A stretch of 64,000 nt of DNA from Dysgonomonas hofstadii (GTDB lineage Bacteria; Bacteroidota; Bacteroidia; Bacteroidales; Dysgonomonadaceae): positions 124,001 to 188,000 of the forward strand of contig NZ_JACIEP010000008.1 in the NCBI RefSeq assembly GCF_014196915.1, written 5' to 3'. This document shows, piece after piece, positions 1 to 64,000 of this stretch (position 1 is the stretch's first letter; every line of letters starts with the position of its first letter). The position numbers and the translations under genes are program-made. The notes under the pieces were generated by a model, which saw only the letters and a list, made by a program, of their open reading frames with translations, was not told the origin of the DNA and searched no databases.

Positions 1-277
1 GTATTTCAGCCTCATTTATATTCTCAGTTAAGAGAGCCGTAACCACATTTTCTTTTTTTACATTAAAAGAAAATTCAGGCTGAGGAGCACCTCCAAAATA
101 CGAATGGTATTCGGCCATAGATGTAATACGCCGAGGCTTATTTGTTAAATCTAAGCTACCGTTTCCAGCTTTTTCCGTATAACCGATAAAAGCCGGGATT
201 GCAGTAGCAACTTCTACGACTGAACTGGGAAATGCGTTTTTTTCAATCACATATACTCCCGGTGTTTTCATTGCCAT
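1..277 (-). CDS. Contractile injection system tail sheath protein, N-terminal part
   Basis: Partial gene; the reading frame is open to the left edge. It starts at ATG 277 and gives about 92 residues. Residues 5-10 read TPGVYV, followed by a hydrophobic stretch containing AIPAFIGYT, which is the usual N-terminus of sheath proteins of phage-like and extracellular contractile injection systems (Afp/PVC type). Sheath subunits polymerise around the inner tube and contract to drive it through a membrane. The gene lies 20 bp after an unrecognised gene and third after a Pvc16-like gene, so it is in the same operon. Which lineage of the system it belongs to cannot be settled because the remainder of the locus is outside the window. 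Confidence 0.85.
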   Translation of the reverse strand, partial: MAMKTPGVYVIEKNAFPSSVVEVATAIPAFIGYTEKAGNGSLDLTNKPRRITSMAEYHSYFGGAPQPEFSFNVKKENVVTALLTENINEAEI

Positions 278-297
278 AATAAACTATAGGTATTAAA

Positions 298-1026
298 TTA
301 GTAATATACATAACTTGTTATTGCCTTTTTCTGTTTTAGAAGAGCACATGTTTCTGGTTTTGGAAAAAAAATATGATTGCTCAATATTCTTTCTCCACTA
401 TTTTTTTTCTCCCATAAACTAATTTGATATTCATATATTTCCTTCATTGCAATCTTTTCGGTAGTCATACAGATGAAAGCAGAGTCTTCTCCGGGCTGTT
501 CGAATTTTTCGGTAGTAGTGAATATGAGTTTTCTATTGTTTTCACGGAGTTCAATTATGGCATCTCTTTTGGTATACTTAGGTATGAGTATAAATGCCCA
601 ATAAGCTTCTTTGCTTTGGATTTTTATCTGTATTTTTTTTGTTTCTCTTATCAGCTGGTTGGTTATAAGTATATGAAGGTTATATCGGACTATTTGTGAT
701 TTTTCGTTCCGAATCAGCCTCCAGTAATCACCATACAATTCTTCCGTACAACTGAAATAATTGAAGGCGCTATCTAAAGGTTTCAAATTGAACACCAATT
801 GACATCTGTCTTCTCCTAATATAAGGGATGTCCGGTCTGTTTCATTTTCATCAAAGTCTGCCTTAATCAGTATCCATGTTATAGCATCTTGTTTACGCCA
901 TATTACACCTGCTTTTTTCAACAACAAATACGTTTCGAAAGACGGCATTAGTTCTATACCACATTTTCGTTGATGCTCAAAAAAAACATGGTCGACCTGT
1001 ACCGTTATCCAATTTTTATATTGCAT
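298..1026 (-). CDS. Unrecognised protein in the contractile injection system operon (242 aa)
   Basis: No family was recognised. It is predicted to be a soluble protein without signal peptide or membrane helix, rich in beta-prone and aromatic residues, with a C-terminus ending in tyrosines. It begins MQYKNWITVQVDHVFF. It sits 14 bp after the Pvc16-like gene and 20 bp before the sheath gene, so it is co-transcribed with structural genes of the injection particle. From position alone it may be a structural, assembly or cap-associated component; this is inference. Confidence 0.6.
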   Translation of the reverse strand: MQYKNWITVQVDHVFFEHQRKCGIELMPSFETYLLLKKAGVIWRKQDAITWILIKADFDENETDRTSLILGEDRCQLVFNLKPLDSAFNYFSCTEELYGDYWRLIRNEKSQIVRYNLHILITNQLIRETKKIQIKIQSKEAYWAFILIPKYTKRDAIIELRENNRKLIFTTTEKFEQPGEDSAFICMTTEKIAMKEIYEYQISLWEKKNSGERILSNHIFFPKPETCALLKQKKAITSYVYY

Positions 1027-1040
1027 AGCTTCACTAAGTT

Positions 1041-1589
1041 TTAACCATCGATTTTTAACTCTTCATTGCCTATAGCTACAGACATATCTGATATTTCCTG
1101 TTCGTTTACAGTCAAGGCTCTCAATTTACATACTATTGAGGGGTGATATGTCCCCCCACAAATACTCCAGATATTAGATAATTCGTGAAATGAAAGATTA
1201 ACCGGTTCAATAGACAATGTTGTTCCCGATTCTTGCAAGGTCAACATATGGTTTTTCTGAACGAAAGATAAAACACCGGATAGTATCTGAATCCCATCTT
1301 CATATTGTTTACCCTGAAAAATAGCGGCAAAGAGTATATAAATGTTGAGTTGCCAACTTGGAGCGCTTTGCCTGAATTGCCTACTGTCAACCTGTTTCCG
1401 GTTAAAACTAATCCCTGTTACTGTTTCCCGCTCAAGATTAATCATCGAAATTCCAATCCTATTAGCCGGAAATGTATTATCCGATTCTTTAGGTGAAGTC
1501 AGAAATGCGATGTCGTTTGTCAGTTTGAAACGGAGCCTCAGATAATCGTTGAGTAACCGAGTGATATATATCAGTGATTTGTGTAACAT
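1041..1589 (-). CDS. Pvc16/DUF4255-like cap (tail terminator) protein
   Basis: 182 aa, first visible gene of the injection-system operon. It has the DUF4255 pattern: an N-terminal helix (LIYITRLLNDYLRLRF), a central GISMINLERE strand, and a middle helix region LNIYILFAAIFQ followed by a segment ending in LSFVQKN. Members of this family (Afp16/Pvc16) terminate the inner tube and sheath and set particle length. Its position directly upstream of the sheath gene agrees with this. No clear TAnnTTTG box was seen in the 65 bp upstream, so the promoter is not identified. Confident at family level, less so on exact role. Confidence 0.75.
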   Translation of the reverse strand: MLHKSLIYITRLLNDYLRLRFKLTNDIAFLTSPKESDNTFPANRIGISMINLERETVTGISFNRKQVDSRQFRQSAPSWQLNIYILFAAIFQGKQYEDGIQILSGVLSFVQKNHMLTLQESGTTLSIEPVNLSFHELSNIWSICGGTYHPSIVCKLRALTVNEQEISDMSVAIGNEELKIDG

Positions 1590-1652
1590 ATTTCTAACTT
1601 GTTTCTGTTTCCTTCTCTATTGTATATGGTAAATATTGACCAGAATTAAAAT

Positions 1653-1673
1653 AGCAGGGTCATGTACCCTGCT
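1653..1673 (-). terminator. Hairpin terminator after the fimbrillin-like gene
   Basis: AGCAGGGT (1653-1660) pairs perfectly with ACCCTGCT (1666-1673) around a 5-base loop. On the minus strand it is followed by a T-rich stretch. It separates the fimbrillin-like gene from the injection-system operon downstream, so these are probably two transcription units. Confidence 0.7.
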
Positions 1674-1688
1674 ACCAAAGCTATACAT

Positions 1689-3323
1689 CTAAAAATTACG
1701 TATCCAACGGATATTACCATCGTATGTTTTATCGTCCGCAGAACCACTACCATTCGCAAAAGTAAAACTATAATTTCTTTTATCTGATATTTCCGATGAA
1801 GATAAATACCAGTCTCCATTGCTACTGAAGGCATCTCCGTTTTTTGTTGTCAGTTTTGTATTGAATGCTTGGCGAGCATTTATGCACTCTGCCGAATCAT
1901 AACCAGGCATATAACCTACCCAGTTCATAATACTCTCATAAACTCTGCCGTTGTACCCTGCATAAAGTGCGTTTAATTCATTCCGGGCGGGCAGATACCA
2001 AACTCCGTTTTCATTACCACCGTTTACTAAAGTATATATATGGAAGAATGCCGGATAATCAATATTAAAAGTAGGGCTTTCCCTATATTTAAGGATAAGG
2101 TTCCTGGTAGCAGCTGCTCCGTCTGTCAGGCTGCGGATGCCTGTTACACCGGCAGCTTGCTCATCATTTTCAAGGCCCCATTTTGAAATATAGGTTTCTC
2201 CTAATCCCACTACTTTGCCTCGAGTGCCAAAGCGGCCCGGCTTTAACCAGAATACAATACCTTCGGGGTTGGCATTGTCAGGCCAGTAATCGCCCACGGC
2301 GTAGGATGTCCCTGTTATTGCGTTAAGATCGCCACTGCCTACTTCTAGCTGGAAATAATAACTTTTGCCCTGCTCCATACCATTGGAAAGAAAATTGAGC
2401 GAAGTACCGATATTATATGTTTTAGTAACAAGATAGTTATTTGTCCCGTCCATAAAGGATAGTTCAATAATTAAGTCATCTGAACTTTCAAACGCATCTG
2501 TAGCTGTGGGTAATACAGCCATATAACCTTCACACTGGTTTTTTCCGTCTTTAGTTGAAAAATTTTGGGCATCACCTGTTAATTGTAAAGTCAAGCCCGG
2601 AACATTCGAAAGATTATCAACCGTGAGCAAAGCAGCATCAATATCAGCCAATTTGGCTTGAGTTGCGAACACTGCTTTGCCCGAGTTTAACTTTACATTA
2701 ATATTTGCCAGTTTCAAATTATTGTCGCCCGAGTTATTCCAAACGGCAAAGCGGATCACCGAAGCCAGATGCTTGTAAGTGAGAGCTATAGGGCTGTTGC
2801 CGCCCACCGTTACGCTGCTTGCAGCTTTCATCAGCATATACGCCCCCAGATGCTCGGAGTTGGCCTGCGTTTGCATTTGATAAGCAGGCATGTTTACCGT
2901 CATAAAATCTATATAGTTAGTTCTTGTTTCCCATGCCGCAGTAGGGAAGAGGCCATAGGCAGTGTATTCGCCGTTGTCGATAATATCAGCTTGGACAACA
3001 TTGAATGCGGCGCTGCTGCTTTGTACGCCTGCCGCTACATCAGCGCTATATTCAACTTTTTTATACTGAGTTTGATGGGTCATAGAACCATTTACGAAAA
3101 AGACAGTAGTGGCATCTCCGTTTGTCCAGTAAAACTTTTCACCGAATGTATAGTCATTATCCTCTATCACACCTGATTTTGTAGTCACATCATTTTGTTC
3201 TACTGTGGCAATCAATTGTGGTGCAAAGTTTTTATCATCAGGTTGCTCTGTTATTATTTCATTGTTACTGCACGCGCCAAAGAAAATAATACCTATTGAT
3301 AAAAATAAATACAGTTTTTTCAT
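1689..3323 (-). CDS. Fimbrillin-like lipoprotein with DUF1566-type C-terminus
   Basis: 544 aa from the preferred start at 3323; an upstream in-frame ATG adds 13 residues before a good signal peptide and would overlap the preceding small gene. The N-terminus MKKLYLFLSIGIIFFGAC ends in a lipobox, so it is a predicted surface lipoprotein. The first two thirds resemble the fimbrillin (FimA/Mfa/FimB) family: tKsG near the mature start, a long beta-rich body and a conserved YKHLASVIRFAV segment. The last ~190 residues resemble DUF1566/FISUMP-like domains (WYLPARNELNALYAG, then WYLSSSE). The gene follows a 50-aa peptide gene and an AraC-type regulator. It may be a fimbrial tip or accessory subunit; the C-terminal domain's function is unknown. 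Confidence 0.75.
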   Translation of the reverse strand: MKKLYLFLSIGIIFFGACSNNEIITEQPDDKNFAPQLIATVEQNDVTTKSGVIEDNDYTFGEKFYWTNGDATTVFFVNGSMTHQTQYKKVEYSADVAAGVQSSSAAFNVVQADIIDNGEYTAYGLFPTAAWETRTNYIDFMTVNMPAYQMQTQANSEHLGAYMLMKAASSVTVGGNSPIALTYKHLASVIRFAVWNNSGDNNLKLANINVKLNSGKAVFATQAKLADIDAALLTVDNLSNVPGLTLQLTGDAQNFSTKDGKNQCEGYMAVLPTATDAFESSDDLIIELSFMDGTNNYLVTKTYNIGTSLNFLSNGMEQGKSYYFQLEVGSGDLNAITGTSYAVGDYWPDNANPEGIVFWLKPGRFGTRGKVVGLGETYISKWGLENDEQAAGVTGIRSLTDGAAATRNLILKYRESPTFNIDYPAFFHIYTLVNGGNENGVWYLPARNELNALYAGYNGRVYESIMNWVGYMPGYDSAECINARQAFNTKLTTKNGDAFSSNGDWYLSSSEISDKRNYSFTFANGSGSADDKTYDGNIRWIRNF

Positions 3324-3352
3324 ATCAATTATTGTTTTGTATTTATTTTTAT

Positions 3353-3505
3353 TTAACTCCAAGGTCTTCCTCCACCAGGATTATAATCTCCTCCACTTCC
3401 GCAAAGAATACCTTCTGTTTCCATTTCGATAATCTCAATAGCAGGTTTTTCGTAAACTTCTTTTACTTCTTTTTGCTTTTCAATTTGCTCTTCGATTGTT
3501 TTCAT
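3353..3505 (-). CDS. Short Gly-rich peptide gene (50 aa)
   Basis: The ORF runs from ATG 3505 to TAA 3353. The first half is charged (MKTIEEQIEKQKEVKEVYEK); then comes PAIEIIEMETEGILCGSGG and a Gly-rich tail ending GGGRPWS. Short Bacteroidetes peptides with a 'YekPaieiiemEtEgi...SGG' pattern are often found beside fimbrillin-type genes; this is recalled, not searched. A TAnnTTTG promoter lies about 40 bp upstream and the fimbrillin-like gene starts 29 bp downstream, so the two probably share a transcript. Its function is unknown. It may be a precursor peptide or a cytoplasmic regulator; it has no signal peptide. Confidence 0.65.
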   Translation of the reverse strand: MKTIEEQIEKQKEVKEVYEKPAIEIIEMETEGILCGSGGDYNPGGGRPWS

Positions 3506-3542
3506 TTAGTAATTGATTTTATTTGTTGAAAATTGATTTTAA

Positions 3543-3550
3543 CAAATATA
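3543..3550 (-). promoter_or_regulatory. -7 box of the small-peptide/fimbrillin operon
   Basis: On the minus strand this reads TATATTTG, matching the Bacteroidetes primary-sigma -7 consensus TAnnTTTG. It lies 38 bp upstream of the 50-aa peptide gene. Confidence 0.6.
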
Positions 3551-3573
3551 TACCAAAACCGTTTTCAGTATTT

Positions 3574-3608
3574 GACAAATCATACAATTATGTATTTTAC
3601 GATTTGTT
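3574..3608. promoter_or_regulatory. Candidate operator: inverted pair of 15-bp sites
   Basis: GACAAATCATACAAT (3574-3588, plus) and AACAAATCGTAAAAT (3594-3608, read on minus) match at 12 of 15 positions and face each other across 5 bp. They lie just upstream of the promoter of the peptide/fimbrillin operon and beside the AraC-type regulator gene, which is the obvious candidate to bind them. Confidence 0.45.
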
Positions 3609-3662
3609 AAACACGCAAATAGACTCATCTGATGTTGTTTACGGAATATAAAAGAAGAGTTT

Positions 3663-4757
3663 TTAGTTTTCTTTTTTCCACTCAATGGGAGAGAAACCTG
3701 TAATTTTCTTAAATTGACGGCTAAAAGAACTGTGGTCGGCATAACCTAATTGGGTAGCAATATCGGCTATGGGAAAATTAGTTGTGTCTTTTAATAGTTT
3801 TTTTGCATCTTCAATACGTAATGTGTTAACCCATGCATTAAAATTCATCTGCATATTATTGTTGATATAAGCCGACAGGTAAGTCCGATTCGTATTTAGC
3901 GTGTTAGCTAAACTAACTATAGTAATATTAGACTCAGTGTAAGCTTTGGATTCGACCCATTGTCTGATTAATTGAGACAGGTTATTTTGTGTTTTGTCCC
4001 CGTTAGAGTCAGTAACAGTCTCTTCTCTCAGTATTGTTACTTTGTTAAATATATAAGGATAATTAATATATTTAACCAGAAAACAGGTATAAAAAGTGCC
4101 ACATAATATCGCCACTACCAAATCGAAAACCGGATTAGGAAAAATAATAAGAGCCAAGGCTAAAATGCCGATGCCTAATGCAGAAAAAAAGACAATAGCT
4201 ACCCAATTGAGATGCTTTGCCTCATCGCCCGAGAAGTAGTTGTCGGCAGCAGAATGGTATTGTTTATATTCCTTTACGAAAGTGTGTGTATAAAAAATTA
4301 ATTGATACAAATAAAATGTAAGAAATGAATAGAATACGACTTTCTGAAAATAAGAGGCTGGCAGAAATAAGAAGAAGAAAGATAATATGCTAAAGGTCGA
4401 AATAGGTATTAATTGGCAGGTTAACCATCGTTTGGTAAAAAATGACGGATTGATTAATATAATAAGTGTATATGTAAATAGGAATGACTGAAAAGAACCT
4501 ATTGTCAATGTTATAGCTGCAACTATAAACATATCGGACTCTGATGCATTCGGTCCGTTCATTATGGCATTTATTCCACTAAGTACTCCGAAAATAAGGT
4601 ACGCATAAGCCATGGTTTTGCGTGATGCCCGATAATTATCCAACTCCGGAGTTGAAGGAATTGCTATGAGCAGCATCAGTAATGTCGAAAAGATAAGAAT
4701 CAGTGGTATTGCTGCATTTACAATGTAAAATATGGTTCCAAAATCCAACATGCTCAA
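3663..4757 (-). CDS. Membrane-anchored AraC-family regulator
   Basis: 364 aa. The first ~235 residues contain about seven hydrophobic segments (for example FYIVNAAIPLILIFSTLLML). The last ~90 residues form a double helix-turn-helix AraC domain, with VSLANTLNTNRTYLSAYIN and IADIATQLGYADHSSFSRQF as the recognition parts. Such seven-helix sensors fused to AraC domains are common in Bacteroidales. It is oriented towards the peptide and fimbrillin-like genes, with a candidate inverted operator pair between them, so it probably controls that operon. The sensed signal is unknown. Confidence 0.85.
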   Translation of the reverse strand: MSMLDFGTIFYIVNAAIPLILIFSTLLMLLIAIPSTPELDNYRASRKTMAYAYLIFGVLSGINAIMNGPNASESDMFIVAAITLTIGSFQSFLFTYTLIILINPSFFTKRWLTCQLIPISTFSILSFFFLFLPASYFQKVVFYSFLTFYLYQLIFYTHTFVKEYKQYHSAADNYFSGDEAKHLNWVAIVFFSALGIGILALALIIFPNPVFDLVVAILCGTFYTCFLVKYINYPYIFNKVTILREETVTDSNGDKTQNNLSQLIRQWVESKAYTESNITIVSLANTLNTNRTYLSAYINNNMQMNFNAWVNTLRIEDAKKLLKDTTNFPIADIATQLGYADHSSFSRQFKKITGFSPIEWKKEN

Positions 4758-4771
4758 TGTTTATTAGGGTG

Positions 4772-4779
4772 CAAATCTA
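4772..4779 (-). promoter_or_regulatory. -7 box of the AraC-type regulator gene
   Basis: Minus-strand TAGATTTG fits TAnnTTTG and lies 15 bp upstream of the regulator's start codon, so the leader is very short. Confidence 0.5.
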
Positions 4780-4955
4780 ATATTAAAAATTTGCAATTTT
4801 AACATGATGGGGAATTTTAATCAGATAGGTTCGAGATTAGGAATTATTCCTTATATTTGTGAATGGCTATTCGGCTTATGTAAAACTGTGCAAACACCAG
4901 TCCAAAAAACCGTTTCCAACTCGTTACCTCACTAAAAACCACTCTTTGTAACTGA

Positions 4956-5228
4956 TTGATAAAGAGTTCATGTTTTCAAGAAAACTGCTCTCTGAAAGAA
5001 ATTGCCGATTTGTGCCGTATAAAGAAGCAGCTCACGATACATTGCGGACGCCACACTTATGCGACTTCTGTCTATTTGGACAATGGGGTCAGTATCGAAA
5101 ATGTGGCCAAAATGCTGGGACATTCAGATACCAAAATGACTCGCCACTATGCTCGTGTACTTGATAAGAGTATTTTGAAAGATATGCGTAAAGTGAATGA
5201 ACGGTATAAGAATGACCAGTTTGAATAA
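4956..5228 (+). pseudogene. Tyrosine recombinase (integrase) C-terminal remnant
   Basis: About 90 codons match the end of a Bacteroidetes tyrosine integrase: the segment LKEIADLC, the HxxR box in HCGRHTYATS, the LGHSD box and the catalytic tyrosine in TRHYARV. The N-terminal and core domains with the first catalytic arginine are absent; the sequence before residue ~13 does not resemble an integrase. It can be read as a decayed integrase tail. It marks the left edge of the segment holding the NAD/ADP-ribose genes. Confidence 0.8.
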
Positions 5229-5344
5229 TAGACCATAATGAATCTAAATTAAATAAACTTATTAAATTTAGATGATGAAATCAAATTTGGGCTATGATTG
5301 CAGTGGCTGTAATTAGGCTACTAATCGATTAAATTTTAAAACAT

Positions 5345-5378
5345 GAGACTATCCCCTTTACAGGATAGTCTCTTTTTT
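5345..5378 (+). terminator. Rho-independent terminator
   Basis: GAGACTATCC (5345-5354) pairs perfectly with GGATAGTCTC (5363-5372), followed by a T run. It lies between the integrase remnant and the SPFH operon and would insulate the operon from read-through. The rest of 5229-5344 holds only a weak ATCTAAATT/AATTTAGAT inverted repeat (5242-5273). Confidence 0.85.
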
Positions 5379-5458
5379 GTTAGAAGGCCTATAAATAAAT
5401 GATAACAAATATTGTATTAGTATATATTATTTAGAGTTATTATAAATTAATTGTAATA

Positions 5459-5473
5459 ACGTATTTCTTACGT
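5459..5473. promoter_or_regulatory. Distal operator of the SPFH operon
   Basis: A perfect palindrome ACGTA-TTTCT-TACGT. It lies upstream of the -35-like region. Its centre is 56 bp from that of the proximal palindrome at 5515-5529. The same pair recurs in front of the NrtR-like gene (11812-11826 and 11868-11882). Confidence 0.75.
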
Positions 5474-5503
5474 TAATTTGCTTGCACATGAATTTATTTG
5501 ATA

Positions 5504-5511
5504 TAACTTTG
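5504..5511 (+). promoter_or_regulatory. -7 box of the SPFH operon
   Basis: TAACTTTG fits TAnnTTTG, with a TTG at 5482-5484 giving a 19-bp spacer. It lies between the two palindromes, and the proximal one begins 3 bp after it. A protein bound there would block initiation. Confidence 0.65.
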
Positions 5512-5514
5512 TTT

Positions 5515-5529
5515 ACGTAAATAATACGT
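5515..5529. promoter_or_regulatory. Proximal operator of the SPFH operon
   Basis: A perfect palindrome ACGTA-AATAA-TACGT, 3 bp downstream of the -7 box. With the upstream bases it forms a 23-bp block (5507-5529) that matches the block before the NrtR-like gene (11812-11834, minus) at 21 of 23 positions. Confidence 0.8.
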
Positions 5530-5569
5530 TATTTAAGTTATATAGTAACAACAACTAAATTTTACAGTT

Positions 5570-6592
5570 ATGCTTGGAATCAATCACAGCAAATTCGACT
5601 CGATGACCCATGTATTTTATTACAAAAATGGGATTTTAAAGAAAGAAGGACGCGGATTATCATTCTTCTATTTTGCACCAAACAGTGCAATTGTAGCTAT
5701 CCCTATGGGTAGTAATGATTTACCATTCATTTTTCAGGAATCGACTAACGACTATCAAAAAGTTACGATACAAGGTCAGATAAGCTACAAAATAAGCAAT
5801 CCTAAAATGTTGGCGGACGTATTGGATTTTACTGTAACTGATACAGAAACATATAAAAAGAATGATATTGAAAAGCTCAATCAGCGGATCATCAATGAAG
5901 CTCAGACTTCAACATCTTCTTTTATACACAATATCGGGTTGAAAGAAGCAATCCGTTCAGCCAAAGAAATGGAGCATCGTATTCTGGAAGGACTAAAATC
6001 TTCCGATGCCATTAATATGCTGGGAATAGAAATATTAGGTGCGAATGTCTTAGCTGTTCAGGCAACCCCTGAAATGTCAAAGGCTTTAGAGACAGAGACC
6101 CGTGAACGCTTGCAGCAGGAGGCGGATCAAGCGATATATGAAAGACGGAACTTTGCGGTGGAGCAGGAGCGTAAGATTAAAGAATCAGAATTGAATACCG
6201 AAATTGCCGTGGAAGAAAAACAAAAGCAGATTGATGAAAAGCGGATGGAGTCGGAAGTGCAGCGGATGGAAAACAATCGTAAACTACGAGAAATGAACAT
6301 CGAGGCTGATATTGTAGTCGAAAATCAGCGCAAGATATTTATTGAGCAAAAAACAGAGAACGACAAAAAAGAAGCCGAGGTGCAGGGATTTCAGATTGAA
6401 GCAATGCTGAAACCATACAAGGAAATGGACTGGAGATCGTTAACTGCTCTGGCCGGACATTCTGACGCTCGTAACAATATTGCCCTTGCATTTCGCGAAT
6501 TAGCACAAAATGCAGAGAAGATTGGTAACCTGAATATCAGTCCCGATTTGCTGGATTCTATTCTTAATAATGAAAGACCTGAGAAAAAATGA
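5570..6592 (+). CDS. SPFH/Band-7 domain protein without membrane anchor
   Basis: 340 aa. Residues ~10-175 resemble an SPFH (stomatin/prohibitin/flotillin) domain and ~175-275 are a highly charged coiled coil rich in E, K, Q and R. It ends in a short helical tail. SPFH proteins assemble into large oligomeric rings or cages, normally on membranes. Here no N-terminal transmembrane helix or signal peptide is visible, so it may be a soluble scaffold or attach by another means. Its stop overlaps the next start (ATGA at 6589-6592), implying coupling to the NAD-kinase-like gene. Two palindromes flank its promoter. Confidence 0.8.
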   Translation: MLGINHSKFDSMTHVFYYKNGILKKEGRGLSFFYFAPNSAIVAIPMGSNDLPFIFQESTNDYQKVTIQGQISYKISNPKMLADVLDFTVTDTETYKKNDIEKLNQRIINEAQTSTSSFIHNIGLKEAIRSAKEMEHRILEGLKSSDAINMLGIEILGANVLAVQATPEMSKALETETRERLQQEADQAIYERRNFAVEQERKIKESELNTEIAVEEKQKQIDEKRMESEVQRMENNRKLREMNIEADIVVENQRKIFIEQKTENDKKEAEVQGFQIEAMLKPYKEMDWRSLTALAGHSDARNNIALAFRELAQNAEKIGNLNISPDLLDSILNNERPEKK

Positions 6593-7509
6593 ATATAGAA
6601 TATGCAATCATAGTAAAGAATAAGACAAGGCTTGAGACTCTGGTTGAGCGCTTCAATACAAAGTCTCAGGCCAAGTTCTATATCGAACGGCTTGGCGGTG
6701 ACTTTCACGACTATGAAATGGAAGATGATATTTTCCATGACTCTCTGAATTCGCTGCAGTCTCAGTTATCGAAGGTGATAAAACACAAGATTGTAGACCG
6801 AACCTATCTTCCATCTTATCTGTTCTCTGATAAAAATATGATTGTTGTAATCGGACAAGATGGTCTGGTAGCCAATACTGCAAAATATTCGCACGCGAGA
6901 CCAATCGTAGCTGTAAATCCTGACAAACAACGTTATGATGGCATTCTTCTTCCTTTCGACACTACGAATTTTATCGATGGAGTTGAAAACGTCTTATCTG
7001 ATAATTATCAATCCTTAAAAGTCAATTTTGCCGAAGCTCATCTAAATGACGGTCAACGTCTATTAGCTTTTAACGACCTTTTTATAGGAGCATCATCCCA
7101 TATTTCTGCCAGATACAAATTGTCTTTTAATGAAAGTACAGAAGAACAGTCCTCCAGCGGGATAATTGTATCCACTCAGGCCGGCTCTACCGGATGGCTA
7201 AGCTCCGTATTCAACATGGCTTATGGAGTTACAGGTTTATTTGAAAAGAATATCAAGCCGAGACAACCTAAATTAAAAGAAAATCAACTCCTATTTGCTG
7301 TTCGTGAGCCTTTTAAGAGCATCCGTACACATGCTGATATTTCGGTAGGACTAATAAATAACCAAAAACATCTTCGCATAGAATCCCTGATGCCCACAGG
7401 AGGAATTATATTCAGCGATGGGATAGAATCGGATTTTCTACAATTTAACAGCGGGACTATTGCAACTATAGGAATTGCCAAGGAAACAGCTAATCTGGTA
7501 AAAATATAA
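6589..7509 (+). CDS. NAD-kinase-like protein
   Basis: 306 aa. The second half follows the NAD kinase fold: VVIGQDG (GQDG at residues 89-92 instead of GGDG, keeping the catalytic-type Asp), NDLFIG at 162-167 in place of the NE motif, and SSGIIVSTQAGSTGW (189-203) matching the DGLIVSTPTGSTAY-type box. NAD kinases phosphorylate NAD to NADP. With GGDG and the NE motif altered, activity could be conserved, shifted to another dinucleotide, or lost to leave a sensor. It is unlikely to be the housekeeping enzyme given its accessory operon. It overlaps the SPFH gene by 4 bp. Confidence 0.75.
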   Translation: MNIEYAIIVKNKTRLETLVERFNTKSQAKFYIERLGGDFHDYEMEDDIFHDSLNSLQSQLSKVIKHKIVDRTYLPSYLFSDKNMIVVIGQDGLVANTAKYSHARPIVAVNPDKQRYDGILLPFDTTNFIDGVENVLSDNYQSLKVNFAEAHLNDGQRLLAFNDLFIGASSHISARYKLSFNESTEEQSSSGIIVSTQAGSTGWLSSVFNMAYGVTGLFEKNIKPRQPKLKENQLLFAVREPFKSIRTHADISVGLINNQKHLRIESLMPTGGIIFSDGIESDFLQFNSGTIATIGIAKETANLVKI

Positions 7510-7522
7510 CACAAAATCAGTA

Positions 7523-7548
7523 CATTCGCATAAAATAATTTGCGAATG
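7523..7548 (+). promoter_or_regulatory. Hairpin covering the start codon of the methyltransferase-fusion gene
   Basis: CATTCGCA (7523-7530) and TGCGAATG (7541-7548) are perfect complements around a 10-base A/T loop. The last ATG of the right arm is the preferred start codon of the next gene. The structure would sequester the initiation site in mRNA, suggesting translational control or dosing of this large protein relative to the two upstream ones. Confidence 0.5.
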
Positions 7549-10035
7549 GATACCAACTATACAGGCCAAGACCGGGGAGATAAGAAAAATTATCAGCAAT
7601 ATCTGGAAGCGATGGATGCCATATCAGTAGAGAAAGTAGCTTCAGCCAGTGTATTTTTTGAGCCTAAGAAAGGTAATACAATTGTCGATGTAGGTATGGC
7701 ATCGGGTACAAGCACGGCCATACTTGCAAGACTTTTTCCTGAGATGAAAATAATCGGGATGGATATAAATCCCAAGATGGTACAAATCGCACAGGAAACA
7801 TATAATTATCCCAATTTATCTTTCAAGGAAGATGATGGCGAAAAACTGAACACATTTGCAAATAATTCTGTGAATGGATTCTTTAATTGCTCTGCTATCC
7901 ACCATATTACTTCGTATAATGGTTATGACACGAACAGAGCTCTAAATACCCTACGCAGACAAGTTGAGTTATTAAAGGATAAAGGAGTACTGATTATTCG
8001 TGACTTTGTGAAGCCCGAAGAGAAAGAGGTGATTCTCGAATTATCATCAATTGATAAGCCCAACCGGCCTAATGACGCAGAGTTATTTATACAGTTCTCA
8101 CAGACAGCACGATCATTGGCATTAACAAATGAAAGAGGCTTTCCTATACAGGAAATAAATGCGATAAAAAAAGATACCCGACGATTTCAGGCATTTTATA
8201 CCGATGTTGTTGAATTCATTCGTCGCAAAGACTATTATGCCAATTGGGATATTGAATTGCAGGAAGAATACGGATACTTTACGCAAGAAGAGTTTGAAGA
8301 AATATTTCGTGAGTCAGGCCTACGTATTATCCTCTCTTCTCCTATTTATAATCAATGGATTATTAATAACAGGTATAAAAATCAATTTGCTATATATAAT
8401 TTATCTGGAAAGGAGATCGGTTTTCCTCCTACCAATTACCTGATTGCCGGAGAGAAAATATCAGGAGGAAAACAGTTGCAACTTATAAGGCATCTTCCAG
8501 TTCGGGAAGATTCTTTTCTGCATTTTTCTTCGTATTTAAATCTCAAAACAAAAAAAATATATGATGTGGTAGCGCGTCCGAACAATGTACTTGATATTAT
8601 TCCTTATTATAAACATGAAAATGGCTTTACGATATTGGCGAAACACGGATATCCACGCCCTTTAGCGAATGTGAAAACAGATAGTGCCATCTTGGATGCT
8701 AAACATTATAGTGGTTACATCCCTGAAGGAATGACTGTTGGAGAAGCTGAAAATATAGAGGATATTCTGCATACACGATTTGGAATAAGTAAAGATCATT
8801 ATGCAGATGTTATTCAATCGCTCAATTACTATACATCTCCCGGAGGTATCAATGAGAAAGTATCTTCCACACTGATAGAATTAACAAAACCAGTAACTGT
8901 AAATAAAACTTTAGCAGATGGTTTCTCCGGTTTTAAAGAGTCGGGATATATTCACGAATATGATGCAGCTCAATTGCTGAATACAGCACAAACCGGGGCT
9001 TTAGTAGAAGCCCGGCTGGAACTGAATATTTACAATCTTTTTTTCAAGCAAAATACACCTCTTCCTAAATGGCTGGGAGAAAGAATGAAAATAAAATATG
9101 ACAGATTTATCAAGCCTGTTACTTTTTCGGAACTATTATCTTTGCAGACACAGGATTATGAGAAGAGTGAAAAATCTGCGGGTTTCCTGAATACCCGCAG
9201 AGCATATTTCTCCGAAATGGGAGTTGAAAACAGTAATGCAATATTTGAATATGTATATCCATCCACCGTAAGTTCAAACACCCTGGTCACATTACCTGTA
9301 TTCAGAAAGAACGGACAAATATATGTAGGACTGGAAGTACAGAGCCTACCTGTCCCACAGCTTCATTCGGGAAACAGTACAATAATAACCGCACCGGCCA
9401 AACGCTTACCGAAAGAAATTCACAATATACATGAATTGGAGAAATATATAACCAACATGAGGATTGGAAAAGGCAAAATTGAACGTTATTCCAAATTAGG
9501 TGAAAAATATTTCCCCAGTATCGGTGTAACGACTGAACAAGTTTATCCTTATCTCGTTTGCCTTAGTCGGGCTGATAAAAGTCTCAAATGGGTCAACCTT
9601 TCCGAATTGTATCACCACCTCAATAAGATTGAAGATGCTCATTTATTAATAAGTTTATGCAGGCTGATTCATGCGACAGATTTTCTCCCTCAACAACATG
9701 TAAGAGATTTTAGTTTCAAGAACTTTGTCGATTTTACTATTGATAGTTTTTGCTTACCAAGTGATGAATCTATAACAAGAGATACACTCGTTGAAAAAGA
9801 CCTAGGTATAACAGGGGATGATGGTGACGAATTTCTTTTAGCAATACAAGATGAGTTTGGAATAGACTTCCTTGATGAAAAAGGCTCAATAAGAAAAGCC
9901 TTCGACCTGAAAGAGAATGAATATCTATTTCATAGCGAAGGCATTAATTTGTTTCCTTTTAATAAAGAGAATATCAAACCATTAACAGTAGGTCAGCTTT
10001 ATGATGTAGTAGTAAAACTCGCAAAAGAGAAGTAA
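7546..10035 (+). CDS. SAM methyltransferase / NUDIX-like / DUF1493 fusion protein
   Basis: 829 aa from ATG 7546; a TTG two codons earlier is also possible. Residues ~35-190 form a class I methyltransferase: motif I VDVGMASGTS (47-56), acidic GMDIN at the end of strand 2, and a motif-IV-like FFNCSAIHH. The middle contains two stretches that look like degenerate NUDIX folds (one with YYTSPGGINE, the other with YFPSIGVTTEQVYPYLV); neither has an intact Nudix box. The last ~90 residues resemble DUF1493 (EKDLGITGDDGDEFL), an acyl-carrier-like fold lacking the phosphopantetheine serine. It is the third gene of the SPFH operon. Substrate unknown; an ADP-ribose- or NAD-type ligand is inferred from context. 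Confidence 0.6.
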   Translation: MDTNYTGQDRGDKKNYQQYLEAMDAISVEKVASASVFFEPKKGNTIVDVGMASGTSTAILARLFPEMKIIGMDINPKMVQIAQETYNYPNLSFKEDDGEKLNTFANNSVNGFFNCSAIHHITSYNGYDTNRALNTLRRQVELLKDKGVLIIRDFVKPEEKEVILELSSIDKPNRPNDAELFIQFSQTARSLALTNERGFPIQEINAIKKDTRRFQAFYTDVVEFIRRKDYYANWDIELQEEYGYFTQEEFEEIFRESGLRIILSSPIYNQWIINNRYKNQFAIYNLSGKEIGFPPTNYLIAGEKISGGKQLQLIRHLPVREDSFLHFSSYLNLKTKKIYDVVARPNNVLDIIPYYKHENGFTILAKHGYPRPLANVKTDSAILDAKHYSGYIPEGMTVGEAENIEDILHTRFGISKDHYADVIQSLNYYTSPGGINEKVSSTLIELTKPVTVNKTLADGFSGFKESGYIHEYDAAQLLNTAQTGALVEARLELNIYNLFFKQNTPLPKWLGERMKIKYDRFIKPVTFSELLSLQTQDYEKSEKSAGFLNTRRAYFSEMGVENSNAIFEYVYPSTVSSNTLVTLPVFRKNGQIYVGLEVQSLPVPQLHSGNSTIITAPAKRLPKEIHNIHELEKYITNMRIGKGKIERYSKLGEKYFPSIGVTTEQVYPYLVCLSRADKSLKWVNLSELYHHLNKIEDAHLLISLCRLIHATDFLPQQHVRDFSFKNFVDFTIDSFCLPSDESITRDTLVEKDLGITGDDGDEFLLAIQDEFGIDFLDEKGSIRKAFDLKENEYLFHSEGINLFPFNKENIKPLTVGQLYDVVVKLAKEK

Positions 10036-10042
10036 TAAGTTT

Positions 10043-10567
10043 TTACTCACCTAATATAGATTCGTATAGCTGATAATTTTCATCATCGAAACAAACAAAT
10101 ATAACTTCCTCTATATTTTTGTCTTCACTGTCAATAAACTGTTTTACGGTAGCAATAGCGATTTGTGCCGCTTCTGCTTTAGGAAAATGATAAACACCTG
10201 TACTGATGTTCGGGAATGCGATCGATTTTACAAGTAGAGATTCCGCTATCTCCAATGACTTTCTATAACATGAAGCTAATAGCTCAGGTTCTTTATTCTT
10301 TCCTCCGCTCCATATAGGACCAACAGTGTGTATAACATATTTAGCAGATAATAATCCGGCGGAAGTGTAAACAGCATCTCCGGCTTTACATTTTCCCTGA
10401 CGGTTGCGGATAGCTTTGCATTCTTCCAATATCTGAGAACCTCCTTTACAATGTATAGCTCCATCAACACCTCCACCTCCAAGCAGAGAGGAATTTGCCG
10501 CATTTACGATAGCATCGACAGCTATTGTCGTTATGTCGCTTTTTATAAGTTTTATTTCTGTTTTCAT
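10043..10567 (-). CDS. Macrodomain protein (O-acetyl-ADP-ribose deacetylase type)
   Basis: 174 aa from ATG 10567; the 8 residues of a longer frame lie within the previous gene. It has the MacroD/YmdB signature: [20 protein letters not shown] at ~20-39 and [18 protein letters not shown] further on. Such macrodomains bind ADP-ribose and remove acetyl or ADP-ribosyl groups from O-acetyl-ADP-ribose or from acidic residues on proteins. Its start overlaps the previous stop (ATGA, 10564-10567), so it is coupled to the crystallin J1-type gene. It is the last gene of the minus operon and converges with the methyltransferase fusion 7 bp away. Confidence 0.9.
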
Positions 10568-10977
10568 TTGTCTAAATATTTTAATACACATTGGATTGCT
10601 GCATCGTTGGATGATATATCAAAATTATCACCTTTAAATACTTTTACGATTTCTATCTGTCCGATAATATTACTATTAAATTCATTTAAATTTTCCGATG
10701 GAATCCACAACTCATTATGTATAAAACCTCCTACATTATGAACTTTATACTTTTGTAAATAGTCCGAGGGCAAATCAAATTTTGTCACAATACCACAATA
10801 GCCTGAAAATTCGTCTTTAGTATTCCATTTATCGGCTATCTGCTCAGCATATTCCTGATTGAGTACGGGATAAAAAATTGGTTGCCATTCCAATCGTGGA
10901 GGAAAAGCTTTAAAAGCTAAATCAATTATTAATTGTAGTTCCTTGAGGCCTATTGGCCTGTATAGTGTTGTTTTCAT
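10564..10977 (-). CDS. Small 'ADP-ribosylation/crystallin J1'-type protein
   Basis: 137 aa. It begins [17 protein letters not shown] and contains [36 protein letters not shown] and [10 protein letters not shown]. This pattern is typical of short proteins usually named 'ADP-ribosylation/crystallin J1' (name recalled, not searched). The name comes from association with ADP-ribosylglycohydrolases rather than from known activity. It is a soluble cytoplasmic protein. Translationally coupled to the downstream macrodomain gene by a 4-bp overlap and preceded by the NrtR-like gene. The linkage supports a role in ADP-ribose metabolism. Confidence 0.7.
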
Positions 10978-10979
10978 TG

Positions 10980-11102
10980 TTATAATTTTTTATTCAGTCT
11001 GTCACATAAATTGAAAATATCATCTTCACGTCCCAATTGTTTTGCCTCTAATGATGATTTAGCCTTTATTGAGTAGCCATTTGATATTGTATGTATTATA
11101 GT
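10980..11102 (-). other. 40-codon open frame without ATG between NrtR-like and crystallin J1-type genes
   Basis: Between the two minus-strand genes lies an open frame with no ATG, GTG or TTG start. Its last 24 residues look protein-like (KAKSSLEAKQLGREDDIFNL at the core) and its stop is 2 bp before the next start. It may be the C-terminal remnant of a deleted gene, or a small protein with a rare start. No family was recognised. Confidence 0.35.
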
Positions 11103-11803
11103 TCAAAATAAAACCCTGTTTTCGTGAGCTCTTCATACCTGTCTTTATCGAAGCTATACAGCTTAGGAGCTCTGTTACGGGCACCTCTTTGCATCTCTCC
11201 CGTATCAATCAACAGACCATAGCTCAATATCTTTTTCCGGAAATTGCGGTCATCCAGATCCGTTTGTAACACTGTTTTATATAAATGAAACAGATCAGGC
11301 AAAGTAAATTTTTCGGGAAGCAATTCAAATCCTATGGGCTGATATTTTATTTTTCCTTTGAGTCTTTCTTTTGCTGTCTCTAATATTTTTGCATGGTCAA
11401 AAGCCAGTTCAGGGATGTCGGAGATTGAGAACCATTTAATATTTGTTGTATCAATCCCGGCCTGCGCATTATAATCCGAAAGTTTTACCAGTGCATAATA
11501 TCCTATGCTGATAACCCGGAAGCGGGGATCACGCTTTACATCAGAAAAGGAATACAACTGTTCCATATAGATATTATCCAGACAAGTCTCTTTCTTTAAG
11601 ATACGTTTGGCGCATTCTTCCGCCGTTTCTTCTTCTCCGACAAAGCCTCCGGGTAAAGCCCATCGTCCGATAAACGGTTCAATAGATCTTTCTATTAGTA
11701 ATACTTTTAATTCACCTTCATCAAATCCGAATATAACACAGTCGGTAGTGACTGCCGGACGAGGATATTCGTATATATATTTTCCTTGTTGTTCCATCTG
11801 CAT
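11096..11803 (-). CDS. NrtR-like Nudix-related transcriptional regulator
   Basis: 235 aa. Residues ~15-150 form a Nudix domain (RWALPGGFVGEEETAEE). Residues ~165-235 form a winged-helix domain (DRNFRKKILSYGLLIDTGEM, then RAPKLYSFDKDRYEEL). The Nudix box reads RILKKETCL where active enzymes have RE-hydrophobic-x-EE-x-G: two of the three key glutamates and the glycine are replaced. It is therefore probably a sensor, not a hydrolase. NrtR-family regulators bind ADP-ribose-type ligands and control NAD metabolism. Palindromes in its own promoter match those of the SPFH operon, so it likely represses both operons. First gene of the minus operon. Confidence 0.85.
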   Translation of the reverse strand: MQMEQQGKYIYEYPRPAVTTDCVIFGFDEGELKVLLIERSIEPFIGRWALPGGFVGEEETAEECAKRILKKETCLDNIYMEQLYSFSDVKRDPRFRVISIGYYALVKLSDYNAQAGIDTTNIKWFSISDIPELAFDHAKILETAKERLKGKIKYQPIGFELLPEKFTLPDLFHLYKTVLQTDLDDRNFRKKILSYGLLIDTGEMQRGARNRAPKLYSFDKDRYEELTKTGFYFEL

Positions 11804-11811
11804 TTTTATTT

Positions 11812-11826
11812 ATGTATTATTTACGG
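11812..11826. promoter_or_regulatory. Proximal operator of the NrtR-like gene
   Basis: On the minus strand this reads CCGTA-AATAA-TACAT, a slightly imperfect copy of the SPFH proximal palindrome with an identical central pentamer. It ends 9 bp before the start codon. Positions 11812-11834 (minus) match 5507-5529 at 21 of 23 positions. Confidence 0.75.
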
Positions 11827-11829
11827 AAA

Positions 11830-11837
11830 CAAAGAAA
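11830..11837 (-). promoter_or_regulatory. Probable -7 box of the NrtR-like gene
   Basis: Minus-strand TTTCTTTG matches TAnnTTTG with one mismatch. It is 3 bp from the proximal operator, exactly as in the SPFH promoter. Confidence 0.5.
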
Positions 11838-11867
11838 AGGATAATTTTTGAAAAGAGGAAATAGTTT

Positions 11868-11882
11868 GCGTACTTTTTACGT
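11868..11882. promoter_or_regulatory. Distal operator of the NrtR-like gene
   Basis: GCGTA-CTTTT-TACGT on the plus strand, one mismatch from a perfect palindrome. Its centre is 56 bp from the proximal site, the same distance as in the SPFH control region. Confidence 0.7.
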
Positions 11883-11902
11883 ATAATGTTGTGGTAAAAA
11901 AC

Positions 11903-11931
11903 AAGGCAGAAAATGCATCACATTCTGCCTT
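11903..11931 (-). terminator. Hairpin terminator upstream of the NrtR-like operon
   Basis: AAGGCAGAA (11903-11911) pairs with TTCTGCCTT (11923-11931). On the minus strand a T6 run follows after one G. No intact minus-strand gene lies upstream, so it now acts as insulation or is left over from a lost gene. Confidence 0.6.
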
Positions 11932-11996
11932 ATCCGGTATTATACGATGTATTCTACCTCGTGTGCTTCTGTTAACTGTGGAAAATCCTATTAAAA

Positions 11997-12075
11997 TGCC
12001 CCCTTTATTTCACTCCGAATTAAGCAGTAATTCCTAAGGAAACTGCCCCCTTCTTCCTATTGAAGTTGCCCCTTA
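11997..12075. repeat. Three copies of TGCCCC(C)TT
   Basis: TGCCCCCTT occurs at 11997 and 12044, and TGCCCCTT at 12067, with no intact gene between 11932 and 12208. Repeated end motifs of this sort occur in IS21-type elements, but no transposase is visible. From about 12082 to 12177 there is a short open frame (VQYQLERVARFNPVYLEGLQ) of unrecognised origin that ends in TAA. Confidence 0.3.
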
Positions 12076-12208
12076 AAAAAGATATTAAGCATTTTAATTC
12101 TCGTGTTCAATATCAGTTGGAGAGAGTTGCCCGCTTTAATCCCGTGTATTTGGAGGGCTTACAGGATAGTAATTAATCCGAAAGAAGCCGGCCTGAAGCT
12201 GAATCAAA

Positions 12209-12834
12209 TTGCCGACAATACCCGAACGCATGGAGCGCACGAATGGTATGCTCTACCGCTTTAATTTGATGGTTAAGTCTGAAACGAGCAATAAAGACGA
12301 CTTTAATGTTATTCAAAACCGCTTTTTTGCCAAAGAAGTGGGAGGTATATTGTATAATTACAATCATGGTTATATTACTTCCGATCCGAAGGCGGCAGCA
12401 CTTAACTTCCTAGACGCCCTCGATACCATACCGAAATTTTTGGAGAAATACCAAACGGATAACGAAAAACTGAAAAAGAATATTCCTACGCTCAAAGAGG
12501 TAATCAAAGCTACTTGGCGAAAAAATATGGAACAAGTAGATGAAATGTTTCGTCAGACGGTTTTTAATGTTCTTACGGATAATAAAGACGACCATGCTAA
12601 AAACTTCAGTTTTATTTGTCGTGCAGGGAAGTGGTCACTATTATCTGCATATGACCGGGAAGAGTATAATGGAGAACATGCTACCTCTGCAAACAACAAT
12701 GTTTTCCTACTGTGAAAGATATGTTGGTTGTTCGAGAGACTATTCGCATTTCACAGAAGAAAGGAATAGAAATTATTGATTTTATAGCAGATAAATGTAA
12801 ATCTATTTTATCCCAAAGATTCAGCGACTCTTAA
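12209..12834 (+). pseudogene. Frameshifted hipA-type kinase remnant
   Basis: The frame 12209-12715 carries a HipA C-terminal pattern: MFRQTVFNVLTDNKDDHAKN, then GKWSLLSAYD and GEHATSANNN. It stops at 12715, but a shift of frame near 12705 restores FPTVKDMLVVRETIRIS through to TAA 12834. The N-terminal half of HipA is not recognisable, and the segment after the conserved Asp has a short deletion (DREEYNGEH). It is a decayed type II toxin of the HipBA family, with no hipB nearby. It marks the right edge of the NAD/ADP-ribose segment. Confidence 0.75.
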
Positions 12835-13146
12835 GCAGAAAATAGCAAGAAAATGGATAATTTTTTGCTGTAAAAAAGTTCTATATGTAAACCTCAAAGT
12901 TCTGTTCCGCCCGAAAAAAAAGGAGTGCTTCTCAAATTATTGTTCATAATTCATTGAAAAACAATAGTATAAAAGTTTTGTTTTATGTGAATTTTATCTA
13001 CAGTTTGTAACTGCATGACATTCGGTTACTCTTTCGGAATCAGGCACTCCTAAATTCGGGGACAGTCAAGATTTCAGAATTTTAAAATATTCATTTATAA
13101 TGCGATAGAGTGGGCGATACGTTCTCTTCCTCTCCGCATGGAAATA
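12835..13146. other. Non-coding stretch between hipA remnant and gdhA
   Basis: No convincing gene is present. AGGAGTGC at 12921-12928 and GCACTCCT at 13044-13051 form a perfect 8-bp inverted repeat enclosing about 115 bp. It could be the remnant of a small element, but the match is short enough to be chance. Confidence 0.3.
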
Positions 13147-13176
13147 AAAGCCTACTGGTAATCTCCGGTAGGCTTT
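13147..13176 (-). terminator. Terminator after gdhA
   Basis: AAAGCCTAC pairs with GTAGGCTTT, extended by three inner pairs, around a 6-base loop. T-rich sequence follows on both strands, so it may act in both directions. It lies 20 bp past the gdhA stop. Confidence 0.8.
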
Positions 13177-13195
13177 CTTTTCAGATTTCAATTAA

Positions 13196-14533
13196 TTATA
13201 CAACTCCCTGAGCTATCATTGCACGGGCTACCTTCATAAACCCAGCTACATTAGCCCCTTTCACGTAGTTGGTATATCCGCTATTATCTTTACCGAATTT
13301 CAGGCATTGACCATGAATATTTTTCATGATACCATGAAGACGCTGATCAACTTCTTCTGCACCCCATTGTATATGCATTGCATTCTGGCTCATCTCCAGA
13401 CCTGAAGTAGCAACTCCTCCTGCATTTACCGCTTTACCCGGTGCAAAGAGTATTTTCTTTTCAAGGAACAAGTCAACAGCTTCTGCTGTACAACCCATAT
13501 TTGATACTTCCGCCACACAAGTCACATTATTAGCAATCAAGGCCTCTGCATCTTTTTCGTTCAACTCATTCTGAATAGCACAAGGAAGAGCAATATCCAC
13601 CTTTTCTACCCAAGGTTTCTTACCGGCATGGAATACTGCATTCGGATATTTCTCAGCATATGGCGCAACCACATCATTACCCGAATCACGTAATTCAAGC
13701 ATATATTCTATTTTCTCTCCACTCACTCCATCAGGGTCGAAAATATACCCGTCAGGTCCAGAAATAGTAACCACTTTTGCCCCCAGTTCGGTAGCTTTCA
13801 GAGTTGCACCCCAGGCTACATTTCCAAATCCAGAAACAGCAACGGTTTTACCTTTCAGTTCTATATTTTTTGCCTTCAGCATCTCATGCACAAAATATAA
13901 AGCTCCAAATCCGGTAGCTTCGGGACGTACAAGAGAACCGCCATATTCCAATCCTTTACCTGTAAATGTTCCTGTATTCTCACGGGCCAGTTTTTTATAC
14001 ATACCGTACATATAACCAATCTCACGCCCACCTACACCTATATCTCCGGCAGGCACATCTGTATCGGGACCTATGTTACGCCACAATTCAAGCATAAATG
14101 CCTGGCAAAAACGCATGATCTCCGCATTGGATTTTCCTTTAGGACTAAAATCGGAACCTCCTTTACCACCTCCCATCGGAAGAGTGGTCAAGGCATTTTT
14201 AAATGTTTGTTCAAATCCTAAAAATTTAAGAGACGACAGATTCACCGAGGCATGAAACCTCAAACCACCTTTATATGGGCCAATTGCATTATTGAACTGC
14301 ACGCGGTAACCAAGATTTACCTGAATGTCACCTTTATCATCTACCCAAGGCACCTTGAATGTAAAGATACGATCAGGCTCAACCAACCTTTCAATGATAC
14401 GGTTCTTCTCAAATTCAGGATGTTGATTATACACATCCTCTATGGATACAAGCACTTCTTTTACGGCCTGCAAAAATTCTGATTCTCCGGGGTGTTTTGC
14501 CTCTAGAGCTGATAAAATGCTATCAATTTTCAT
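13196..14533 (-). CDS. gdhA: NADP-type glutamate dehydrogenase
   Basis: 445 aa from ATG 14533; a longer frame adds 25 non-conserved residues. It catalyses reductive amination of 2-oxoglutarate to glutamate and is the main ammonium assimilation route in Bacteroidales. Visible motifs are GPYKGGLRFH, the catalytic-lysine region TTLPMGGGKGGSDF, the Rossmann loop VSGFGNVAWG and NAGGVATSGLEMSQN. Length and order match the hexameric bacterial (~450 aa) class. Monocistronic, with its own promoter and terminator. Confidence 0.95.
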   Translation of the reverse strand: MKIDSILSALEAKHPGESEFLQAVKEVLVSIEDVYNQHPEFEKNRIIERLVEPDRIFTFKVPWVDDKGDIQVNLGYRVQFNNAIGPYKGGLRFHASVNLSSLKFLGFEQTFKNALTTLPMGGGKGGSDFSPKGKSNAEIMRFCQAFMLELWRNIGPDTDVPAGDIGVGGREIGYMYGMYKKLARENTGTFTGKGLEYGGSLVRPEATGFGALYFVHEMLKAKNIELKGKTVAVSGFGNVAWGATLKATELGAKVVTISGPDGYIFDPDGVSGEKIEYMLELRDSGNDVVAPYAEKYPNAVFHAGKKPWVEKVDIALPCAIQNELNEKDAEALIANNVTCVAEVSNMGCTAEAVDLFLEKKILFAPGKAVNAGGVATSGLEMSQNAMHIQWGAEEVDQRLHGIMKNIHGQCLKFGKDNSGYTNYVKGANVAGFMKVARAMIAQGVV

Positions 14534-14565
14534 ATCTAATAGGTTAAATTGGTTATTCAATTTCA

Positions 14566-14573
14566 CAAATGTA
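14566..14573 (-). promoter_or_regulatory. -7 box of gdhA
   Basis: Minus-strand TACATTTG fits TAnnTTTG, 32 bp upstream of the preferred gdhA start; this also supports ATG 14533 over the longer frame. Confidence 0.6.
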
Positions 14574-14691
14574 TAAATAATGAGCAGATTTGAAATACAT
14601 TTTGTCAATTATTTTCACACTCAAAATATATGATTTAAAACATATAAAAATTTAGAAGAATCAGTTTTCTGTCTTTTCTGTTTTTAATTAT

Positions 14692-14699
14692 TACATTTG
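14692..14699 (+). promoter_or_regulatory. -7 box of the serine acetyltransferase gene
   Basis: TACATTTG fits TAnnTTTG, 20 bp before the start codon. Confidence 0.6.
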
Positions 14700-14719
14700 T
14701 TGTCGAAAAAGCCCGAGTT

Positions 14720-15538
14720 ATGACTAATATTTACGAAATAGCCAATAAATTAAGAGCTGAGTCAAAACACCTTCCAATTAACAGGATCGAACTGGAAGAC
14801 GCACTGAACACCCTCATACATCGTGTTCTCTTCCCTATATGCGATCAGGAGAAGTCCCGTGAGAAAAAGCTCTATTATTTCTACTCGGTATTAGTAGAAA
14901 ACATAACCGCCCTACTCGACAGGAAACAGGCTGAAAACATGGTAGACTACTTCATTAATAACTTGCCCGAACTACAGGACAATTTATATGACGAAGCCGG
15001 TGTATATTACCAAAATGATCCGGCAGCGAAATCCATAGAGGAGGTAATACTCACTTATCCGGGATTTTTCGCCCAAGCTGTCCATCGCATTTCACATGAA
15101 TTCTATAAAATGAAGACGCCAATAATCCCGCGTCTGTTCTCTGAATATGCCCACTCCAAAGTTGGTGTGGATATCAATCCCGGCGCAAAAATAGGACGGT
15201 CATTCTACATAGATCACGGAACAGGTATTGTTATAGGCGAAACAACAGAGATTGGCGACAATGTGAAAATATATCAGGGAGTTACATTAGGGGCACTGTT
15301 TGTCACAAAAGGACTGGCGAATGAAAAGCGCCACCCCACGATTGAAGACAATGTGGTAATATATGCAGGAGCAACCATACTGGGAGGTAGCACCACTGTA
15401 GGGCACGATTCCATTATCGGAGGAAATGCCTGGCTCACAAAGAGTGTAGTCCCTTACTCTCTCGTACAGCAAAACTCTGAGGTCAGGATACATAATACGC
15501 TGAAAGGCGATGAACATATTCTGGACTTTAATATATAA
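14720..15538 (+). CDS. cysE: Serine O-acetyltransferase
   Basis: 272 aa. It makes O-acetyl-L-serine from serine and acetyl-CoA, the first step of cysteine synthesis. The N-terminal ~140 residues are the helical SAT domain. Then follows a left-handed hexapeptide-repeat helix: VGVDINPGAKIGRSFYIDHG, GTGIVIGETTEIGDNVKIYQ, and GATILGGSTTVGHDSIIGGN. The DHGTGIVIGE signature includes the catalytic His and Asp region. Divergent from gdhA; no cysteine synthase gene is adjacent. Confidence 0.93.
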   Translation: MTNIYEIANKLRAESKHLPINRIELEDALNTLIHRVLFPICDQEKSREKKLYYFYSVLVENITALLDRKQAENMVDYFINNLPELQDNLYDEAGVYYQNDPAAKSIEEVILTYPGFFAQAVHRISHEFYKMKTPIIPRLFSEYAHSKVGVDINPGAKIGRSFYIDHGTGIVIGETTEIGDNVKIYQGVTLGALFVTKGLANEKRHPTIEDNVVIYAGATILGGSTTVGHDSIIGGNAWLTKSVVPYSLVQQNSEVRIHNTLKGDEHILDFNI

Positions 15539-15596
15539 AGTAAATCAAACACTTCAAAATTTTTCGTAACTTCGTATTAATTAACCGGATATAATT

Positions 15597-16046
15597 ATGG
15601 GAGCAAACAGAGATTCTTATACACTGATAAAAGACACATTCATTAAGGCAATAGATGTCCTGGCTAATGATTACCAAGGTAGTTCCCTGACTGATATTTT
15701 TATCACTGTGGATAAGGAAAGCGGTGAAGTTGCATTCTATGATGACGAAGAAAATAAGGTGACTGAGATTGTGGTTTTCGACTGGGTAAACAAGTATGAT
15801 GAACTCAGTGATGAGAAAATCATATCCGTACTCAGGGAAGTTACCGAACATCTTGACAACGATGATCAATTTACTGCCTTAGATATCTTTAAGCCATTTT
15901 CGGTAAACTATGCCGATGATAACCTCATTGTTATTGAAGAACTCCTGCTGATCAATGAAGATTCTATTGTAAAAATGGATAATAGTTTGCTCGAAAAATT
16001 CGATAAGGAGTTCGACGAGTTTCTTGATAGATTACTGAAAGAATAA
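15597..16046 (+). CDS. Acidic protein of unknown function (149 aa)
   Basis: No family recognised. A soluble, strongly acidic protein (many D and E) beginning MGANRDSYTLIKDTFIKAID, without signal peptide, membrane segment or cysteine pairs. It is 58 bp downstream of cysE and may be read from the same transcript. It converges with the nuclease gene, stop codons 1 bp apart. A function cannot be proposed from the sequence. Confidence 0.7.
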   Translation: MGANRDSYTLIKDTFIKAIDVLANDYQGSSLTDIFITVDKESGEVAFYDDEENKVTEIVVFDWVNKYDELSDEKIISVLREVTEHLDNDDQFTALDIFKPFSVNYADDNLIVIEELLLINEDSIVKMDNSLLEKFDKEFDEFLDRLLKE

Positions 16047-16047
16047 G

Positions 16048-16521
16048 TTATTTCCGGTTTCTCTTCCTGAACTCATAAGGAGACAGCGGGTCTTTCATGC
16101 TCCATATATTTAATTTCTCTTTACGAGCTAACTGTTCCAGTGAGTCCAGACGATGATCGTTCACAAAATGACTATAATACCATGCCAGTCCCTGGCGTAC
16201 CATTTCCTCGTTTATATTCATATCGCCAACATACAACACACCCAGAATCCTTCCGTATTGGTCTTTTTCACTATAACGTACCGTTACGTGCTTTTGATAA
16301 CAAAGGTCATTCAAATGTTGACGAGCTTTTGTACCAAAATCCTGTCCTCTTTCAGGAGCATCTATTCCTAACAGACGGACTTTAACCCGCTCATTGTTAT
16401 CTGTTAGCAAAGTAACTGTATCTCCATCGGCCACGCTCACAACCTTTCCTTTAAGTATTCCTTCTTCTGCTGGTTGGCAAGCCAGCAGGAAAACAAATAA
16501 TATTTGTAATAGTCGATCCAC
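16048..16521 (-). CDS. Staphylococcal-nuclease-type lipoprotein
   Basis: 157 aa. The N-terminus MDRLLQILFVFLLAC is a lipoprotein signal, so the enzyme is exported and lipid-anchored. The rest is an SNase (OB-fold) domain: VADGDTVTLL, VRLLGIDAPERGQDFG (active-site Arg and Glu region) and EKDQYGRILG. It probably degrades DNA or RNA in the periplasm or at the surface with Ca2+. It lies 7 bp downstream of the phosphatase gene, likely one operon. Confidence 0.88.
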   Translation of the reverse strand: MDRLLQILFVFLLACQPAEEGILKGKVVSVADGDTVTLLTDNNERVKVRLLGIDAPERGQDFGTKARQHLNDLCYQKHVTVRYSEKDQYGRILGVLYVGDMNINEEMVRQGLAWYYSHFVNDHRLDSLEQLARKEKLNIWSMKDPLSPYEFRKRNRK

Positions 16522-16528
16522 TACCTAA

Positions 16529-17239
16529 TTACAATCTGGAAGCTATATCCTTACCCTTATCCAAATAGCTGGAGTCTGCCATTGTTTCCACTATAAATTC
16601 TCCATCCTGATAAGTCACTTTACAAACTTCGGCATTATTCAATGGTTTTTTAAATATCTTATCACCACCGATTCCCAATAACATAGCCAGTATGCTCATA
16701 CCATGCGACACTACCAGAATATTGCCTTCCCCGTATTGTATTTCATTCTCTGCTATTTCTTTCAGGCTTTCCTGCGTACGGGCTTCCACCTGGGAAAAAT
16801 TCTCAGCTATACCCAATGTATCCAGAGTCTGAATAGCATCTAATACATCTCTGTAACTAACTTCTTTGGACAAAATAGCCTTTACCATATCATCCATCGA
16901 AGTATAATGCAGATAAAGCGCAGCATCACGCCACATCTTATGATTAAAATCTGCCTCGAAACTCCCAAAACATGCTTCACGCAATCCGGCCAATTCTATC
17001 ACGGGAATATCTTCCTGCCCTTTTGCTCCCAATATAATCTGTGTGGTTTGCCTAGTCCGTCGCAAATCACTGCAATAAGCCGTACGGAAGTTGATATCTT
17101 CAAATCCATAACCAAGAAAACGGGCTGCATCAATGCCCTCCTTTGTCAACGGTGAATCGCACCAACCCTGTACCTTGTCGAGGGTATTCATTATCGTCTT
17201 ACCGTGACGAACAACATATATCGTAATTTTATTTGACAT
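16529..17239 (-). CDS. Histidine phosphatase family protein
   Basis: 236 aa. It has the phosphoglycerate-mutase-like signature VVRHGKTIMN (catalytic His in RHG), DLRRTRQTTQ and the second active His in VVSHGMS. The substrate is not defined; candidates are small phosphorylated metabolites. Cytoplasmic. It heads a two-gene minus operon with the nuclease lipoprotein. Confidence 0.88.
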   Translation of the reverse strand: MSNKITIYVVRHGKTIMNTLDKVQGWCDSPLTKEGIDAARFLGYGFEDINFRTAYCSDLRRTRQTTQIILGAKGQEDIPVIELAGLREACFGSFEADFNHKMWRDAALYLHYTSMDDMVKAILSKEVSYRDVLDAIQTLDTLGIAENFSQVEARTQESLKEIAENEIQYGEGNILVVSHGMSILAMLLGIGGDKIFKKPLNNAEVCKVTYQDGEFIVETMADSSYLDKGKDIASRL

Positions 17240-17266
17240 TTTTATTTATTGTTAATATATAATTTT

Positions 17267-17869
17267 TTATTCAGAAAGGCTATATGTTATCCCGACCTTT
17301 ATGCCGGCTTCAAAAACCCGATCATAATAGCTACCCGATGAGAAGGGAATTAACGTATGAAGTTTCAGATTGGGATTCATATAAAGCGAAATACCTGAAT
17401 CGAAATCATATTTCACACCTAAACCAAACATCGTACCCAAGCCGGTTTGTCTGTCTATCGAATTCGATTTTGAAATTTCAAAATCGAATAATAAACCTCC
17501 GTTGAGGAAAATATATTTACCAAAGTTTAGGTTCACCATCATCGGAAAAGATATTAATTTGAAGTTCTCTTTCCTTGATGGATTATCATATTCAATCCCT
17601 GTAAATGCGGGCTTTATAATTATATTATTTTTCGAATATTCAATACCTGTCTGAAATTCAATCTTTTTATTAAAGCAATATGTATAACTGGCTCCGAAAG
17701 AAAAGGCATTGTCATTATCATAAACAGCAGCACCGTCCCGGCTTCCAAAAGTAAACACTTCACTTGTAACTAATGGAGATATATTCACTCCGATTTTATG
17801 CTGGGCATACTCTTCAATACTTATTATCAATAATATAAAGGTCAAAAATAACCGGATATTTTTTTTCAT
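17267..17869 (-). CDS. Outer membrane beta-barrel protein
   Basis: 200 aa. A signal peptide (MKKNIRLFLTFILLIISIEEYA) is followed by alternating amphipathic strands typical of OmpW/OprF-like barrels: IGVNISPLVT, YTYCFNKKIEFQTGIEYS, FGLGVKYDF and a C-terminal strand GIKVGITYSL. Probably an eight-stranded porin-like barrel. Function unknown. It lies between the phosphatase and thioesterase genes on the same strand. Confidence 0.75.
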   Translation of the reverse strand: MKKNIRLFLTFILLIISIEEYAQHKIGVNISPLVTSEVFTFGSRDGAAVYDNDNAFSFGASYTYCFNKKIEFQTGIEYSKNNIIIKPAFTGIEYDNPSRKENFKLISFPMMVNLNFGKYIFLNGGLLFDFEISKSNSIDRQTGLGTMFGLGVKYDFDSGISLYMNPNLKLHTLIPFSSGSYYDRVFEAGIKVGITYSLSE

Positions 17870-17889
17870 AGTTTATAGTTTAATGTGTT

Positions 17890-18297
17890 TTATTTCCACT
17901 CCAGATAATCGATAAAAGCCTTATCAAACATATCAGGGGCTGTTACTTTTCCATTAATCAGACAGACTACCTCTATAACAGCCTTAGCACATAAAGTGTT
18001 ATCGGATATACGTGTAATCTCCTGATGAAAATAATAGCGTACTCCATCCCGAACCGCCGTAGCTGTACAGATAAACTCTTCCGATCCTCGCAATGAATTC
18101 CTGTAACTGATATTCACATTGCGCACTACGGGAATAATATTCCCCTTGGTAAGATCACGCAGGCGCAAACCACATTTTTCCATCAATTCGTGACGTGTCG
18201 CCTCAAAATAATGCAAATAGATCGCATTATTGACCACTCCCTGCGAATCGCACTCGTAGTCACGGACTTTCATTTTATTTTCAAATGTTAGTGCCAT
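17890..18297 (-). CDS. Hotdog-fold acyl-CoA thioesterase (YbgC-like)
   Basis: 135 aa. It has the 4HBT motif around RDYECDSQGVVNNAIYLHYF, with the Asp that acts in catalysis, followed by EATRHELMEKCGL. It probably hydrolyses acyl-CoA. It is clearly similar to the 136-aa gene at 19154-19564 and lies on the other side of a lipase gene. Same strand, so they may form one operon. Confidence 0.88.
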   Translation of the reverse strand: MALTFENKMKVRDYECDSQGVVNNAIYLHYFEATRHELMEKCGLRLRDLTKGNIIPVVRNVNISYRNSLRGSEEFICTATAVRDGVRYYFHQEITRISDNTLCAKAVIEVVCLINGKVTAPDMFDKAFIDYLEWK

Positions 18298-18322
18298 AAT
18301 CTTATAAATCTTTATTTTAAAG

Positions 18323-19111
18323 CTAAAATCCTTTTAGTGCTAAACTTTGTACTATTTTCAAATATTCATCCGGGATTTCCACTCCTGATATCTTTTTCCT
18401 CTTTATATCTATGATTTCAGAATGGGATATTCCTCCATTCTTTCCTTCAATCAGAATATGGGATTCGCCCCATCCGGATGATTTCCGGCTTACGATACCA
18501 TCGTTAGGCCCCGACTCTTTCTCTATAAAATTATATGTAAAAAAATGAGAAAGATCATCATATTTGTTTTTCAACAAAGAGTAGTAGCTACAATAATATA
18601 CCAGCTCATTATTTGGATTATTCCGGTTAAATTTCATCATACTCTCCGAAGTCAGGTCTCCAAGCATCTGATGTGGGCTTGGTGATTTATCTCCATACAA
18701 TTTTGCCAGCGAGTAAGTTATTCTTTTAGCCAATCTGGTATGGAGATATTTCTTATTAAAGATATAATCAACTATTTCAGATCCCAAATGAGGAGTCGAT
18801 ATAGTTGTCAGGCTGGCGACTTTCGATGCATAACCCAATGTACTTATTAAAAAACGGGAATCAATACCGCCCTTCGAATGGGCTATCAGATTAACTTTCT
18901 CCGCCTTCATTTTTTCCAGTACAGAATCTACAGTCTCCTTCAACAACAAGGCATTACTCTCTATCCCACCCCAGGAATCGGTATTTCCCAAAAATACATT
19001 AATCCCGGCAGAACTAAGTTTTTCCGGAATCCTTCCCCAGAACAAACTGTTGTCTTTCGCGGCAATCCCATGTACTAAAACAATAGGATATTTTAATTCT
19101 GTATTCTGCAA
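18323..19111 (-). CDS. Alpha/beta hydrolase, lipase-like
   Basis: 262 aa. It has YPIVLVHGIAAKDN (oxyanion hole region) and the nucleophile elbow LIAHSKGGIDSR (serine in AHSKG). It resembles triacylglycerol lipases of the bacterial class with GHSKG/GHSMG. No signal peptide is visible, so it is probably cytoplasmic or exported in another way. It is flanked by two YbgC-like thioesterase genes on the same strand, which suggests joint action on acyl groups or lipids. Confidence 0.8.
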   Translation of the reverse strand: MQNTELKYPIVLVHGIAAKDNSLFWGRIPEKLSSAGINVFLGNTDSWGGIESNALLLKETVDSVLEKMKAEKVNLIAHSKGGIDSRFLISTLGYASKVASLTTISTPHLGSEIVDYIFNKKYLHTRLAKRITYSLAKLYGDKSPSPHQMLGDLTSESMMKFNRNNPNNELVYYCSYYSLLKNKYDDLSHFFTYNFIEKESGPNDGIVSRKSSGWGESHILIEGKNGGISHSEIIDIKRKKISGVEIPDEYLKIVQSLALKGF

Positions 19112-19153
19112 TCCTTTGTTTTTAGATTTAATCTAATATTGATCAATAATATA

Positions 19154-19564
19154 TCAATTATTCAGAAATTTCCCTAATTTTTCATCAAATAAATCAGGTT
19201 TACGAACCTTTCCTTCAACCATACAGGCGGTTTCTACCCGGGCGGTGGAACACACTTTACCATCTCGTAGCCGGATGATTTTCTGATTGAATATATAGCG
19301 GATACCTTCCTTTTCTATAGAATCGATAGTACAGATAAAATCATTGCTTCCCCGAAGCGAATGCTTGTAACGGATATATACGCTTACAACTACGGCATCG
19401 ATCCCATCTTCGTGCAACTCATAAAAGTTAAGTCCGTTCTGTTCTAAAAACTCATGACGCACTACTTCATAATAATGCTGGTAATTGGCATTGTTAACTA
19501 TTCCCTGCGCATCGCATTCATAGTCACGCACTTTCAGTTTATATTCAAAAAGAGAACTACTCAT
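19154..19564 (-). CDS. Hotdog-fold acyl-CoA thioesterase (second copy)
   Basis: 136 aa. Same layout as the 135-aa copy, with KVRDYECDAQGIVNNANYQHYY as the active-site segment. The two proteins are related over their whole length but diverged (EQNGLNFYELHEDG against EKCGLRLRDLTKG), so the duplication is old. First gene of the thioesterase-lipase-thioesterase run. Confidence 0.88.
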   Translation of the reverse strand: MSSSLFEYKLKVRDYECDAQGIVNNANYQHYYEVVRHEFLEQNGLNFYELHEDGIDAVVVSVYIRYKHSLRGSNDFICTIDSIEKEGIRYIFNQKIIRLRDGKVCSTARVETACMVEGKVRKPDLFDEKLGKFLNN

Positions 19565-19580
19565 TTTATATTAATTTAAT

Positions 19581-19606
19581 AGGTGCAAAACAAAAGCCCT
19601 GCACCT
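19581..19606 (-). terminator. Weak hairpin between purL and thioesterase genes
   Basis: AGGTGCA (19581-19587) pairs with TGCACCT (19600-19606). No strong T run follows on the minus strand, so it may be a weak terminator or an attenuator after purL. Confidence 0.4.
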
Positions 19607-19630
19607 AATTAAAACCACACGATTATTATA

Positions 19631-22600
19631 TTACTTTATATTCTTTATCCACTCCCGTGCATTTACAAAAGCTTCCATCCACGGTGTAAAGTCATCTTTA
19701 CGATGGTCGAAAGGATGAAAAGCGCACTGCCAAGGAAATAGTGAACGTTCCAGATGAGGCATTATTGCCAAATGACGGCCATCTTTCGATACAACAGCTG
19801 CGATATCGTAATCCGACCCGTTAGGATTGCCCGGATATTCACTGTAAATATATTTGGCTACAACATTATATTCCGATTCGGCTTTTGGCATGGAGAAACG
19901 ACCTTCACCGTGCGACACCCAAATACCGAGTTTACTGCCCGACAGGGATCCAAACATAACCGATTCATTCTTAGGAATCTCGACACTCAAAAAAGTAGAT
20001 TCATACTTATGCGAAATGTTATGTTCCATCTTCGGGTGTTTGTCATGCTCCGGATATACAAGGTTTAATTCGGTCATTAATTGACAACCATTGCAGACAC
20101 CAAGGCTCAGCGTATCTTTACGCTCATAGAATTTACGTAAAGTTTCCTTTGCTTTTTCGTTATACATAAAACTACCCGCCCATCCTTTAGCAGAGCCGAG
20201 TACATCAGAGTTTGCAAAACCACCGCAAAACACTATCAGGTTGATATCTTCCAACGTTTCACGCCCCGATACAAGATCTGTCATGTGAACATCTTTTACA
20301 TCAAAGCCTGCGAGATACATAGAATAGGCCATTTCACGCTCGCTGTTTGTCCCTTGTTCACGGATAACGGCAGCTTTTATACCTGTCGGCTGTGTCCTGT
20401 TCGGATCGATACCGTATTGAGCGAACCGCCCGGTAAATGATGGATTGAATTTAAATTGAAGCGGCTGATTTTTATAATTTTCGAAACGGGCTTTTGCTAG
20501 AATTTCCGTACTTTGTTTTCTATCCAGTAGATAAGAGGGTTCGTACCATACATCACGTAATTCGTCTATATTGAACTCCTGCACAAAAGTATCTTTCTGA
20601 ATAACCAGTTTACGCTCTTCTATCGGACGCGCTACGATTGCAAAGCCAATTCCATAGTCGTCCAGTATCTTTTCTACCAAATGGTGGTGCTTCACCTGAA
20701 TAAGCACTCCCGGATTTTCAGAGAACAGTACTTTTATCAGGTCTGTGTGATGCAATTTATCCAAACGGGCTTCAAGACCACCCTGAGGGTTAGCAAAACA
20801 CATTTCCAGCATTGTTGTAACAAGTCCTCCGGCCGAGATATCGTGACCTGCAAGGACTAAACCTCTGTCGATCAGTTCCTGTACTGCGCCAAAAGCATTC
20901 TTGAAATATTCCGTATCTTTTACTGTTGGCGTTTCTTCACCCAGCTTACTCATTGTCTGCGCAAAAGCTGAGCCTCCGAGTTTAAATGAATCGAAGGAAA
21001 AATCGATATAATAAAGATAAGTACCTTTTATGTAAGCCAGAACAGGAGAAACGATTTTACGTATATTCTTCACCTCACCTGCCGCAGAAATTATCACCGT
21101 TCCCGGAGAATAAACCTTCTCTTCTCCGTATTTCTGAGTCATAGAAAGAGAGTCTTTTCCCGTAGGAATATTTACACCAAGTTCGCAGGCAAACTCAGAA
21201 CAGGCTTCCACTGCTTTATACAAACGCGCATCTTCTCCCGGATTCTTACAAGGCCACATCCAGTTGGCACTCAAAGAGATTCCTTTCAAGCCATCCTCAA
21301 TAGGAGCAAAAACTATATTTGTCAACGATTCGGCAATAGCCAGAACCGAACCTGCTACAGGATCGACCATCGCCGCCTGTGGTGCATGCCCTATCGAGGT
21401 GGCGATACCCACACGCCCTTTATAATCGAGAGCTACAGCACCGAGATCACTCAATGGCAACTGAATTTCTCCCTGGGTCTGCTGACGTGCAACCTTACCT
21501 GTTACTGAACGGTCGACTTTATTTGTTAGCCAGTCTTTACAGGCGACAGCCTCCAGTTGAAGCACGTTCTTAATATATTCGTCAAGCTTTGAAAGGTCAT
21601 ATTCAGGATTTGCATATATTTCTTCCAAGGTCTCGTCTTTCATTATTGTTTTAGGAGCTGAACCGAAAAAGTCTTCCAGTTTCAGATCGATAGGCCGTTT
21701 TCCATCAGCCTGCTCAAAAACGAATTTCATGTCATTTGTCGTTTCACCCACAATATACATTGGTGAACGTTCACGCTCTGCAATTCGTTTTATCCTCTCT
21801 GTTGCGCTATCGGGAATTAATAATCCCATGCGCTCCTGGCTTTCATTTCCTACTATTTCTTTAGATGAAAGGGTTGGATCTCCAATAGGAAGTTTTGAGA
21901 TATCTATTTTACCACCTGTAGCTTCTACCAACTCCGATAAACAGTTCAAGTGTCCCCCGGCTCCATGGTCATGAATGGAAACGATCGGATTATCATTTGA
22001 TTCTGCAAGGGTACGGATCACATTAGCAGTACGTTTCTGCATTTCTGGATTCGCACGTTGCACTGCATTTAGCTCAATACCACTTGAATATTGTCCTGTA
22101 TCTACTGACGAGACGGCACCACCACCCATACCGATTCGATAATTGTCACCACCGAGAATCACAACTTTTTCTCCCGGCTCAGGCTGCCCTTTTATAGCAT
22201 CACGTTTATTAGCGTAACCTACCCCTCCGGCAAGCATAATCACTTTATCGTAAGCAAACTTCTTCTGGTTCTCAATATGCTCGAAAGTTAACAGAGAGCC
22301 ACAGATAAGCGGCTGGCCGTATTTATTACCAAAATCGGAAGCGCCATTCGAAGCCTTTATCAGAATTTCTTCCGGTGTCTGGTATAGCCATGGACGTTCG
22401 GGCATTGCGTCCTCCCATTTGCGTCCTGTCTTTGTTCGTGGATATGATGTCATGTAAACAGCCGTTCCGGCTATCGGCAAAGATGCTTTACCTCCGCCAA
22501 GACGATCCCGGATTTCACCTCCTGAACCTGTTGCCGCACCATTGAAAGGTTCTACTGTAGTCGGGAAGTTATGAGTTTCTGCCTTCAACGATAAAACTGA

Positions 22601-23317
22601 CTTTATCGGCTTTACTTCAAAATAACTTGGTTTATCGCCATCTGTTGGGGCAAATTGTTCTATTTCAGGTCCCTGATTAAATGCTACATTATCTTTATAA
22701 GCAGAAACCAGTTTATTCGGATTGGTCTGTGATGTTTTCTTTATCAGTTTAAATAACGAACTTTCTTTTTCTTCCCCGTCAATAATAAACGTACCATTAA
22801 ATATTTTATGGCGGCAATGCTCCGAGTTAACTTGCGAGAAACCAAACACCTCGCTATCTGTCAATTTTCGGCCTAATCTTTGGCTTACATTATTCAGATA
22901 TTCAATTTCTTCTTCGCTAAGAGCCAATCCTTCCTGCTGATTGTATACAGCAATATCGTCAATCTCAATTATCGGGTCTGGCGTTTTATAAATCGTAAAT
23001 ACGTCCTGATTCAATCCGTCATAAATACGTTGAAGCATCGGGTCGTGATCTGCATCACTACTACTCACCGGAAAGAATTCTTCAATCCGCATAATTCCAT
23101 CAACACCCATATTCTGGGTAATTTCCACAGCATTGGTACTCCATGGTGTGATCATCTCGCGGCGTGGACCGACAAAAAAGCCTGAAACTTTATCGGCTTC
23201 AAGCAGGGTTGCATCACTGAAGGCCCATGACAGGCGCTGGATGAAATCGTTATTAAGACTTGTATTTGTTTGAACAGCAATAATGTTCTTAGACGAGGTC
23301 TGAAAGAAAGAAATCAT
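19631..23317 (-). CDS. purL: Phosphoribosylformylglycinamidine synthase
   Basis: 1228 aa from ATG 23317 (a longer frame adds 14 residues). Single-chain PurL, as in proteobacteria: N-terminal PurS-like domain, linker, two AIRS-type synthetase domains (SLKAETHNFPTTVEPFNGAA; SIHDHGAGGHLNCLSELVEA) and a C-terminal glutaminase (LGVCNGCQLM nucleophile Cys, and a late IMPHLERS His). It converts FGAR, ATP and glutamine to FGAM in purine synthesis. Monocistronic by appearance, with its own TAnnTTTG promoter. Confidence 0.97.
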   Translation of the reverse strand: MISFFQTSSKNIIAVQTNTSLNNDFIQRLSWAFSDATLLEADKVSGFFVGPRREMITPWSTNAVEITQNMGVDGIMRIEEFFPVSSSDADHDPMLQRIYDGLNQDVFTIYKTPDPIIEIDDIAVYNQQEGLALSEEEIEYLNNVSQRLGRKLTDSEVFGFSQVNSEHCRHKIFNGTFIIDGEEKESSLFKLIKKTSQTNPNKLVSAYKDNVAFNQGPEIEQFAPTDGDKPSYFEVKPIKSVLSLKAETHNFPTTVEPFNGAATGSGGEIRDRLGGGKASLPIAGTAVYMTSYPRTKTGRKWEDAMPERPWLYQTPEEILIKASNGASDFGNKYGQPLICGSLLTFEHIENQKKFAYDKVIMLAGGVGYANKRDAIKGQPEPGEKVVILGGDNYRIGMGGGAVSSVDTGQYSSGIELNAVQRANPEMQKRTANVIRTLAESNDNPIVSIHDHGAGGHLNCLSELVEATGGKIDISKLPIGDPTLSSKEIVGNESQERMGLLIPDSATERIKRIAERERSPMYIVGETTNDMKFVFEQADGKRPIDLKLEDFFGSAPKTIMKDETLEEIYANPEYDLSKLDEYIKNVLQLEAVACKDWLTNKVDRSVTGKVARQQTQGEIQLPLSDLGAVALDYKGRVGIATSIGHAPQAAMVDPVAGSVLAIAESLTNIVFAPIEDGLKGISLSANWMWPCKNPGEDARLYKAVEACSEFACELGVNIPTGKDSLSMTQKYGEEKVYSPGTVIISAAGEVKNIRKIVSPVLAYIKGTYLYYIDFSFDSFKLGGSAFAQTMSKLGEETPTVKDTEYFKNAFGAVQELIDRGLVLAGHDISAGGLVTTMLEMCFANPQGGLEARLDKLHHTDLIKVLFSENPGVLIQVKHHHLVEKILDDYGIGFAIVARPIEERKLVIQKDTFVQEFNIDELRDVWYEPSYLLDRKQSTEILAKARFENYKNQPLQFKFNPSFTGRFAQYGIDPNRTQPTGIKAAVIREQGTNSEREMAYSMYLAGFDVKDVHMTDLVSGRETLEDINLIVFCGGFANSDVLGSAKGWAGSFMYNEKAKETLRKFYERKDTLSLGVCNGCQLMTELNLVYPEHDKHPKMEHNISHKYESTFLSVEIPKNESVMFGSLSGSKLGIWVSHGEGRFSMPKAESEYNVVAKYIYSEYPGNPNGSDYDIAAVVSKDGRHLAIMPHLERSLFPWQCAFHPFDHRKDDFTPWMEAFVNAREWIKNIK

Positions 23318-23358
23318 ATCTGTATTTCGAGTTAATAAATTTGCTTTAAACAGGCACA

Positions 23359-23366
23359 CAAAGATA
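23359..23366 (-). promoter_or_regulatory. -7 box of purL
   Basis: Minus-strand TATCTTTG, a close match to TAnnTTTG, 41 bp before ATG 23317. It supports that start over the upstream one, which it would leave without a leader. Confidence 0.65.
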
Positions 23367-23514
23367 GTGAAAAGTGGTCATATACTAAAAGGAAAAAAGA
23401 AAATACGAACAAGATATATTTTAATTTCTATCTTTCTTTTTCTATCAAAATTATAAAAATGAAGACTGGCTTATACAGCCACTATAATATTACTGCAAAT
23501 TCCTAAAAATATAT

Positions 23515-23522
23515 TATCTTTG
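23515..23522 (+). promoter_or_regulatory. -7 box of ugd
   Basis: TATCTTTG fits TAnnTTTG, 67 bp upstream of the start codon. The leader in between is A-rich and shows no clear structure. Confidence 0.65.
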
Positions 23523-23589
23523 TGCTCGCTAACAAAAGCATTACAAAAATCTTAAGTATTTACAAAACAAAATATTAAACTAAAATAGA

Positions 23590-24912
23590 ATGAGAATTGC
23601 TATCGTCGGAACCGGTTATGTCGGACTTGTTTCTGGTACTTGTTTTGCAGAGATGGGTACAGAGGTTTATTGTGTAGACATAGACCAGAAGAAAATAGAT
23701 AATCTAAAAAACGGCATCATACCAATTTTCGAACCGGGACTGGATGAGATGGTAGAACGTAACCATAAGGCTGGCCGCTTACATTTCACAACAGACTTAA
23801 GTTCTATATTGAATAATGTTGATATAGTATTCTCAGCCGTAGGAACACCTCCTGACGAAGATGGCAGTGCCGATCTGAAATATGTACTGGAAGTTGCCAG
23901 GACGGTAGGTAAAAACCTGGATAAATATATGGTAATTGTCACCAAAAGCACTGTTCCGGTAGGGACTGCCCAACTTATTAAAAAAACTATCAGGGAAGAA
24001 CTTGATAAGCGTGGCAAATCTGATTTAAAATTTGATGTAGCTTCTAATCCTGAATTTCTGAAAGAAGGTGCGGCAATAACCGACTTTATGCAACCCGACC
24101 GTGTTGTAGTAGGTGTAGAATCGGAAGAAGCCCAACGGTTAATGGAAAAATTATATAAACCGTTTACGCTAAATAACTATAGAATAATCTATACAGATAT
24201 TCCTTCTGCCGAGATGATCAAATATGCTGCAAACGCCATGCTCGCAACCCGCATCAGTTTTATGAATGACATTGCAAACCTTTGTGAGATTGTCGGGGCT
24301 GACGTAAATATGGTTCGTAAGGGTATTGGTTCTGATGCCCGTATCGGTTCTAAATTCCTTTATGCAGGATGTGGTTACGGAGGAAGCTGTTTCCCTAAGG
24401 ATGTAAAAGCTCTGATTAAAACAGCAAAGGACTTAGGCCACAACATGAAAATACTAGAAGCCGTTGAAGATGTGAACGAATACCAGAAGAATGTTCTCTT
24501 CGACAAACTAATGAAATATTACGACGGTGATATAAAAGGTAAAACCATCGCTGTATGGGGATTAGCTTTCAAACCCAAAACAGATGATATGCGTGAAGCT
24601 CCCGCCCTTGTATTGATCGATAAAATATTGAAAGCAGGAGGAAAAGTAAGAGCATACGATCCTGTAGCGATGAAAGAAGCAGAGCATCGCCATTTGGGAG
24701 ACAGTATTGTATATGCTAAAGACATATATGATGCAACTTTAGACGCAGATGCTATCCTGATGATAACCGAGTGGAACGAATTCCGTCTACCGACATGGGA
24801 AGTAATTAAGAAAACGATGAAAAAACCTGTTGTATTCGATGGACGTAACATCTACAATAAACAGGAAATGAATGATATCGGATTCGACTATTTCGGCATT
24901 GGTATTATATAA
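23590..24912 (+). CDS. ugd: UDP-glucose 6-dehydrogenase
   Basis: 440 aa. It oxidises UDP-glucose to UDP-glucuronate, a precursor of capsule and exopolysaccharide sugars. Motifs: the Rossmann loop IVGTGYVGLVSGTCFAEMG at 4-22, VGTPPDEDGSADL, NPEFLKEGAAI and the catalytic cysteine in GYGGSCFPKD. Full length for the family. Ends at a hairpin terminator that also contains the promoter of lolD. Confidence 0.96.
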   Translation: MRIAIVGTGYVGLVSGTCFAEMGTEVYCVDIDQKKIDNLKNGIIPIFEPGLDEMVERNHKAGRLHFTTDLSSILNNVDIVFSAVGTPPDEDGSADLKYVLEVARTVGKNLDKYMVIVTKSTVPVGTAQLIKKTIREELDKRGKSDLKFDVASNPEFLKEGAAITDFMQPDRVVVGVESEEAQRLMEKLYKPFTLNNYRIIYTDIPSAEMIKYAANAMLATRISFMNDIANLCEIVGADVNMVRKGIGSDARIGSKFLYAGCGYGGSCFPKDVKALIKTAKDLGHNMKILEAVEDVNEYQKNVLFDKLMKYYDGDIKGKTIAVWGLAFKPKTDDMREAPALVLIDKILKAGGKVRAYDPVAMKEAEHRHLGDSIVYAKDIYDATLDADAILMITEWNEFRLPTWEVIKKTMKKPVVFDGRNIYNKQEMNDIGFDYFGIGII

Positions 24913-24934
24913 TCGAAAAAGCTAAAAATAATAT

Positions 24935-24975
24935 AAGGCTACATAAAAGTTTTTATCTTTGTGTAGCCTTTTTTA
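24935..24975 (+). terminator. ugd terminator
   Basis: AAGGCTACA (24935-24943) pairs with TGTAGCCTT (24962-24970), followed by a T7 run. The 18-base loop contains the -7 box of the lolD promoter. Confidence 0.8.
24954..24961 (+). promoter_or_regulatory. -7 box of lolD-dprA, inside the ugd terminator loop
   Basis: TATCTTTG matches TAnnTTTG and lies in the loop of the upstream terminator, 33 bp before the lolD start. The start of the lolD transcript would include the right arm and T run. Confidence 0.6.
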
Positions 24976-24993
24976 TTATAAATACAAAACCAA

Positions 24994-25665
24994 ATGATCA
25001 AAGTTGAGGGAATAACCAAAAGTTTCGGGTCGCTGAAAGTCCTGAAAGGCATAAATCTTGAAGTGGATAAAGGCGAGATTATATCTATCGTAGGAGCAAG
25101 TGGTGCCGGAAAAACAACTCTTTTGCAAATAATCGGTACCCTCGACAAAGCCGATAGTGGAACAGTCTATATAAACAATGATAATGTCAGCAAATTAAAA
25201 GATTCCCGGCTATCGGATTTTCGTAATAAAAATATTGGATTCGTATTTCAGTTCCATCAACTGTTACCGGAATTCACAGCATTGGAAAACGTTATGATCC
25301 CCGCTCTTATAGGAAAAGTAAAAGAATCACAGGCAAAAAGCAAAGCCAAAGAATTACTGGATCTGCTTGGATTGTCTTCCCGGCTCGAACATAAACCAAA
25401 CGAACTTTCCGGCGGAGAAAAACAACGTGTGGCTGTAGCCCGCGCACTAGTCAACAATCCGGCTGTAATACTGGCCGACGAACCTTCCGGCAGCTTAGAT
25501 ACAGATAATAAGGAAGAACTACATCAACTGTTTTTCAAATTGCGCAATACACTGGGACAGACATTTGTAATTGTCACACATGACGAAAATCTGGCTGCGA
25601 TCACAGATCGTACCATTCATATGCGCGACGGCCTGATAGTAGATAATCAACCTCTGGCTACATGA
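24994..25665 (+). CDS. lolD: ABC transporter ATP-binding protein, LolD-type
   Basis: 223 aa. Walker [10 protein letters not shown] at ~36-44, Q-loop, signature [15 protein letters not shown], Walker [13 protein letters not shown] and switch His VTHDE. The sequence class fits LolD/MacB-type ATPases, which power lipoprotein release or other outer-membrane-directed export. The matching permease is not adjacent. Its stop overlaps the dprA start (ATGA), so the two genes are coupled, an arrangement seen in other Bacteroidales. Confidence 0.88.
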
Positions 25666-26780
25666 CAATGCTTGCAGACAAACGCATTTACCAGATAGCT
25701 CTTACCATGATTCCGGGTATCGGAGATATTACAGCACGTAATATATTACAAGTCGTTGGTGATGAAGAGAAAATATTTAAATCTGATAAGAATTATTTAA
25801 TAAACAAGATAGGCCTTTCACTAAAACTTGCCGGCGAAATACTGAATCCTGGAGTACTGGTAAAGGCTGAAAAAGAGCTTTCTTTTATAGAAAAAAATAA
25901 CATCTCCACCCATTTTATTAACGAAGACAGCTATCCTAACCGTCTGCGGGAATGTGCAGATGCTCCGGTATTGATCTATAACAAAGGAAACTTTGACTTT
26001 AATGTAAGCAAGATCATCAGCATCGTAGGAACACGGCAATCGACCAGTTACGGAAACCATTTTTGTGATTCATTTCTTGACGATATTTCTAGAATATTAC
26101 CGGGAACATTAATAATCAGCGGACTGGCATATGGAATAGATATTCATGCGCATAGGGCTGCCCTAAAACATAATTTACCTACAATTGGAGTCCTCGCCCA
26201 TGGACTAGACATTATCTATCCTTCTGTTCACCGGCAGATAGCAATGGAGATGATTAATAACGGAGGATTACTTACTGAATTCCCAAGTGGGACAGAACCA
26301 GAGCGACATAATTTTGTAAGAAGAAACCGGATTGTTGCAGGTATGGCTGATGCTATTATCGTTGTGGAATCTGACGAAAAGGGCGGATCGCTGATCACCG
26401 CAGAAATTGCCAATTCTTATTGTAAGGATGTATTTGCTGTCCCCGGAAAGATTACTGACAGATATTCGAAAGGGTGTAATAAACTGATAGCATCACACAA
26501 AGCCGACCTGTTTAAATCGACTGAATACTTCCTTCAACAAATGGGATGGGACGAACCTTCAAAACAGAAACAGATCACCGCAAAACAACAGGAATTATTT
26601 ATCATATTGACAGATGAAGAACAATCCATTGTAAATAAACTATCCAGAGACGGTCTGCACATCGATCAATTATCCAGAGAATTAAATATCCCGGCTTACC
26701 AGCTTTTCACCACATTACTGGAAATGGAGATGAAGGGTATAATAAAGAACACCCCGGGGAATTTATATATTAAATGTTAA
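25662..26780 (+). CDS. dprA: DNA-processing protein DprA
   Basis: 372 aa. It has the Rossmann-like DprA/Smf core: [41 protein letters not shown] and a SLITAEIAN segment. The C-terminus (~305-372) is a winged helix. DprA loads RecA on incoming single-stranded DNA during transformation. An alternative start two codons later is possible. Overlaps lolD by 4 bp. Confidence 0.94.
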
Positions 26781-26789
26781 CCGCATTGG

Positions 26790-27749
26790 CTAAAATTCTT
26801 TTGTATTAGCCATATTCCACAAAGAGATAAAAGCTGATTTTGTTATCTCTGTCGCTTTATCATAATTGATTTTATCAGCATGATCTGATGATTGGTGATA
26901 ATCAGGATGTAAATCTGTAAAATAAAAAATATAAGGTACTCCCTTCATCGCAAACGGCATATGATCGCTTCCTCCGGGCATGTCCTTATCCGAACGAAAT
27001 TCAGGAGCAAGTCCCAGATTGTATTGCTTAACACCTGATGTCACCCAATCTTTTAATGTGTCGTTCCCGTCTGTGACATATGTAATCACATGATTGAAGC
27101 TGGTCTCATCTCTATCACGCCCGATCATATCACAATTAATATATCCTTTAATAACCTGCGGAAACATTCTAGGTATAACCACATTTTTATAATGGTCATC
27201 AACAAAGTACATAGAACCTATCAAACCTATCTCCTCAGCATCCCATAACGCGAATATAACTGTTCGTTCCGGCTGCTGTCCTGAAGCCATAAAAGCTTTC
27301 GCGACTTGCAACACAGCAGACGTTCCCGATGCATTATCATCGGCTCCGTTATATATACTGTCATTAGTATTATTCCTTTTTATGCCCAAATGATCATAAT
27401 GGGCTCCTATAATTACTATTTCATCGGAATTCCTGCCTTCAATATAGCCCAATACATTTCGCATACTAAGTCCCTTGTAAGGAGCCCGGGAAGAAGCGTC
27501 AAAAATCTGAAAATAATCTTTCTTCCATGGTTTCAGTCCTATTTCTTTAAATATTCCTCTCAAATATTCAGCGGCTTTTATTCCCCCATCGCTACCGGCC
27601 TGACGTCCCTCGAGGCTATCACTGGCCAGAACTCCGATATAAAGTTGGGCAGCATCTTTACTGATTGAGGACAATCCCTTCTCTATAGGAGTCTGAGAAA
27701 AGAGATATAAAGGAAATAAGAAGAAAAAGAACAAAGTTTGTTTTATCAT
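26790..27749 (-). CDS. Secreted M28-family aminopeptidase (copy 2)
   Basis: 319 aa. A signal peptide (MIKQTLFFFFLFPLYLFSQ) is followed by the zinc-peptidase core: VIIGAHYDHLG (His ligand), GADDNASGTSAV (bridging Asp), WDAEEIGLIGS (Glu base and ligand) and INCDMIGRD, with a last His in DHMPF and HADKIN. It probably trims peptides in the periplasm. Tandem relative of the gene at 27753, 3 bp apart, so last gene of the four-gene TauE operon. Confidence 0.92.
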   Translation of the reverse strand: MIKQTLFFFFLFPLYLFSQTPIEKGLSSISKDAAQLYIGVLASDSLEGRQAGSDGGIKAAEYLRGIFKEIGLKPWKKDYFQIFDASSRAPYKGLSMRNVLGYIEGRNSDEIVIIGAHYDHLGIKRNNTNDSIYNGADDNASGTSAVLQVAKAFMASGQQPERTVIFALWDAEEIGLIGSMYFVDDHYKNVVIPRMFPQVIKGYINCDMIGRDRDETSFNHVITYVTDGNDTLKDWVTSGVKQYNLGLAPEFRSDKDMPGGSDHMPFAMKGVPYIFYFTDLHPDYHQSSDHADKINYDKATEITKSAFISLWNMANTKEF

Positions 27750-27752
27750 GGT

Positions 27753-28751
27753 TTAATAATTTTCGAGATTTGCCATATTCCAAAGATTAAGATATGCAGC
27801 TTTAGTTATATCTACAAGTTTTTCCCAATTTATTTTATCTGCGTGATCACTTGGCTGATGGTAGTCAGGATGCCCATCGGTATGATACCAGATTACCGGA
27901 ATATTCCTTTTGTTGAAGGACGCATTATCACTTCCCCTTAATGAATTTAAAGACGATTTATAATCGGATTTCAATTTTAAATTATAGTTTGCAATATCCG
28001 ATTCTATCCAATCTTTGAATTCCGGTTTTTGCTCAGAATAAAAATAAACAACCTGTGTCGGATTTGATTCATCATTGTTGCGTCCAATCATATCAAAATT
28101 AATATATCCTTTTATTTCGGATATATTGGTAAAATTACCGGCAAAATATTCTGAACCCAGCAACCCAAGTTCTTCGCCATCCCAGAAAGCAAATATAACT
28201 GTTCGCAAGGGCTTTTCTCCCGAAGCGATGAAAGCTTTAGCTATCTGCAATACAGCTGACACGCCGGAAGCATTATCATCCGCACCGTTATATATTTTAT
28301 CTCCGGTTAGAGTATCATCTTTTCCCAGATGATCATAATGCGCACCAATAATTACATACTCATCTTTCCTTCTACCCTCGATGCACCCTAATATATTAGT
28401 CAGATTTCGTTTCTGAAAAGCCGGCATCTGTTTATATTTCACAATAGAATCAGTATTCACTGTATATCTTATTCTCCCCTGCCGTTCTATCCCGTATGTA
28501 TCGAATGGCTGGCAGTAAGATTCGCGAAAAGGTTTTATACCCGATTCTTTCAACTGTGATTCTATATATCTTGCAGCGATAATACTCCCCCTCTTCCCGG
28601 CTTCTCGTCCTTCCAATGCATCGTCAGCCAGAAAACCGATACAGGCTTCTGCCCTATCCCGGGTTATTATATTTAATCCCTTTTCTTTTGAGGATTGGGA
28701 AAATACAAATAGGGATAAAAACAGACAATATATAAACACTAATATTCTCAT
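27753..28751 (-). CDS. Secreted M28-family aminopeptidase (copy 1)
   Basis: 332 aa. Signal peptide MRILVFIYCLFLSLFVFSQ. The same motifs as its neighbour occur in the same order: VIIGAHYDHLG, GADDNASGVSAV, WDGEELGLLGS and FDMIGRN, with a terminal HADKIN segment. The two copies are clearly related and diverged, including a 16-residue longer central part here. It lies 1 bp after the DUF1634 gene. Confidence 0.92.
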   Translation of the reverse strand: MRILVFIYCLFLSLFVFSQSSKEKGLNIITRDRAEACIGFLADDALEGREAGKRGSIIAARYIESQLKESGIKPFRESYCQPFDTYGIERQGRIRYTVNTDSIVKYKQMPAFQKRNLTNILGCIEGRRKDEYVIIGAHYDHLGKDDTLTGDKIYNGADDNASGVSAVLQIAKAFIASGEKPLRTVIFAFWDGEELGLLGSEYFAGNFTNISEIKGYINFDMIGRNNDESNPTQVVYFYSEQKPEFKDWIESDIANYNLKLKSDYKSSLNSLRGSDNASFNKRNIPVIWYHTDGHPDYHQPSDHADKINWEKLVDITKAAYLNLWNMANLENY

Positions 28752-28752
28752 T

Positions 28753-29172
28753 TCAATGGAGTCCTAAAAGCATATTTGCTATGATAATCAACAATACGAT
28801 CAATGTTATAACTACATACATATAATCTTTTTCGATAAGGAAGCCTACAACAGAAATGCCCACACGAAGAATAGGAGTTGCAATCAGCACACATACACCT
28901 AACTGGATAATAGCTGCACCATCAAAAGAAAGAACACGGGGTATAATGGTAGATAATTCTCTCAAATAATGTTCTACCCCAGGAAAAGGCATTTCATCAG
29001 GAGTCGGTTTGTAGTGCTCCATCGTGGTTCCATAATTCTGAAACAAATAGATGACACCACCGAACAACGTTATTCCACATGCCAGCATAACCCCATAACG
29101 CAGCAACTTGCCTATGAGAAGCTCCATATCCCTTTCTGCCCAAAACTCTCCGGAAAATATATTCTTCATCAT
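28753..29172 (-). CDS. DUF1634 membrane protein
   Basis: 139 aa with three hydrophobic segments (LLRYGVMLACGITLFGGVIY; IIQLGVCVLIATPILRVGI; YVVITLIVLLIIIANMLLG). DUF1634 genes commonly follow TauE/SafE permease genes, as here (1-bp gap), so it is probably an accessory subunit of that transporter. Residues expected for catalysis are absent. Confidence 0.85.
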   Translation of the reverse strand: MMKNIFSGEFWAERDMELLIGKLLRYGVMLACGITLFGGVIYLFQNYGTTMEHYKPTPDEMPFPGVEHYLRELSTIIPRVLSFDGAAIIQLGVCVLIATPILRVGISVVGFLIEKDYMYVVITLIVLLIIIANMLLGLH

Positions 29173-29173
29173 C

Positions 29174-30022
29174 TTATAATTTACCTGTCAGACCATTATA
29201 TATCATCGATATAGCGAGGAAGAATATCACTATACTAAACAACAATCGCAGCTTCTTCACATTAGCCTTAGGCAGTATCTTTGATCCGAAAAATGCACCT
29301 AAAAGGACTCCCACAACAATAGGCATGGCCAATCCCGGATCAATGTATCCCCGCTGCAAATATACAACCGCACTAGCAGCAGCAGTAACACCTACCATAA
29401 AATTACTGGTTGTAGTCGATACTTTAAAAGGGATTTTCATGGCTGTATCCATAGCTAAAACCTTTAAAGCACCCGAACCTATACCTAACAATCCTGATAA
29501 GATTCCGGCCAAGGTCATCAAAGAATACCCTCCAATAACATTGTGTACATTATATTGCTCAGCTTTACTATCTTTAGTCGGATATGAACCGTTTAATTTC
29601 AACTTTACACCCAACTTATCGCCAGGAGCCGAATAATCCACCCCGTCTTCTTTTTTACTCACCGATCTAATCGCTGAAAAGATTAATACGCATCCGAAAA
29701 TAATAGCGATATAAACCTTATCGAGGTACATTGCCACAATAGCACCAACAACAGCACCCGTAGTCGTTGCAATTTCGAGGAACATACCAATACGCACATT
29801 CGTTATTCCTTCTTTTATATAAGCGGCGGCGGCACCCGAGGATGTCGCAATGGATGTTACCAAAGCCGCTCCAATAGCATACCGCATATCAATTCCAAAT
29901 CCCAAAGTCAGTAAAGGAATGACAATCACTCCTCCGCCTAAACCGGTTAAAGAGCCTATTAGACCGGCAAAGCAAGCTCCAAAAAACAGAATTATCGAAA
30001 ATATCTCTATACTTAAATCCAT
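29174..30022 (-). CDS. TauE/SafE-family anion exporter
   Basis: 282 aa with about eight membrane segments in two repeats. The family signature G-L-x-G-x-G-G-G (LIGSLTGLGGGVIVIPLL) is in the first repeat, and ILSGLLGIGSGALKVLAM is its counterpart in the second. Members export sulfite, sulfoacetate or related organosulfur anions. Heads the operon with DUF1634 and two M28 peptidase genes, with gaps of 1-3 bp and its own promoter. Confidence 0.9.
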   Translation of the reverse strand: MDLSIEIFSIILFFGACFAGLIGSLTGLGGGVIVIPLLTLGFGIDMRYAIGAALVTSIATSSGAAAAYIKEGITNVRIGMFLEIATTTGAVVGAIVAMYLDKVYIAIIFGCVLIFSAIRSVSKKEDGVDYSAPGDKLGVKLKLNGSYPTKDSKAEQYNVHNVIGGYSLMTLAGILSGLLGIGSGALKVLAMDTAMKIPFKVSTTTSNFMVGVTAAASAVVYLQRGYIDPGLAMPIVVGVLLGAFFGSKILPKANVKKLRLLFSIVIFFLAISMIYNGLTGKL

Positions 30023-30039
30023 TTCATTTTTTTAAAATG

Positions 30040-30047
30040 CAAAGGTA
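30040..30047 (-). promoter_or_regulatory. -7 box of the TauE-DUF1634-M28-M28 operon
   Basis: Minus-strand TACCTTTG fits TAnnTTTG, 17 bp before the TauE start. Confidence 0.6.
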
Positions 30048-30221
30048 AGGGTTTAAAAATGAATTGATAGTTAAATAAAATAACAATTTAACTTTTTTAT
30101 TAACATAAAAATTTTAACTTTACAGTCTCTTCATAGAGTTTTAACACAAAATACGCACGATTTGGGGAACTTTGACCGGTATTTGGTTGTTGAAATGATT
30201 ATAAACCTCAATATAATAAAT

Positions 30222-30767
30222 ATGAAGCAGATTATTCTTTGTCTACTATTCAGCTTAATCTCAATCAGTATGATTCAAGAAGATAAAACCATCCATTCTT
30301 TCAAGGTAAAAGATATTGATGGAAAAGAGTTCGATTTTAAATCACTCAGGGGGAAGAAGATACTAGTTGTAAACGTAGCTTCAAAATGCGGATTAACACC
30401 ACAGTATGAAAAACTACAAGAGTTATACGATAAATATAAAGATAAGAACTTTATCATAGTAGGATTTCCTTCAAATAATTTTAATGGACAGGAGCCGGGA
30501 ACGAATGAGGAAATAAAAACATTTTGTGTATTAAACTACAATGTATCGTTCCCTATGATGAGTAAAATTGATGTTGTAGGTAAAGATAAAGCACCTATTT
30601 ATAAATGGCTGACTGAAAAGTCCCAGAACAAAATAATGGATGCTGAAGTACAATGGAATTTTCAAAAATTTATGATTAATGAAAACGGTGAGCTGGTTGA
30701 TGTTGTTGCGCCGAAAGAAGATCCGTTCTGCGACAAGATTATCAATTGGATAGAGAATAAGAAATAA
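30222..30767 (+). CDS. Secreted glutathione-peroxidase-family protein
   Basis: 181 aa from ATG 30222; the longer frame starting at 30162 adds 20 residues before the signal peptide. MKQIILCLLFSLISISMIQ looks like a signal sequence, so the protein acts outside the cytoplasm. The core has NVASKCGLTPQYEKLQELY (peroxidatic Cys in KCGLT), VGFPSNNFNGQEPGTNEEI and WNFQKFMI. Such bacterial enzymes often use thioredoxin and reduce peroxides. It stands alone and ends at a strong terminator. Confidence 0.92.
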   Translation: MKQIILCLLFSLISISMIQEDKTIHSFKVKDIDGKEFDFKSLRGKKILVVNVASKCGLTPQYEKLQELYDKYKDKNFIIVGFPSNNFNGQEPGTNEEIKTFCVLNYNVSFPMMSKIDVVGKDKAPIYKWLTEKSQNKIMDAEVQWNFQKFMINENGELVDVVAPKEDPFCDKIINWIENKK

Positions 30768-30792
30768 GAATAAAAACTGAGTTTTAAATAAT

Positions 30793-30827
30793 AAAAAAGG
30801 AACAGATTTACGATCTGTTCCTTTTTT
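30793..30827 (+). terminator. Terminator after the glutathione peroxidase gene
   Basis: A 15-bp perfect stem (30793-30807 with 30813-30827) around TTACG, with A and T runs at its ends. It can work in both directions and also serves the convergent 129-aa gene. Confidence 0.9.
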
Positions 30828-30848
30828 ATTATTTAATGTTTGAATCCT

Positions 30849-31238
30849 TTAAAAGTTATTCTTCCTACGGGATGTTGTTGTTGTCCTATATATAAGATAT
30901 ATCACAAATATAGAAAACACAATCGGCAATGTTGCACTTGCGATCGGAGCTCCTACGTTACCTTCACCAGATGAATCAGTAAATGGCATTGTAGGATCTT
31001 CCCAAAGATCTGCTGCCCTTAATAATCCTTGAGGAGCCCTTAAAACATCATACCGTGATGATACAGCAATAGAAGCCTTTTCTGATTTTAAATAGTCCTC
31101 TGCAGACTTCAAATATTCTTCAGATGGAACGCTGGATGTTGTGATGGTCTCTATTGACTCTGCTTTTAAATGGACTATAGAACCCATCATAAAAAAGCAA
31201 AGTATAAAGAAAAGCAATATTTGTAGTTTCGTTTTCAT
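30849..31238 (-). CDS. Small exported membrane protein next to a T9SS cargo gene
   Basis: 129 aa. N-terminal signal peptide (ending near LKAES), a short polar body and one C-terminal transmembrane segment, PIVFSIFVIYLIY, followed by a basic tail with SRRKNNF. The segment before the helix is GEGNVGAPI. The end resembles a sorting signal (motif, helix, basic cluster). Placed 30 bp downstream of a T9SS-type protein and probably co-transcribed. Family not recognised with certainty. Confidence 0.7.
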   Translation of the reverse strand: MKTKLQILLFFILCFFMMGSIVHLKAESIETITTSSVPSEEYLKSAEDYLKSEKASIAVSSRYDVLRAPQGLLRAADLWEDPTMPFTDSSGEGNVGAPIASATLPIVFSIFVIYLIYRTTTTSRRKNNF

Positions 31239-31268
31239 CTATTATTATTTTCTTGTCTGTGTGTAATC

Positions 31269-34040
31269 TTATTTAGTCTGCAAATTTACAAATTTGGCTG
31301 TATGATTCCTCTTACCGGTAATCTTTACAATATATGTACCAAAACTTAATGGCTTCAAGTATTCCATCGTCCCGTTCACAGCAGCACTACTACTTATCTT
31401 GGTTTTTGCCATAAGGCGCCCCTGCATATCATAGAGAGTAACATCACTGTTTGCATCGTCTTCTATCAGACCTTTCAAGTACAACATAGATGTATTATAG
31501 TAACAAACAATCGGGGTGTCTTCTTTGTTTATGACATCCTGATCGTCAGGATAGAAACGAAGGACAAACCTGTTTCCTCCCGCCAGATTATCGGTATCAG
31601 CCGCTGTAGATTCGAATGTATATTGAAAACCCGGAGTCACTTCTACTACTTTATTATCAAGATATCTGTCGACCAGCCATACACCCTCAACAGCCTCTAT
31701 ATTCTCTATCCCGTAAAACTTCAGTTTCATCGGCCTAGAGCCTTCAGGTTTATCAAAGAATAAAGGTAATTCTTTTGTTTTCTTCGGAATCGCATTCCCT
31801 AATAAAGCTACATTATCACTCGATTTGGTATATACTATAGCAGTAGCTACATCCTGTTTTTGTTTCGAGACAAAACCATTGATATCTTTCACTTCCTGTT
31901 CATATGAATCAAAACTGTCGTTCAAACCTTTCTTTGTATCATATGCATCTTGTGTAGTCTGAAGAAGAGCACCATCCCTAAAAATAACAGATGTACGGTC
32001 CGCTATTTTATTTATTTCATCCTGCACTTCTACGACAAACCAATCCTGCTTAAATTCTTTAAAGCCAGCATCAGATGAAGCACTTTTCTGGAAACGGGTC
32101 TGACCAAAAGCACGCATACCCGGATTAAGCTTTATTGTGATTTCAGAACCAAACTGGTCGCTTGCCTGTAAAGCAAACATCTGCATTGGTGCAACCAGAT
32201 ATTCTTGAGGGTTTATCTCAGGTATATTAGTGAGTGCTGAACCTTCTGTTGCAGTACCTTCTGTTGCGCCATAACGACTGATATAATTGTATGAGATACT
32301 GTATAAGAACATATTTTTATCAGCGTCATATCTTCCATATGCCCGGTCTATCAACCAATATTTTGTTCTCAATTCACCTTTAGTTGGTTGTATCATAGAT
32401 ACTGATACACCACCTAACATAGCCACATTAAATTGATCAGCTTGGGTATCGGTCAAGCTTGGATAATTTGCTGCTGCATTCGATTCATAAGGTGATGCTA
32501 TACCTAATAAGCAGTTCAAACTGATAGGCGCCATAAACGGATTGCCTAAAAAATTAAGGCCGGGTTTTAATTTTACTTCCACCTCGCCTGTATTGAACTT
32601 TTCATTCTGCAATAACTCTATACGGCTCCTATTTGATCCATCTGCATCTTCCCATTTAGAATCCAATCCAGTGATCTTCTCTCTAGTAGGATCGTAAGTA
32701 TATCTTCTGAAGTTTTCCTGAGGGCCACCTTTTGTCTTATCCGCTAATGGGTTATAGGTGAGATCGCCACGTATAGCTGAAGCATAATCTTCGAATGCCA
32801 TACGGTTAAAGACATATCCTCCTCTGGCTCTTTTTGTATGATGAATACCTTCCTGTTGCTGAAAAGTGTTATCTACAAAAATAGAAGGCACAAGATCTTC
32901 TTCAAAGTCCCATCTTTCATTAATATTATCGATATGGTCGCCATGCGACATCTCCATTGTTGTAAAATATCCGTAACCTGCCTGCATTTTGTAGTATGGG
33001 TCTACAATAGGCCCCGTCCCCGATGTTACACTGGAACCATTAGGCTTTGTCAGCACATGGTAGAACATATAATCGGCAGCCAATTCTTTGAAAGGAGGTG
33101 AGAATCCAATCAGACGATTCCAATACACACCATTATTATCTTTATTAAACCTCAACGTATTATTCTCTGATTTTGGTGTAGCAGTTGCAGTATAATCATT
33201 ATCGAATGCTCCGTCATCTACTGTAACATTACCACTAGCATCCCGTTTGAAATTATACAGATTAAAGTCGACCTGACTATAAGTGGCAGAAGGTATACCA
33301 TTATTTACAGAAGGATCCAGTAACGAATGCTCTTTCTTAATAAGGGCATAACCACTACTTATTCTATCATCATCAGTATATGCCGCCCTGACAGCAAACC
33401 TATTTTTATTATCTGTATCTACTTTTATAAAATTAACCCCCACTGCGGCAGTGGTATCCACCGTAACCACACTTACCATACGCCAATCATCATAAGCTGT
33501 TGGTGCAGGCTTATTAACATGGAGAGTCGGAAAATTTATGAACTTGTGTCTTTTCTGATCTGCTATAAGCCATTGTTCAGTAGAATCGCTACCAAGAATC
33601 CACTGACGGGTTGACCTGTCATTAGTTCCGTCATTATAGTATCCACCGATAAAAGCAAATACACCATCTTCTTCATCAGTATCATCAAAACCTACAAAAA
33701 GATGCGCTGCATCAACAGTATTTCCCCCAGTAACATATTTTTCATCTACGGAAGGATCTTTTGCATTTATAAAATCGCCGGTCAATTCGGTACGTCCTTT
33801 TTGGACAATCGCTGAGTGAGTCGCAAACTTGGCGGAGCCATCTATATATAAAGTAGTAGATTCCGGTTCTCCTACCGCGCTAGAGGGAATATCTGTTTTA
33901 TATTTTACATACATCTTTCCTTTCGAGTAAAATATAACCCCATCTTTCTTTCGGCCGGGATCCGTACCAGGATCTTCTTGCTGGGCAGTCATCAGCAATG
34001 GCATAAATAATAATACGACTAATACTAATCGGAGTTTCAT
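31269..34040 (-). CDS. Large T9SS (Por) secreted protein
   Basis: 923 aa. Signal peptide MKLRLVLVVLLFMPLLMTAQ. The long body is beta-rich without recognised catalytic domains. The last ~80 residues form a type A sorting domain: TLYDMQGRLMAKTKI, then FGTYIVKITGKRNH and a C-terminal KFVNLQT, which direct export by the type IX system and attachment at the surface. Function of the body unknown. Own promoter about 100 bp upstream; the small membrane protein gene follows. Confidence 0.85.
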   Translation of the reverse strand: MKLRLVLVVLLFMPLLMTAQQEDPGTDPGRKKDGVIFYSKGKMYVKYKTDIPSSAVGEPESTTLYIDGSAKFATHSAIVQKGRTELTGDFINAKDPSVDEKYVTGGNTVDAAHLFVGFDDTDEEDGVFAFIGGYYNDGTNDRSTRQWILGSDSTEQWLIADQKRHKFINFPTLHVNKPAPTAYDDWRMVSVVTVDTTAAVGVNFIKVDTDNKNRFAVRAAYTDDDRISSGYALIKKEHSLLDPSVNNGIPSATYSQVDFNLYNFKRDASGNVTVDDGAFDNDYTATATPKSENNTLRFNKDNNGVYWNRLIGFSPPFKELAADYMFYHVLTKPNGSSVTSGTGPIVDPYYKMQAGYGYFTTMEMSHGDHIDNINERWDFEEDLVPSIFVDNTFQQQEGIHHTKRARGGYVFNRMAFEDYASAIRGDLTYNPLADKTKGGPQENFRRYTYDPTREKITGLDSKWEDADGSNRSRIELLQNEKFNTGEVEVKLKPGLNFLGNPFMAPISLNCLLGIASPYESNAAANYPSLTDTQADQFNVAMLGGVSVSMIQPTKGELRTKYWLIDRAYGRYDADKNMFLYSISYNYISRYGATEGTATEGSALTNIPEINPQEYLVAPMQMFALQASDQFGSEITIKLNPGMRAFGQTRFQKSASSDAGFKEFKQDWFVVEVQDEINKIADRTSVIFRDGALLQTTQDAYDTKKGLNDSFDSYEQEVKDINGFVSKQKQDVATAIVYTKSSDNVALLGNAIPKKTKELPLFFDKPEGSRPMKLKFYGIENIEAVEGVWLVDRYLDNKVVEVTPGFQYTFESTAADTDNLAGGNRFVLRFYPDDQDVINKEDTPIVCYYNTSMLYLKGLIEDDANSDVTLYDMQGRLMAKTKISSSAAVNGTMEYLKPLSFGTYIVKITGKRNHTAKFVNLQTK

Positions 34041-34141
34041 TATTGTAGTTTTATATAAAGTCAGTCAATTTCAGCACATTAAGTATGTAATAACCTAATA
34101 AATATCGTCAATAAAGTTTCATGTATCTATGAATTCACTCA

Positions 34142-34149
34142 CAAAGATA
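34142..34149 (-). promoter_or_regulatory. -7 box of the T9SS cargo gene
   Basis: Minus-strand TATCTTTG fits TAnnTTTG, with a leader of about 95 nt. The rest of 34041-34249 shows no other feature. Confidence 0.6.
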
Positions 34150-34249
34150 ATTCTTTTTTTATTACACGAAACAATATAGCACTTTTTTTTCTCTAAAAGA
34201 TTCATTGTCCTAATTCTTTATTGAAGTATGACATAAATGATAAAATTGA

Positions 34250-35770
34250 TCAAATGTGCCGCCCTCTCAACAAATCATTAACTGTTTTTACCGGATTAAA
34301 TGTCTCTATAGGAACTTCCACAAAAATAGTACTCCAATCAGACATAGCCCCATTCCAAAGTCCAGGCAATTCCAGAGCTTTCAGCTCTTTTCCATTCTTG
34401 GATTTTCTGGAAATAAATCCGGTATTATAATCTACATAATCTTTCAGATTAAAATGATATCCTCTGTAATCTTTTATTCCACAGACCAGATCGACAGGAT
34501 TAAAATGGGTTCCCTTCTGGAACATTTCTTTTTTCAGAGGATCAGCCATGTTTACCTGAGAACTCTCCAGTATTTGTGGGGAAATAGTCTCATCCTGATT
34601 CACAGCCAGAAAAGGCCCCCCTCCGGGTTCCCCTACGTTCCTGACCATTCCGCAGACACGTATCGGCCTATCCAGTTTCTTTTTCAGATAAAGCACCAAC
34701 TCTGCGTCTTCCAACAGCTTTGTTTCAGGATTCTTTATGTTTAACGTATTCTGTAAAAAATAAAGAATCTCTAACAATTCGTCATGGGTATACTTTCCAC
34801 TGTCTATAAGTTTTAAATACACAAATACTTTTTTCTGAGCCTCAACCAGCACTCCTGCCAGTATTTTCTTGTATTTGGTCTCTACGTCTTTATATTTATC
34901 AGGTACAGTATTGTCTATATTTTTAATAAATACAATATCGGCGTCCAAATCATTTAGGTTTTCGATTAAAGCACCATGTCCCCCAGGACGGAAAATTAAC
35001 TCGCCACCTTCGCGAAAAGGCTCATTATTAGCATCAACTGCTATCGTATCCGTACTAGGCTTCTGTATACTGAAGTTAACGTTATAAGTAACAAAAAGTT
35101 CATTTTCTGCCTCTTCTTTTTTATCAGCTACAAGTCCTTCAAACAGAGCCTTGTGTTCAGGCGACACTGTAAAGTGAATACTGATAAGACCTTCGTCATT
35201 TTTGGCATATAAATAACCTTCTTTCAGATGCTCCTCGACCGGTGTACGGGAGAAGCCGTCATATTTATGAAATTTAAGTAATCCCTTTGGTAGACTGCCA
35301 TAATTAAGGCCTTCAGGCAACAGCAGGTATCGAACAATTGTTTTATATTTATTTTCAGATACCAATGTCAAAATATCCTTTCCTTCTTTTTGCCTGATCA
35401 CATCTTCCAGATCGTTGTAAAAGGCAAAACCTGATAGGTTCTCAAAGAATGTTTTTTCAAATGAAGTCTCCGGTTTATTATAGGGTGCATCTAAAAACTC
35501 AAACAGGTCTTTAAACATGCGGCTTGCCGCTCCCGATGCAGGAACAAACTTCAAGATTTTTTTATTTGGTAAGTTTTTGTACGCCTCCCAGCTTTCGAGA
35601 TAGCGCTTTTCCTCATCCTGAGGTATTACCATAATACCTTTAGCTACCGAAGCGGCCGTAGATAATTCGAGATAGGGAAAACCATTCCTGAAACAATCCA
35701 ATTGCTTTTGCAGTTCTTCTAATGAGATACCCTTTTGCTCAAGACGAATTTTATCTGAATCTGTTATCAT
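34250..35770 (-). CDS. DUF4301 family protein
   Basis: 506 aa. It has the DUF4301 pattern: FVPASGAASRMFKDLFEFL at ~78-96, FRPGGHGALIENLNDLDADI in the middle, VRNVGEPGGGPFLAVNQ and a NPVDLVCGI segment. It resembles nucleotidyltransferase-type folds (PASGAASRM is loop-like), but no activity is established. Cytoplasmic; typical of Bacteroidetes. Transcribed alone. Confidence 0.9.
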   Translation of the reverse strand: MITDSDKIRLEQKGISLEELQKQLDCFRNGFPYLELSTAASVAKGIMVIPQDEEKRYLESWEAYKNLPNKKILKFVPASGAASRMFKDLFEFLDAPYNKPETSFEKTFFENLSGFAFYNDLEDVIRQKEGKDILTLVSENKYKTIVRYLLLPEGLNYGSLPKGLLKFHKYDGFSRTPVEEHLKEGYLYAKNDEGLISIHFTVSPEHKALFEGLVADKKEEAENELFVTYNVNFSIQKPSTDTIAVDANNEPFREGGELIFRPGGHGALIENLNDLDADIVFIKNIDNTVPDKYKDVETKYKKILAGVLVEAQKKVFVYLKLIDSGKYTHDELLEILYFLQNTLNIKNPETKLLEDAELVLYLKKKLDRPIRVCGMVRNVGEPGGGPFLAVNQDETISPQILESSQVNMADPLKKEMFQKGTHFNPVDLVCGIKDYRGYHFNLKDYVDYNTGFISRKSKNGKELKALELPGLWNGAMSDWSTIFVEVPIETFNPVKTVNDLLRGRHI

Positions 35771-35824
35771 AGTTATGCTTAATTACAATTAATGTTTCAG
35801 TGAACAAAACTAACAAAAATATCG

Positions 35825-35832
35825 CAAAGTTA
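35825..35832 (-). promoter_or_regulatory. Possible -7 box for the DUF4301 gene
   Basis: Minus-strand TAACTTTG fits TAnnTTTG; a second candidate TAGTTTTG lies at about 35803-35810. The gene starts at 35770. Confidence 0.4.
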
Positions 35833-36366
35833 CCCCATCTGTTTAAAAAATTCCCATACAACTATTCCGGCTGCAACTGACACATTCAACGAATGTTTAG
35901 TGCCAAATTGCGGAATCTCTATACAACAATCACATGCATCAACCACATCTTGTCCGACGCCTTTCACTTCGTTTCCTAAAACTATGGCATAGTTGTGTTC
36001 TTTATCCAAATGCAGATCATTCAACATAATACTGCCTTCAGCCTGTTCTATGGCACAAACGAAAAAACCCCGTGTCTTGAGATCTGTCACCGCATCTTTT
36101 GTTTTCTCAAAATATCTCCAAGCTACCGAATCTTCAGAGCCTAATGCGGTTTTATGTATTTCGGCATCCGGTGGCGTTGCCGTTATACCACACAGATAAA
36201 CCGCCTCGACAAGAAACGCGTCTGATGACCGGAAGACCGAACCTATATTATTTAAACTCCTTACATTATCCAACACGACCACTAAGGGCGTTTTTATCGC
36301 CTTTTTAAATTCATCAACTGAAACCCTGTTCAGTTCTGTTATTTTCTTCACTCTCATTCTGCTCAT
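35830..36366 (-). CDS. SpoU/TrmH-family RNA methyltransferase
   Basis: 178 aa. SPOUT knot motifs: VVVLDNVRSLNNIGSVFRSSDAF, AIVLGNEVKGV and IPQFGTKHSLNVSVAAGIV. The family methylates the ribose 2'-OH of tRNA or rRNA; the exact target cannot be read from the sequence. It overlaps the folB stop by 4 bp (ATGA), so it is translationally coupled to folB. Confidence 0.9.
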   Translation of the reverse strand: MSRMRVKKITELNRVSVDEFKKAIKTPLVVVLDNVRSLNNIGSVFRSSDAFLVEAVYLCGITATPPDAEIHKTALGSEDSVAWRYFEKTKDAVTDLKTRGFFVCAIEQAEGSIMLNDLHLDKEHNYAIVLGNEVKGVGQDVVDACDCCIEIPQFGTKHSLNVSVAAGIVVWEFFKQMG

Positions 36367-36722
36367 TCAACCAACACAATACTTGCAGAGTCTAGCTGTC
36401 CTCCTACCGGAGGATTGCGTTTAGACAACTTTATTTCTATCTGTTTAATCTGAGGGAATACCTCTTTCAAACGGGAAGTTATTCTTTTTGCTACATGTTC
36501 GAGCAATTTTGAAGGAACATCCATTTCCTGCTTTACAATATCATATATCTCAGCATAACTGACAGTATCGGTCAATTCATCAGAAGTTGCGGCTTTACTC
36601 AGATCCGTTTCTATTCTAAGATTAACAACAAAAACATTACCAACTGCCGTTTCCTGAGGAAAGACGCCATGATTGGCATAAAACACAATATTTTCCAACA
36701 AAATATAGCTTTTCATTCCCAT
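36363..36722 (-). CDS. folB: Dihydroneopterin aldolase
   Basis: 119 aa. It catalyses the aldol cleavage of dihydroneopterin in folate synthesis. Motifs: ENIVFYANHGVFPQETAVGN (conserved HGV and EE-like region), VSYAEIYDIV and LLEHVAKRI. Usual length of ~120 aa. First of a two-gene operon with the SpoU methyltransferase. Confidence 0.93.
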   Translation of the reverse strand: MGMKSYILLENIVFYANHGVFPQETAVGNVFVVNLRIETDLSKAATSDELTDTVSYAEIYDIVKQEMDVPSKLLEHVAKRITSRLKEVFPQIKQIEIKLSKRNPPVGGQLDSASIVLVE

Positions 36723-36739
36723 TCAATATTTTACAGAGG

Positions 36740-36747
36740 CAAAGATA
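36740..36747 (-). promoter_or_regulatory. -7 box of the folB operon
   Basis: Minus-strand TATCTTTG fits TAnnTTTG, 17 bp before the folB start. Confidence 0.6.
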
Positions 36748-36868
36748 AGTAAAAACACAATGCCATGCTACCATCCTCTGACATCAAACCTCTGACAATA
36801 CATGTTATAATGTATTAAAGACATCTTAATTTTTCAGACAAGAATATTCAGTTCTAGGTTATTTTAAC

Positions 36869-36893
36869 TAAGTTTGTCTTTCTAAACAAACTT
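36869..36893 (+). promoter_or_regulatory. -7 box of the bactofilin operon with overlapping inverted repeat
   Basis: TAAGTTTG (36869-36876) fits TAnnTTTG. AAGTTTGT (36870-36877) and ACAAACTT (36886-36893) form a perfect 8-bp inverted repeat over the box and start region; it could be an operator or a 5' stem. The gene begins 16 bp later. Confidence 0.45.
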
Positions 36894-36908
36894 ATTGATA
36901 ATTAAAAC

Positions 36909-37262
36909 ATGGCGAAAATAAAAGAAGTCATAGCTACAACGGCCAGTACACACAATATACTAGCTTCGGGCACAAATATAACAGGGGACATCAGCGCTGA
37001 AGAGGATTTCCGGATCGACGGATCTATAAATGGAAATATTTCGTGCAATGGTAAGATAATCATAGGGTCTCACAGTAAAACTACGGGCGAAATTAAATGT
37101 ATAAACATTGAAATCCTTGGTTGTGTAAAAGGAGATATTTTCTGTTCGGAAAAAGTGATACTAAGAGCTTCTGCAATCCTTGATGGCAACATGAAAACCC
37201 GAATGGTAGAAATAGAGCCGGGAGCCAGATTCACAGGACAATGTTCGATGAACGACGAGTAA
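36909..37262 (+). CDS. Bactofilin
   Basis: 117 aa. Short N-terminal tail, then a right-handed beta helix of repeated G-x-I/V units: LASGTNITGDISAEEDFRID, GSINGNISCNGKIIIG and EIKCINIEILGCVKGDIFC. Bactofilins polymerise into membrane-associated filaments that affect cell shape and wall synthesis. It begins a long run of plus-strand genes to 42956; the aminopeptidase gene starts 40 bp later. Confidence 0.93.
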   Translation: MAKIKEVIATTASTHNILASGTNITGDISAEEDFRIDGSINGNISCNGKIIIGSHSKTTGEIKCINIEILGCVKGDIFCSEKVILRASAILDGNMKTRMVEIEPGARFTGQCSMNDE

Positions 37263-37302
37263 ATAAGATATTTAGCTTAACTAATATATAAAAATATTAA
37301 TC

Positions 37303-39084
37303 ATGAGTAACACGATCAATAAAAGGCTGAATTCCTTACGTAAATTCATGGAAGAAAAAGGCTTACATGCCTTTATAGTACCCAGCACCGATTCTCACCT
37401 GAGTGAATATCCCGCCTCGCACTGGGCGTCCCGCGAATGGATCAGTGGTTTTACGGGATCGGCAGGGACAATTGTTGTCACCAGAGAAAAAGCCGGTCTT
37501 TGGACAGACTCACGCTATTTTTTGCAAGCAGGCAAAGAACTGGAAGAAACTGAAATCATCTTATTTAAAGACGGATTGCCTGAGACACCCACAATGGAGG
37601 AATGGCTGACAACCGAACTTGGTAAAGGTGAATACGTAGGCATCGACGGAAATGTATATGCTTCAAAAGATGCATTCAACCTTACTCATAAGCTGAACAT
37701 GAAAGAGCTGCACCTGATCAGCGATTATGATCCGTTTGATGCGATATGGCACGACAGACCTGAAATTCCTACAAATACAATTTTTGCATTTCCTGAAAAA
37801 TACTCGGGGGAATCTACCAAACATAAAATAACCCGCATATGTGATGCTGTAGAGAAAGCAGGAGCCGACTCCCTGCTCGTAGCCTCATTAGATACTATTG
37901 CGTGGATATTCAACATCAGAGGTAATGATGTAAAATGTAATCCCGTGGCTGTAAGTTATGCCTATGTTTCGAGAAAAGAGTCTGTATTATTTATAAATCC
38001 GAAGAAACTAACAAGCGAAGTTGCAGATTACCTGAAAGAGCAAGGTGTTATATTAGCAGAATATGATAAAGTCTTCGATTATGTTTCCAATATCAAGGAA
38101 ACTGTTTGCCTGGATGCCAACAAGATCACATTCAAACTATACAACACTATTCCAAGTGATTGCAAAATAATAGAAAACGCACCGTCTCCGGCCGACCTGA
38201 TGAAAAGTATCAAGAACGAAACCGAGATACAAGGCTTTAACAAAGCTATGGAAAAAGACGGCGTAGCGTTGATACGCTTCCTCATGTGGCTCGAAAAGGC
38301 AGTGCCTGCAGGCGGAGTTTCCGAAATAATGATCCCAGGGAAATTAGTAGAATATCGTAGCCAACAGGATGGATTTGTAGGGGAAAGCTTTGACACTATT
38401 TCGGGATATAATCCGAATGGGGCAATAGTCCACTATCATGTTTCAAAAGAAAGTTCGCTGGACGTAAAACCCGAAGGTTTTCTGCTTGTAGACTCCGGTG
38501 CACAGTATTTCGACGGCACAACGGATATTACACGTACCATTGCCGTAGGGCCATTGACAGAACAGATGAAGAAAGATTATACAATGGTTCTGAAAGGACA
38601 TATCAATATTGCTACTGCTATTTATCCGCAAGGGACAAGAGGCAGCCAGATCGACATACTAGCCCGCAAAGCGTTATGGGATAACGGGCTCAATTATCTT
38701 CACGGTACAGGACATGGTATCGGTCATTTCCTGAATGTACATGAAGGGCCTCAGAATATAAGGATGAACGAGAATCCTACTACCCTGCAAATTGGCATGG
38801 TTACATCGAATGAACCGGGAATATACAGAGCCAATCAATACGGTATCCGTATAGAGAACCTCATACTTACACAGCATGAGGTAACAACAGAATTCGGAGA
38901 GTTTTATTCTTTTAAAACACTAACCCTTTGTCCGATAGATAAAACTCCGATTGTGAAGGAGATGCTGACTGACAAAGAAATAGAATGGTTCAATTTATAT
39001 CATAAATTTGTATATGATCGTCTTTCTCCATTGTTGAATGAGGAAGAAAAACATTGGTTAAAAGAAAAGACAAATGAAATTTAA
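37303..39084 (+). CDS. Xaa-Pro aminopeptidase (M24B)
   Basis: 593 aa. It releases N-terminal residues preceding proline. Two creatinase-type N-terminal domains (AFIVPSTDSHLSEYPA; LLVASLDTIAWIFNIRG) precede the pita-bread catalytic domain: LLVDSGAQYFDGTTDITRT (Asp ligands), HGTGHGIGHFLNVHEGP (His) and SNEPGIY (Glu). Length matches the long aminopeptidase P class found in Bacteroidetes. The stop overlaps the next gene by 11 bp. Confidence 0.94.
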   Translation: MSNTINKRLNSLRKFMEEKGLHAFIVPSTDSHLSEYPASHWASREWISGFTGSAGTIVVTREKAGLWTDSRYFLQAGKELEETEIILFKDGLPETPTMEEWLTTELGKGEYVGIDGNVYASKDAFNLTHKLNMKELHLISDYDPFDAIWHDRPEIPTNTIFAFPEKYSGESTKHKITRICDAVEKAGADSLLVASLDTIAWIFNIRGNDVKCNPVAVSYAYVSRKESVLFINPKKLTSEVADYLKEQGVILAEYDKVFDYVSNIKETVCLDANKITFKLYNTIPSDCKIIENAPSPADLMKSIKNETEIQGFNKAMEKDGVALIRFLMWLEKAVPAGGVSEIMIPGKLVEYRSQQDGFVGESFDTISGYNPNGAIVHYHVSKESSLDVKPEGFLLVDSGAQYFDGTTDITRTIAVGPLTEQMKKDYTMVLKGHINIATAIYPQGTRGSQIDILARKALWDNGLNYLHGTGHGIGHFLNVHEGPQNIRMNENPTTLQIGMVTSNEPGIYRANQYGIRIENLILTQHEVTTEFGEFYSFKTLTLCPIDKTPIVKEMLTDKEIEWFNLYHKFVYDRLSPLLNEEEKHWLKEKTNEI

Positions 39085-40501
39085 TATCCTGATAGTTATG
39101 AGCCTCCTCTTCTGCAACGTGGAGGCTCATAATTACACAAACAAACAAAATAAAGGCTTTCGCCTGGAAGTGACTATTCCTACACAAAAAAATAATATTT
39201 TATACTTGGGACAATACTGGAAAGATAAGACTTACGCAATAGATTCAGTAAAATTATCGGACGAAGGCAAAGGTGTATTTTCAATAGCTGACGGATTACA
39301 GCAAGGCCAATACTTCCTGCATATCAAACTGGCATTCCAAGCCGATTTTCTCATTGGAGACGAACAGCATAACATAAAAATGCAGCTGAGCGAATACGCA
39401 TCTACCGGAAACAAAGTTACCGGAAGTAAAGACACCGAGCGCCTGTGGAACTATTTATCGCAGATCGAAGATTATAACACAAAGATAAATTCCCTGCAAT
39501 TAAGCATGACGGACAGTACACTGACAGAAGACAAACGCTCTGAACTATCAACACAAATAAAAAATCTGATCGAAAAACGAAAAGATTTCAGTATCAATTT
39601 TAATAAAGAAAATAAACACAACTGGGCCGGAAAACTGGTGAAAGGCCTTGAGCCTGTAGCTTTGCCATATCCAAATCCTCAGAATAAACAGGAAATAGAC
39701 GCAAACAGGAAGTACGGACAAATACACTTCTTTGACAATGTCGACCTTACCGATCCACGTTTCTGGAATACAAACTACTTTGACAGCTACATAGACACTT
39801 ACATGAAAGAATGGGTAGAATTTATCCCTGATTCGTTAGCTTCGGCGGCAAGCAGCCTTGTTGCAAAAACAAAAGAGAATGATGTTTGTTTTAAAGAAAT
39901 GTTGTCGAAACTTTTCAACCAGTCAATGACCAGCAAGAAGATGGGTGATGAAAACATATGGGCACGTTTGTTTGAGGATTATGTTGTCGATAAAAACATA
40001 TCCTGGATAGATGCTAAGCAGATGGTTGAAATAAAAAGCATGTATGAAAATATAAAGAACAACAGGATCGGCATGACCGCCATAAATATCCCGTTGAAAA
40101 CAACAGAGGGCGATTCCATTAATACATCCGAAATAGTTTCCGATTACATTGTTTTGTATTTCTATGATCTCAACTGCGGGCATTGCACAACAGAAACACC
40201 CAGGTTACACAACGAACTGTATGAAAAGTATAAAGACAAAGGATTAAAAATTATAGCGATCAACATTGGTTCGGATAAGAAGGAATGGGTAGAGTATATA
40301 CAAAAACATAATCTTACAGACTGGATCAATGCCGCTGATATGGATTACAAATCACAGTATTGGCTGAATTATGATCTTTCGGGCATACCAATGACTTATT
40401 TGCTGGATAAGGATAAAAAAATAATAGCTAAAAAGATAGACACAAAACAAATAGATACATTATTAGAATATTACATAAAAGATAAGAATGGCACTAATTA
40501 A
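39074..40501 (+). CDS. Exported thioredoxin-like protein with DUF5106-type middle
   Basis: 475 aa. Signal peptide MKFNILIVMSLLFCNVEA. An N-terminal DUF4369-like beta domain (ILYLGQYWKDKTYAID) is followed by a helical DUF5106-like part and, from ~340, a TlpA-type thioredoxin domain with CGHC in YDLNCGHCTTETP. Probably a periplasmic thiol-disulfide enzyme. It overlaps the genes on both sides (11 and 14 bp), indicating tight co-transcription with aminopeptidase P and the gamma carbonic anhydrase. Confidence 0.85.
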   Translation: MKFNILIVMSLLFCNVEAHNYTNKQNKGFRLEVTIPTQKNNILYLGQYWKDKTYAIDSVKLSDEGKGVFSIADGLQQGQYFLHIKLAFQADFLIGDEQHNIKMQLSEYASTGNKVTGSKDTERLWNYLSQIEDYNTKINSLQLSMTDSTLTEDKRSELSTQIKNLIEKRKDFSINFNKENKHNWAGKLVKGLEPVALPYPNPQNKQEIDANRKYGQIHFFDNVDLTDPRFWNTNYFDSYIDTYMKEWVEFIPDSLASAASSLVAKTKENDVCFKEMLSKLFNQSMTSKKMGDENIWARLFEDYVVDKNISWIDAKQMVEIKSMYENIKNNRIGMTAINIPLKTTEGDSINTSEIVSDYIVLYFYDLNCGHCTTETPRLHNELYEKYKDKGLKIIAINIGSDKKEWVEYIQKHNLTDWINAADMDYKSQYWLNYDLSGIPMTYLLDKDKKIIAKKIDTKQIDTLLEYYIKDKNGTN

Positions 40502-41012
40502 AGAAGTCAGAGGCTTTACGCCCGAAATAGGAGATAATACATATCTGGCCGATAACGCTACTGTCATTGGCGATGTGGTAATAGGTAACGATTGCAGCAT
40601 TTGGTTCAATGCCGTATTGCGGGGCGATGTAAATTCGATCCGTATAGGCGACAGGGTTAATATACAAGATGGCAGTGTGCTACATACTCTATATCAGAAA
40701 TCTGTGGTGGAAATCGGCGACGATGTCTCTGTAGGTCATAATGTTGTAATACATGGAGCAAAGATAGAAAATGGAGCTCTGATAGGCATGGGAGCAATTG
40801 TACTCGATCACGCTGTCATCGGTGAAGGAGCAATCGTTGCTGCCGGATCGGTAATACTCAGTGGCACAAAAGTAGAACCGGGTAGTATTTATGCCGGAGT
40901 CCCAGCTAAATTTGTAAAGAAAGTCGATCCTGACCAGGCTAAAGAAATAAACCAGAAGATAGCAAAGAATTACCTGATGTATTCGGGCTGGTTCAAGGAG
41001 GAAGAGGAATAA
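40488..41012 (+). CDS. Gamma-class carbonic anhydrase family protein
   Basis: 174 aa. Left-handed beta helix from hexapeptide repeats: VIGDVVIGNDCSIWFNAVLR, GDVNSIRIGDRVNIQDGSV, VSVGHNVVIHGAKIENGALI. His residues in VLHTLY, VGHN and VIHG match the zinc-binding positions of the YrdA/PaaY/CaiE subfamily. Function may be CO2 hydration or another; many members have low activity. Overlaps the preceding gene by 14 bp. Confidence 0.9.
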   Translation: MALIKEVRGFTPEIGDNTYLADNATVIGDVVIGNDCSIWFNAVLRGDVNSIRIGDRVNIQDGSVLHTLYQKSVVEIGDDVSVGHNVVIHGAKIENGALIGMGAIVLDHAVIGEGAIVAAGSVILSGTKVEPGSIYAGVPAKFVKKVDPDQAKEINQKIAKNYLMYSGWFKEEEE

Positions 41013-41024
41013 AACATCCAGTTT

Positions 41025-41516
41025 TTGGAAGATATAATAATCAGGGAAATAAAGGAAGGAGAGTATAGCATCCTGGAAGATATGCTGTATGAAGCCATAT
41101 TTCAGGAAGAAAACACGAATTCTTTTCCCCGCGAAATAATAAGAGAGCCGGACATTTATGTTTACATAGATGGATTCGGCTCTTTTCCTGACGACCATTG
41201 CCTTGTAGCAGTAACAGATAATAAAATCATTGGTGCGGTTTGGACAAGAATTTTGAACAGAGATGTAAAAGGGTTTGGAAATATAGACAGCAAAACACCA
41301 GAATTCGCGATATCTCTATTTAAAGAATTCCGTAACAAAGGTTATGGTTCTATAATGATGAAGCAAATGATCGATCTCCTTAAAGAAGAAGGATATGAAC
41401 AAACTTCTCTAAGTGTGAACAAGAATAATTATGCAGTTAAAATGTATAAAAAACTGGGATTTGAGATCATACAGGAGAACAAACACGATTATCTGATGTT
41501 ATTAAAGTTAAAATAA
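41025..41516 (+). CDS. GNAT acetyltransferase
   Basis: 163 aa. It probably starts at TTG 41025; no ATG is in frame between the preceding stop codon and this point, and the next ATG (MLYEA) would cut into the fold. Acetyl-CoA binding segment: FKEFRNKGYGSIMMKQMIDLL (the RxxGxG/A-like loop) and SVNKNNYAVKMYKKLGFEI near the end. Substrate unknown. It lies 12 bp after the carbonic anhydrase gene. Confidence 0.85.
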   Translation: MEDIIIREIKEGEYSILEDMLYEAIFQEENTNSFPREIIREPDIYVYIDGFGSFPDDHCLVAVTDNKIIGAVWTRILNRDVKGFGNIDSKTPEFAISLFKEFRNKGYGSIMMKQMIDLLKEEGYEQTSLSVNKNNYAVKMYKKLGFEIIQENKHDYLMLLKLK

Positions 41517-41523
41517 ACAATAA

Positions 41524-41997
41524 ATGAAAGCAATAAATATCTTTTTCAAATTAGCTGCAAGTACCATCTTTGCTTCGGTAATTCTCTCCGCATGTAACCC
41601 TGCGAAAAAAGAAGCAACAGACAAAAAGGAAGAGACAAAAGCAGAAGTAACCGACACGATGAAGATGCAATTCAACACAGTTAATGTAGACAGCATGTAT
41701 ATCATGTTTCCCGATAAGGATGAAAAGTATATAATCGGTGATACGGATAAAAACAAACTTGGAGAATATTTTGCTTTATCAGTAAACGATACCCTATGGA
41801 ACAACAGCGGTATTATGGTAAAAATGGTGGCACCTGATTATACAATTATTTCGCACTATAAAGACAAACCCCAGGATGATAACACATGGCTCATGATATG
41901 GAAAGAGAGCGGCAGAATCAAATATGATAATAAATGGTATTTTGCTGACGGACAAAAGAAAAATGAAATTTATCAGATTCTGGGTAGTTACAAATAG
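41524..41997 (+). CDS. Lipoprotein of unknown function (157 aa)
   Basis: Signal peptide with lipobox FASVILSACNPAKKE, then a Lys/Glu-rich linker and a small domain with DSMYIMFPDKDEKYIIG and WYFADGQKKNEIY. No family recognised. It is 7 bp after the acetyltransferase gene and is part of the same run of genes. Confidence 0.75.
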   Translation: MKAINIFFKLAASTIFASVILSACNPAKKEATDKKEETKAEVTDTMKMQFNTVNVDSMYIMFPDKDEKYIIGDTDKNKLGEYFALSVNDTLWNNSGIMVKMVAPDYTIISHYKDKPQDDNTWLMIWKESGRIKYDNKWYFADGQKKNEIYQILGSYK

Positions 41998-42041
41998 ACT
42001 AAAAACAATCATAGTTCCCTGCACCCTAAAAAAATACGCTT

Positions 42042-42956
42042 ATGAAGAAAGAGGTTTTAAAAAAGTTAATCGCAGAGCCCGGCAAAAAGCATAAAGTATC
42101 GGATTTCAAAACCGATTATACTGCAGGATTGAAAAAGAAAGACGCAAAAGACCTCCTGCAGGAAAATATAGAAAGATTGGCCGAATTACAGGACAAGCTA
42201 TATGCTCACGACAGATTTGCTGTATTAGTCATCTTTCAGGCAATGGACGCTGCCGGCAAAGATGGCACTATCAAGCATGTAATGTCGGGCATCAATCCGC
42301 AAGGCTGTCAGGTATACTCCTTTAAAGTACCATCAGCAGAAGATTTAGATCATGACTATCTGTGGAGGATATACAAATGCCTGCCCGAACGTGGTCGTAT
42401 AGGCATATTCAACAGGTCGCACTATGAAGATGTATTAGTAGCAAAAGTGCATCCATCTATAGTATTGAACGGAAAACTGCCGGATATCAATAAAACAGAA
42501 GACATTGACGACAAATTCTGGGAAAAACGCTATCGTCAGATTAACGATTTAGAAAGACATCTGACCGAAAACGGGACTATTGTACTCAAATTTTTCCTGA
42601 ATGTATCGCATGAGGAACAGGAAATCCGTTTTATGGCACGGCTCGAAGACGAGTCGAAGAACTGGAAATTTTCTTCCGCAGACCTCAAAGAGCGCACTTA
42701 TTGGAACGATTATATGAAAGCTTATTCCGACATGCTTAGCGAGACATCTACCGAAAATGCGCCATGGTATGTTATTCCGGCTGACAACAAATGGTTTATG
42801 CGTTATGCTGTAGGCCAGATCATTGGAGACCGCATGGAAGAACTTGGACTCCACTACCCTATTTTGGATGAAGCGGCAAAACTGGATATCGAGAATGCTA
42901 AGAAAATTTTATCGGAAAGTAAGGAACCGGAGAAAGAAAAGAAAGAAAAGAAGTAA
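42042..42956 (+). CDS. ppk2: Polyphosphate kinase 2 family protein
   Basis: 304 aa. Walker A in FQAMDAAGKDGTIKHVMSG, a lid region GIFNRSHYEDVLVAKVHP (Walker B-like with R and Y-E-D) and an ARLEDESKNWKFSSADLKER segment match PPK2 of the single-domain class. It transfers phosphate between polyphosphate and nucleotides. The C-terminus is a Lys/Glu-rich tail. Last gene of the bactofilin run, before a strong bidirectional terminator. Confidence 0.93.
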   Translation: MKKEVLKKLIAEPGKKHKVSDFKTDYTAGLKKKDAKDLLQENIERLAELQDKLYAHDRFAVLVIFQAMDAAGKDGTIKHVMSGINPQGCQVYSFKVPSAEDLDHDYLWRIYKCLPERGRIGIFNRSHYEDVLVAKVHPSIVLNGKLPDINKTEDIDDKFWEKRYRQINDLERHLTENGTIVLKFFLNVSHEEQEIRFMARLEDESKNWKFSSADLKERTYWNDYMKAYSDMLSETSTENAPWYVIPADNKWFMRYAVGQIIGDRMEELGLHYPILDEAAKLDIENAKKILSESKEPEKEKKEKK

Positions 42957-42957
42957 T

Positions 42958-42997
42958 AATAAAGAAAGGCTGACCATCTGGTCAGCCTTTCTTTATT
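42958..42997. terminator. Bidirectional terminator between ppk2 and corA
   Basis: An 18-bp perfect stem (42958-42975 with 42980-42997) around a 4-base ATCT loop, with A/T-rich flanks. It serves the convergent ppk2 and corA genes. Confidence 0.92.
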
Positions 42998-43020
42998 TAT
43001 TCGCTTATCTGATAAAAATA

Positions 43021-43965
43021 TCACAGCCATTTTTTCTTTCTGAAATAAAACAGGATTATTGCAACAGCTGCCACCATCAGTCCTATCGAAAATTCGTATC
43101 CATACGTCCATTTCAGCTCGGGCATTATATCAAAGTTCATGCCATACACACTGGCGATGAGCGTAGGCGGCATGAATATTACCGATATCACTGTAAACAT
43201 CTTGATTATCTTATTCTGCTCGATATTAACGAATCCGAGGAAAGTATCCTGTAAATAGTCGAGGCGGTCGAAACTGAAACGAATATGCTCTAACAGTGAA
43301 TTTATGTCTTTGATAAGAATTGTTATCCTGCCATGCAACTCCCTTGGCATCAGTTCACTTTTCAACAAACTGGTCACCGCACGCTGCTTATCTATTATAT
43401 TCTCCCGCAATAGCATAGTTTTTTCCTGAAGGTTCTTAATCTCCATCAAAAGTTCCTCATCCGCCTCTTTTATACTGATGCTGTTACTCAGCATAGTAAT
43501 CTGCTGCGTCATATCCTCTATCATATCCGCATCCATTTCTACCCGGGTTTCCAAAATAGCGACAAAAACATGATAACCTGTCGGATACATTTTGGGATTG
43601 GCAAATATTTTCTTCGTCGTTTCGTGAAAAGATGTCAGATCCTCACCACGAACAGTGATGAGGATATTATTTTTCATGATGAAAGAGACAGGCTCCCGTT
43701 CGAAACTACCTAAAAGGAAGTTAGAGTTTACGACAAGAGAATCAGCCGTTTCCATATAGCGGGACGACATCTCGATCTCCACCATTTCCTCTTCTTCCTG
43801 AATATATATTTTCAGATAATCTTCGAGCTCGTTCTCTATTTCCTCATCTACATTATTGAGGTCGATCCACAGAAAGTTCTTGATCGGGGTAGTTTTCAAA
43901 AATTCAATGCTACGGCTCATTCTTATAGCATTGTCTCTATGATAGAATAATTTTACTTCTGACAT
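43021..43965 (-). CDS. corA: CorA-type magnesium/cobalt transporter
   Basis: 314 aa. Large cytoplasmic N-terminal part with long coiled-coil helices, then two transmembrane helices. The signature YGMNF is at the end of the first helix (SVYGMNFDIMPEL), and the C-terminus ends in RKKKWL. It forms pentamers and moves Mg2+ through the inner membrane. Its start lies about 30 bp downstream of the rsmA stop on the same strand, so the two may be one unit. Confidence 0.93.
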   Translation of the reverse strand: MSEVKLFYHRDNAIRMSRSIEFLKTTPIKNFLWIDLNNVDEEIENELEDYLKIYIQEEEEMVEIEMSSRYMETADSLVVNSNFLLGSFEREPVSFIMKNNILITVRGEDLTSFHETTKKIFANPKMYPTGYHVFVAILETRVEMDADMIEDMTQQITMLSNSISIKEADEELLMEIKNLQEKTMLLRENIIDKQRAVTSLLKSELMPRELHGRITILIKDINSLLEHIRFSFDRLDYLQDTFLGFVNIEQNKIIKMFTVISVIFMPPTLIASVYGMNFDIMPELKWTYGYEFSIGLMVAAVAIILFYFRKKKWL

Positions 43966-43993
43966 GAGCGCTTTTAATTAAAAGGTGTGTACT

Positions 43994-44794
43994 CTATTTC
44001 CTCTCATTTCCACTCCCGGGCAGATAAGTAGCGACTATATTGGTCAACTCCTCAAAATCTGCAACCGAGAGCCGCTCGGGTCGTTCTCCGAAGATTGGAT
44101 TCGAATATGCTTCGCAATCTTTTCCGAGCAACGGCTTCATCGAATTACGCAGTGTTTTTCGCCGCTGATTGAACCCGGTTTTCACAACCGTCTTAAAAAG
44201 CTTTTCATCACAATTCAGCTTTTTTCTTTCGTTCCGCACCAGTCTTATTACTGCCGATTTTACTCTTGGTGGAGGATCAAATACGTCTTCACTCACTGTG
44301 AACAGGTATTCTATATCGTACCATGCCTGAAGAAGTACACTCAATATGCCATACACCTTACCGCCGGGCTTAGCGGCAATCCGTTCGGCGACTTCCTTCT
44401 GAAGCATGCCCGAACAACAAGGTATCTGGTCTTTATAGTCGAGTACTTTAAAAAATATCTGTGACGAAATATTGTATGGATAATTACCGATCACACAGAA
44501 TTTATCTTTATAGATCTCCGATAGATTCAATGTCAGAAAATCACCTTCTATAATATGTCCTCTCAAAGCAGGATAATGTTCATGAAGATACGGTACAGAA
44601 TCCCTGTCAATCTCTATTGCAGTCAAGTCTCTTCCTTTCTCTAGGAGAAATTGCGTCAACACACCCATTCCCGGGCCGACTTCTATAACCGGCACACTGG
44701 CAAAATCGTCCAAGGTATCGGCTATCCGCCGGGCTATCTCCATGTCTTTCAGGAAATGTTGCCCTAAGAATTTCTTTGGCTTGACTACTGACAT
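43994..44794 (-). CDS. rsmA: 16S rRNA dimethyladenosine transferase
   Basis: 266 aa from ATG 44794 (a longer frame adds 5 residues). It dimethylates two adjacent adenines in the 3' end of 16S rRNA. Motifs: KKFLGQHFLKD at the start, IEVGPGMGVLTQFLLEKG (SAM motif I) and NYPYNISSQIFF (catalytic NLPYN-type motif). Divergent from the flippase-like gene, with its own TAnnTTTG box. Confidence 0.94.
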   Translation of the reverse strand: MSVVKPKKFLGQHFLKDMEIARRIADTLDDFASVPVIEVGPGMGVLTQFLLEKGRDLTAIEIDRDSVPYLHEHYPALRGHIIEGDFLTLNLSEIYKDKFCVIGNYPYNISSQIFFKVLDYKDQIPCCSGMLQKEVAERIAAKPGGKVYGILSVLLQAWYDIEYLFTVSEDVFDPPPRVKSAVIRLVRNERKKLNCDEKLFKTVVKTGFNQRRKTLRNSMKPLLGKDCEAYSNPIFGERPERLSVADFEELTNIVATYLPGSGNERK

Positions 44795-44809
44795 ACTTAT
44801 ATTTATCAC

Positions 44810-44817
44810 TATATTTG
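44810..44817 (+). promoter_or_regulatory. -7 box of the flippase-like gene
   Basis: TATATTTG on the plus strand, 88 bp before the gene start. It lies within 7 bp of the -7 box of the divergent rsmA gene, so the two promoters overlap. Confidence 0.5.
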
Positions 44818-44823
44818 CAGGCG

Positions 44824-44831
44824 CAAAGGTA
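44824..44831 (-). promoter_or_regulatory. -7 box of rsmA
   Basis: Minus-strand TACCTTTG, 29 bp before the preferred rsmA start. Confidence 0.6.
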
Positions 44832-44904
44832 GTGTTTTATTGCTAAAAATAAGCACTAACCTTTCGCATTATAGCTAAATATACTGCAATTTTACAAAAT
44901 AAGC

Positions 44905-45918
44905 ATGGCTGAACCGATAGAAGAAGTACCCGTTTCTAAAAAAAAATCTTTATTGAATACCTTTATCAAGGTTGTTTTACCATTGGCGTTGGGCATTTTT
45001 ATTATTGTCTACCTTTTTCGGGATATCAACTTCAACGATGTCTGGCATATCATAAAAGATGCCAACTGGGGCATCCTTCTGTTCTCCCTGCTTTTCGGCC
45101 TGATAGGACATACACTCAGAGGTTATCGCTGGGAATTGTTTATCGACCCATTAGGGTATAAAGCAAAAATAGCAAATCTCAGTTACGCCATTTATGGAGG
45201 CTATGCTGTGAACTTTGCCTTGCCTCGTGCCGGCGAACTCTGGAAATGCGGAATTGTCGCAAAGGAAGAGAAAATCCCTTTCTCAAAACTATTCGGCACA
45301 ATGATACTCGACCGGATATTCGATTCGTTGACTGTGATAACGATCTGCCTGATCGCGTTCCTGTTTAATATGCAATTCTTTATTTCGCAACTGGAGCAAA
45401 ATCAGGCGACATTCGATATGGTATTAGGTATCTTGAAATCTCCGCTTTTATATATTCTAATTGTAGCAGCTATTGTAACTACTTATATTATATTCAGATT
45501 CTTTAAAGAGAACTTTATAGTTCGCAAAGTAAAAAACTTTGTCAAAGAGATCATAAAAGATGCCAAAGCCATCTGGAATATGAAATCGAAAGGAAAGCTG
45601 GCTCTGTTTACCATTGGCATCTGGACTTCCTATTTTCTTTATTTTTATATTACATTTTTCGCCTTCGATTTCACCAAAGATCTGGGCTTCACTGCCGGAC
45701 TTATAGCCTTTGCCCTCAGTAGCCTTAGTATGGGAGTACCATCCAACGGTGGGCTCGGCCCATGGCAGGTTGCCGTCATCGCCGCCCTTAGCTTATATGG
45801 CGTAAGCAGCCTGGAGGCTACAGCCTTTGCCACAGGCGTATTTGGTTTGCAGTCGCTATGGGTTATTGCTATGGGGTTATTTGGATTTATTATGTTGGCG
45901 TTAAACAAGAAAAAATAA
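44905..45918 (+). CDS. Flippase-like membrane protein (LPG synthase TM family)
   Basis: 337 aa with about eight membrane helices (for example TFIKVVLPLALGIFIIVYLF). It carries the YAINFALPRAGE-like motif (YAVNFALPRAGELWKCG) and SMGVPSNGGLGPWQVAVIAA, which mark the lysylphosphatidylglycerol synthetase TM-domain family. It lacks the catalytic C-terminal domain of MprF. Its role may be lipid or glycan translocation. The stop overlaps the following gene start (TAATG). Confidence 0.85.
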   Translation: MAEPIEEVPVSKKKSLLNTFIKVVLPLALGIFIIVYLFRDINFNDVWHIIKDANWGILLFSLLFGLIGHTLRGYRWELFIDPLGYKAKIANLSYAIYGGYAVNFALPRAGELWKCGIVAKEEKIPFSKLFGTMILDRIFDSLTVITICLIAFLFNMQFFISQLEQNQATFDMVLGILKSPLLYILIVAAIVTTYIIFRFFKENFIVRKVKNFVKEIIKDAKAIWNMKSKGKLALFTIGIWTSYFLYFYITFFAFDFTKDLGFTAGLIAFALSSLSMGVPSNGGLGPWQVAVIAALSLYGVSSLEATAFATGVFGLQSLWVIAMGLFGFIMLALNKKK

Positions 45919-46430
45919 TGCTTCTCGACAATCTATCAAAAGACCAGCTAAAAGAACTGGTGAAGATATATGCCCGCAATCTCTTCGCTATGGATGGAGT
46001 ATGGTTTCAGTCGATTGAAAAAGAACAAGGCGTGGATGCAGCTATGAACCACGACAGAGAAATATGGAGACGATTTACTGAAACAGAAGCCCGACGCATA
46101 AAAAAATTCCTAAATTTACCTGACAACTCTGGTCTGAAAGGAATGAAAAAGGCTTTACAATTACGTTTTCCGGCATTAGCCAATGAAAAGATAGAATTAA
46201 TAAGAGAAGAAAAATTTCTCATATATAAAATAATTGACTGCCGGGTGCAAACAGCCAGAAAAGACAAGGATATGCCATACCATCCCTGCCAATCAGCAGG
46301 AATTATCGAACATGCATATTTTGCAAAAGTAATAGACAGCAGAATTAAATGCGAAACATTAAGTTGCTATCCTGACATAAAAGATGAAAATTGTGCCTGT
46401 TCCTGGAAATTTATACTAGAAGATGATTAA
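45918..46430 (+). CDS. DUF6125 family protein
   Basis: 170 aa from ATG 45918; a longer frame adds 20 residues inside the upstream gene. Features: LFAMDGVWFQSIEKEQGVDA, TEARRIKKFLNL, and cysteines in DCRVQTARKDKDMPYHPC and CSW near the end, as in DUF6125. The conserved cysteines suggest a metal or small-molecule site, but no activity is known. Coupled to the flippase-like gene by 1-bp overlap. Confidence 0.75.
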   Translation: MLLDNLSKDQLKELVKIYARNLFAMDGVWFQSIEKEQGVDAAMNHDREIWRRFTETEARRIKKFLNLPDNSGLKGMKKALQLRFPALANEKIELIREEKFLIYKIIDCRVQTARKDKDMPYHPCQSAGIIEHAYFAKVIDSRIKCETLSCYPDIKDENCACSWKFILEDD

Positions 46431-46452
46431 ACCCTAATAAAAGTTTAAGACC

Positions 46453-47364
46453 ATGAAGAACAAACGATCCTTATTCTTTAGTCTTTACATATTTCTATCT
46501 GCTAATATTATTATAAGCGCTCAACAAAAGCCATTAATCCGTTTCGGAATAATGGCAGACATTCAATATTGCAATTGCGAGAACAATGGCAACCGGTTTT
46601 ACAGAAATTCTTTACCGAAGCTGGATAAGGCGGTGAGCTTCTTTAATAGTAATCAGGTCGATTTCACGATAAACCTTGGCGATCTGGTCGACAAGAATTT
46701 TTCAGACCTTGATTCTGTACTAATCTTCCTGAATAAATTAGACAGGAAAGTGATTAACATTAGCGGAAATCACGACTATGGAGGAGTATCAAATAATAAA
46801 ACATTGTATGACAAATTATCGATGCCCGATGAATATTTTATATATGAAATACCTGAACATAACTGGTTGTTCATATTTCTAAATACAAATGAATTGTCAT
46901 CTTATGCCAATATAAAAGGAACTGAAAAAGAAACTGAATTTAATACCCTGAAAGAAAAGCTCAAAAAAGAAGGGCGAAAAAACAGTGCACCCTGGAATGG
47001 TGGTATTAGTAAAAAACAATTAAGCTGGTTAAACAATTTGTTGTCAGAAGCTGACAAAACGGATCAAAGAGTGCTTATTTTCGCCCATCATCCTTTATAT
47101 CCAGACAATGGGTTGACTGCCTTAAACGATAAAGAGATACTCTCTGTCATAGAAAAGTACAATTGTGTTAAAGCCGTCTTTGCCGGACACCATCATCCCG
47201 GTGATTTCGGATATTATAAGAGTATTCCCTTTATTACCTTGGAAGGAATAGTAGAAACAGAATATGATAATTCTTTCGGAATCGTCACTGTTTATAATAA
47301 CAGAATCACCATTGAAGGAAAAGGACGTATGACATCCCGTGAATTAGATACGAATAAGAAATAA
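46453..47364 (+). CDS. Exported metallophosphoesterase
   Basis: 303 aa. Signal peptide (MKNKRSLFFSLYIFLSANIIISA). Calcineurin-type motifs: FGIMADIQYCNCE (D-x-H replaced by D-x-Q), INLGDLVDK, ISGNHDYGG, FAHHPLYP and FAGHHHPGD. It binds two metal ions and probably hydrolyses phosphodiesters or monoesters in the periplasm. The first motif's His is replaced by Gln, as in ADP-ribose/CDP-alcohol-type relatives. 22 bp after the DUF6125 gene. Confidence 0.88.
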   Translation: MKNKRSLFFSLYIFLSANIIISAQQKPLIRFGIMADIQYCNCENNGNRFYRNSLPKLDKAVSFFNSNQVDFTINLGDLVDKNFSDLDSVLIFLNKLDRKVINISGNHDYGGVSNNKTLYDKLSMPDEYFIYEIPEHNWLFIFLNTNELSSYANIKGTEKETEFNTLKEKLKKEGRKNSAPWNGGISKKQLSWLNNLLSEADKTDQRVLIFAHHPLYPDNGLTALNDKEILSVIEKYNCVKAVFAGHHHPGDFGYYKSIPFITLEGIVETEYDNSFGIVTVYNNRITIEGKGRMTSRELDTNKK

Positions 47365-47439
47365 GACAAAATGCCAGTGAATAATCGGGAATAATCCGAA
47401 AAACATAATTTTAGCTACATATTTTCTTCTATATTTTCC

Positions 47440-47447
47440 TATCTTTG
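47440..47447 (+). promoter_or_regulatory. -7 box of pepD
   Basis: TATCTTTG fits TAnnTTTG, 31 bp before the pepD start. Confidence 0.65.
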
Positions 47448-47478
47448 TTACCATTCGTAAATTAAAAACATAATTACT

Positions 47479-48939
47479 ATGGGCAAAGAAATACTTAAAC
47501 TGAAACCATCACAGTTGTGGAAACACTTCTATGACCTCAGCCAGATTCCCCGTCCTACAGGACAGATGAAAGAAGTAACTAAATTCGTAATGGATTTCGG
47601 AAAATCACTGGGACTGGAAGTTAAACAAGATAAAGCAGGGAATACTCTCATCACAAAACCTGCGACAAAAGGAAAAGAAAAAGTTCCGACTGTGATCCTG
47701 CAATCACATCTGGATATGGTTCCGCAGAAAAATAACGATGTAAAACATGACTTCACTAAAGATCCGATTGAAACCGTTATTGATGGGAAAAATGTAAAGG
47801 CGAAATCTACAACTCTAGGAGCTGACAATGGTATCGGTGTAGCCGCCATGATGGCTGTACTGGAAGACAAAACGCTAAAGCACGGAAAAATCGAAGCCTT
47901 GTTTACCACAGACGAAGAAGTGGGTATGGTAGGTGCTAACGGGCTAAAAAAAGGATTTTTATCAGGTAGCATTTTATTAAATCTCGATACCGAAGAGATT
48001 GGTGAACTCTGCGTGGGCTGCGCCGGGGGTGTGGATGTAAATGCCGACTGGGAATTTAAAGAAGTAAAAACCCCAAAAGGAGACATTGCGTATAAAATCA
48101 CATTGAAAGGGCTCCGTGGAGGGCACTCGGGTACAGAGATACACCTTGGGCGTGCCAATGCCAACAAACTGATGTTCTATTTTTTGAAAGAAGCGGTCAG
48201 CAACTACGAAGTACGATTGGCATCGATCGATGGAGGGTCATTGCGCAATGCTATCCCACGTGAAGCAGTTGCCGTAGTAACCCTGCCGGAAGAAGATGAA
48301 AAAGACTTCCTGAAACTGGTGAAAAAATACGAAAAGAAATATAAAGAAGAATATAAATCGGCCGAACTGGTAGATAAACTTTCTTTTAAGGCTGCTAAGA
48401 CAGACGTCCCTAAAACTCTAATCCCTGAAGAAATACAGGACAGCCTGATAAATGCTGTTGTTGGTTGCCAAAATGGAGTAATAAGCATGCTTACTGATTT
48501 TGAAGGAATAGTAGAAACCTCTACAAACCTTGCACGTGTAGCATCAGAAAATGGCAAAATATCAATAAAAATATTAGCCCGCAGTTCGTCAGAAGATCGT
48601 AAAGACGAAATCGCATCCAGTCTGGAAAGCGTGTTTGCTCTTGCCGGAGCCAAGGTTACAGTAGAGAACGGATATCCGGGATGGCAGCCAAATGCCCAAT
48701 CAGCAACACTGGATATGATGGCTAAATTATACAAAGAAATGTATAAAGAAGAAGCTCACGTGGTGGTGGTTCATGCCGGATTGGAATGTGGTATTATCTT
48801 AGGAAGCACTCCGGGACTCGATATAGTTTCATTCGGGCCAACAATACTGAATGCTCACTCTCCTGATGAATTCGTCGTAATTGATACAGTTCCTAAATTT
48901 TATGACTATCTGGTAAAAACACTGGAAAATATCAAATAA
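47479..48939 (+). CDS. pepD: Aminoacyl-histidine dipeptidase
   Basis: 486 aa. M20 metallopeptidase that splits dipeptides such as carnosine. Motifs: ILQSHLDMVPQ (His and Asp), TLGADNGIGVAAMMAVLED (bridging Asp), LFTTDEEVGMVGA (Glu pair), LNLDTEEIGEL and a late HAGLECG. The lid domain lies in between (GGHSGTEIHLGRANA). Length matches the family. A strong terminator follows. Confidence 0.95.
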   Translation: MGKEILKLKPSQLWKHFYDLSQIPRPTGQMKEVTKFVMDFGKSLGLEVKQDKAGNTLITKPATKGKEKVPTVILQSHLDMVPQKNNDVKHDFTKDPIETVIDGKNVKAKSTTLGADNGIGVAAMMAVLEDKTLKHGKIEALFTTDEEVGMVGANGLKKGFLSGSILLNLDTEEIGELCVGCAGGVDVNADWEFKEVKTPKGDIAYKITLKGLRGGHSGTEIHLGRANANKLMFYFLKEAVSNYEVRLASIDGGSLRNAIPREAVAVVTLPEEDEKDFLKLVKKYEKKYKEEYKSAELVDKLSFKAAKTDVPKTLIPEEIQDSLINAVVGCQNGVISMLTDFEGIVETSTNLARVASENGKISIKILARSSSEDRKDEIASSLESVFALAGAKVTVENGYPGWQPNAQSATLDMMAKLYKEMYKEEAHVVVVHAGLECGIILGSTPGLDIVSFGPTILNAHSPDEFVVIDTVPKFYDYLVKTLENIK

Positions 48940-48942
48940 AAC

Positions 48943-48975
48943 AAAAGGCGATGAAATTTCATCGCCTTTTTTATT
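48943..48975 (+). terminator. Terminator after pepD (bidirectional)
   Basis: AAAAGGCGATGAAA pairs perfectly with TTTCATCGCCTTTT (48943-48970), followed by T and A/T-rich bases. It also serves the convergent sirtuin gene. Confidence 0.85.
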
Positions 48976-48982
48976 TAGAAAT

Positions 48983-49669
48983 TTATCTTTCAATTAATCT
49001 TCTCAATTCCCCTACCCCTTCTGAAGCGCCTTTTCTTATAAAGTGTACTCCATACATAGAAGTTTTCACCTCATTAGGATCGATCAGATAAATAGAGGTA
49101 GCAGGAGGTACATAATTCAACAGTCCGGCAGCAGGATATACATTCAGCGATGTACCTATTACAACTAATACATCCGCTGTCTGCACAATCTTCATCGCCT
49201 GTTCGATCATAGGCACCGCCTCGCCAAACCATACAATATGCGGACGAAGCTGCGATCCCTTCTCACACTTGTCACCTAAATGTATCTCGGCATCATCGGG
49301 AGTAAGTGTATATATCAGGGACGGATCGGCTGTAGAACGTACTTTACTCAACTCGCCATGCAAATGCAATACATTGGTACTACCAGCCCGCTCGTGCAGA
49401 TCGTCTACATTCTGAGTTATAATAGAAACCTTATAATCTGATTCCATTTCTGCCAGGCCAATATGCCCATCATTAGGTTGGGCTTCGAAAGCCGCCTTTC
49501 GCCGCGCATTATAAAAATCGAGTACCAGTTGTGGATTCTTCCTGAATCCTTCGGGTGTTGCCACATCTTCTACACGGTGTTGCTCCCATAAACCTCCGGT
49601 ATCTCTGAAAGTAGCAATACCACTTTCGGCACTCATTCCTGCTCCTGTTAAAACAACAATATGTTTCAT
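48983..49669 (-). CDS. cobB: NAD-dependent deacylase (sirtuin)
   Basis: 228 aa. It removes acyl groups from protein lysines using NAD. Motifs: VVLTGAGMSAESGIATFRD, TQNVDDLHERAG with HGE, and PHIVWFGEAVP. The zinc tetrad of most sirtuins is not intact: only one cysteine (in DKCEKGSQ) is present in the expected zone. Alone on this strand; its promoter is 31 bp upstream. Confidence 0.92.
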   Translation of the reverse strand: MKHIVVLTGAGMSAESGIATFRDTGGLWEQHRVEDVATPEGFRKNPQLVLDFYNARRKAAFEAQPNDGHIGLAEMESDYKVSIITQNVDDLHERAGSTNVLHLHGELSKVRSTADPSLIYTLTPDDAEIHLGDKCEKGSQLRPHIVWFGEAVPMIEQAMKIVQTADVLVVIGTSLNVYPAAGLLNYVPPATSIYLIDPNEVKTSMYGVHFIRKGASEGVGELRRLIER

Positions 49670-49699
49670 AATTTATTAAAAAAATGTAAGTACGATACA

Positions 49700-49707
49700 C
49701 AAATATA
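49700..49707 (-). promoter_or_regulatory. -7 box of the sirtuin gene
   Basis: Minus-strand TATATTTG, 31 bp before the start codon. Confidence 0.6.
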
Positions 49708-49750
49708 GTTTTTTCGCCCCTAAAGTCTATTAATGTATCATGAAAAGAAT

Positions 49751-49758
49751 TACTTTTG
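49751..49758 (+). promoter_or_regulatory. -7 box of the FKBP gene pair
   Basis: TACTTTTG fits TAnnTTTG, 88 bp before the first FKBP gene. The leader is A-rich. Confidence 0.5.
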
Positions 49759-49845
49759 TTGGTTAAATAAAATAAACATTTAACCTTACCTCTTAGACCA
49801 CTATCTCTATGATTTACAAGGTTAAGATAAAAACAAAAAGAATAT

Positions 49846-50430
49846 ATGGATAAAATCAGCTATGCTCTGGGATTAAGTATCGGAAACAACTTTATGTCTT
49901 CGGGGATCAAAAATGTAGATTTCGAATCTTTCCTGAAAGGAATGCAGGATGTGATAAACGGTAGTCAAGCCGCCATTTCATATGAAGAAGCCCAGCAAGT
50001 ACTGAACGACTTTTTCGGCAAACTACAGGAAGAAAGACTCGAACTTAATCTTAAAGCGGGAGAAGAATTTTTAGCGATCAACAAAAACAGACCCGGAGTT
50101 GTAACTCTGCCTAGCGGATTACAATACGAAATACAGAAAGAAGGAAACGGCCCTAAACCAAAAGCTATCGACCAGGTAAAATGCCATTATCATGGAACAT
50201 TGATCGATGGCACTGTATTCGACAGTTCGGTAGAACGTGGGCAACCTGCAACATTTGGTGTAAACCAGGTAATACCGGGATGGGTAGAAGCATTACAACT
50301 TATGCCGGCAGGTTCTAAATGGAAATTATTTATCCCATCAAACCTTGCCTACGGTAAAGCAGGAGCAGGACAATCCATCGAACCTAATTCAACATTAATA
50401 TTCGAAGTAGAAATTCTAGATATTGTTTAA
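49846..50430 (+). CDS. FKBP-type peptidyl-prolyl isomerase
   Basis: 194 aa. An N-terminal dimerisation-like domain (SYALGLSIGNNFMSSGI) is followed by an FKBP domain from ~105: CHYHGTLIDGTVFDSSVERG, VIPGWVEALQLMPAGSKWKL and FIPSNLAYG. No signal peptide, so probably cytoplasmic. It speeds prolyl cis-trans isomerisation. The lipoprotein FKBP gene follows after 22 bp, probably the same operon. Confidence 0.93.
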   Translation: MDKISYALGLSIGNNFMSSGIKNVDFESFLKGMQDVINGSQAAISYEEAQQVLNDFFGKLQEERLELNLKAGEEFLAINKNRPGVVTLPSGLQYEIQKEGNGPKPKAIDQVKCHYHGTLIDGTVFDSSVERGQPATFGVNQVIPGWVEALQLMPAGSKWKLFIPSNLAYGKAGAGQSIEPNSTLIFEVEILDIV

Positions 50431-50452
50431 TAATAAATTATTTAATTAAAAC

Positions 50453-51472
50453 ATGAAAAAAATTCAAGTTGTCGCTCTTGGCGCATTCGTGGCCATCGGA
50501 GCTTTGCTTACATCTTGTGGAGGAAGCGTTTCTACAAATGCTTCACTCAAAACAGAGATCGACACTATTTCTTATGCATTCGGAGCTAGCATGTACGACC
50601 AACAGGGACTTAGCATGTTTCTGCAGCAAAGTGGTATAATCGGAGATACTATGTCTGTCAGATCATCTTATATGAGAATGATCAGCATGGATACTATCGG
50701 TGCAAAAAAAGACTCGCTGACTAAGATTATGAAATTCAAGATTGACTCTATCAGCAAAGCAAATAGTCGTAATATTGCCGAATTCCTTAAAGGGTTGAAG
50801 CAAAGTATCGGGTCTCCTGATTCTCAGAATGCATACAACACAGGTATCGCAATAGGAAATCAGATAGGTAAACAAATGTTCCCTAACGTTGAAGCGCAGC
50901 TATATGGCCCTGACGCAAAAGAAAAAATCAATGCCGATGCATTCCTTGCAGCTTTGGCCGCTTCTATGAAAGGCGAAAAATTCGCTATTCCTGAAGCAGG
51001 TACATTATTCAATGTAAAAATGCAGGAGGTACAGGCTAAACAGCAGGCTAAGCGTGATGAAGAAATGAAAGCTCAATATGCTGACAAAATTGCTGCCGAA
51101 GCTAAGTTTTTTGAAGAAAACAAAGCTAAGGAAGGTGTTACAACGTTGCCTAGCGGAGTACAATACAAAGTAATCAAAGAAGGAAACGGAGCAAAACCAA
51201 GTGCTAATGATGTTGTAAAAGTACACTATCACGGAACTCTTATCGACGGTACTGTATTCGATAGTTCTGTAGACCGTGGTACTCCTGCTACATTTAATGT
51301 AAGCGGTGTGATCAAAGGCTGGACAGAAGTTCTTCAGTTAATGCCTGTCGGATCTAAATGGACAGTTTATATCCCTTACGATCTTGCATACGGAGCAGCA
51401 GACAGAGGAACAATCAAACCTTTCTCGAATCTGATTTTCGATGTCGAATTGTTAGGAATTGAGACGAAGTAA
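50453..51472 (+). CDS. Lipoprotein FKBP-type peptidyl-prolyl isomerase
   Basis: 339 aa. Signal peptide with lipobox ALLTSCGG, an FKBP_N-type dimerisation region (~35-190) and a lysine/glutamate-rich helix (~195-225). The FKBP domain (~235-339) has VHYHGTLIDGTVFDSSVDRG, GVIKGWTEVLQLMPVGSKW and YIPYDLAYG. A FkpA-like folding helper in the periplasm. The FKBP domain is very similar to that of its upstream neighbour, consistent with duplication. Confidence 0.93.
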   Translation: MKKIQVVALGAFVAIGALLTSCGGSVSTNASLKTEIDTISYAFGASMYDQQGLSMFLQQSGIIGDTMSVRSSYMRMISMDTIGAKKDSLTKIMKFKIDSISKANSRNIAEFLKGLKQSIGSPDSQNAYNTGIAIGNQIGKQMFPNVEAQLYGPDAKEKINADAFLAALAASMKGEKFAIPEAGTLFNVKMQEVQAKQQAKRDEEMKAQYADKIAAEAKFFEENKAKEGVTTLPSGVQYKVIKEGNGAKPSANDVVKVHYHGTLIDGTVFDSSVDRGTPATFNVSGVIKGWTEVLQLMPVGSKWTVYIPYDLAYGAADRGTIKPFSNLIFDVELLGIETK

Positions 51473-51559
51473 CAGGTAAAAAAGCAAGAAGAAGATAATA
51501 TTTTGGCGCTTACAATGTATTTTTACGAGCAAAAAGTTTTAGTTTTATAAAAAATAACT

Positions 51560-51567
51560 TATATTTG
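51560..51567 (+). promoter_or_regulatory. -7 box of the Lrp/AsnC-type gene
   Basis: TATATTTG, 31 bp before the start codon. Confidence 0.6.
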
Positions 51568-51597
51568 GATATAAAATAACTATAAAACGCTCAGATT

Positions 51598-52062
51598 ATG
51601 CAAAAAATCGACAAACTTGACAAAAAGATACTGGAGATCATATCCCAGAACGCAAGGATTCCATTCAAGGATGTAGCCTTGGAATGTGGAGTTTCCCGTG
51701 CAGCCATTCATCAGCGTGTACAACGCATGATAGAAATGGACGTGATTGTAGGCTCCGGCTATTTTGTCAATCCTAAAGTACTAGGATATAATACATGTAC
51801 ATATATCGGAGTAAAACTCGAAAGAGGTTCGATGTATAAAACGGTAATACCTGAACTGGATAAAATCCCTGAAATTGTAGAATCTCATTTTACAACAGGT
51901 CCATACACTATCTTAATTAAGTTATACGCCAGAGACAACGAACATCTGATGGATCTGCTTAATAATAAGATACAGGACATACCGGGTGTGGTAGCCACAG
52001 AAACCATGATTTCGTTAAGTCAGGGAGTAAAACGCCAGATACCAATATCTAAATCTGAATAA
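51598..52062 (+). CDS. Lrp/AsnC-family transcriptional regulator
   Basis: 154 aa. An N-terminal winged HTH (LDKKILEIISQNARIPFKDV; CGVSRAAIHQRVQRM) is followed by the RAM ligand-binding domain ending in IPGVVATETMISL. It probably responds to amino acids. Monocistronic with terminator; targets are unknown. Confidence 0.92.
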   Translation: MQKIDKLDKKILEIISQNARIPFKDVALECGVSRAAIHQRVQRMIEMDVIVGSGYFVNPKVLGYNTCTYIGVKLERGSMYKTVIPELDKIPEIVESHFTTGPYTILIKLYARDNEHLMDLLNNKIQDIPGVVATETMISLSQGVKRQIPISKSE

Positions 52063-52081
52063 CTGATACGAAACATTATAT

Positions 52082-52113
52082 AAAAGGATAGCCTGATACA
52101 GGCTATCCTTTTT
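52082..52113 (+). terminator. Terminator after the Lrp/AsnC gene
   Basis: AAAAGGATAGCCTG pairs with CAGGCTATCCTTTT around a 3-base loop, followed by T-rich sequence. Confidence 0.85.
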
Positions 52114-52172
52114 GTTTTTCTTATAATTATATAAATATGCAACACAAATAAAGAAAAGCATATTTTTTTTAA

Positions 52173-52180
52173 TACTTTTG
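52173..52180 (+). promoter_or_regulatory. -7 box of the PASTA-rluD-ddl-acyltransferase operon
   Basis: TACTTTTG fits TAnnTTTG, 29 bp before the PASTA gene. Confidence 0.55.
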
Positions 52181-52208
52181 TAGCTTAATTACATAGGAAA
52201 ATATCCGT

Positions 52209-52832
52209 ATGAAGGACGAAAAGAAAAAAAATATTGTCATCAGACTGCTTAGCAATATCTATGTAAAGAATATATTGATAATGGTCATTGTCTTTGTGGC
52301 ATTGGTGGCTGTCGTATTATTTGCCCTGAATATATATACAAAACACGACAAATCGTCAACTGTACCCTCTGTAAAAGGACTGCAGATGGAAGAAGCCGGC
52401 AGCATACTCGCTTCTGCAGGCCTCGATTATGAGATCAGTGACTCCATATTTCAAACAGGAGGCACGCCTGGGGCGGTTCTCGAACAAATACCGAAAGGAG
52501 AATCGAAAGTAAAAGAAGGACGCACTGTCTATCTGATCGTCCAAGCCAAAGGTGTACAAATGGTTCCGGTTCCCGAACTAAAAGATTTTTCAAGACGTCA
52601 GGCCGAGGCCCAACTCAATTCATTAGGATTTGAGAGAATTATGGTGGAAGAAGTAGCCTCTCCATATGCAGGTATTGTTATATCCGTATCATATAAAGGA
52701 CAAGAATTGAGGCCTAACCAGAAAGTACCCAAAGGAGCCACCCTAAAAATGGTTGTCGGAGCAGGCGGGGAATCGCTTGAAGACAGCATAGAAAATTTCG
52801 ATGTTAAAGTAGAAGATTCATTCTTTGATTAA
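52209..52832 (+). CDS. PASTA domain membrane protein
   Basis: 207 aa. A short cytoplasmic N-terminus, one transmembrane helix (NILIMVIVFVALVAVVLFAL) and then two PASTA repeats (TVPSVKGLQMEEAGSILASA; VPVPELKDFSRRQAEAQLNS) with a third partial unit at the end. PASTA domains can bind peptidoglycan fragments. No kinase domain is attached. Its stop overlaps the rluD start, and ddl lies two genes away, which suggests a cell-wall link. Confidence 0.88.
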   Translation: MKDEKKKNIVIRLLSNIYVKNILIMVIVFVALVAVVLFALNIYTKHDKSSTVPSVKGLQMEEAGSILASAGLDYEISDSIFQTGGTPGAVLEQIPKGESKVKEGRTVYLIVQAKGVQMVPVPELKDFSRRQAEAQLNSLGFERIMVEEVASPYAGIVISVSYKGQELRPNQKVPKGATLKMVVGAGGESLEDSIENFDVKVEDSFFD

Positions 52833-53899
52833 TGGCGCACAATCCGTTTGAAGAATTTGATAATATATCCGAAGAAGAACTTGTAGAAGATCAAGGCTCC
52901 GGACTATACGAACATTACCGCTTTTTAGTAGATAAGGGGCAGGGGCAGATGCGTATCGACAAATATCTTTCCATGCATATTGTCGGCGTATCACGAAACC
53001 GGATACAACAGGCTGCCGAGGCCGATTGTATTTTAGTAAACGACAAGCCCGTCAAATCAAATTATAAGATAAAGCCACTAGATACCATATCGGTGGTAAT
53101 GAACCGCCCACCACGCGAACTGGAAATAATACCCGAAAATATACCTTTGGATGTTGTCTACGAAGACGAAGATGTGATGGTGATAAACAAGCCACCGGGA
53201 CTGGTAGTCCATCCGGGATTCGGTAATTATCAGGGGACTATGGTGAATGCTATAGCATACAGGCTGAAAGACACTCCCGAATATGACGCAAAAGATCCAC
53301 GTCTGGGAGTTGTCCACAGGATAGATAAAGACACATCGGGACTAATAGTTGCGGCAAAAAATGCTTATGCCAAAGCACATCTGTCGGAACAATTTTTTAA
53401 TAAAACAACGAAGCGCCAATATATAGCTTTAGTGTGGGGATCGGTAGAGCAGGATGAAGGACGCATAGAAGGCAATATCGGGCGAAGCCTGAAAGACCGG
53501 ATGCTGATGACTGTTTTCCCCGAAGGAGATTACGGAAAACCGGCTGTCACACACTACAAGGTATTGGAAAGGCTAGGTTATGTTACGTTGGTGCAGTGCA
53601 GATTGGAAACAGGCCGAACCCACCAGATCAGGGTTCATATGAAATATATAGGCCACACATTGTTCAACGACGCACGTTATGGCGGAAATGAGGTACTGAA
53701 GGGTACTCATTTCGCAAAATATAAACAATTTGTACAGAATTGCTTCAACATTTGTCCACGGCAGGCCTTACATGCACAGACACTAGGTTTTGTGCAACCT
53801 CGTACAGGCGAAGAACTGATGTTTGAAGCACCTTTGCCCGAAGATATAAGTATGCTGTTGGACAAATGGAGGGGATATATTTCGAACAGGGAAATTTAA
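52832..53899 (+). CDS. rluD: 23S rRNA pseudouridine synthase, RluD type
   Basis: 355 aa. An S4 domain at ~40-95 (MRIDKYLSMHIVGVSRNRIQ) and the RluA-family catalytic domain. The catalytic Asp is in GVVHRIDKDTSGLIVAAK; further family motifs are INKPPGLVVHPG and ETGRTHQIRVHM. It makes pseudouridines in 23S rRNA helix 69. 1-bp overlap with the PASTA gene. Confidence 0.93.
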   Translation: MAHNPFEEFDNISEEELVEDQGSGLYEHYRFLVDKGQGQMRIDKYLSMHIVGVSRNRIQQAAEADCILVNDKPVKSNYKIKPLDTISVVMNRPPRELEIIPENIPLDVVYEDEDVMVINKPPGLVVHPGFGNYQGTMVNAIAYRLKDTPEYDAKDPRLGVVHRIDKDTSGLIVAAKNAYAKAHLSEQFFNKTTKRQYIALVWGSVEQDEGRIEGNIGRSLKDRMLMTVFPEGDYGKPAVTHYKVLERLGYVTLVQCRLETGRTHQIRVHMKYIGHTLFNDARYGGNEVLKGTHFAKYKQFVQNCFNICPRQALHAQTLGFVQPRTGEELMFEAPLPEDISMLLDKWRGYISNREI

Positions 53900-53940
53900 G
53901 GTTAATGTATTGTTAAATGCTTTCTTTTACTGAAGATATT

Positions 53941-54924
53941 ATGAAAAAAAATATTGCCGTAGTATGGGGCGGATATACCTCTGAAATTATTGTTTCGGGA
54001 AAAAGCTTGGTCGGGGTATATTCTTTCCTTGATAAGGGAAAATATAATGTATACAAAGTAAAAATAACAAAGGATAGCTGGACTATAAATATGGATGGAA
54101 CAGAATATCCTGTCGATAAGAATGATTTCAGTTTTATCAATCCGCAAGATAAGACAAAAATAAAATTTGATTTCGCATTCATCATCATACACGGCACTCC
54201 GGGCGAAGACGGCCATTTGCAGGGATATCTCGAAATGCTGAATATTCCGCACTCTACTTGCAGCATGATGACATCCGCTCTGACCATGAATAAATTTGTT
54301 TGCAACAATTTCCTCAAAAACTTTGGCATACAAGTGGCAGATTCCTTATATTTGAATAGGGAAACTGAATATGATGCCAAAACTATTGCTGCCAGATTAG
54401 GTTTTCCGATGTTTGTAAAGCCAAATACAGGAGGATCGAGCTTTGCGACAACAAAAGTAAAGTCGATGGACCAGTTACAAAGTGCGATAGAAGCAGCATT
54501 TGGTGAAACATCCGATGTGATCATAGAAAGCTTTATCAGTGGAACAGAAGTAACATGCGGCTGTTACAAGATAAAAGGAAAAGAAGTAGTTTTTCCGATC
54601 ACAGAAGTAGTTACAGACAATGAGTTCTTTGATTACGACGCTAAGTACGAAGGTCAGGTGGATGAGATCACTCCGGCGCGTATTCCGGACGAAATGGCCG
54701 ATAAGATACAACAGCTAACCCGCAATGTTTATGATCTGGTAAACGCCAAGGGAATCATCAGAGCTGATTTTATCATTAATGGTGACAAGCCTTACCTGCT
54801 GGAAGTAAATACAACACCGGGCATGACAGCAACAAGCTTCATCCCTCAGCAAATAGCGGCTGCCGGACTAAACATCACCGAGGTACTGACGGAAATAATT
54901 GAAAACGAGTTTAACAGGATTTGA
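53941..54924 (+). CDS. ddl: D-alanine-D-alanine ligase
   Basis: 327 aa from ATG 53941, which begins the typical MKKNIAVVWGGYTSE; the longer frame adds 8 residues. ATP-grasp enzyme making D-Ala-D-Ala for peptidoglycan. Motifs: IHGTPGEDGHLQGYLEMLNI, FVKPNTGGSSFATTKV and a metal-binding LLEVNTTPGMTATSF. Lies in the PASTA-rluD-ddl-acyltransferase operon. Confidence 0.95.
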   Translation: MKKNIAVVWGGYTSEIIVSGKSLVGVYSFLDKGKYNVYKVKITKDSWTINMDGTEYPVDKNDFSFINPQDKTKIKFDFAFIIIHGTPGEDGHLQGYLEMLNIPHSTCSMMTSALTMNKFVCNNFLKNFGIQVADSLYLNRETEYDAKTIAARLGFPMFVKPNTGGSSFATTKVKSMDQLQSAIEAAFGETSDVIIESFISGTEVTCGCYKIKGKEVVFPITEVVTDNEFFDYDAKYEGQVDEITPARIPDEMADKIQQLTRNVYDLVNAKGIIRADFIINGDKPYLLEVNTTPGMTATSFIPQQIAAAGLNITEVLTEIIENEFNRI

Positions 54925-54936
54925 AGATATTATACT

Positions 54937-56088
54937 ATGGATAGTAAATTTGATGATATAGCTCCTTTATACGACCATGAAGTAGAACAATCTATAAAGG
55001 ATATGCTTGCTGACCCTGGCTTTCAACATGCAGTGGGTTACATTATCCCGAATGTAGACTGGGACGAATTTTCGGCAGAAATGCTGAAATATAAAACAAA
55101 AGAAGAATTTCAGGCCAAAATGATCTACCCCGTAGTCAGCATGCTTGGTGCTCGTGTTTCGACCAGCTTCCGGGGGGATAAATGGGAGAATATAGATACA
55201 TCAGTAGAGCATTTATTTCTATCGAACCATCGTGATATTGTTCTCGATGCAGGATTATTCAATATCCTGAGACATAAAGAAGGATTGAGAACCACCGAAA
55301 TAGCAATAGGCGATAACTTACTGATCCATTCGTGGATAGATAAGCTGGTACGCCTGAACAAAAGTTTCATTGTACGCAGGGGATTGTCCATTAAAGAAAG
55401 ATTAACATCATCCAAACACCTGTCCGAATATATCCACTACGCCATTACTACAAAAAAAGAATCCGTTTGGGTAGCCCAACGGGAAGGCCGTGCGAAAAAC
55501 TCTGATGACAAGACACAGGACAGCCTCCTGAAAATGCTTGCCCTCTATCCCGACGATAAATCATTTCTGGAAAGTCTGAAAGAACTAAACCTCATACCTC
55601 TTTCCATATCATACGAATATGATCCTACCGATTACCTGAAAGCTAAAGAGTTTCAGCAAAAACGGGACGATCCGGATTTCAAGAAAAGTCAACGGGACGA
55701 TCTGCTGAATATGGAGATCGGCATATTGGGAAATAAAGGAAATGTAGTCTTCCGCTTCGGCAAATGTATAAATCCTGAACTCGATAAGATTACAACACCT
55801 GACAAGCGCCTGCAACCCGAACTGGCCGCTAAAATCATAGACAAGGAAATACATTCCAATTACGAGATCTACCCTTGCAATTATATTGCCCACGATCTGC
55901 TGCACAATGAGAACAGATTCGGCGATAAATACACATCTGTACAAGTCGAAGATTTCAAAAACTATCTGAACACGCAAATAGCAAAGATAGACCTTGATTA
56001 TATCGATCATGATTTTGCATGGGAGAAAATGCTGGAAATGTATTCGAATACACTGATGAACTATCTGATAGCAACACAACCGGAATAA
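54937..56088 (+). CDS. 1-acyl-glycerol-3-phosphate acyltransferase-like protein
   Basis: 383 aa. The acyltransferase block I is LFLSNHRDIVLDAGL (NHRD in place of NHxxxxD with spacing H-R-D), and later there is a WVAQREGRAKNSDD segment of the glycerolipid acyltransferase type. It lacks a clear membrane helix. The longer C-terminal part is specific to this Bacteroidetes subgroup. Substrate not certain (phospholipid or lipid A-related). 12 bp after ddl. Confidence 0.8.
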   Translation: MDSKFDDIAPLYDHEVEQSIKDMLADPGFQHAVGYIIPNVDWDEFSAEMLKYKTKEEFQAKMIYPVVSMLGARVSTSFRGDKWENIDTSVEHLFLSNHRDIVLDAGLFNILRHKEGLRTTEIAIGDNLLIHSWIDKLVRLNKSFIVRRGLSIKERLTSSKHLSEYIHYAITTKKESVWVAQREGRAKNSDDKTQDSLLKMLALYPDDKSFLESLKELNLIPLSISYEYDPTDYLKAKEFQQKRDDPDFKKSQRDDLLNMEIGILGNKGNVVFRFGKCINPELDKITTPDKRLQPELAAKIIDKEIHSNYEIYPCNYIAHDLLHNENRFGDKYTSVQVEDFKNYLNTQIAKIDLDYIDHDFAWEKMLEMYSNTLMNYLIATQPE

Positions 56089-56142
56089 ATTATGAATTAC
56101 AAGTTATGAATTATAAATTAAAACACTCATAATTCATAATTT
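56087..56142. repeat. Palindromic AT-rich repeat after the acyltransferase gene
   Basis: AAATTATGAATTA (56087-56099) and TAATTCATAATTT (56130-56142) are perfect complements; a related ATGAATTATAA copy lies between them. The T-rich tail suggests it also works as terminator. Repeats of this 'TATGAATTA' type are common between genes in Bacteroidetes. Confidence 0.6.
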
Positions 56143-56177
56143 TTATTTACGTTTGTGTAACACAAATGATCCAGACT

Positions 56178-56750
56178 ATGAAAAAAGTCCTAATTTACCT
56201 AGTTGCCAGTCTACTTTCGTCCGCATCTTTTGCCCAGGTAGTGAAACAAGGAGAAAAGTTTACCAGTGTTCCTTTGATCGAAGGTAAAGTAACCTTTTTG
56301 AAAGAAATACCAGTAAAACAAGGCTTATCTCCGGAAGAGAATTACAAGCTCCTGAAAGAATGGGCTATTGTTAATTACGGAAAAGATCCTTTTATATCAA
56401 GTGTACGACATGACTCCAACAATCAGGAATTTATCGCTAAATCGAGAATCGAACTGCTTTTACCTGCCAACTCGAAAGGAGTGAGGGAAAAAATGATCAT
56501 GCGGTACCGCGTCAACGGGTTTATATTCCAAAGTAAGTGTGTATTGGAAATAACGGAAATATCTTATCTATACGAGAATTCAAGAAACAATAAATTATTG
56601 CCCAGAGTTATCCGTGGCGAAGATTTCATTACAGATAAGGCTTTAGAAATAACAGACGAGGTACAGGAATTCAGAATTAATACAAGAAAAAGTACTCTCT
56701 TCTTCCTTGATGAGTTAGCAAAAGACTTCGAGAATAAATTCGCAAATTAA
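56178..56750 (+). CDS. Exported DUF4468 family protein
   Basis: 190 aa from ATG 56178 (a longer frame adds 4 residues). Signal peptide MKKVLIYLVASLLSSASFA. DUF4468-type domain with TSVPLIEGKVTFLKEIPVKQ near the start, LLKEWAIVNYGK and MIMRYRVNGFIFQSKCVLEI. Function unknown; common in Bacteroidetes as a periplasmic or outer-membrane-associated protein. Convergent with rnhB. Confidence 0.82.
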   Translation: MKKVLIYLVASLLSSASFAQVVKQGEKFTSVPLIEGKVTFLKEIPVKQGLSPEENYKLLKEWAIVNYGKDPFISSVRHDSNNQEFIAKSRIELLLPANSKGVREKMIMRYRVNGFIFQSKCVLEITEISYLYENSRNNKLLPRVIRGEDFITDKALEITDEVQEFRINTRKSTLFFLDELAKDFENKFAN

Positions 56751-56758
56751 GATACTGC

Positions 56759-57367
56759 CTAAAAATCCAGTTTAAGTTGCTTTTCTGTCAGATTGAATGT
56801 TAACCGGTGATATGGAGTAACACCATGTTCCGCTATTGCCTGTCTGTGCACCTTTGTAGGATAGCCCATATTCTTACTCCATCCGTAAATAGGGTATTCT
56901 TCATGCAGTTTTTTCATATAATCGTCCCTGTATGTTTTTGCCAGTACCGATGCCGCAGCAATAGGCAATAGCTTCCCATCCCCTTTCACTACACAGGTAT
57001 GCGGAATGCCGGAATAGCCGCAGAAACGGTTTCCATCTATCAACAGATGCTGAGGCTTGACCTCCAGCGAAGCAACAGCCCGTTGCATAGCAAGAAAAGA
57101 CGCATTCAGAATATTGATCTTATCAATCTCTTTATGATCGACTATACCTACAGCCCACGCCACAGCCTGTTCTTCTATCAGGGGACGCAACGCATAGCGT
57201 TCCTTATCTTTCAACTGTTTGGAATCGTTCAGTTCTTCACATGCAAAACCCTTTGGCAAAATCACAGCAGCAGCAAAAACAGGCCCCGCAAGACATCCTC
57301 TTCCCGCTTCGTCACAACCGGCCTCTATTAATTCGGGATATAATGATAATTGTAACATACTACTCAA
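56759..57367 (-). CDS. rnhB: Ribonuclease HII
   Basis: 202 aa. It removes RNA from RNA-DNA hybrids. Motifs: [20 protein letters not shown] (catalytic Asp and Glu), [16 protein letters not shown] and [14 protein letters not shown], with [11 protein letters not shown] near the end. It overlaps the preceding phosphoesterase gene by 8 bp. Confidence 0.95.
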
Positions 57368-58610
57368 ATACTATTTCAACATTATTATCAGCAGGAGGAA
57401 AATCAAAATTCATTTCGTCCATATCTTCCGAACTATCCAACAGTGACGAAAATGCCTTAAGAGAGGTCATTAACGCTTCATCCGGTTTCTCATCACCATA
57501 AAGATGCAGGACAAATATCTGGCTAAGGATATCTGCCATCTGATTGGTTACATCCGCTGGCAAAGAGAAGCCGAGGCCTCTTAGCTTTTGCACAGCCATG
57601 CCTTTTGCCAACACCTGCATCCGTGTTTTATCTTCTGCTGCCAGACCGGGATAACCCGATACTTCGGTTATATTTTTCGTCCTGATATTTATTCTATCGG
57701 GATATAAATCTACAAAACGATAGGCAAAAGGATAGGATGACAGAGTTCCCGTTTCCACGTCATATATTATATTCCCTTTATCTGAAGTGAACAAGGAGAT
57801 ATCATTAGAGTGAAAATGCCCTGTGAAGATCACTTTCATGCCATTATCAGCAAAAAGATTAGCAAGTCGCTTCCAATCATCTACCAGATAGTCCTTAAAG
57901 AATGTATCCTGATACATAATGTGCTCTGTCAGTCCCCAGTGCATCATTCCGATGACCTGAATATCTTTTGATTTTGCCTCTTTAAAAACATCCAGAATCC
58001 AGGTTTCTGTAGCCGGAGATATTTTTCCTGCCGAAATGCTTGCCGTTTTATATTCCTTATATCGGGCGGCGTCTATGGCTAACAGCCATGTTTTTTCATT
58101 TAATTCACCCACATAGCTTAATGACACCGTATCTCTTTTTATGGCATTATTATAGCCACAATCAGCATATATTTCCTCAAATTCACCGGATGAAATATTA
58201 GCGACAGGTAGTTTCTCATCTCCAATATATTTAAAGCTATTCGGCATATTCACATCGTGATTCCCGGGAATTACAAATACACGTATGCCGTTATCCTGTA
58301 ATGGTTTCAGCTTCTTCACAAAATCGAGATGACTCTGTTTTTCCCCATCTTTAGTTATGTCGCCACAGACCAGCAATATGCCGATATCACTGTTTAAATA
58401 ATCGTTTAAGACTTTATTCAAAACAGCAGGAGTCGCTTTTATATTTTTCCCGCTTGCCCGTATATAGTCCTCTACAGCTTTACTATCATCCATCAATTGT
58501 TCAGACAGATAATGGGTATCGGTAATCACTCCCAATTTAACAGGACTTTGGGCTGTAACGCAGCCATAAGCTGAAAATAAAACAAAAAATAAAAACAATA
58601 ACTTTTTCAC
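57360..58610 (-). CDS. Exported metallophosphoesterase (large)
   Basis: 416 aa. Signal peptide [20 protein letters not shown] (could also be a lipoprotein). Motifs: [13 protein letters not shown] (D-x-H), [30 protein letters not shown] and [10 protein letters not shown]. Larger than the copy at 46453 and keeps the D-x-H motif. Probably a periplasmic phosphodiesterase or phosphatase. Heads the operon with rnhB. Confidence 0.9.
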
Positions 58611-58631
58611 ACTGTTTCCTGTTTATATTGA

Positions 58632-58639
58632 CAAAAGTA
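58632..58639 (-). promoter_or_regulatory. -7 box of the metallophosphoesterase-rnhB operon
   Basis: Minus-strand TACTTTTG, 22 bp before the start. Confidence 0.55.
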
Positions 58640-58674
58640 AACATTTAAATAAAAGACATTCCCGTTATTATTCC

Positions 58675-58682
58675 TATTTTTG
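58675..58682 (+). promoter_or_regulatory. -7 box of the GH10-like gene
   Basis: TATTTTTG fits TAnnTTTG, 29 bp before the start; divergent from the phosphoesterase promoter. Confidence 0.5.
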
Positions 58683-58710
58683 TAAATGCTTATTAAATTT
58701 TGTTACACTG

Positions 58711-60258
58711 ATGAATAAAAACAAACTATCTCTCCTGGCAATAACAACATTGTTACTGCTATTATCGTCTTGCGGATCGCAACAACAAAGAGTAAAATTT
58801 GCAGATATTGCCCATCCTAAAAGAGAATTCCGGGGAGCATGGCTTAGCACCGCATGGCAAACCCGGTATAAAACAATGACAGTACAGCAACTACAATCAT
58901 ATTTTATAAATGCATTGGACGAACTGCAAGCCGATGGCATTAACGCCGTTATATTTCAGGCACGCCCTTATGCCGATGCGTTCTATAAATCCAATTATGA
59001 ACCTTGGAGCGCATTCCTGACCGGACGGCAGGGAGTTGCACCAGAAGGAGGATTCGACCCGCTGGCTTTCCTTGTGGAAGAGTGTCATAAACGGAATATG
59101 GAAATTCATGCATGGCTGAATCCATACCGCGTATCGGCCAGCGATAATGATGTTTTTGCCGAGAATCATATTTATCGCCGTCATCCCGAACGGTTTGTCA
59201 CATACGGAGGTAAAGTTTATTTTGATCCGGGTATTCCTGAGAACAGAACATTTATCTGCAATGTAGTGAAGGATATAGTTATGAGATATGATGTAGATGC
59301 TATTCACATGGATGATTATTTCTACCCTTATCCGGTTGCAGGAGAACGTTTTCCTGACCAAAACAGCTTTAATACTTACGCGAGGTCGCAGGGATTCAAA
59401 GAGAACCAATTGGCAGACTGGAGAAGAAACAATGTAAACCTGCTAATTCAGGAAGTAAAATATACCCTACTAAACAATAAGCCTTGGGTACGCTTTGGTA
59501 TCAGTCCGTTTGGTATCTACCGGAACAAAAGAAATACACCCGACGGATCGGGAAGCGAGACTTCGGGACTTCAGAATTATGACGACTTGTATGCTGATGT
59601 TAAGTTATGGGTAAAAAATGGCTGGATAGACTACAATATGCCGCAGATATACTGGGAGCTAGGACATAAATCGGCCGACTATAAGACATTGATCGAATGG
59701 TGGGCAGAGAACAATTACAAAGAGCATCTTTACATAGGCCAGGATGTGAAAAGGACTATGGACGCTATAACCCAGCCATCGGGTGCTAACCAGTTATCGG
59801 AAAAGATGATCTTGTCTCGTAGTTTCACAACTGTTCACGGCAATTGTTTCTGGCCGGCCTATGAACTTCTGGATAACTATAAAGGAATAGCAAACAGTTT
59901 GAGGTCGAATTATCATCGGTATCCGGCGTTGATTCCTGCTTACACCCATATGCACAAGAAAAGCCCTAAAAAAGTTGATAACCTGCAAGAAGCTTATACC
60001 ACTACGACCCATACATTAAGCTGGAATAGTAATTCGGAAAAATACGATCCCGAAACAGCGAAATATTATGTTATATATCGATTTGCAAAAGGAGAAAAAG
60101 AGAACCTTGATAATGCGCAGGCCATCGTCGGCATAACCCGGGAGAAACAATACATTCTGCCTTATGAAGGAGGCAACAGGGAATATAAGTATGTGGTAAC
60201 AGCTGTAGACGCATTCCATAACGAATCGAAAGGGCGTTCGAAAAAAGTGACGTTATAA
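58711..60258 (+). CDS. GHL10-type (DUF187) glycoside hydrolase lipoprotein
   Basis: 515 aa. Lipobox in LLLLLSSCGSQ. The catalytic-type TIM barrel of the GHL10 family has REFRGAWLSTAWQ, AVIFQARPYADAFY, EIHAWLNPYRVSA, DAIHMDDYFYPYP, and WIDYNMPQIYWELGH. The last ~90 residues form a fibronectin III-like module (TTTHTLSWNSNS; YIPYE-like end). Probably acts on cell-surface glycans in the periplasm or on the cell exterior. Monocistronic. Confidence 0.88.
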   Translation: MNKNKLSLLAITTLLLLLSSCGSQQQRVKFADIAHPKREFRGAWLSTAWQTRYKTMTVQQLQSYFINALDELQADGINAVIFQARPYADAFYKSNYEPWSAFLTGRQGVAPEGGFDPLAFLVEECHKRNMEIHAWLNPYRVSASDNDVFAENHIYRRHPERFVTYGGKVYFDPGIPENRTFICNVVKDIVMRYDVDAIHMDDYFYPYPVAGERFPDQNSFNTYARSQGFKENQLADWRRNNVNLLIQEVKYTLLNNKPWVRFGISPFGIYRNKRNTPDGSGSETSGLQNYDDLYADVKLWVKNGWIDYNMPQIYWELGHKSADYKTLIEWWAENNYKEHLYIGQDVKRTMDAITQPSGANQLSEKMILSRSFTTVHGNCFWPAYELLDNYKGIANSLRSNYHRYPALIPAYTHMHKKSPKKVDNLQEAYTTTTHTLSWNSNSEKYDPETAKYYVIYRFAKGEKENLDNAQAIVGITREKQYILPYEGGNREYKYVVTAVDAFHNESKGRSKKVTL

Positions 60259-60557
60259 GAATACCGGAACTTTATCTATAGTATTTTAATGTGCCAATGA
60301 AATAAAAGTAAAAACCAAATTTCCACGGCATTGCGTCTTTGCTGAAAAATCTGTCAGGAGTGTCAGGTTTTGGTTGAAAAAGATGCAAAAGTGTAACTTT
60401 TGTAACTTTTTTAAAACACAGAGTAAAAAGAGTAACAGGAGTCCTTTGTTGACTGCTATCATTGGCACATCGGCATATTGGCGAATTTACTAATTGATTC
60501 CTGTCAGGTTTTTAATAAAAAACAATTGAAATATAAGCAACTATCTTTAATAAAAAT
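60259..60557. other. Intergenic stretch with inverted and repeated words
   Basis: No convincing gene in about 300 bases. GTGCCAATGA (60291-60300) and TCATTGGCAC (60459-60468) are perfect complements enclosing about 160 bases, and the word TGTCAGG occurs three times, two near 60350-60367 and one near 60505. It could hold a small RNA, or remnants of an element; no terminator is evident. Confidence 0.35.
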
Positions 60558-61718
60558 ATGAGCAGACACGAGTTTACAATGATAGCCAAAACCATGGCGG
60601 GACTGGAAGATGTTCTGGCCGAGGAACTAATCGCCCTGGGTGCCAATAATCTTGAGTTAGGTACACGTATGGTATCATTCGACGGAGACCTGGCACTGCT
60701 CTACAGAGCGAATATTCATTGCCGGACAGCTCTGAGGATATTACGCCCCGTGTATCAGTTCAAAGCAAAGAATGCCGACGAAATATACAAGAAAATAAAG
60801 GCGATGAACTGGTATGAGCACCTGACTGAAGACAGTACCTTTGCCATAGATGCCATTACATTTTCTGAGATATTCACTCATTCCAAATTTGTAGCCTACA
60901 GAGTAAAAGACGCTATAGCGGACTATTTTATGCAAAAATGCGGCAAGCGCCCTTCTGTAGATGTAAAGAATCCCGATCTGCTGATCAATTTCCATATAGC
61001 TCATGATAAATGCACCCTTTCATTCGACAGTTCGGGGGAATCTCTGCACAAACGGGGTTACCGTGTAGAACAAACCGAAGCTCCGCTGAATGAAGTGCTT
61101 GCCGCCGGTATGATACTGAAAACAGGCTGGCGTGGCGAATCGGATTTCATTGATCCGATGTGTGGTTCGGGAACTCTTCTGATAGAAGCCGCCATGATAG
61201 CCATGAATGTTCCTCCGGGAATATACAGACAAAACTTCGCTTTCGAAAAGTGGAAGAATTTCAATGCAGAATTGTTTGAAACCATTTATAACGACGATAG
61301 CGGTGAACGGGTATTTGAACACAAAATATATGGTTCGGATATTTCAACCGAAGCTATATCCATAGCTGCAAAGAATATAAAAAGTGCCGGAGTTGAAAAA
61401 CATATAGACCTGAAGGTTATGCCTTTCGAAAAATATACCGAAGCTCCCTCCGAAAAAGGGATATTGGTAACTAATCCACCCTACGGAGAACGAATAAAGC
61501 CCGAAGATCTAACAGGATTATACGAAAATATAGGAGAACGTCTGAAGCATGTGTTTATGGGATACTCAGCCTGGATACTCAGTTATAAGAAAGAGTGCTT
61601 CGACAAGATAGGATTGAAACCTGCTAAAAAGATACAATTGGTCAATGGTTCTTTAGCCTGTGAATTCAGACGATATGATATTTTTGCAGGGAAAAGGAAA
61701 ACTCAAGAGAATACTTGA
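60558..61718 (+). CDS. THUMP-domain 23S rRNA methyltransferase
   Basis: 386 aa. N-terminal ferredoxin-like and THUMP domains (~5-160) bind RNA. The methyltransferase part has DPMCGSGTLLIEAAMIA (SAM motif), the NPPYGERI catalytic motif and SDISTEAISIAAKN. It resembles the RlmL N-terminal half (m2G2445 methylation of 23S rRNA), as a single-function protein. 26 bp before the DUF4884 lipoprotein gene. Confidence 0.92.
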   Translation: MSRHEFTMIAKTMAGLEDVLAEELIALGANNLELGTRMVSFDGDLALLYRANIHCRTALRILRPVYQFKAKNADEIYKKIKAMNWYEHLTEDSTFAIDAITFSEIFTHSKFVAYRVKDAIADYFMQKCGKRPSVDVKNPDLLINFHIAHDKCTLSFDSSGESLHKRGYRVEQTEAPLNEVLAAGMILKTGWRGESDFIDPMCGSGTLLIEAAMIAMNVPPGIYRQNFAFEKWKNFNAELFETIYNDDSGERVFEHKIYGSDISTEAISIAAKNIKSAGVEKHIDLKVMPFEKYTEAPSEKGILVTNPPYGERIKPEDLTGLYENIGERLKHVFMGYSAWILSYKKECFDKIGLKPAKKIQLVNGSLACEFRRYDIFAGKRKTQENT

Positions 61719-61744
61719 TTTTTTAACATAAAAAGCCGTATATA

Positions 61745-62008
61745 ATGAAGACACGTTTATCTATACTTGTGTTGATCGGGATCATGATGACAGCCTGCTA
61801 TACAGGCAGGCCAGTAGCAAAACAGGTTCCGCAGAATAATGACACTTATAAAGTGGATTATTTATTCGAACATGACGGATGTAAAGTTTATCGTTTCTAC
61901 GATAGGGGTAATTATGTTTATTTTACGAACTGTACCGGAGAGGTTACGGCTATTAGTACTGATTCTACAGAACAGCGGATACAGACAGTTATCAGGGCTT
62001 CAAAATAA
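61745..62008 (+). CDS. DUF4884-type small lipoprotein
   Basis: 87 aa. Lipobox in LIGIMMTACYTG. The mature part has DYLFEHDGCKVYRFYDRGNY and YFTNCTGEVTAI, as in DUF4884. Two cysteines (in DGCKV and TNCTG) may form a disulfide. Function unknown. Its stop overlaps the convergent aminotransferase-like gene by 9 bp. Confidence 0.8.
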   Translation: MKTRLSILVLIGIMMTACYTGRPVAKQVPQNNDTYKVDYLFEHDGCKVYRFYDRGNYVYFTNCTGEVTAISTDSTEQRIQTVIRASK

Positions 62009-62599
62009 GCAATTTACCGGAATACTTACATTGTCCTCTATATCTATCATGGCATTGATAAGGTATATTTGATCATAGCGTTGTAAATCAGCAAGGTGTA
62101 TATCTTTCTCTTTTATAAATCCCCGGTCAATCAAAAGTTGCCGTTTTGTTCCGGCTAACAGACAGGTAGAGGGCGTGTATAAACCCGAAGAGTTCTTTAA
62201 CACAATATTAGTATATGAAGTATCTGTAATAAAACCATCCTTTACGATCAGTATATCATCACAGTCTCCTTTTTGCTCTAGCAAATGGATGAGTGAACTA
62301 CGATCGGCATATTTAAAGGAGTAGTCGATAGAGTTATCTTCTGTCAACTTCAAGCTATTGACCTTCCGCATATGATACCTTTCATATTCTACATTCACTG
62401 AACAATGAGAATAGGTTATGCGGCATTTGACTACTCCGGTACGTAATTCTTCGGGAACATCACCTATCCATAATTCAACAAACATAGTGGTATTGAAGAA
62501 TGAGATCATAGTGCGGTTCATCCGGTCCATATGATACGTCAGATTAAGAAACCTTCCGTCTACAACTTTTATAGTCTCTATGAAATAAGGTTTGTTCAT
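62000..62599 (-). CDS. pabC: Class IV aminotransferase-like (aminodeoxychorismate lyase type)
   Basis: 199 aa. Short branched-chain-aminotransferase-like fold: YHMDRMNRTM near the N-terminus, FITDTSYTNIVLKNSSGLYT, and LLAGTKRQLLIDRG. By overlap (4 bp) with pabB it probably acts as 4-amino-4-deoxychorismate lyase, giving p-aminobenzoate. Shorter than typical PabC (~270 aa), so it may be a compact subtype. Confidence 0.8.
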   Translation of the reverse strand: MNKPYFIETIKVVDGRFLNLTYHMDRMNRTMISFFNTTMFVELWIGDVPEELRTGVVKCRITYSHCSVNVEYERYHMRKVNSLKLTEDNSIDYSFKYADRSSLIHLLEQKGDCDDILIVKDGFITDTSYTNIVLKNSSGLYTPSTCLLAGTKRQLLIDRGFIKEKDIHLADLQRYDQIYLINAMIDIEDNVSIPVNCLF

Positions 62600-63588
62600 A
62601 GTATTGGCAGGTATATTTTCTTTATGACTTCATCATATTCGCTCTGAGAATCGCTATAGGCCGTTATACCTCCCCCGCTTCGGAAGAAGTACTTATCCCC
62701 TACTCTTTCGATATACCGGATCAGTACAGCACTGTCAAACTCTCGTCCGTCAAAGTAGCCGAATACTCCTGTATAATAGCCCCGGGGCGCTTTCTCCGCT
62801 TCTTTTATTATAGATATGGTAGCCTCTTTGGGTGCGCCGGAAACCGAACCGGCGGGTAACATACTGAGGATTATATCGCCATAATTCCGATAGTTGTCTT
62901 CTCTTAACCGACCTGCTATCTCGGAACTCACCTGAAGAATCTCCGATTTATTGGTCTTGATCCGGTCAATATATCTGAAGCTTTCCACCTGCACATGATC
63001 GGCAACTATACTCAGATCATTGCGCAACAGATCTACAATTGTATTATGTTCGGCTGTTTCTTTAAAGTCGTTCAGGATAACCTGCTCTGCATTGGGAATA
63101 GAAGCATCAATGGTTCCTTTCATTGGATTAGTAGATATTCTTCTCCCGGATATCTTAACGAAACGCTCTGGGGAGAAGCATACGAACTGATCAGGACATA
63201 ACAATCTATAGGGAGCATTACTCCTGATGAATATATCTTCCAGGCTTAGATTGAATGACACCGGAGTTTTAATGGTCAGATTGGTGAGATATGAATAGCC
63301 CTGGCATAGTCCACTATGGACTATATCAAACTTTTCCTTGTAGTCGTTATAGTTGATCGGTTCACAATTAAACAGGATACCATTATATTCCGACATACAA
63401 GATAGGAGATGATCATTACCCAGACCATTCATACTGTAGAAAATCTCGGACTGGCTTAATGGATTATCTAAGAAAAAGCCTTCAGTCAGTTCAAAATTGA
63501 CTCCGAAAAGGAAAGGTCTGCCAGTCTGTCCATACTCGTTCATCTTAAAACGGATATCCTCTATATTCGAATCCCAATACATGCTCAC
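62596..63588 (-). CDS. pabB: Aminodeoxychorismate synthase component I
   Basis: 330 aa. Chorismate-binding domain: STNPMKGTIDAS, NDFKETAEHNTIVDLLRNDL, LSMLPAGSVSGAPKEATISI and YTGVFGYFDG. Short N-terminal region relative to E. coli PabB. It makes aminodeoxychorismate for folate. No glutaminase (pabA) gene adjoins it. Coupled to pabC by 4 bp overlap. Confidence 0.92.
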   Translation of the reverse strand: MSMYWDSNIEDIRFKMNEYGQTGRPFLFGVNFELTEGFFLDNPLSQSEIFYSMNGLGNDHLLSCMSEYNGILFNCEPINYNDYKEKFDIVHSGLCQGYSYLTNLTIKTPVSFNLSLEDIFIRSNAPYRLLCPDQFVCFSPERFVKISGRRISTNPMKGTIDASIPNAEQVILNDFKETAEHNTIVDLLRNDLSIVADHVQVESFRYIDRIKTNKSEILQVSSEIAGRLREDNYRNYGDIILSMLPAGSVSGAPKEATISIIKEAEKAPRGYYTGVFGYFDGREFDSAVLIRYIERVGDKYFFRSGGGITAYSDSQSEYDEVIKKIYLPIL

Positions 63589-63598
63589 CAGTCCTTAC

Positions 63599-63630
63599 AA
63601 AAAAGGAATAAGCTTTAGACCTATTCCTAT
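63599..63630 (-). terminator. Terminator between the right-edge gene and pabB
   Basis: On the minus strand GGAATA pairs with TATTCC and is followed by a T6 run. It ends the partial gene at the right edge. Confidence 0.6.
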
Positions 63631-63637
63631 TATATCT

Positions 63638-64000
63638 TTAATCATCATCATCTTTCCTTTTCTTCTTTTTGCCAGAAAAGAGAGACTTTATCTTCTTCAC
63701 GGCATAGCGCCACAACAAAGGCTGCACTATTTCCCAAATAAGAGGGTAATAAGCTGTTAAACCATTAACCACATTGTGGAATATACCTAGTGATGAATGC
63801 TGCTGAGACTCATCGTCCTCATCCTTCCCTTTCGACTGACCTATACGATTAGAGAAGCCTAGTTTGCCGATAATACCATTCACAGCACTATTAAATAAAA
63901 GAGACACTGCGTTATCAGACAGATAAGACCATTGTTCAACCAATCTGGCTTCGCTTTCAGCACATTCCTGCTTCACTATTTCCTTTTCCTGACGGAGTTC
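63638..64000 (-). CDS. Partial protein of unknown function, runs off the right edge
   Basis: The frame is open through position 64000, giving at least 120 residues; a GTG at 63976 might be taken as a start but the upstream codons remain open and similar in style. A helical, charged segment (EARLVEQWSYLSDNAVSLLF) is followed by an acidic linker (GKDEDDESQQ), a hydrophobic stretch and a tail of lysines and aspartates. No family recognised. Confidence 0.6.
   Translation of the reverse strand, partial: ELRQEKEIVKQECAESEARLVEQWSYLSDNAVSLLFNSAVNGIIGKLGFSNRIGQSKGKDEDDESQQHSSLGIFHNVVNGLTAYYPLIWEIVQPLLWRYAVKKIKSLFSGKKKKRKDDDD

What the first reader, a model, noticed from the sequence alone, without database searches (positions are those of the whole stretch)
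5459..11882. Two convergent operons share the same double-palindrome control region at identical spacing
SPFH operon: perfect palindromes ACGTA-N5-TACGT at 5459-5473 and 5515-5529. NrtR-like gene (minus): related palindromes at 11868-11882 and 11812-11826. In both cases the centres are exactly 56 bp apart and the -7 box lies between them, ending 3 bp before the proximal site. The block 5507-5529 matches 11812-11834 (minus) at 21 of 23 bases, and the promoters are 6 kb apart on opposite strands. This is strong evidence for one regulon, probably controlled by the NrtR-like protein with ADP-ribose or a related molecule as ligand. The fixed spacing of more than five helical turns suggests cooperative binding or a small loop over the promoter.
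Basis: partly seen in the sequence, partly recalled or inferred. Interest (0 to 1): 0.9.

Follow-up and report, generated by a model that had tools for sequence, protein, structure and literature searches.

The report
ADP-ribose regulon with clamped promoters
Two neighbouring gene groups in a Dysgonomonas-type bacterium carry the same pair of repressor landing sites clamped around their promoters, and related bacteria carry such pairs before genes that make NAD or remove ADP-ribose, so they probably mark one ADP-ribose-sensing control circuit.

Summary
The palindromes at 5459-5473/5515-5529 and 11812-11826/11868-11882 are there, 56 bp apart, with the -7 box between. In the 5.04-Mb genome a double-site profile finds no other place below E 0.01. 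The site is a conserved operator of a Bacteroidota clade of NrtR-type (Nudix plus winged-helix) repressors. A matrix built only from nrtR promoters of 15 other genomes finds a site before SPFH in 20 of 21 loci that hold nrtR, against 1 of 58 without. Of 76 strong hits in 1.21 Mb, 73 precede SPFH, NADAR, nrtR or macro genes. Relatives add PARG, KptA-ARH-macro and TonB-PnuC-NadR. This supports one regulon for ADP-ribose removal, RNA repair and NAD salvage, run by the NrtR-like protein. ADP-ribose as inducer is plausible but untested. A loop is not supported: spacing varies (mostly 52, 53, 54, 56, 57 bp) and follows the -33/-7 gap, each site being tied to its own promoter element. New are regulon content and cis code; the regulator family and the idea of Nudix repressors over ADP-ribose systems are published.

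The parts
5456..5476 (.). distal operator of the SPFH operon (core 5459-5473)
   Evidence: conserved at the same place in L011 (one extra base), L012, L014; below 8 bits with the cross-genus matrix
5481..5484 (+). probable -33 element (CTTG), 19 bp before the -7 box
   Evidence: read; TTTG with a 19-bp gap read in L011, L012 and L014
5504..5511 (+). -7 box TAACTTTG (TAnnTTTG)
   Evidence: TAnnTTTG in all five distinct Dysgonomonas-group SPFH promoters read (window, L011, L012, L013, L014)
5512..5532 (.). proximal operator of the SPFH operon (core 5515-5529)
5570..6592 (+). SPFH/Band 7 protein
   Evidence: Pfam Band_7, E 7.9e-13; 65-95% identical relatives in the 80 loci kept
6589..7509 (+). 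NAD-kinase-fold protein
   Evidence: weak NCBIfam NAD kinase matches, below cut-offs; model pLDDT 89.8, Foldseek best hits are NAD kinases, E 7.7e-19; conserved motifs in 27 sequences
7546..10035 (+). SAM-dependent methyltransferase domain with long C-terminal part
   Evidence: Pfam Methyltransf_25; homologue ends a TonB-PnuC-NadR gene row in L176
10043..10570 (-). macrodomain protein (O-acetyl-ADP-ribose deacetylase type)
   Evidence: Pfam Macro E 8.7e-47; NCBIfam NF001664 above cut-off
10564..10977 (-). conserved small protein, fused to PARG in Chryseobacterium L045; possible ADP-ribosyltransferase-like fold
   Evidence: Foldseek E 0.007 at best, TM 0.47 by query length: weak
10978..11106 (-). 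deletion scar holding pieces of a NADAR gene run into the 3' end of an ADP-ribosylglycohydrolase gene
   Evidence: tblastn with L121, L141 and L142 proteins
11096..11803 (-). NrtR-type regulator: Nudix domain plus NrtR winged helix (start may be 11797)
   Evidence: Pfam NrtR_WHD 85 bits, NUDIX, AraR_C; tree
11809..11829 (.). proximal operator of nrtR (core 11812-11826)
   Evidence: conserved in L011, L014, L092, L141
11830..11837 (-). -7 box of nrtR (TTTCTTTG)
   Evidence: read; aligned
11858..11861 (-). possible -33 element of nrtR (TTTC, weak)
   Evidence: read; no TTG found there by the script
11865..11885 (.). distal operator of nrtR (core 11868-11882)
   Evidence: conserved in L014, L092, L141 and, less well, L011

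Best explanation
The four palindromes are two operator pairs for the NrtR-type repressor encoded at 11096-11803. Each pair clamps one promoter: one dimer sits just upstream of the -33 element and one on or just after the -7 box, so both block RNA polymerase. The repressor controls itself, with the macrodomain gene behind it, and the SPFH/NAD-kinase-like/methyltransferase operon. Free ADP-ribose (or a close derivative), made when NAD is broken down or when ADP-ribose is stripped from proteins or nucleic acids, binds the Nudix domain and releases the repressor. The regulon then supplies erasers of ADP-ribose and, in relatives, RNA repair and NAD resynthesis. Shown by sequence: sites, geometry, conservation, gene content, family. 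Inferred: binding, repression, ligand, physiology.
For: The pairs are all but unique in the genome. A matrix from 30 sites in nrtR promoters of 15 other genomes predicts SPFH sites in 20 of 21 loci with nrtR and 1 of 58 without (Fisher 1.6e-16; collapsed to taxon groups 6 of 7 against 1 of 47, 1.9e-6). 73 of 76 hits of 12 bits or more in 80 loci lie before SPFH (34), NADAR (20), nrtR (18) or macro (1). A pattern search of 25 genus genomes listed 28 distinct places by my count; 12 are at 52, 56 or 57 bp, and all 12 precede nrtR, SPFH, PARG, KptA-ARH-macro or a TonB-PnuC-NadR gene row. Geometry: of 54 unique pairs at 51-57 bp, 50 have the -7 TTTG at the expected place and 43 also a -33, which starts 24-27 bp from the start of the distal site in all 43; spacing follows the -33/-7 gap, rho 0.89, n 39. 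Regulator: Nudix plus NrtR winged helix; clade of 58 leaves, support 0.93, without BtAraR or three of the genome's other family members; Arg at the SoNrtR Arg98 place in 51 of 55 sequences, Gly in BtAraR.
Against: No binding data. Two of four SoNrtR ADP-ribose contacts compared are not kept (Asn43 is Ile, Lys76 is Glu in the window). The NCBIfam ADPR-responsive repressor model scores 149.8 bits against a cut-off of 400. L069 has nrtR with its own pair but no site before SPFH. A paralogue in the same genome beside a glycosidase gene (C17) has similar paired sites, GCGTA half-sites 53 bp apart, so cross-binding is possible. The distal SPFH site scores under 8 bits with the cross-genus matrix, and neither window promoter is among the 43. 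The genus pattern as a whole is not more frequent than its control. Relatives share descent, so the p-values overstate independence.
Confidence: 0.8

Rival explanations
1. Cooperative looping: the two dimers touch across a 56-bp loop and the fixed distance reflects helical phase.
For: Two sites at a fixed distance in both promoters. Spacing is sharply peaked: 54 of 77 unique site pairs within 150 bp lie at 51-57 bp (15 of them are the training pairs, chosen for 52-53 bp, and some loci were found with a double-site tool), and 20 of 33 in the 80 SPFH loci, which were not chosen by spacing.
Against: Spacing differs by lineage, mostly 52, 53, 54, 56 and 57 bp, which are not whole turns of each other, and follows the promoter spacer. 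Single sites serve nrtR in Chryseobacterium.
Confidence: 0.12
2. Another NrtR paralogue binds these sites, and the neighbouring NrtR-like protein binds elsewhere.
For: Other family members in the genome (C11, C17, C1 and a partial one with a stop on C2); the C17 one has paired GCGTA sites at 53 bp, so motifs overlap.
Against: C17 and C1 paralogues lie beside glycosidase and sugar-kinase/isomerase-like genes (the neighbours of C11 gave no clue); the three tested lie outside the clade (C2 not in the tree); sites go with this nrtR type in other genomes.
Confidence: 0.07
3. The similarity of the two regions is recent duplication of one promoter, not shared regulation.
For: 21 of 23 identical block plus a shared AAACTATTT-like stretch after the distal site in some SPFH promoters.
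Against: In the nine promoters aligned the stretch between -33 and -7 is poorly conserved while operators and the TTTG box are; the same kind of operator stands before unrelated genes in relatives. Duplication may have given rise to the pair, but selection keeps the sites.
Confidence: 0.05
4. The regulator answers to a different ligand (NAD, NADP, nicotinamide riboside, a pentose) though it binds these sites.
For: BtAraR, a relative, senses L-arabinose (PMC4666351, passages and sections 12 and 14 read); two of four aligned ADP-ribose contacts differ here.
Against: The identified target genes deal with ADP-ribose and NAD; the arginine lost in BtAraR is kept.
Confidence: 0.3

Closest known systems
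NrtR family (Nudix-related regulators of NAD metabolism; the founding 2008 paper is not held, known here through passages of PMC4666351 and PMC6800001)
   Same: Nudix domain plus NrtR winged helix; palindromic operator before its own gene; some relatives sit with NAPRTase and NAD synthase genes, or have operators before PnuC-NadR genes
   Different: many targets are ADP-ribose hydrolases, KptA and SPFH-NAD-kinase-like genes; paired operators clamp the Bacteroidota -33/-7 promoter; 35 of 55 sequences compared keep an intact Nudix box, the window protein does not
AraR/XylR of Bacteroides (PMC4666351 passages and sections 12 and 14; PMC3878776 passages)
   Same: same phylum and protein family; 21-bp sites, sometimes two per promoter
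   Different: sugar genes, L-arabinose as ligand of AraR, tandem sites 3 bp or 42 nt apart; Gly in place of the Arg that contacts ADP-ribose in SoNrtR
ARG-centred systems with Nudix or WYL repressors, a prediction in PMC9503650 (passages and section 3.8 read)
   Same: Nudix-HTH repressor beside ADP-ribosylglycohydrolase, macro and NADAR genes; ADP-ribose proposed as inducer
   Different: the section names actinobacteria, planctomycetes and proteobacteria; in it I saw no operators and no SPFH, NAD kinase or KptA partners
LexA-controlled NADAR (ybiA) operon of E. coli (PMC11125620 passages)
   Same: NADAR under a stress-responsive repressor
   Different: LexA and DNA damage instead of a Nudix sensor

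Membership tests
NrtR family | N-terminal Nudix-like domain and C-terminal NrtR winged helix | tested here: met
   Pfam NUDIX 60.2 bits and NrtR_WHD 85.0 bits, above cut-offs; solved relatives 3gz5/3gz6 and 5bs6
NrtR family | palindromic operator before its own gene and its targets | tested here: met
   as sequence; binding not tested
NrtR family | targets in NAD metabolism | tested here: met
   in relatives NAPRTase and NAD synthase beside nrtR (L123), operator pair before TonB-PnuC-NadR; in the window a NAD-kinase-fold protein
NrtR family | degenerate Nudix box (usual in the family according to PMC4666351 and PMC6800001 passages) | tested here: met
   window box has lost three of the seven signature residues; 35 of the 55 sequences compared keep all
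NrtR family | ADP-ribose contacts of SoNrtR (Arg41, Asn43, Lys76, Arg98) | tested here: inconclusive
   Arg41 and Arg98 kept, Asn43 and Lys76 not
NrtR family | ADP-ribose releases the protein from DNA | not testable with these tools
   needs purified protein
NCBIfam NF050029 ADPR-responsive repressor equivalog | score above the curated cut-off of 400 bits | tested here: not met
   149.8 bits
AraR/XylR | sugar catabolism genes as neighbours | tested here: not met
AraR/XylR | Gly at the SoNrtR Arg98 place, as in BtAraR | tested here: not met
   Arg in the window
AraR/XylR | AraR C-terminal domain match | tested here: met
   AraR_C 57.9 bits, but NrtR_WHD is higher at 85.0
ARG-centred Nudix-repressor system | ADP-ribosylglycohydrolase gene in the operon | tested here: not met
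   only a scar of it in the window; whole open frames in L141, L142, L173
NAD kinase | NAD kinase fold | tested here: met
   predicted model; Foldseek top hits NAD kinases, E 7.7e-19
NAD kinase | score above NCBIfam NAD kinase cut-offs | tested here: not met
   best 26.8 bits against 211; activity not testable here

The most novel reading that the evidence does not exclude
A phylum-wide ADP-ribose alarm in Bacteroidota: free ADP-ribose released from modified proteins, DNA or RNA lifts an NrtR-type repressor from promoter-clamping operator pairs and induces a variable set of erasers (NADAR, PARG, ARH, macrodomain), RNA repair (KptA, RNA ligase), NAD resynthesis and an SPFH/NAD-kinase-like module, much as LexA does for DNA damage. 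The small 10564-10977 protein, fused to PARG in a relative, could be an ADP-ribosyltransferase-fold partner. Where the Nudix box is intact the repressor may also destroy its own inducer.
Probability: 0.35. Interest if true: 0.8.

Novelty: new variant of a known kind. Interest (0 to 1): 0.6.

Why it matters
It turns a pair of palindromes into a readable cis code (RYGTA-N5-TACRY twice, around TTTG, 19-21 bp, TAnnTTTG) that picks out ADP-ribose and NAD genes in several Bacteroidota lineages. That makes a predicted but untested idea, that bacteria sense ADP-ribosylation through Nudix repressors, directly testable in non-pathogenic laboratory strains, and gives a handle on the very conserved SPFH/NAD-kinase-like pair, for which the searches made here found no study. 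The mix of intact and lost Nudix boxes within one regulon also offers a natural series for asking whether NrtR proteins can be sensor and enzyme at once.

Tried and rejected
Single-site scans of ACGTA-N5-TACGT are at chance level in the window and below the reversed control in the genome; only the pair carries weight. A score against shuffled upstreams was replaced by the independently trained matrix. In one search locus L013 was scored from a wrong start (its SPFH frame is broken and the contig gives 88 bp upstream) and L081 was left out; one search uses the starts, drops L013, includes L081, scores 79 of 80 loci and gives the same 20 of 21 and 1 of 58. The one positive without nrtR in its locus, L055, has an nrtR of the Chryseobacterium type elsewhere on its contig. 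L068 has a site before macro-SPFH-NADK and was counted as negative for SPFH. L052 and L070 have GTTTA-type palindromes over the -7 box that the matrix scores under 10; not counted. Many site-negative genomes hold other NrtR relatives: 33 of the 49 genomes searched (three of them L055, L068 and L069) have a match at E 1e-25 or better, so the link is to this clade, not to any NrtR.

The family scan gave matches in 37 of 101 genomes at E 0.01 or better, many near the limit. Beyond the loci already known I looked at G013, G090, G010, G021, G033, G072 and G080: the first four fit, G033 ends just after the pair so its target is unseen, and G072 and G080 carry no matrix hit and look like another palindrome; the weaker ones were not examined. 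The gap-30-60 pattern in 25 genus genomes is not enriched overall (22 forward matches against 23 for the control, my sums of the table); the claim rests on the 12 places at 52, 56 or 57 bp, and the neighbours of the other 16 places were not examined. In one search, 11 of 54 pairs lacked the -7 or the -33 under the rule used (TTTG or NTTG, gap 17-23), among them the window's own nrtR promoter; the window's SPFH pair is not in the set because its distal site is under 8 bits. The third exact palindrome of the genome (C5) lies inside a 296-residue open frame.

Paper searches with NrtR+NADAR, SPFH+NAD kinase+ADP-ribosylation, NrtR+ADP-ribosylglycohydrolase and Chryseobacterium+NADAR+Tpt1+PARG listed no paper whose title or abstract start describes this regulon (one search listed 15 of 69); the library is open-access only, and the founding NrtR paper could not be read.


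Full report
What was checked. The palindromes, their 56-bp spacing, the position of the -7 boxes and the 21-of-23 block are all in the sequence as described. Taken singly the palindromes mean little: 16 sites with up to two mismatches in the window against 17.0 expected, and in the 5.04-Mb genome 3 exact sites and 67 with up to one mismatch, fewer than the reversed control with 186. Taken as pairs they stand out. The pattern CGTA-N5-TAC, gap 30-60, CGTA-N5-TAC occurs at four distinct places in the genome; two are these promoters, and only they are at 56 bp. A sequence profile of the whole double site, built from nine promoters (the two window ones included), gives 7.9e-19 and 9.0e-15 for the window promoters, 0.0039 for the other strand of one of them and 0.011 for the best other place (150 of 3419 first-look candidates were scored).

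The genes. The plus-strand operon encodes an SPFH protein, a protein with a predicted NAD kinase fold and a methyltransferase with a long C-terminal part. The minus-strand operon encodes the NrtR-type regulator, a small conserved protein and a macrodomain protein. Between the regulator and the small protein lies a 129-bp scar with pieces of a NADAR gene run into the end of an ADP-ribosylglycohydrolase gene; close relatives (L142, the genome of L011, and L141, the genome of L012) have open frames for both. So this strain carries a reduced form of a larger ADP-ribose cluster.

Relatives. A scan of one genome per species with the SPFH protein kept the best 80 of 94 loci. The NAD-kinase-like gene was found in 77 of the 80 and is the next gene after SPFH in 76. 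Loci of the Chryseobacterium group hold, in varying sets, nrtR, NADAR, macro, Sir2, ADP-ribosylglycohydrolase, KptA, microbial PARG, metallophosphatase and DUF4291 genes. A search of 295 genomes of the order with the regulator found 45 with E of 1e-60 or better; the best 30 places were fetched. Many of their nrtR promoters carry two palindromes with half-sites GTGTA or GCGTA instead of ACGTA; some of the more distant ones carry one or none. Neighbours of nrtR there include NAPRTase and NAD synthase (L123), ADP-ribosylglycohydrolase (L136), or a PP2C phosphatase, a protein kinase and weak isochorismatase-like and vWA matches (L126).

The key test. A 21-bp matrix was trained on 30 sites from the nrtR promoters of 15 of those genomes, chosen because they show a pair at 52-53 bp; no SPFH promoter was used. 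Applied to 300 bp before SPFH, it finds a site of 10 bits or more in 20 of 21 loci that hold nrtR and in 1 of 58 that do not (Fisher 1.6e-16; same counts with corrected starts). Collapsed to taxon groups it is 6 of 7 against 1 of 47 (1.9e-6). At 12 bits it is 18 of 21 against 1 of 58. The single nrtR-bearing negative is L069; the single positive without nrtR in the locus, L055, has one elsewhere on its contig. Over all 80 loci, 1.21 Mb, 76 hits reach 12 bits: 34 before SPFH, 20 before NADAR, 18 before nrtR, 1 before macro, 3 elsewhere. Most of the positive loci are Chryseobacterium, so the evidence is less independent than the first p-value suggests.

More targets. A family-wide profile scan and a pattern search of 25 genus genomes brought further pairs. 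By my count the pattern search lists 28 distinct places; 12 have spacing 52, 56 or 57 bp, and all 12 stand before an ADP-ribose or NAD gene group: nrtR (window, G010, G016, G021, G022), SPFH (window, G016), PARG (G010, G021), KptA-ARH-macro (G016) and a gene row with TonB receptor, PnuC and NadR-like genes (G010, G021), which in G021 starts with two other genes and ends with the methyltransferase homologue. The pattern as a whole is not more frequent than its control, so chance matches at other spacings are common.

Geometry. Among the loci held, 77 unique pairs of sites lie within 150 bp, 54 of them at 51-57 bp. This set includes the 15 training pairs and loci found with a double-site profile; in the 80 SPFH loci alone, not chosen by spacing, it is 20 of 33, 16 of them at 54 bp in the Chryseobacterium group. 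Of the 54, 50 have TTTG at the first four bases of the proximal site or directly before it, and 43 also have a -33 element; its distance from the start of the distal site is 25 bp in 32 and 24-27 in all 43. In the overlapping class the spacing rises with the -33/-7 gap, mostly 52 with 19, 53 with 20, 54 with 21 (rho 0.89, n 39). In the window's group the proximal site lies 4 bp further downstream, giving 56. Neither window promoter is among the 43: the nrtR one has no TTG at -33 and the SPFH distal site is under 8 bits. The spacing is best read as the sum of promoter distances. Two dimers clamp the promoter; a phased loop is not needed and the 52-57 range speaks against it.

The regulator. It has the Nudix and NrtR winged-helix domains and solved relatives SoNrtR (3gz5, 3gz6) and BtAraR (5bs6). 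In a tree of family members it falls in a clade of 58 (support 0.93) with the Chryseobacterium proteins, away from BtAraR and from three other family members of its own genome (a fourth, partial and with a stop, was not included). Two of those three sit beside glycosidase or sugar-kinase and isomerase-like genes; the third gave no clue. Of four SoNrtR contacts to ADP-ribose named in PMC4666351 (section 14 read), Arg41 and Arg98 are kept and Asn43 and Lys76 are not; BtAraR has Gly in place of Arg98, while 51 of 55 sequences here have Arg. The Nudix box has lost three signature residues in the window but is intact in 35 of the 55.

Mechanism, shown and inferred. Shown by sequence: the operators, their tie to promoter boxes, their presence with this nrtR clade and their target genes. 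Inferred: the protein binds them, represses, and is released by ADP-ribose or a close derivative. The inducer would arise from NAD breakdown or from the erasers themselves, as proposed for other Nudix-repressor systems in PMC9503650 (section 3.8 read). The SPFH/NAD-kinase-like pair is widespread without nrtR nearby, so its role is wider than this regulon.

Compared with what is known. NrtR regulators of NAD metabolism, the sugar-sensing AraR/XylR branch in Bacteroides, and the prediction that Nudix repressors control ADP-ribosylglycohydrolase systems are all published (PMC6800001 passages; PMC4666351 passages and sections 12 and 14; PMC3878776 passages; PMC9503650 passages and section 3.8). 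I saw no description of this operator code or of this target set in the listings of the searches made, which cover open-access papers only; the founding NrtR paper was not readable. I rate it a new variant of a known kind.

Noticed in passing
window 10978-11106 (-): Deletion scar: start and a middle piece of a NADAR gene run into the 3' end of an ADP-ribosylglycohydrolase gene; close relatives have open frames for both.
   Followed up: yes
window 10564-10977 (-); L045 10673-11902: The small conserved protein is fused to microbial PARG in Chryseobacterium L045; its model resembles ADP-ribosyltransferase folds (Tre toxin, Tpt1/KptA) only weakly.
   Followed up: partly
nrtR relatives: Nudix catalytic box intact in 35 of 55 sequences, lost in the nine Dysgonomonas-group ones, so some of these repressors may also be enzymes.
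   Followed up: partly
L017, L071, L076, L083, L086, L087: SPFH/NAD-kinase-like pair, SPFH 65-78% identical, in records labelled as Thalassovita, Methylovulum, Marinicella, Endomicrobia, Gammaproteobacteria and Lysobacterales (mostly metagenome bins): horizontal transfer or misbinning.
   Followed up: no
own genome C17, L217 near 4476-5453: An NrtR paralogue divergent from a GH3 glycosidase gene has its own paired GCGTA palindromes 53 bp apart.
   Followed up: partly
L126; similar gene sizes in L127 and L128: nrtR (about 60% identical) followed by genes with weak isochorismatase and vWA matches, a PP2C phosphatase and a protein kinase (Pfam run on L126 only): a different operon type behind the same kind of operator pair.
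   Followed up: no
L172 7839-10362: HD/AAA kinase, RNA ligase and KptA genes next to nrtR: an RNA repair set.
   Followed up: no
window 4956-5228 and 12209-12715: Short integrase-like and HipA_C-like open frames, probably remnants, flank the cluster.
   Followed up: no
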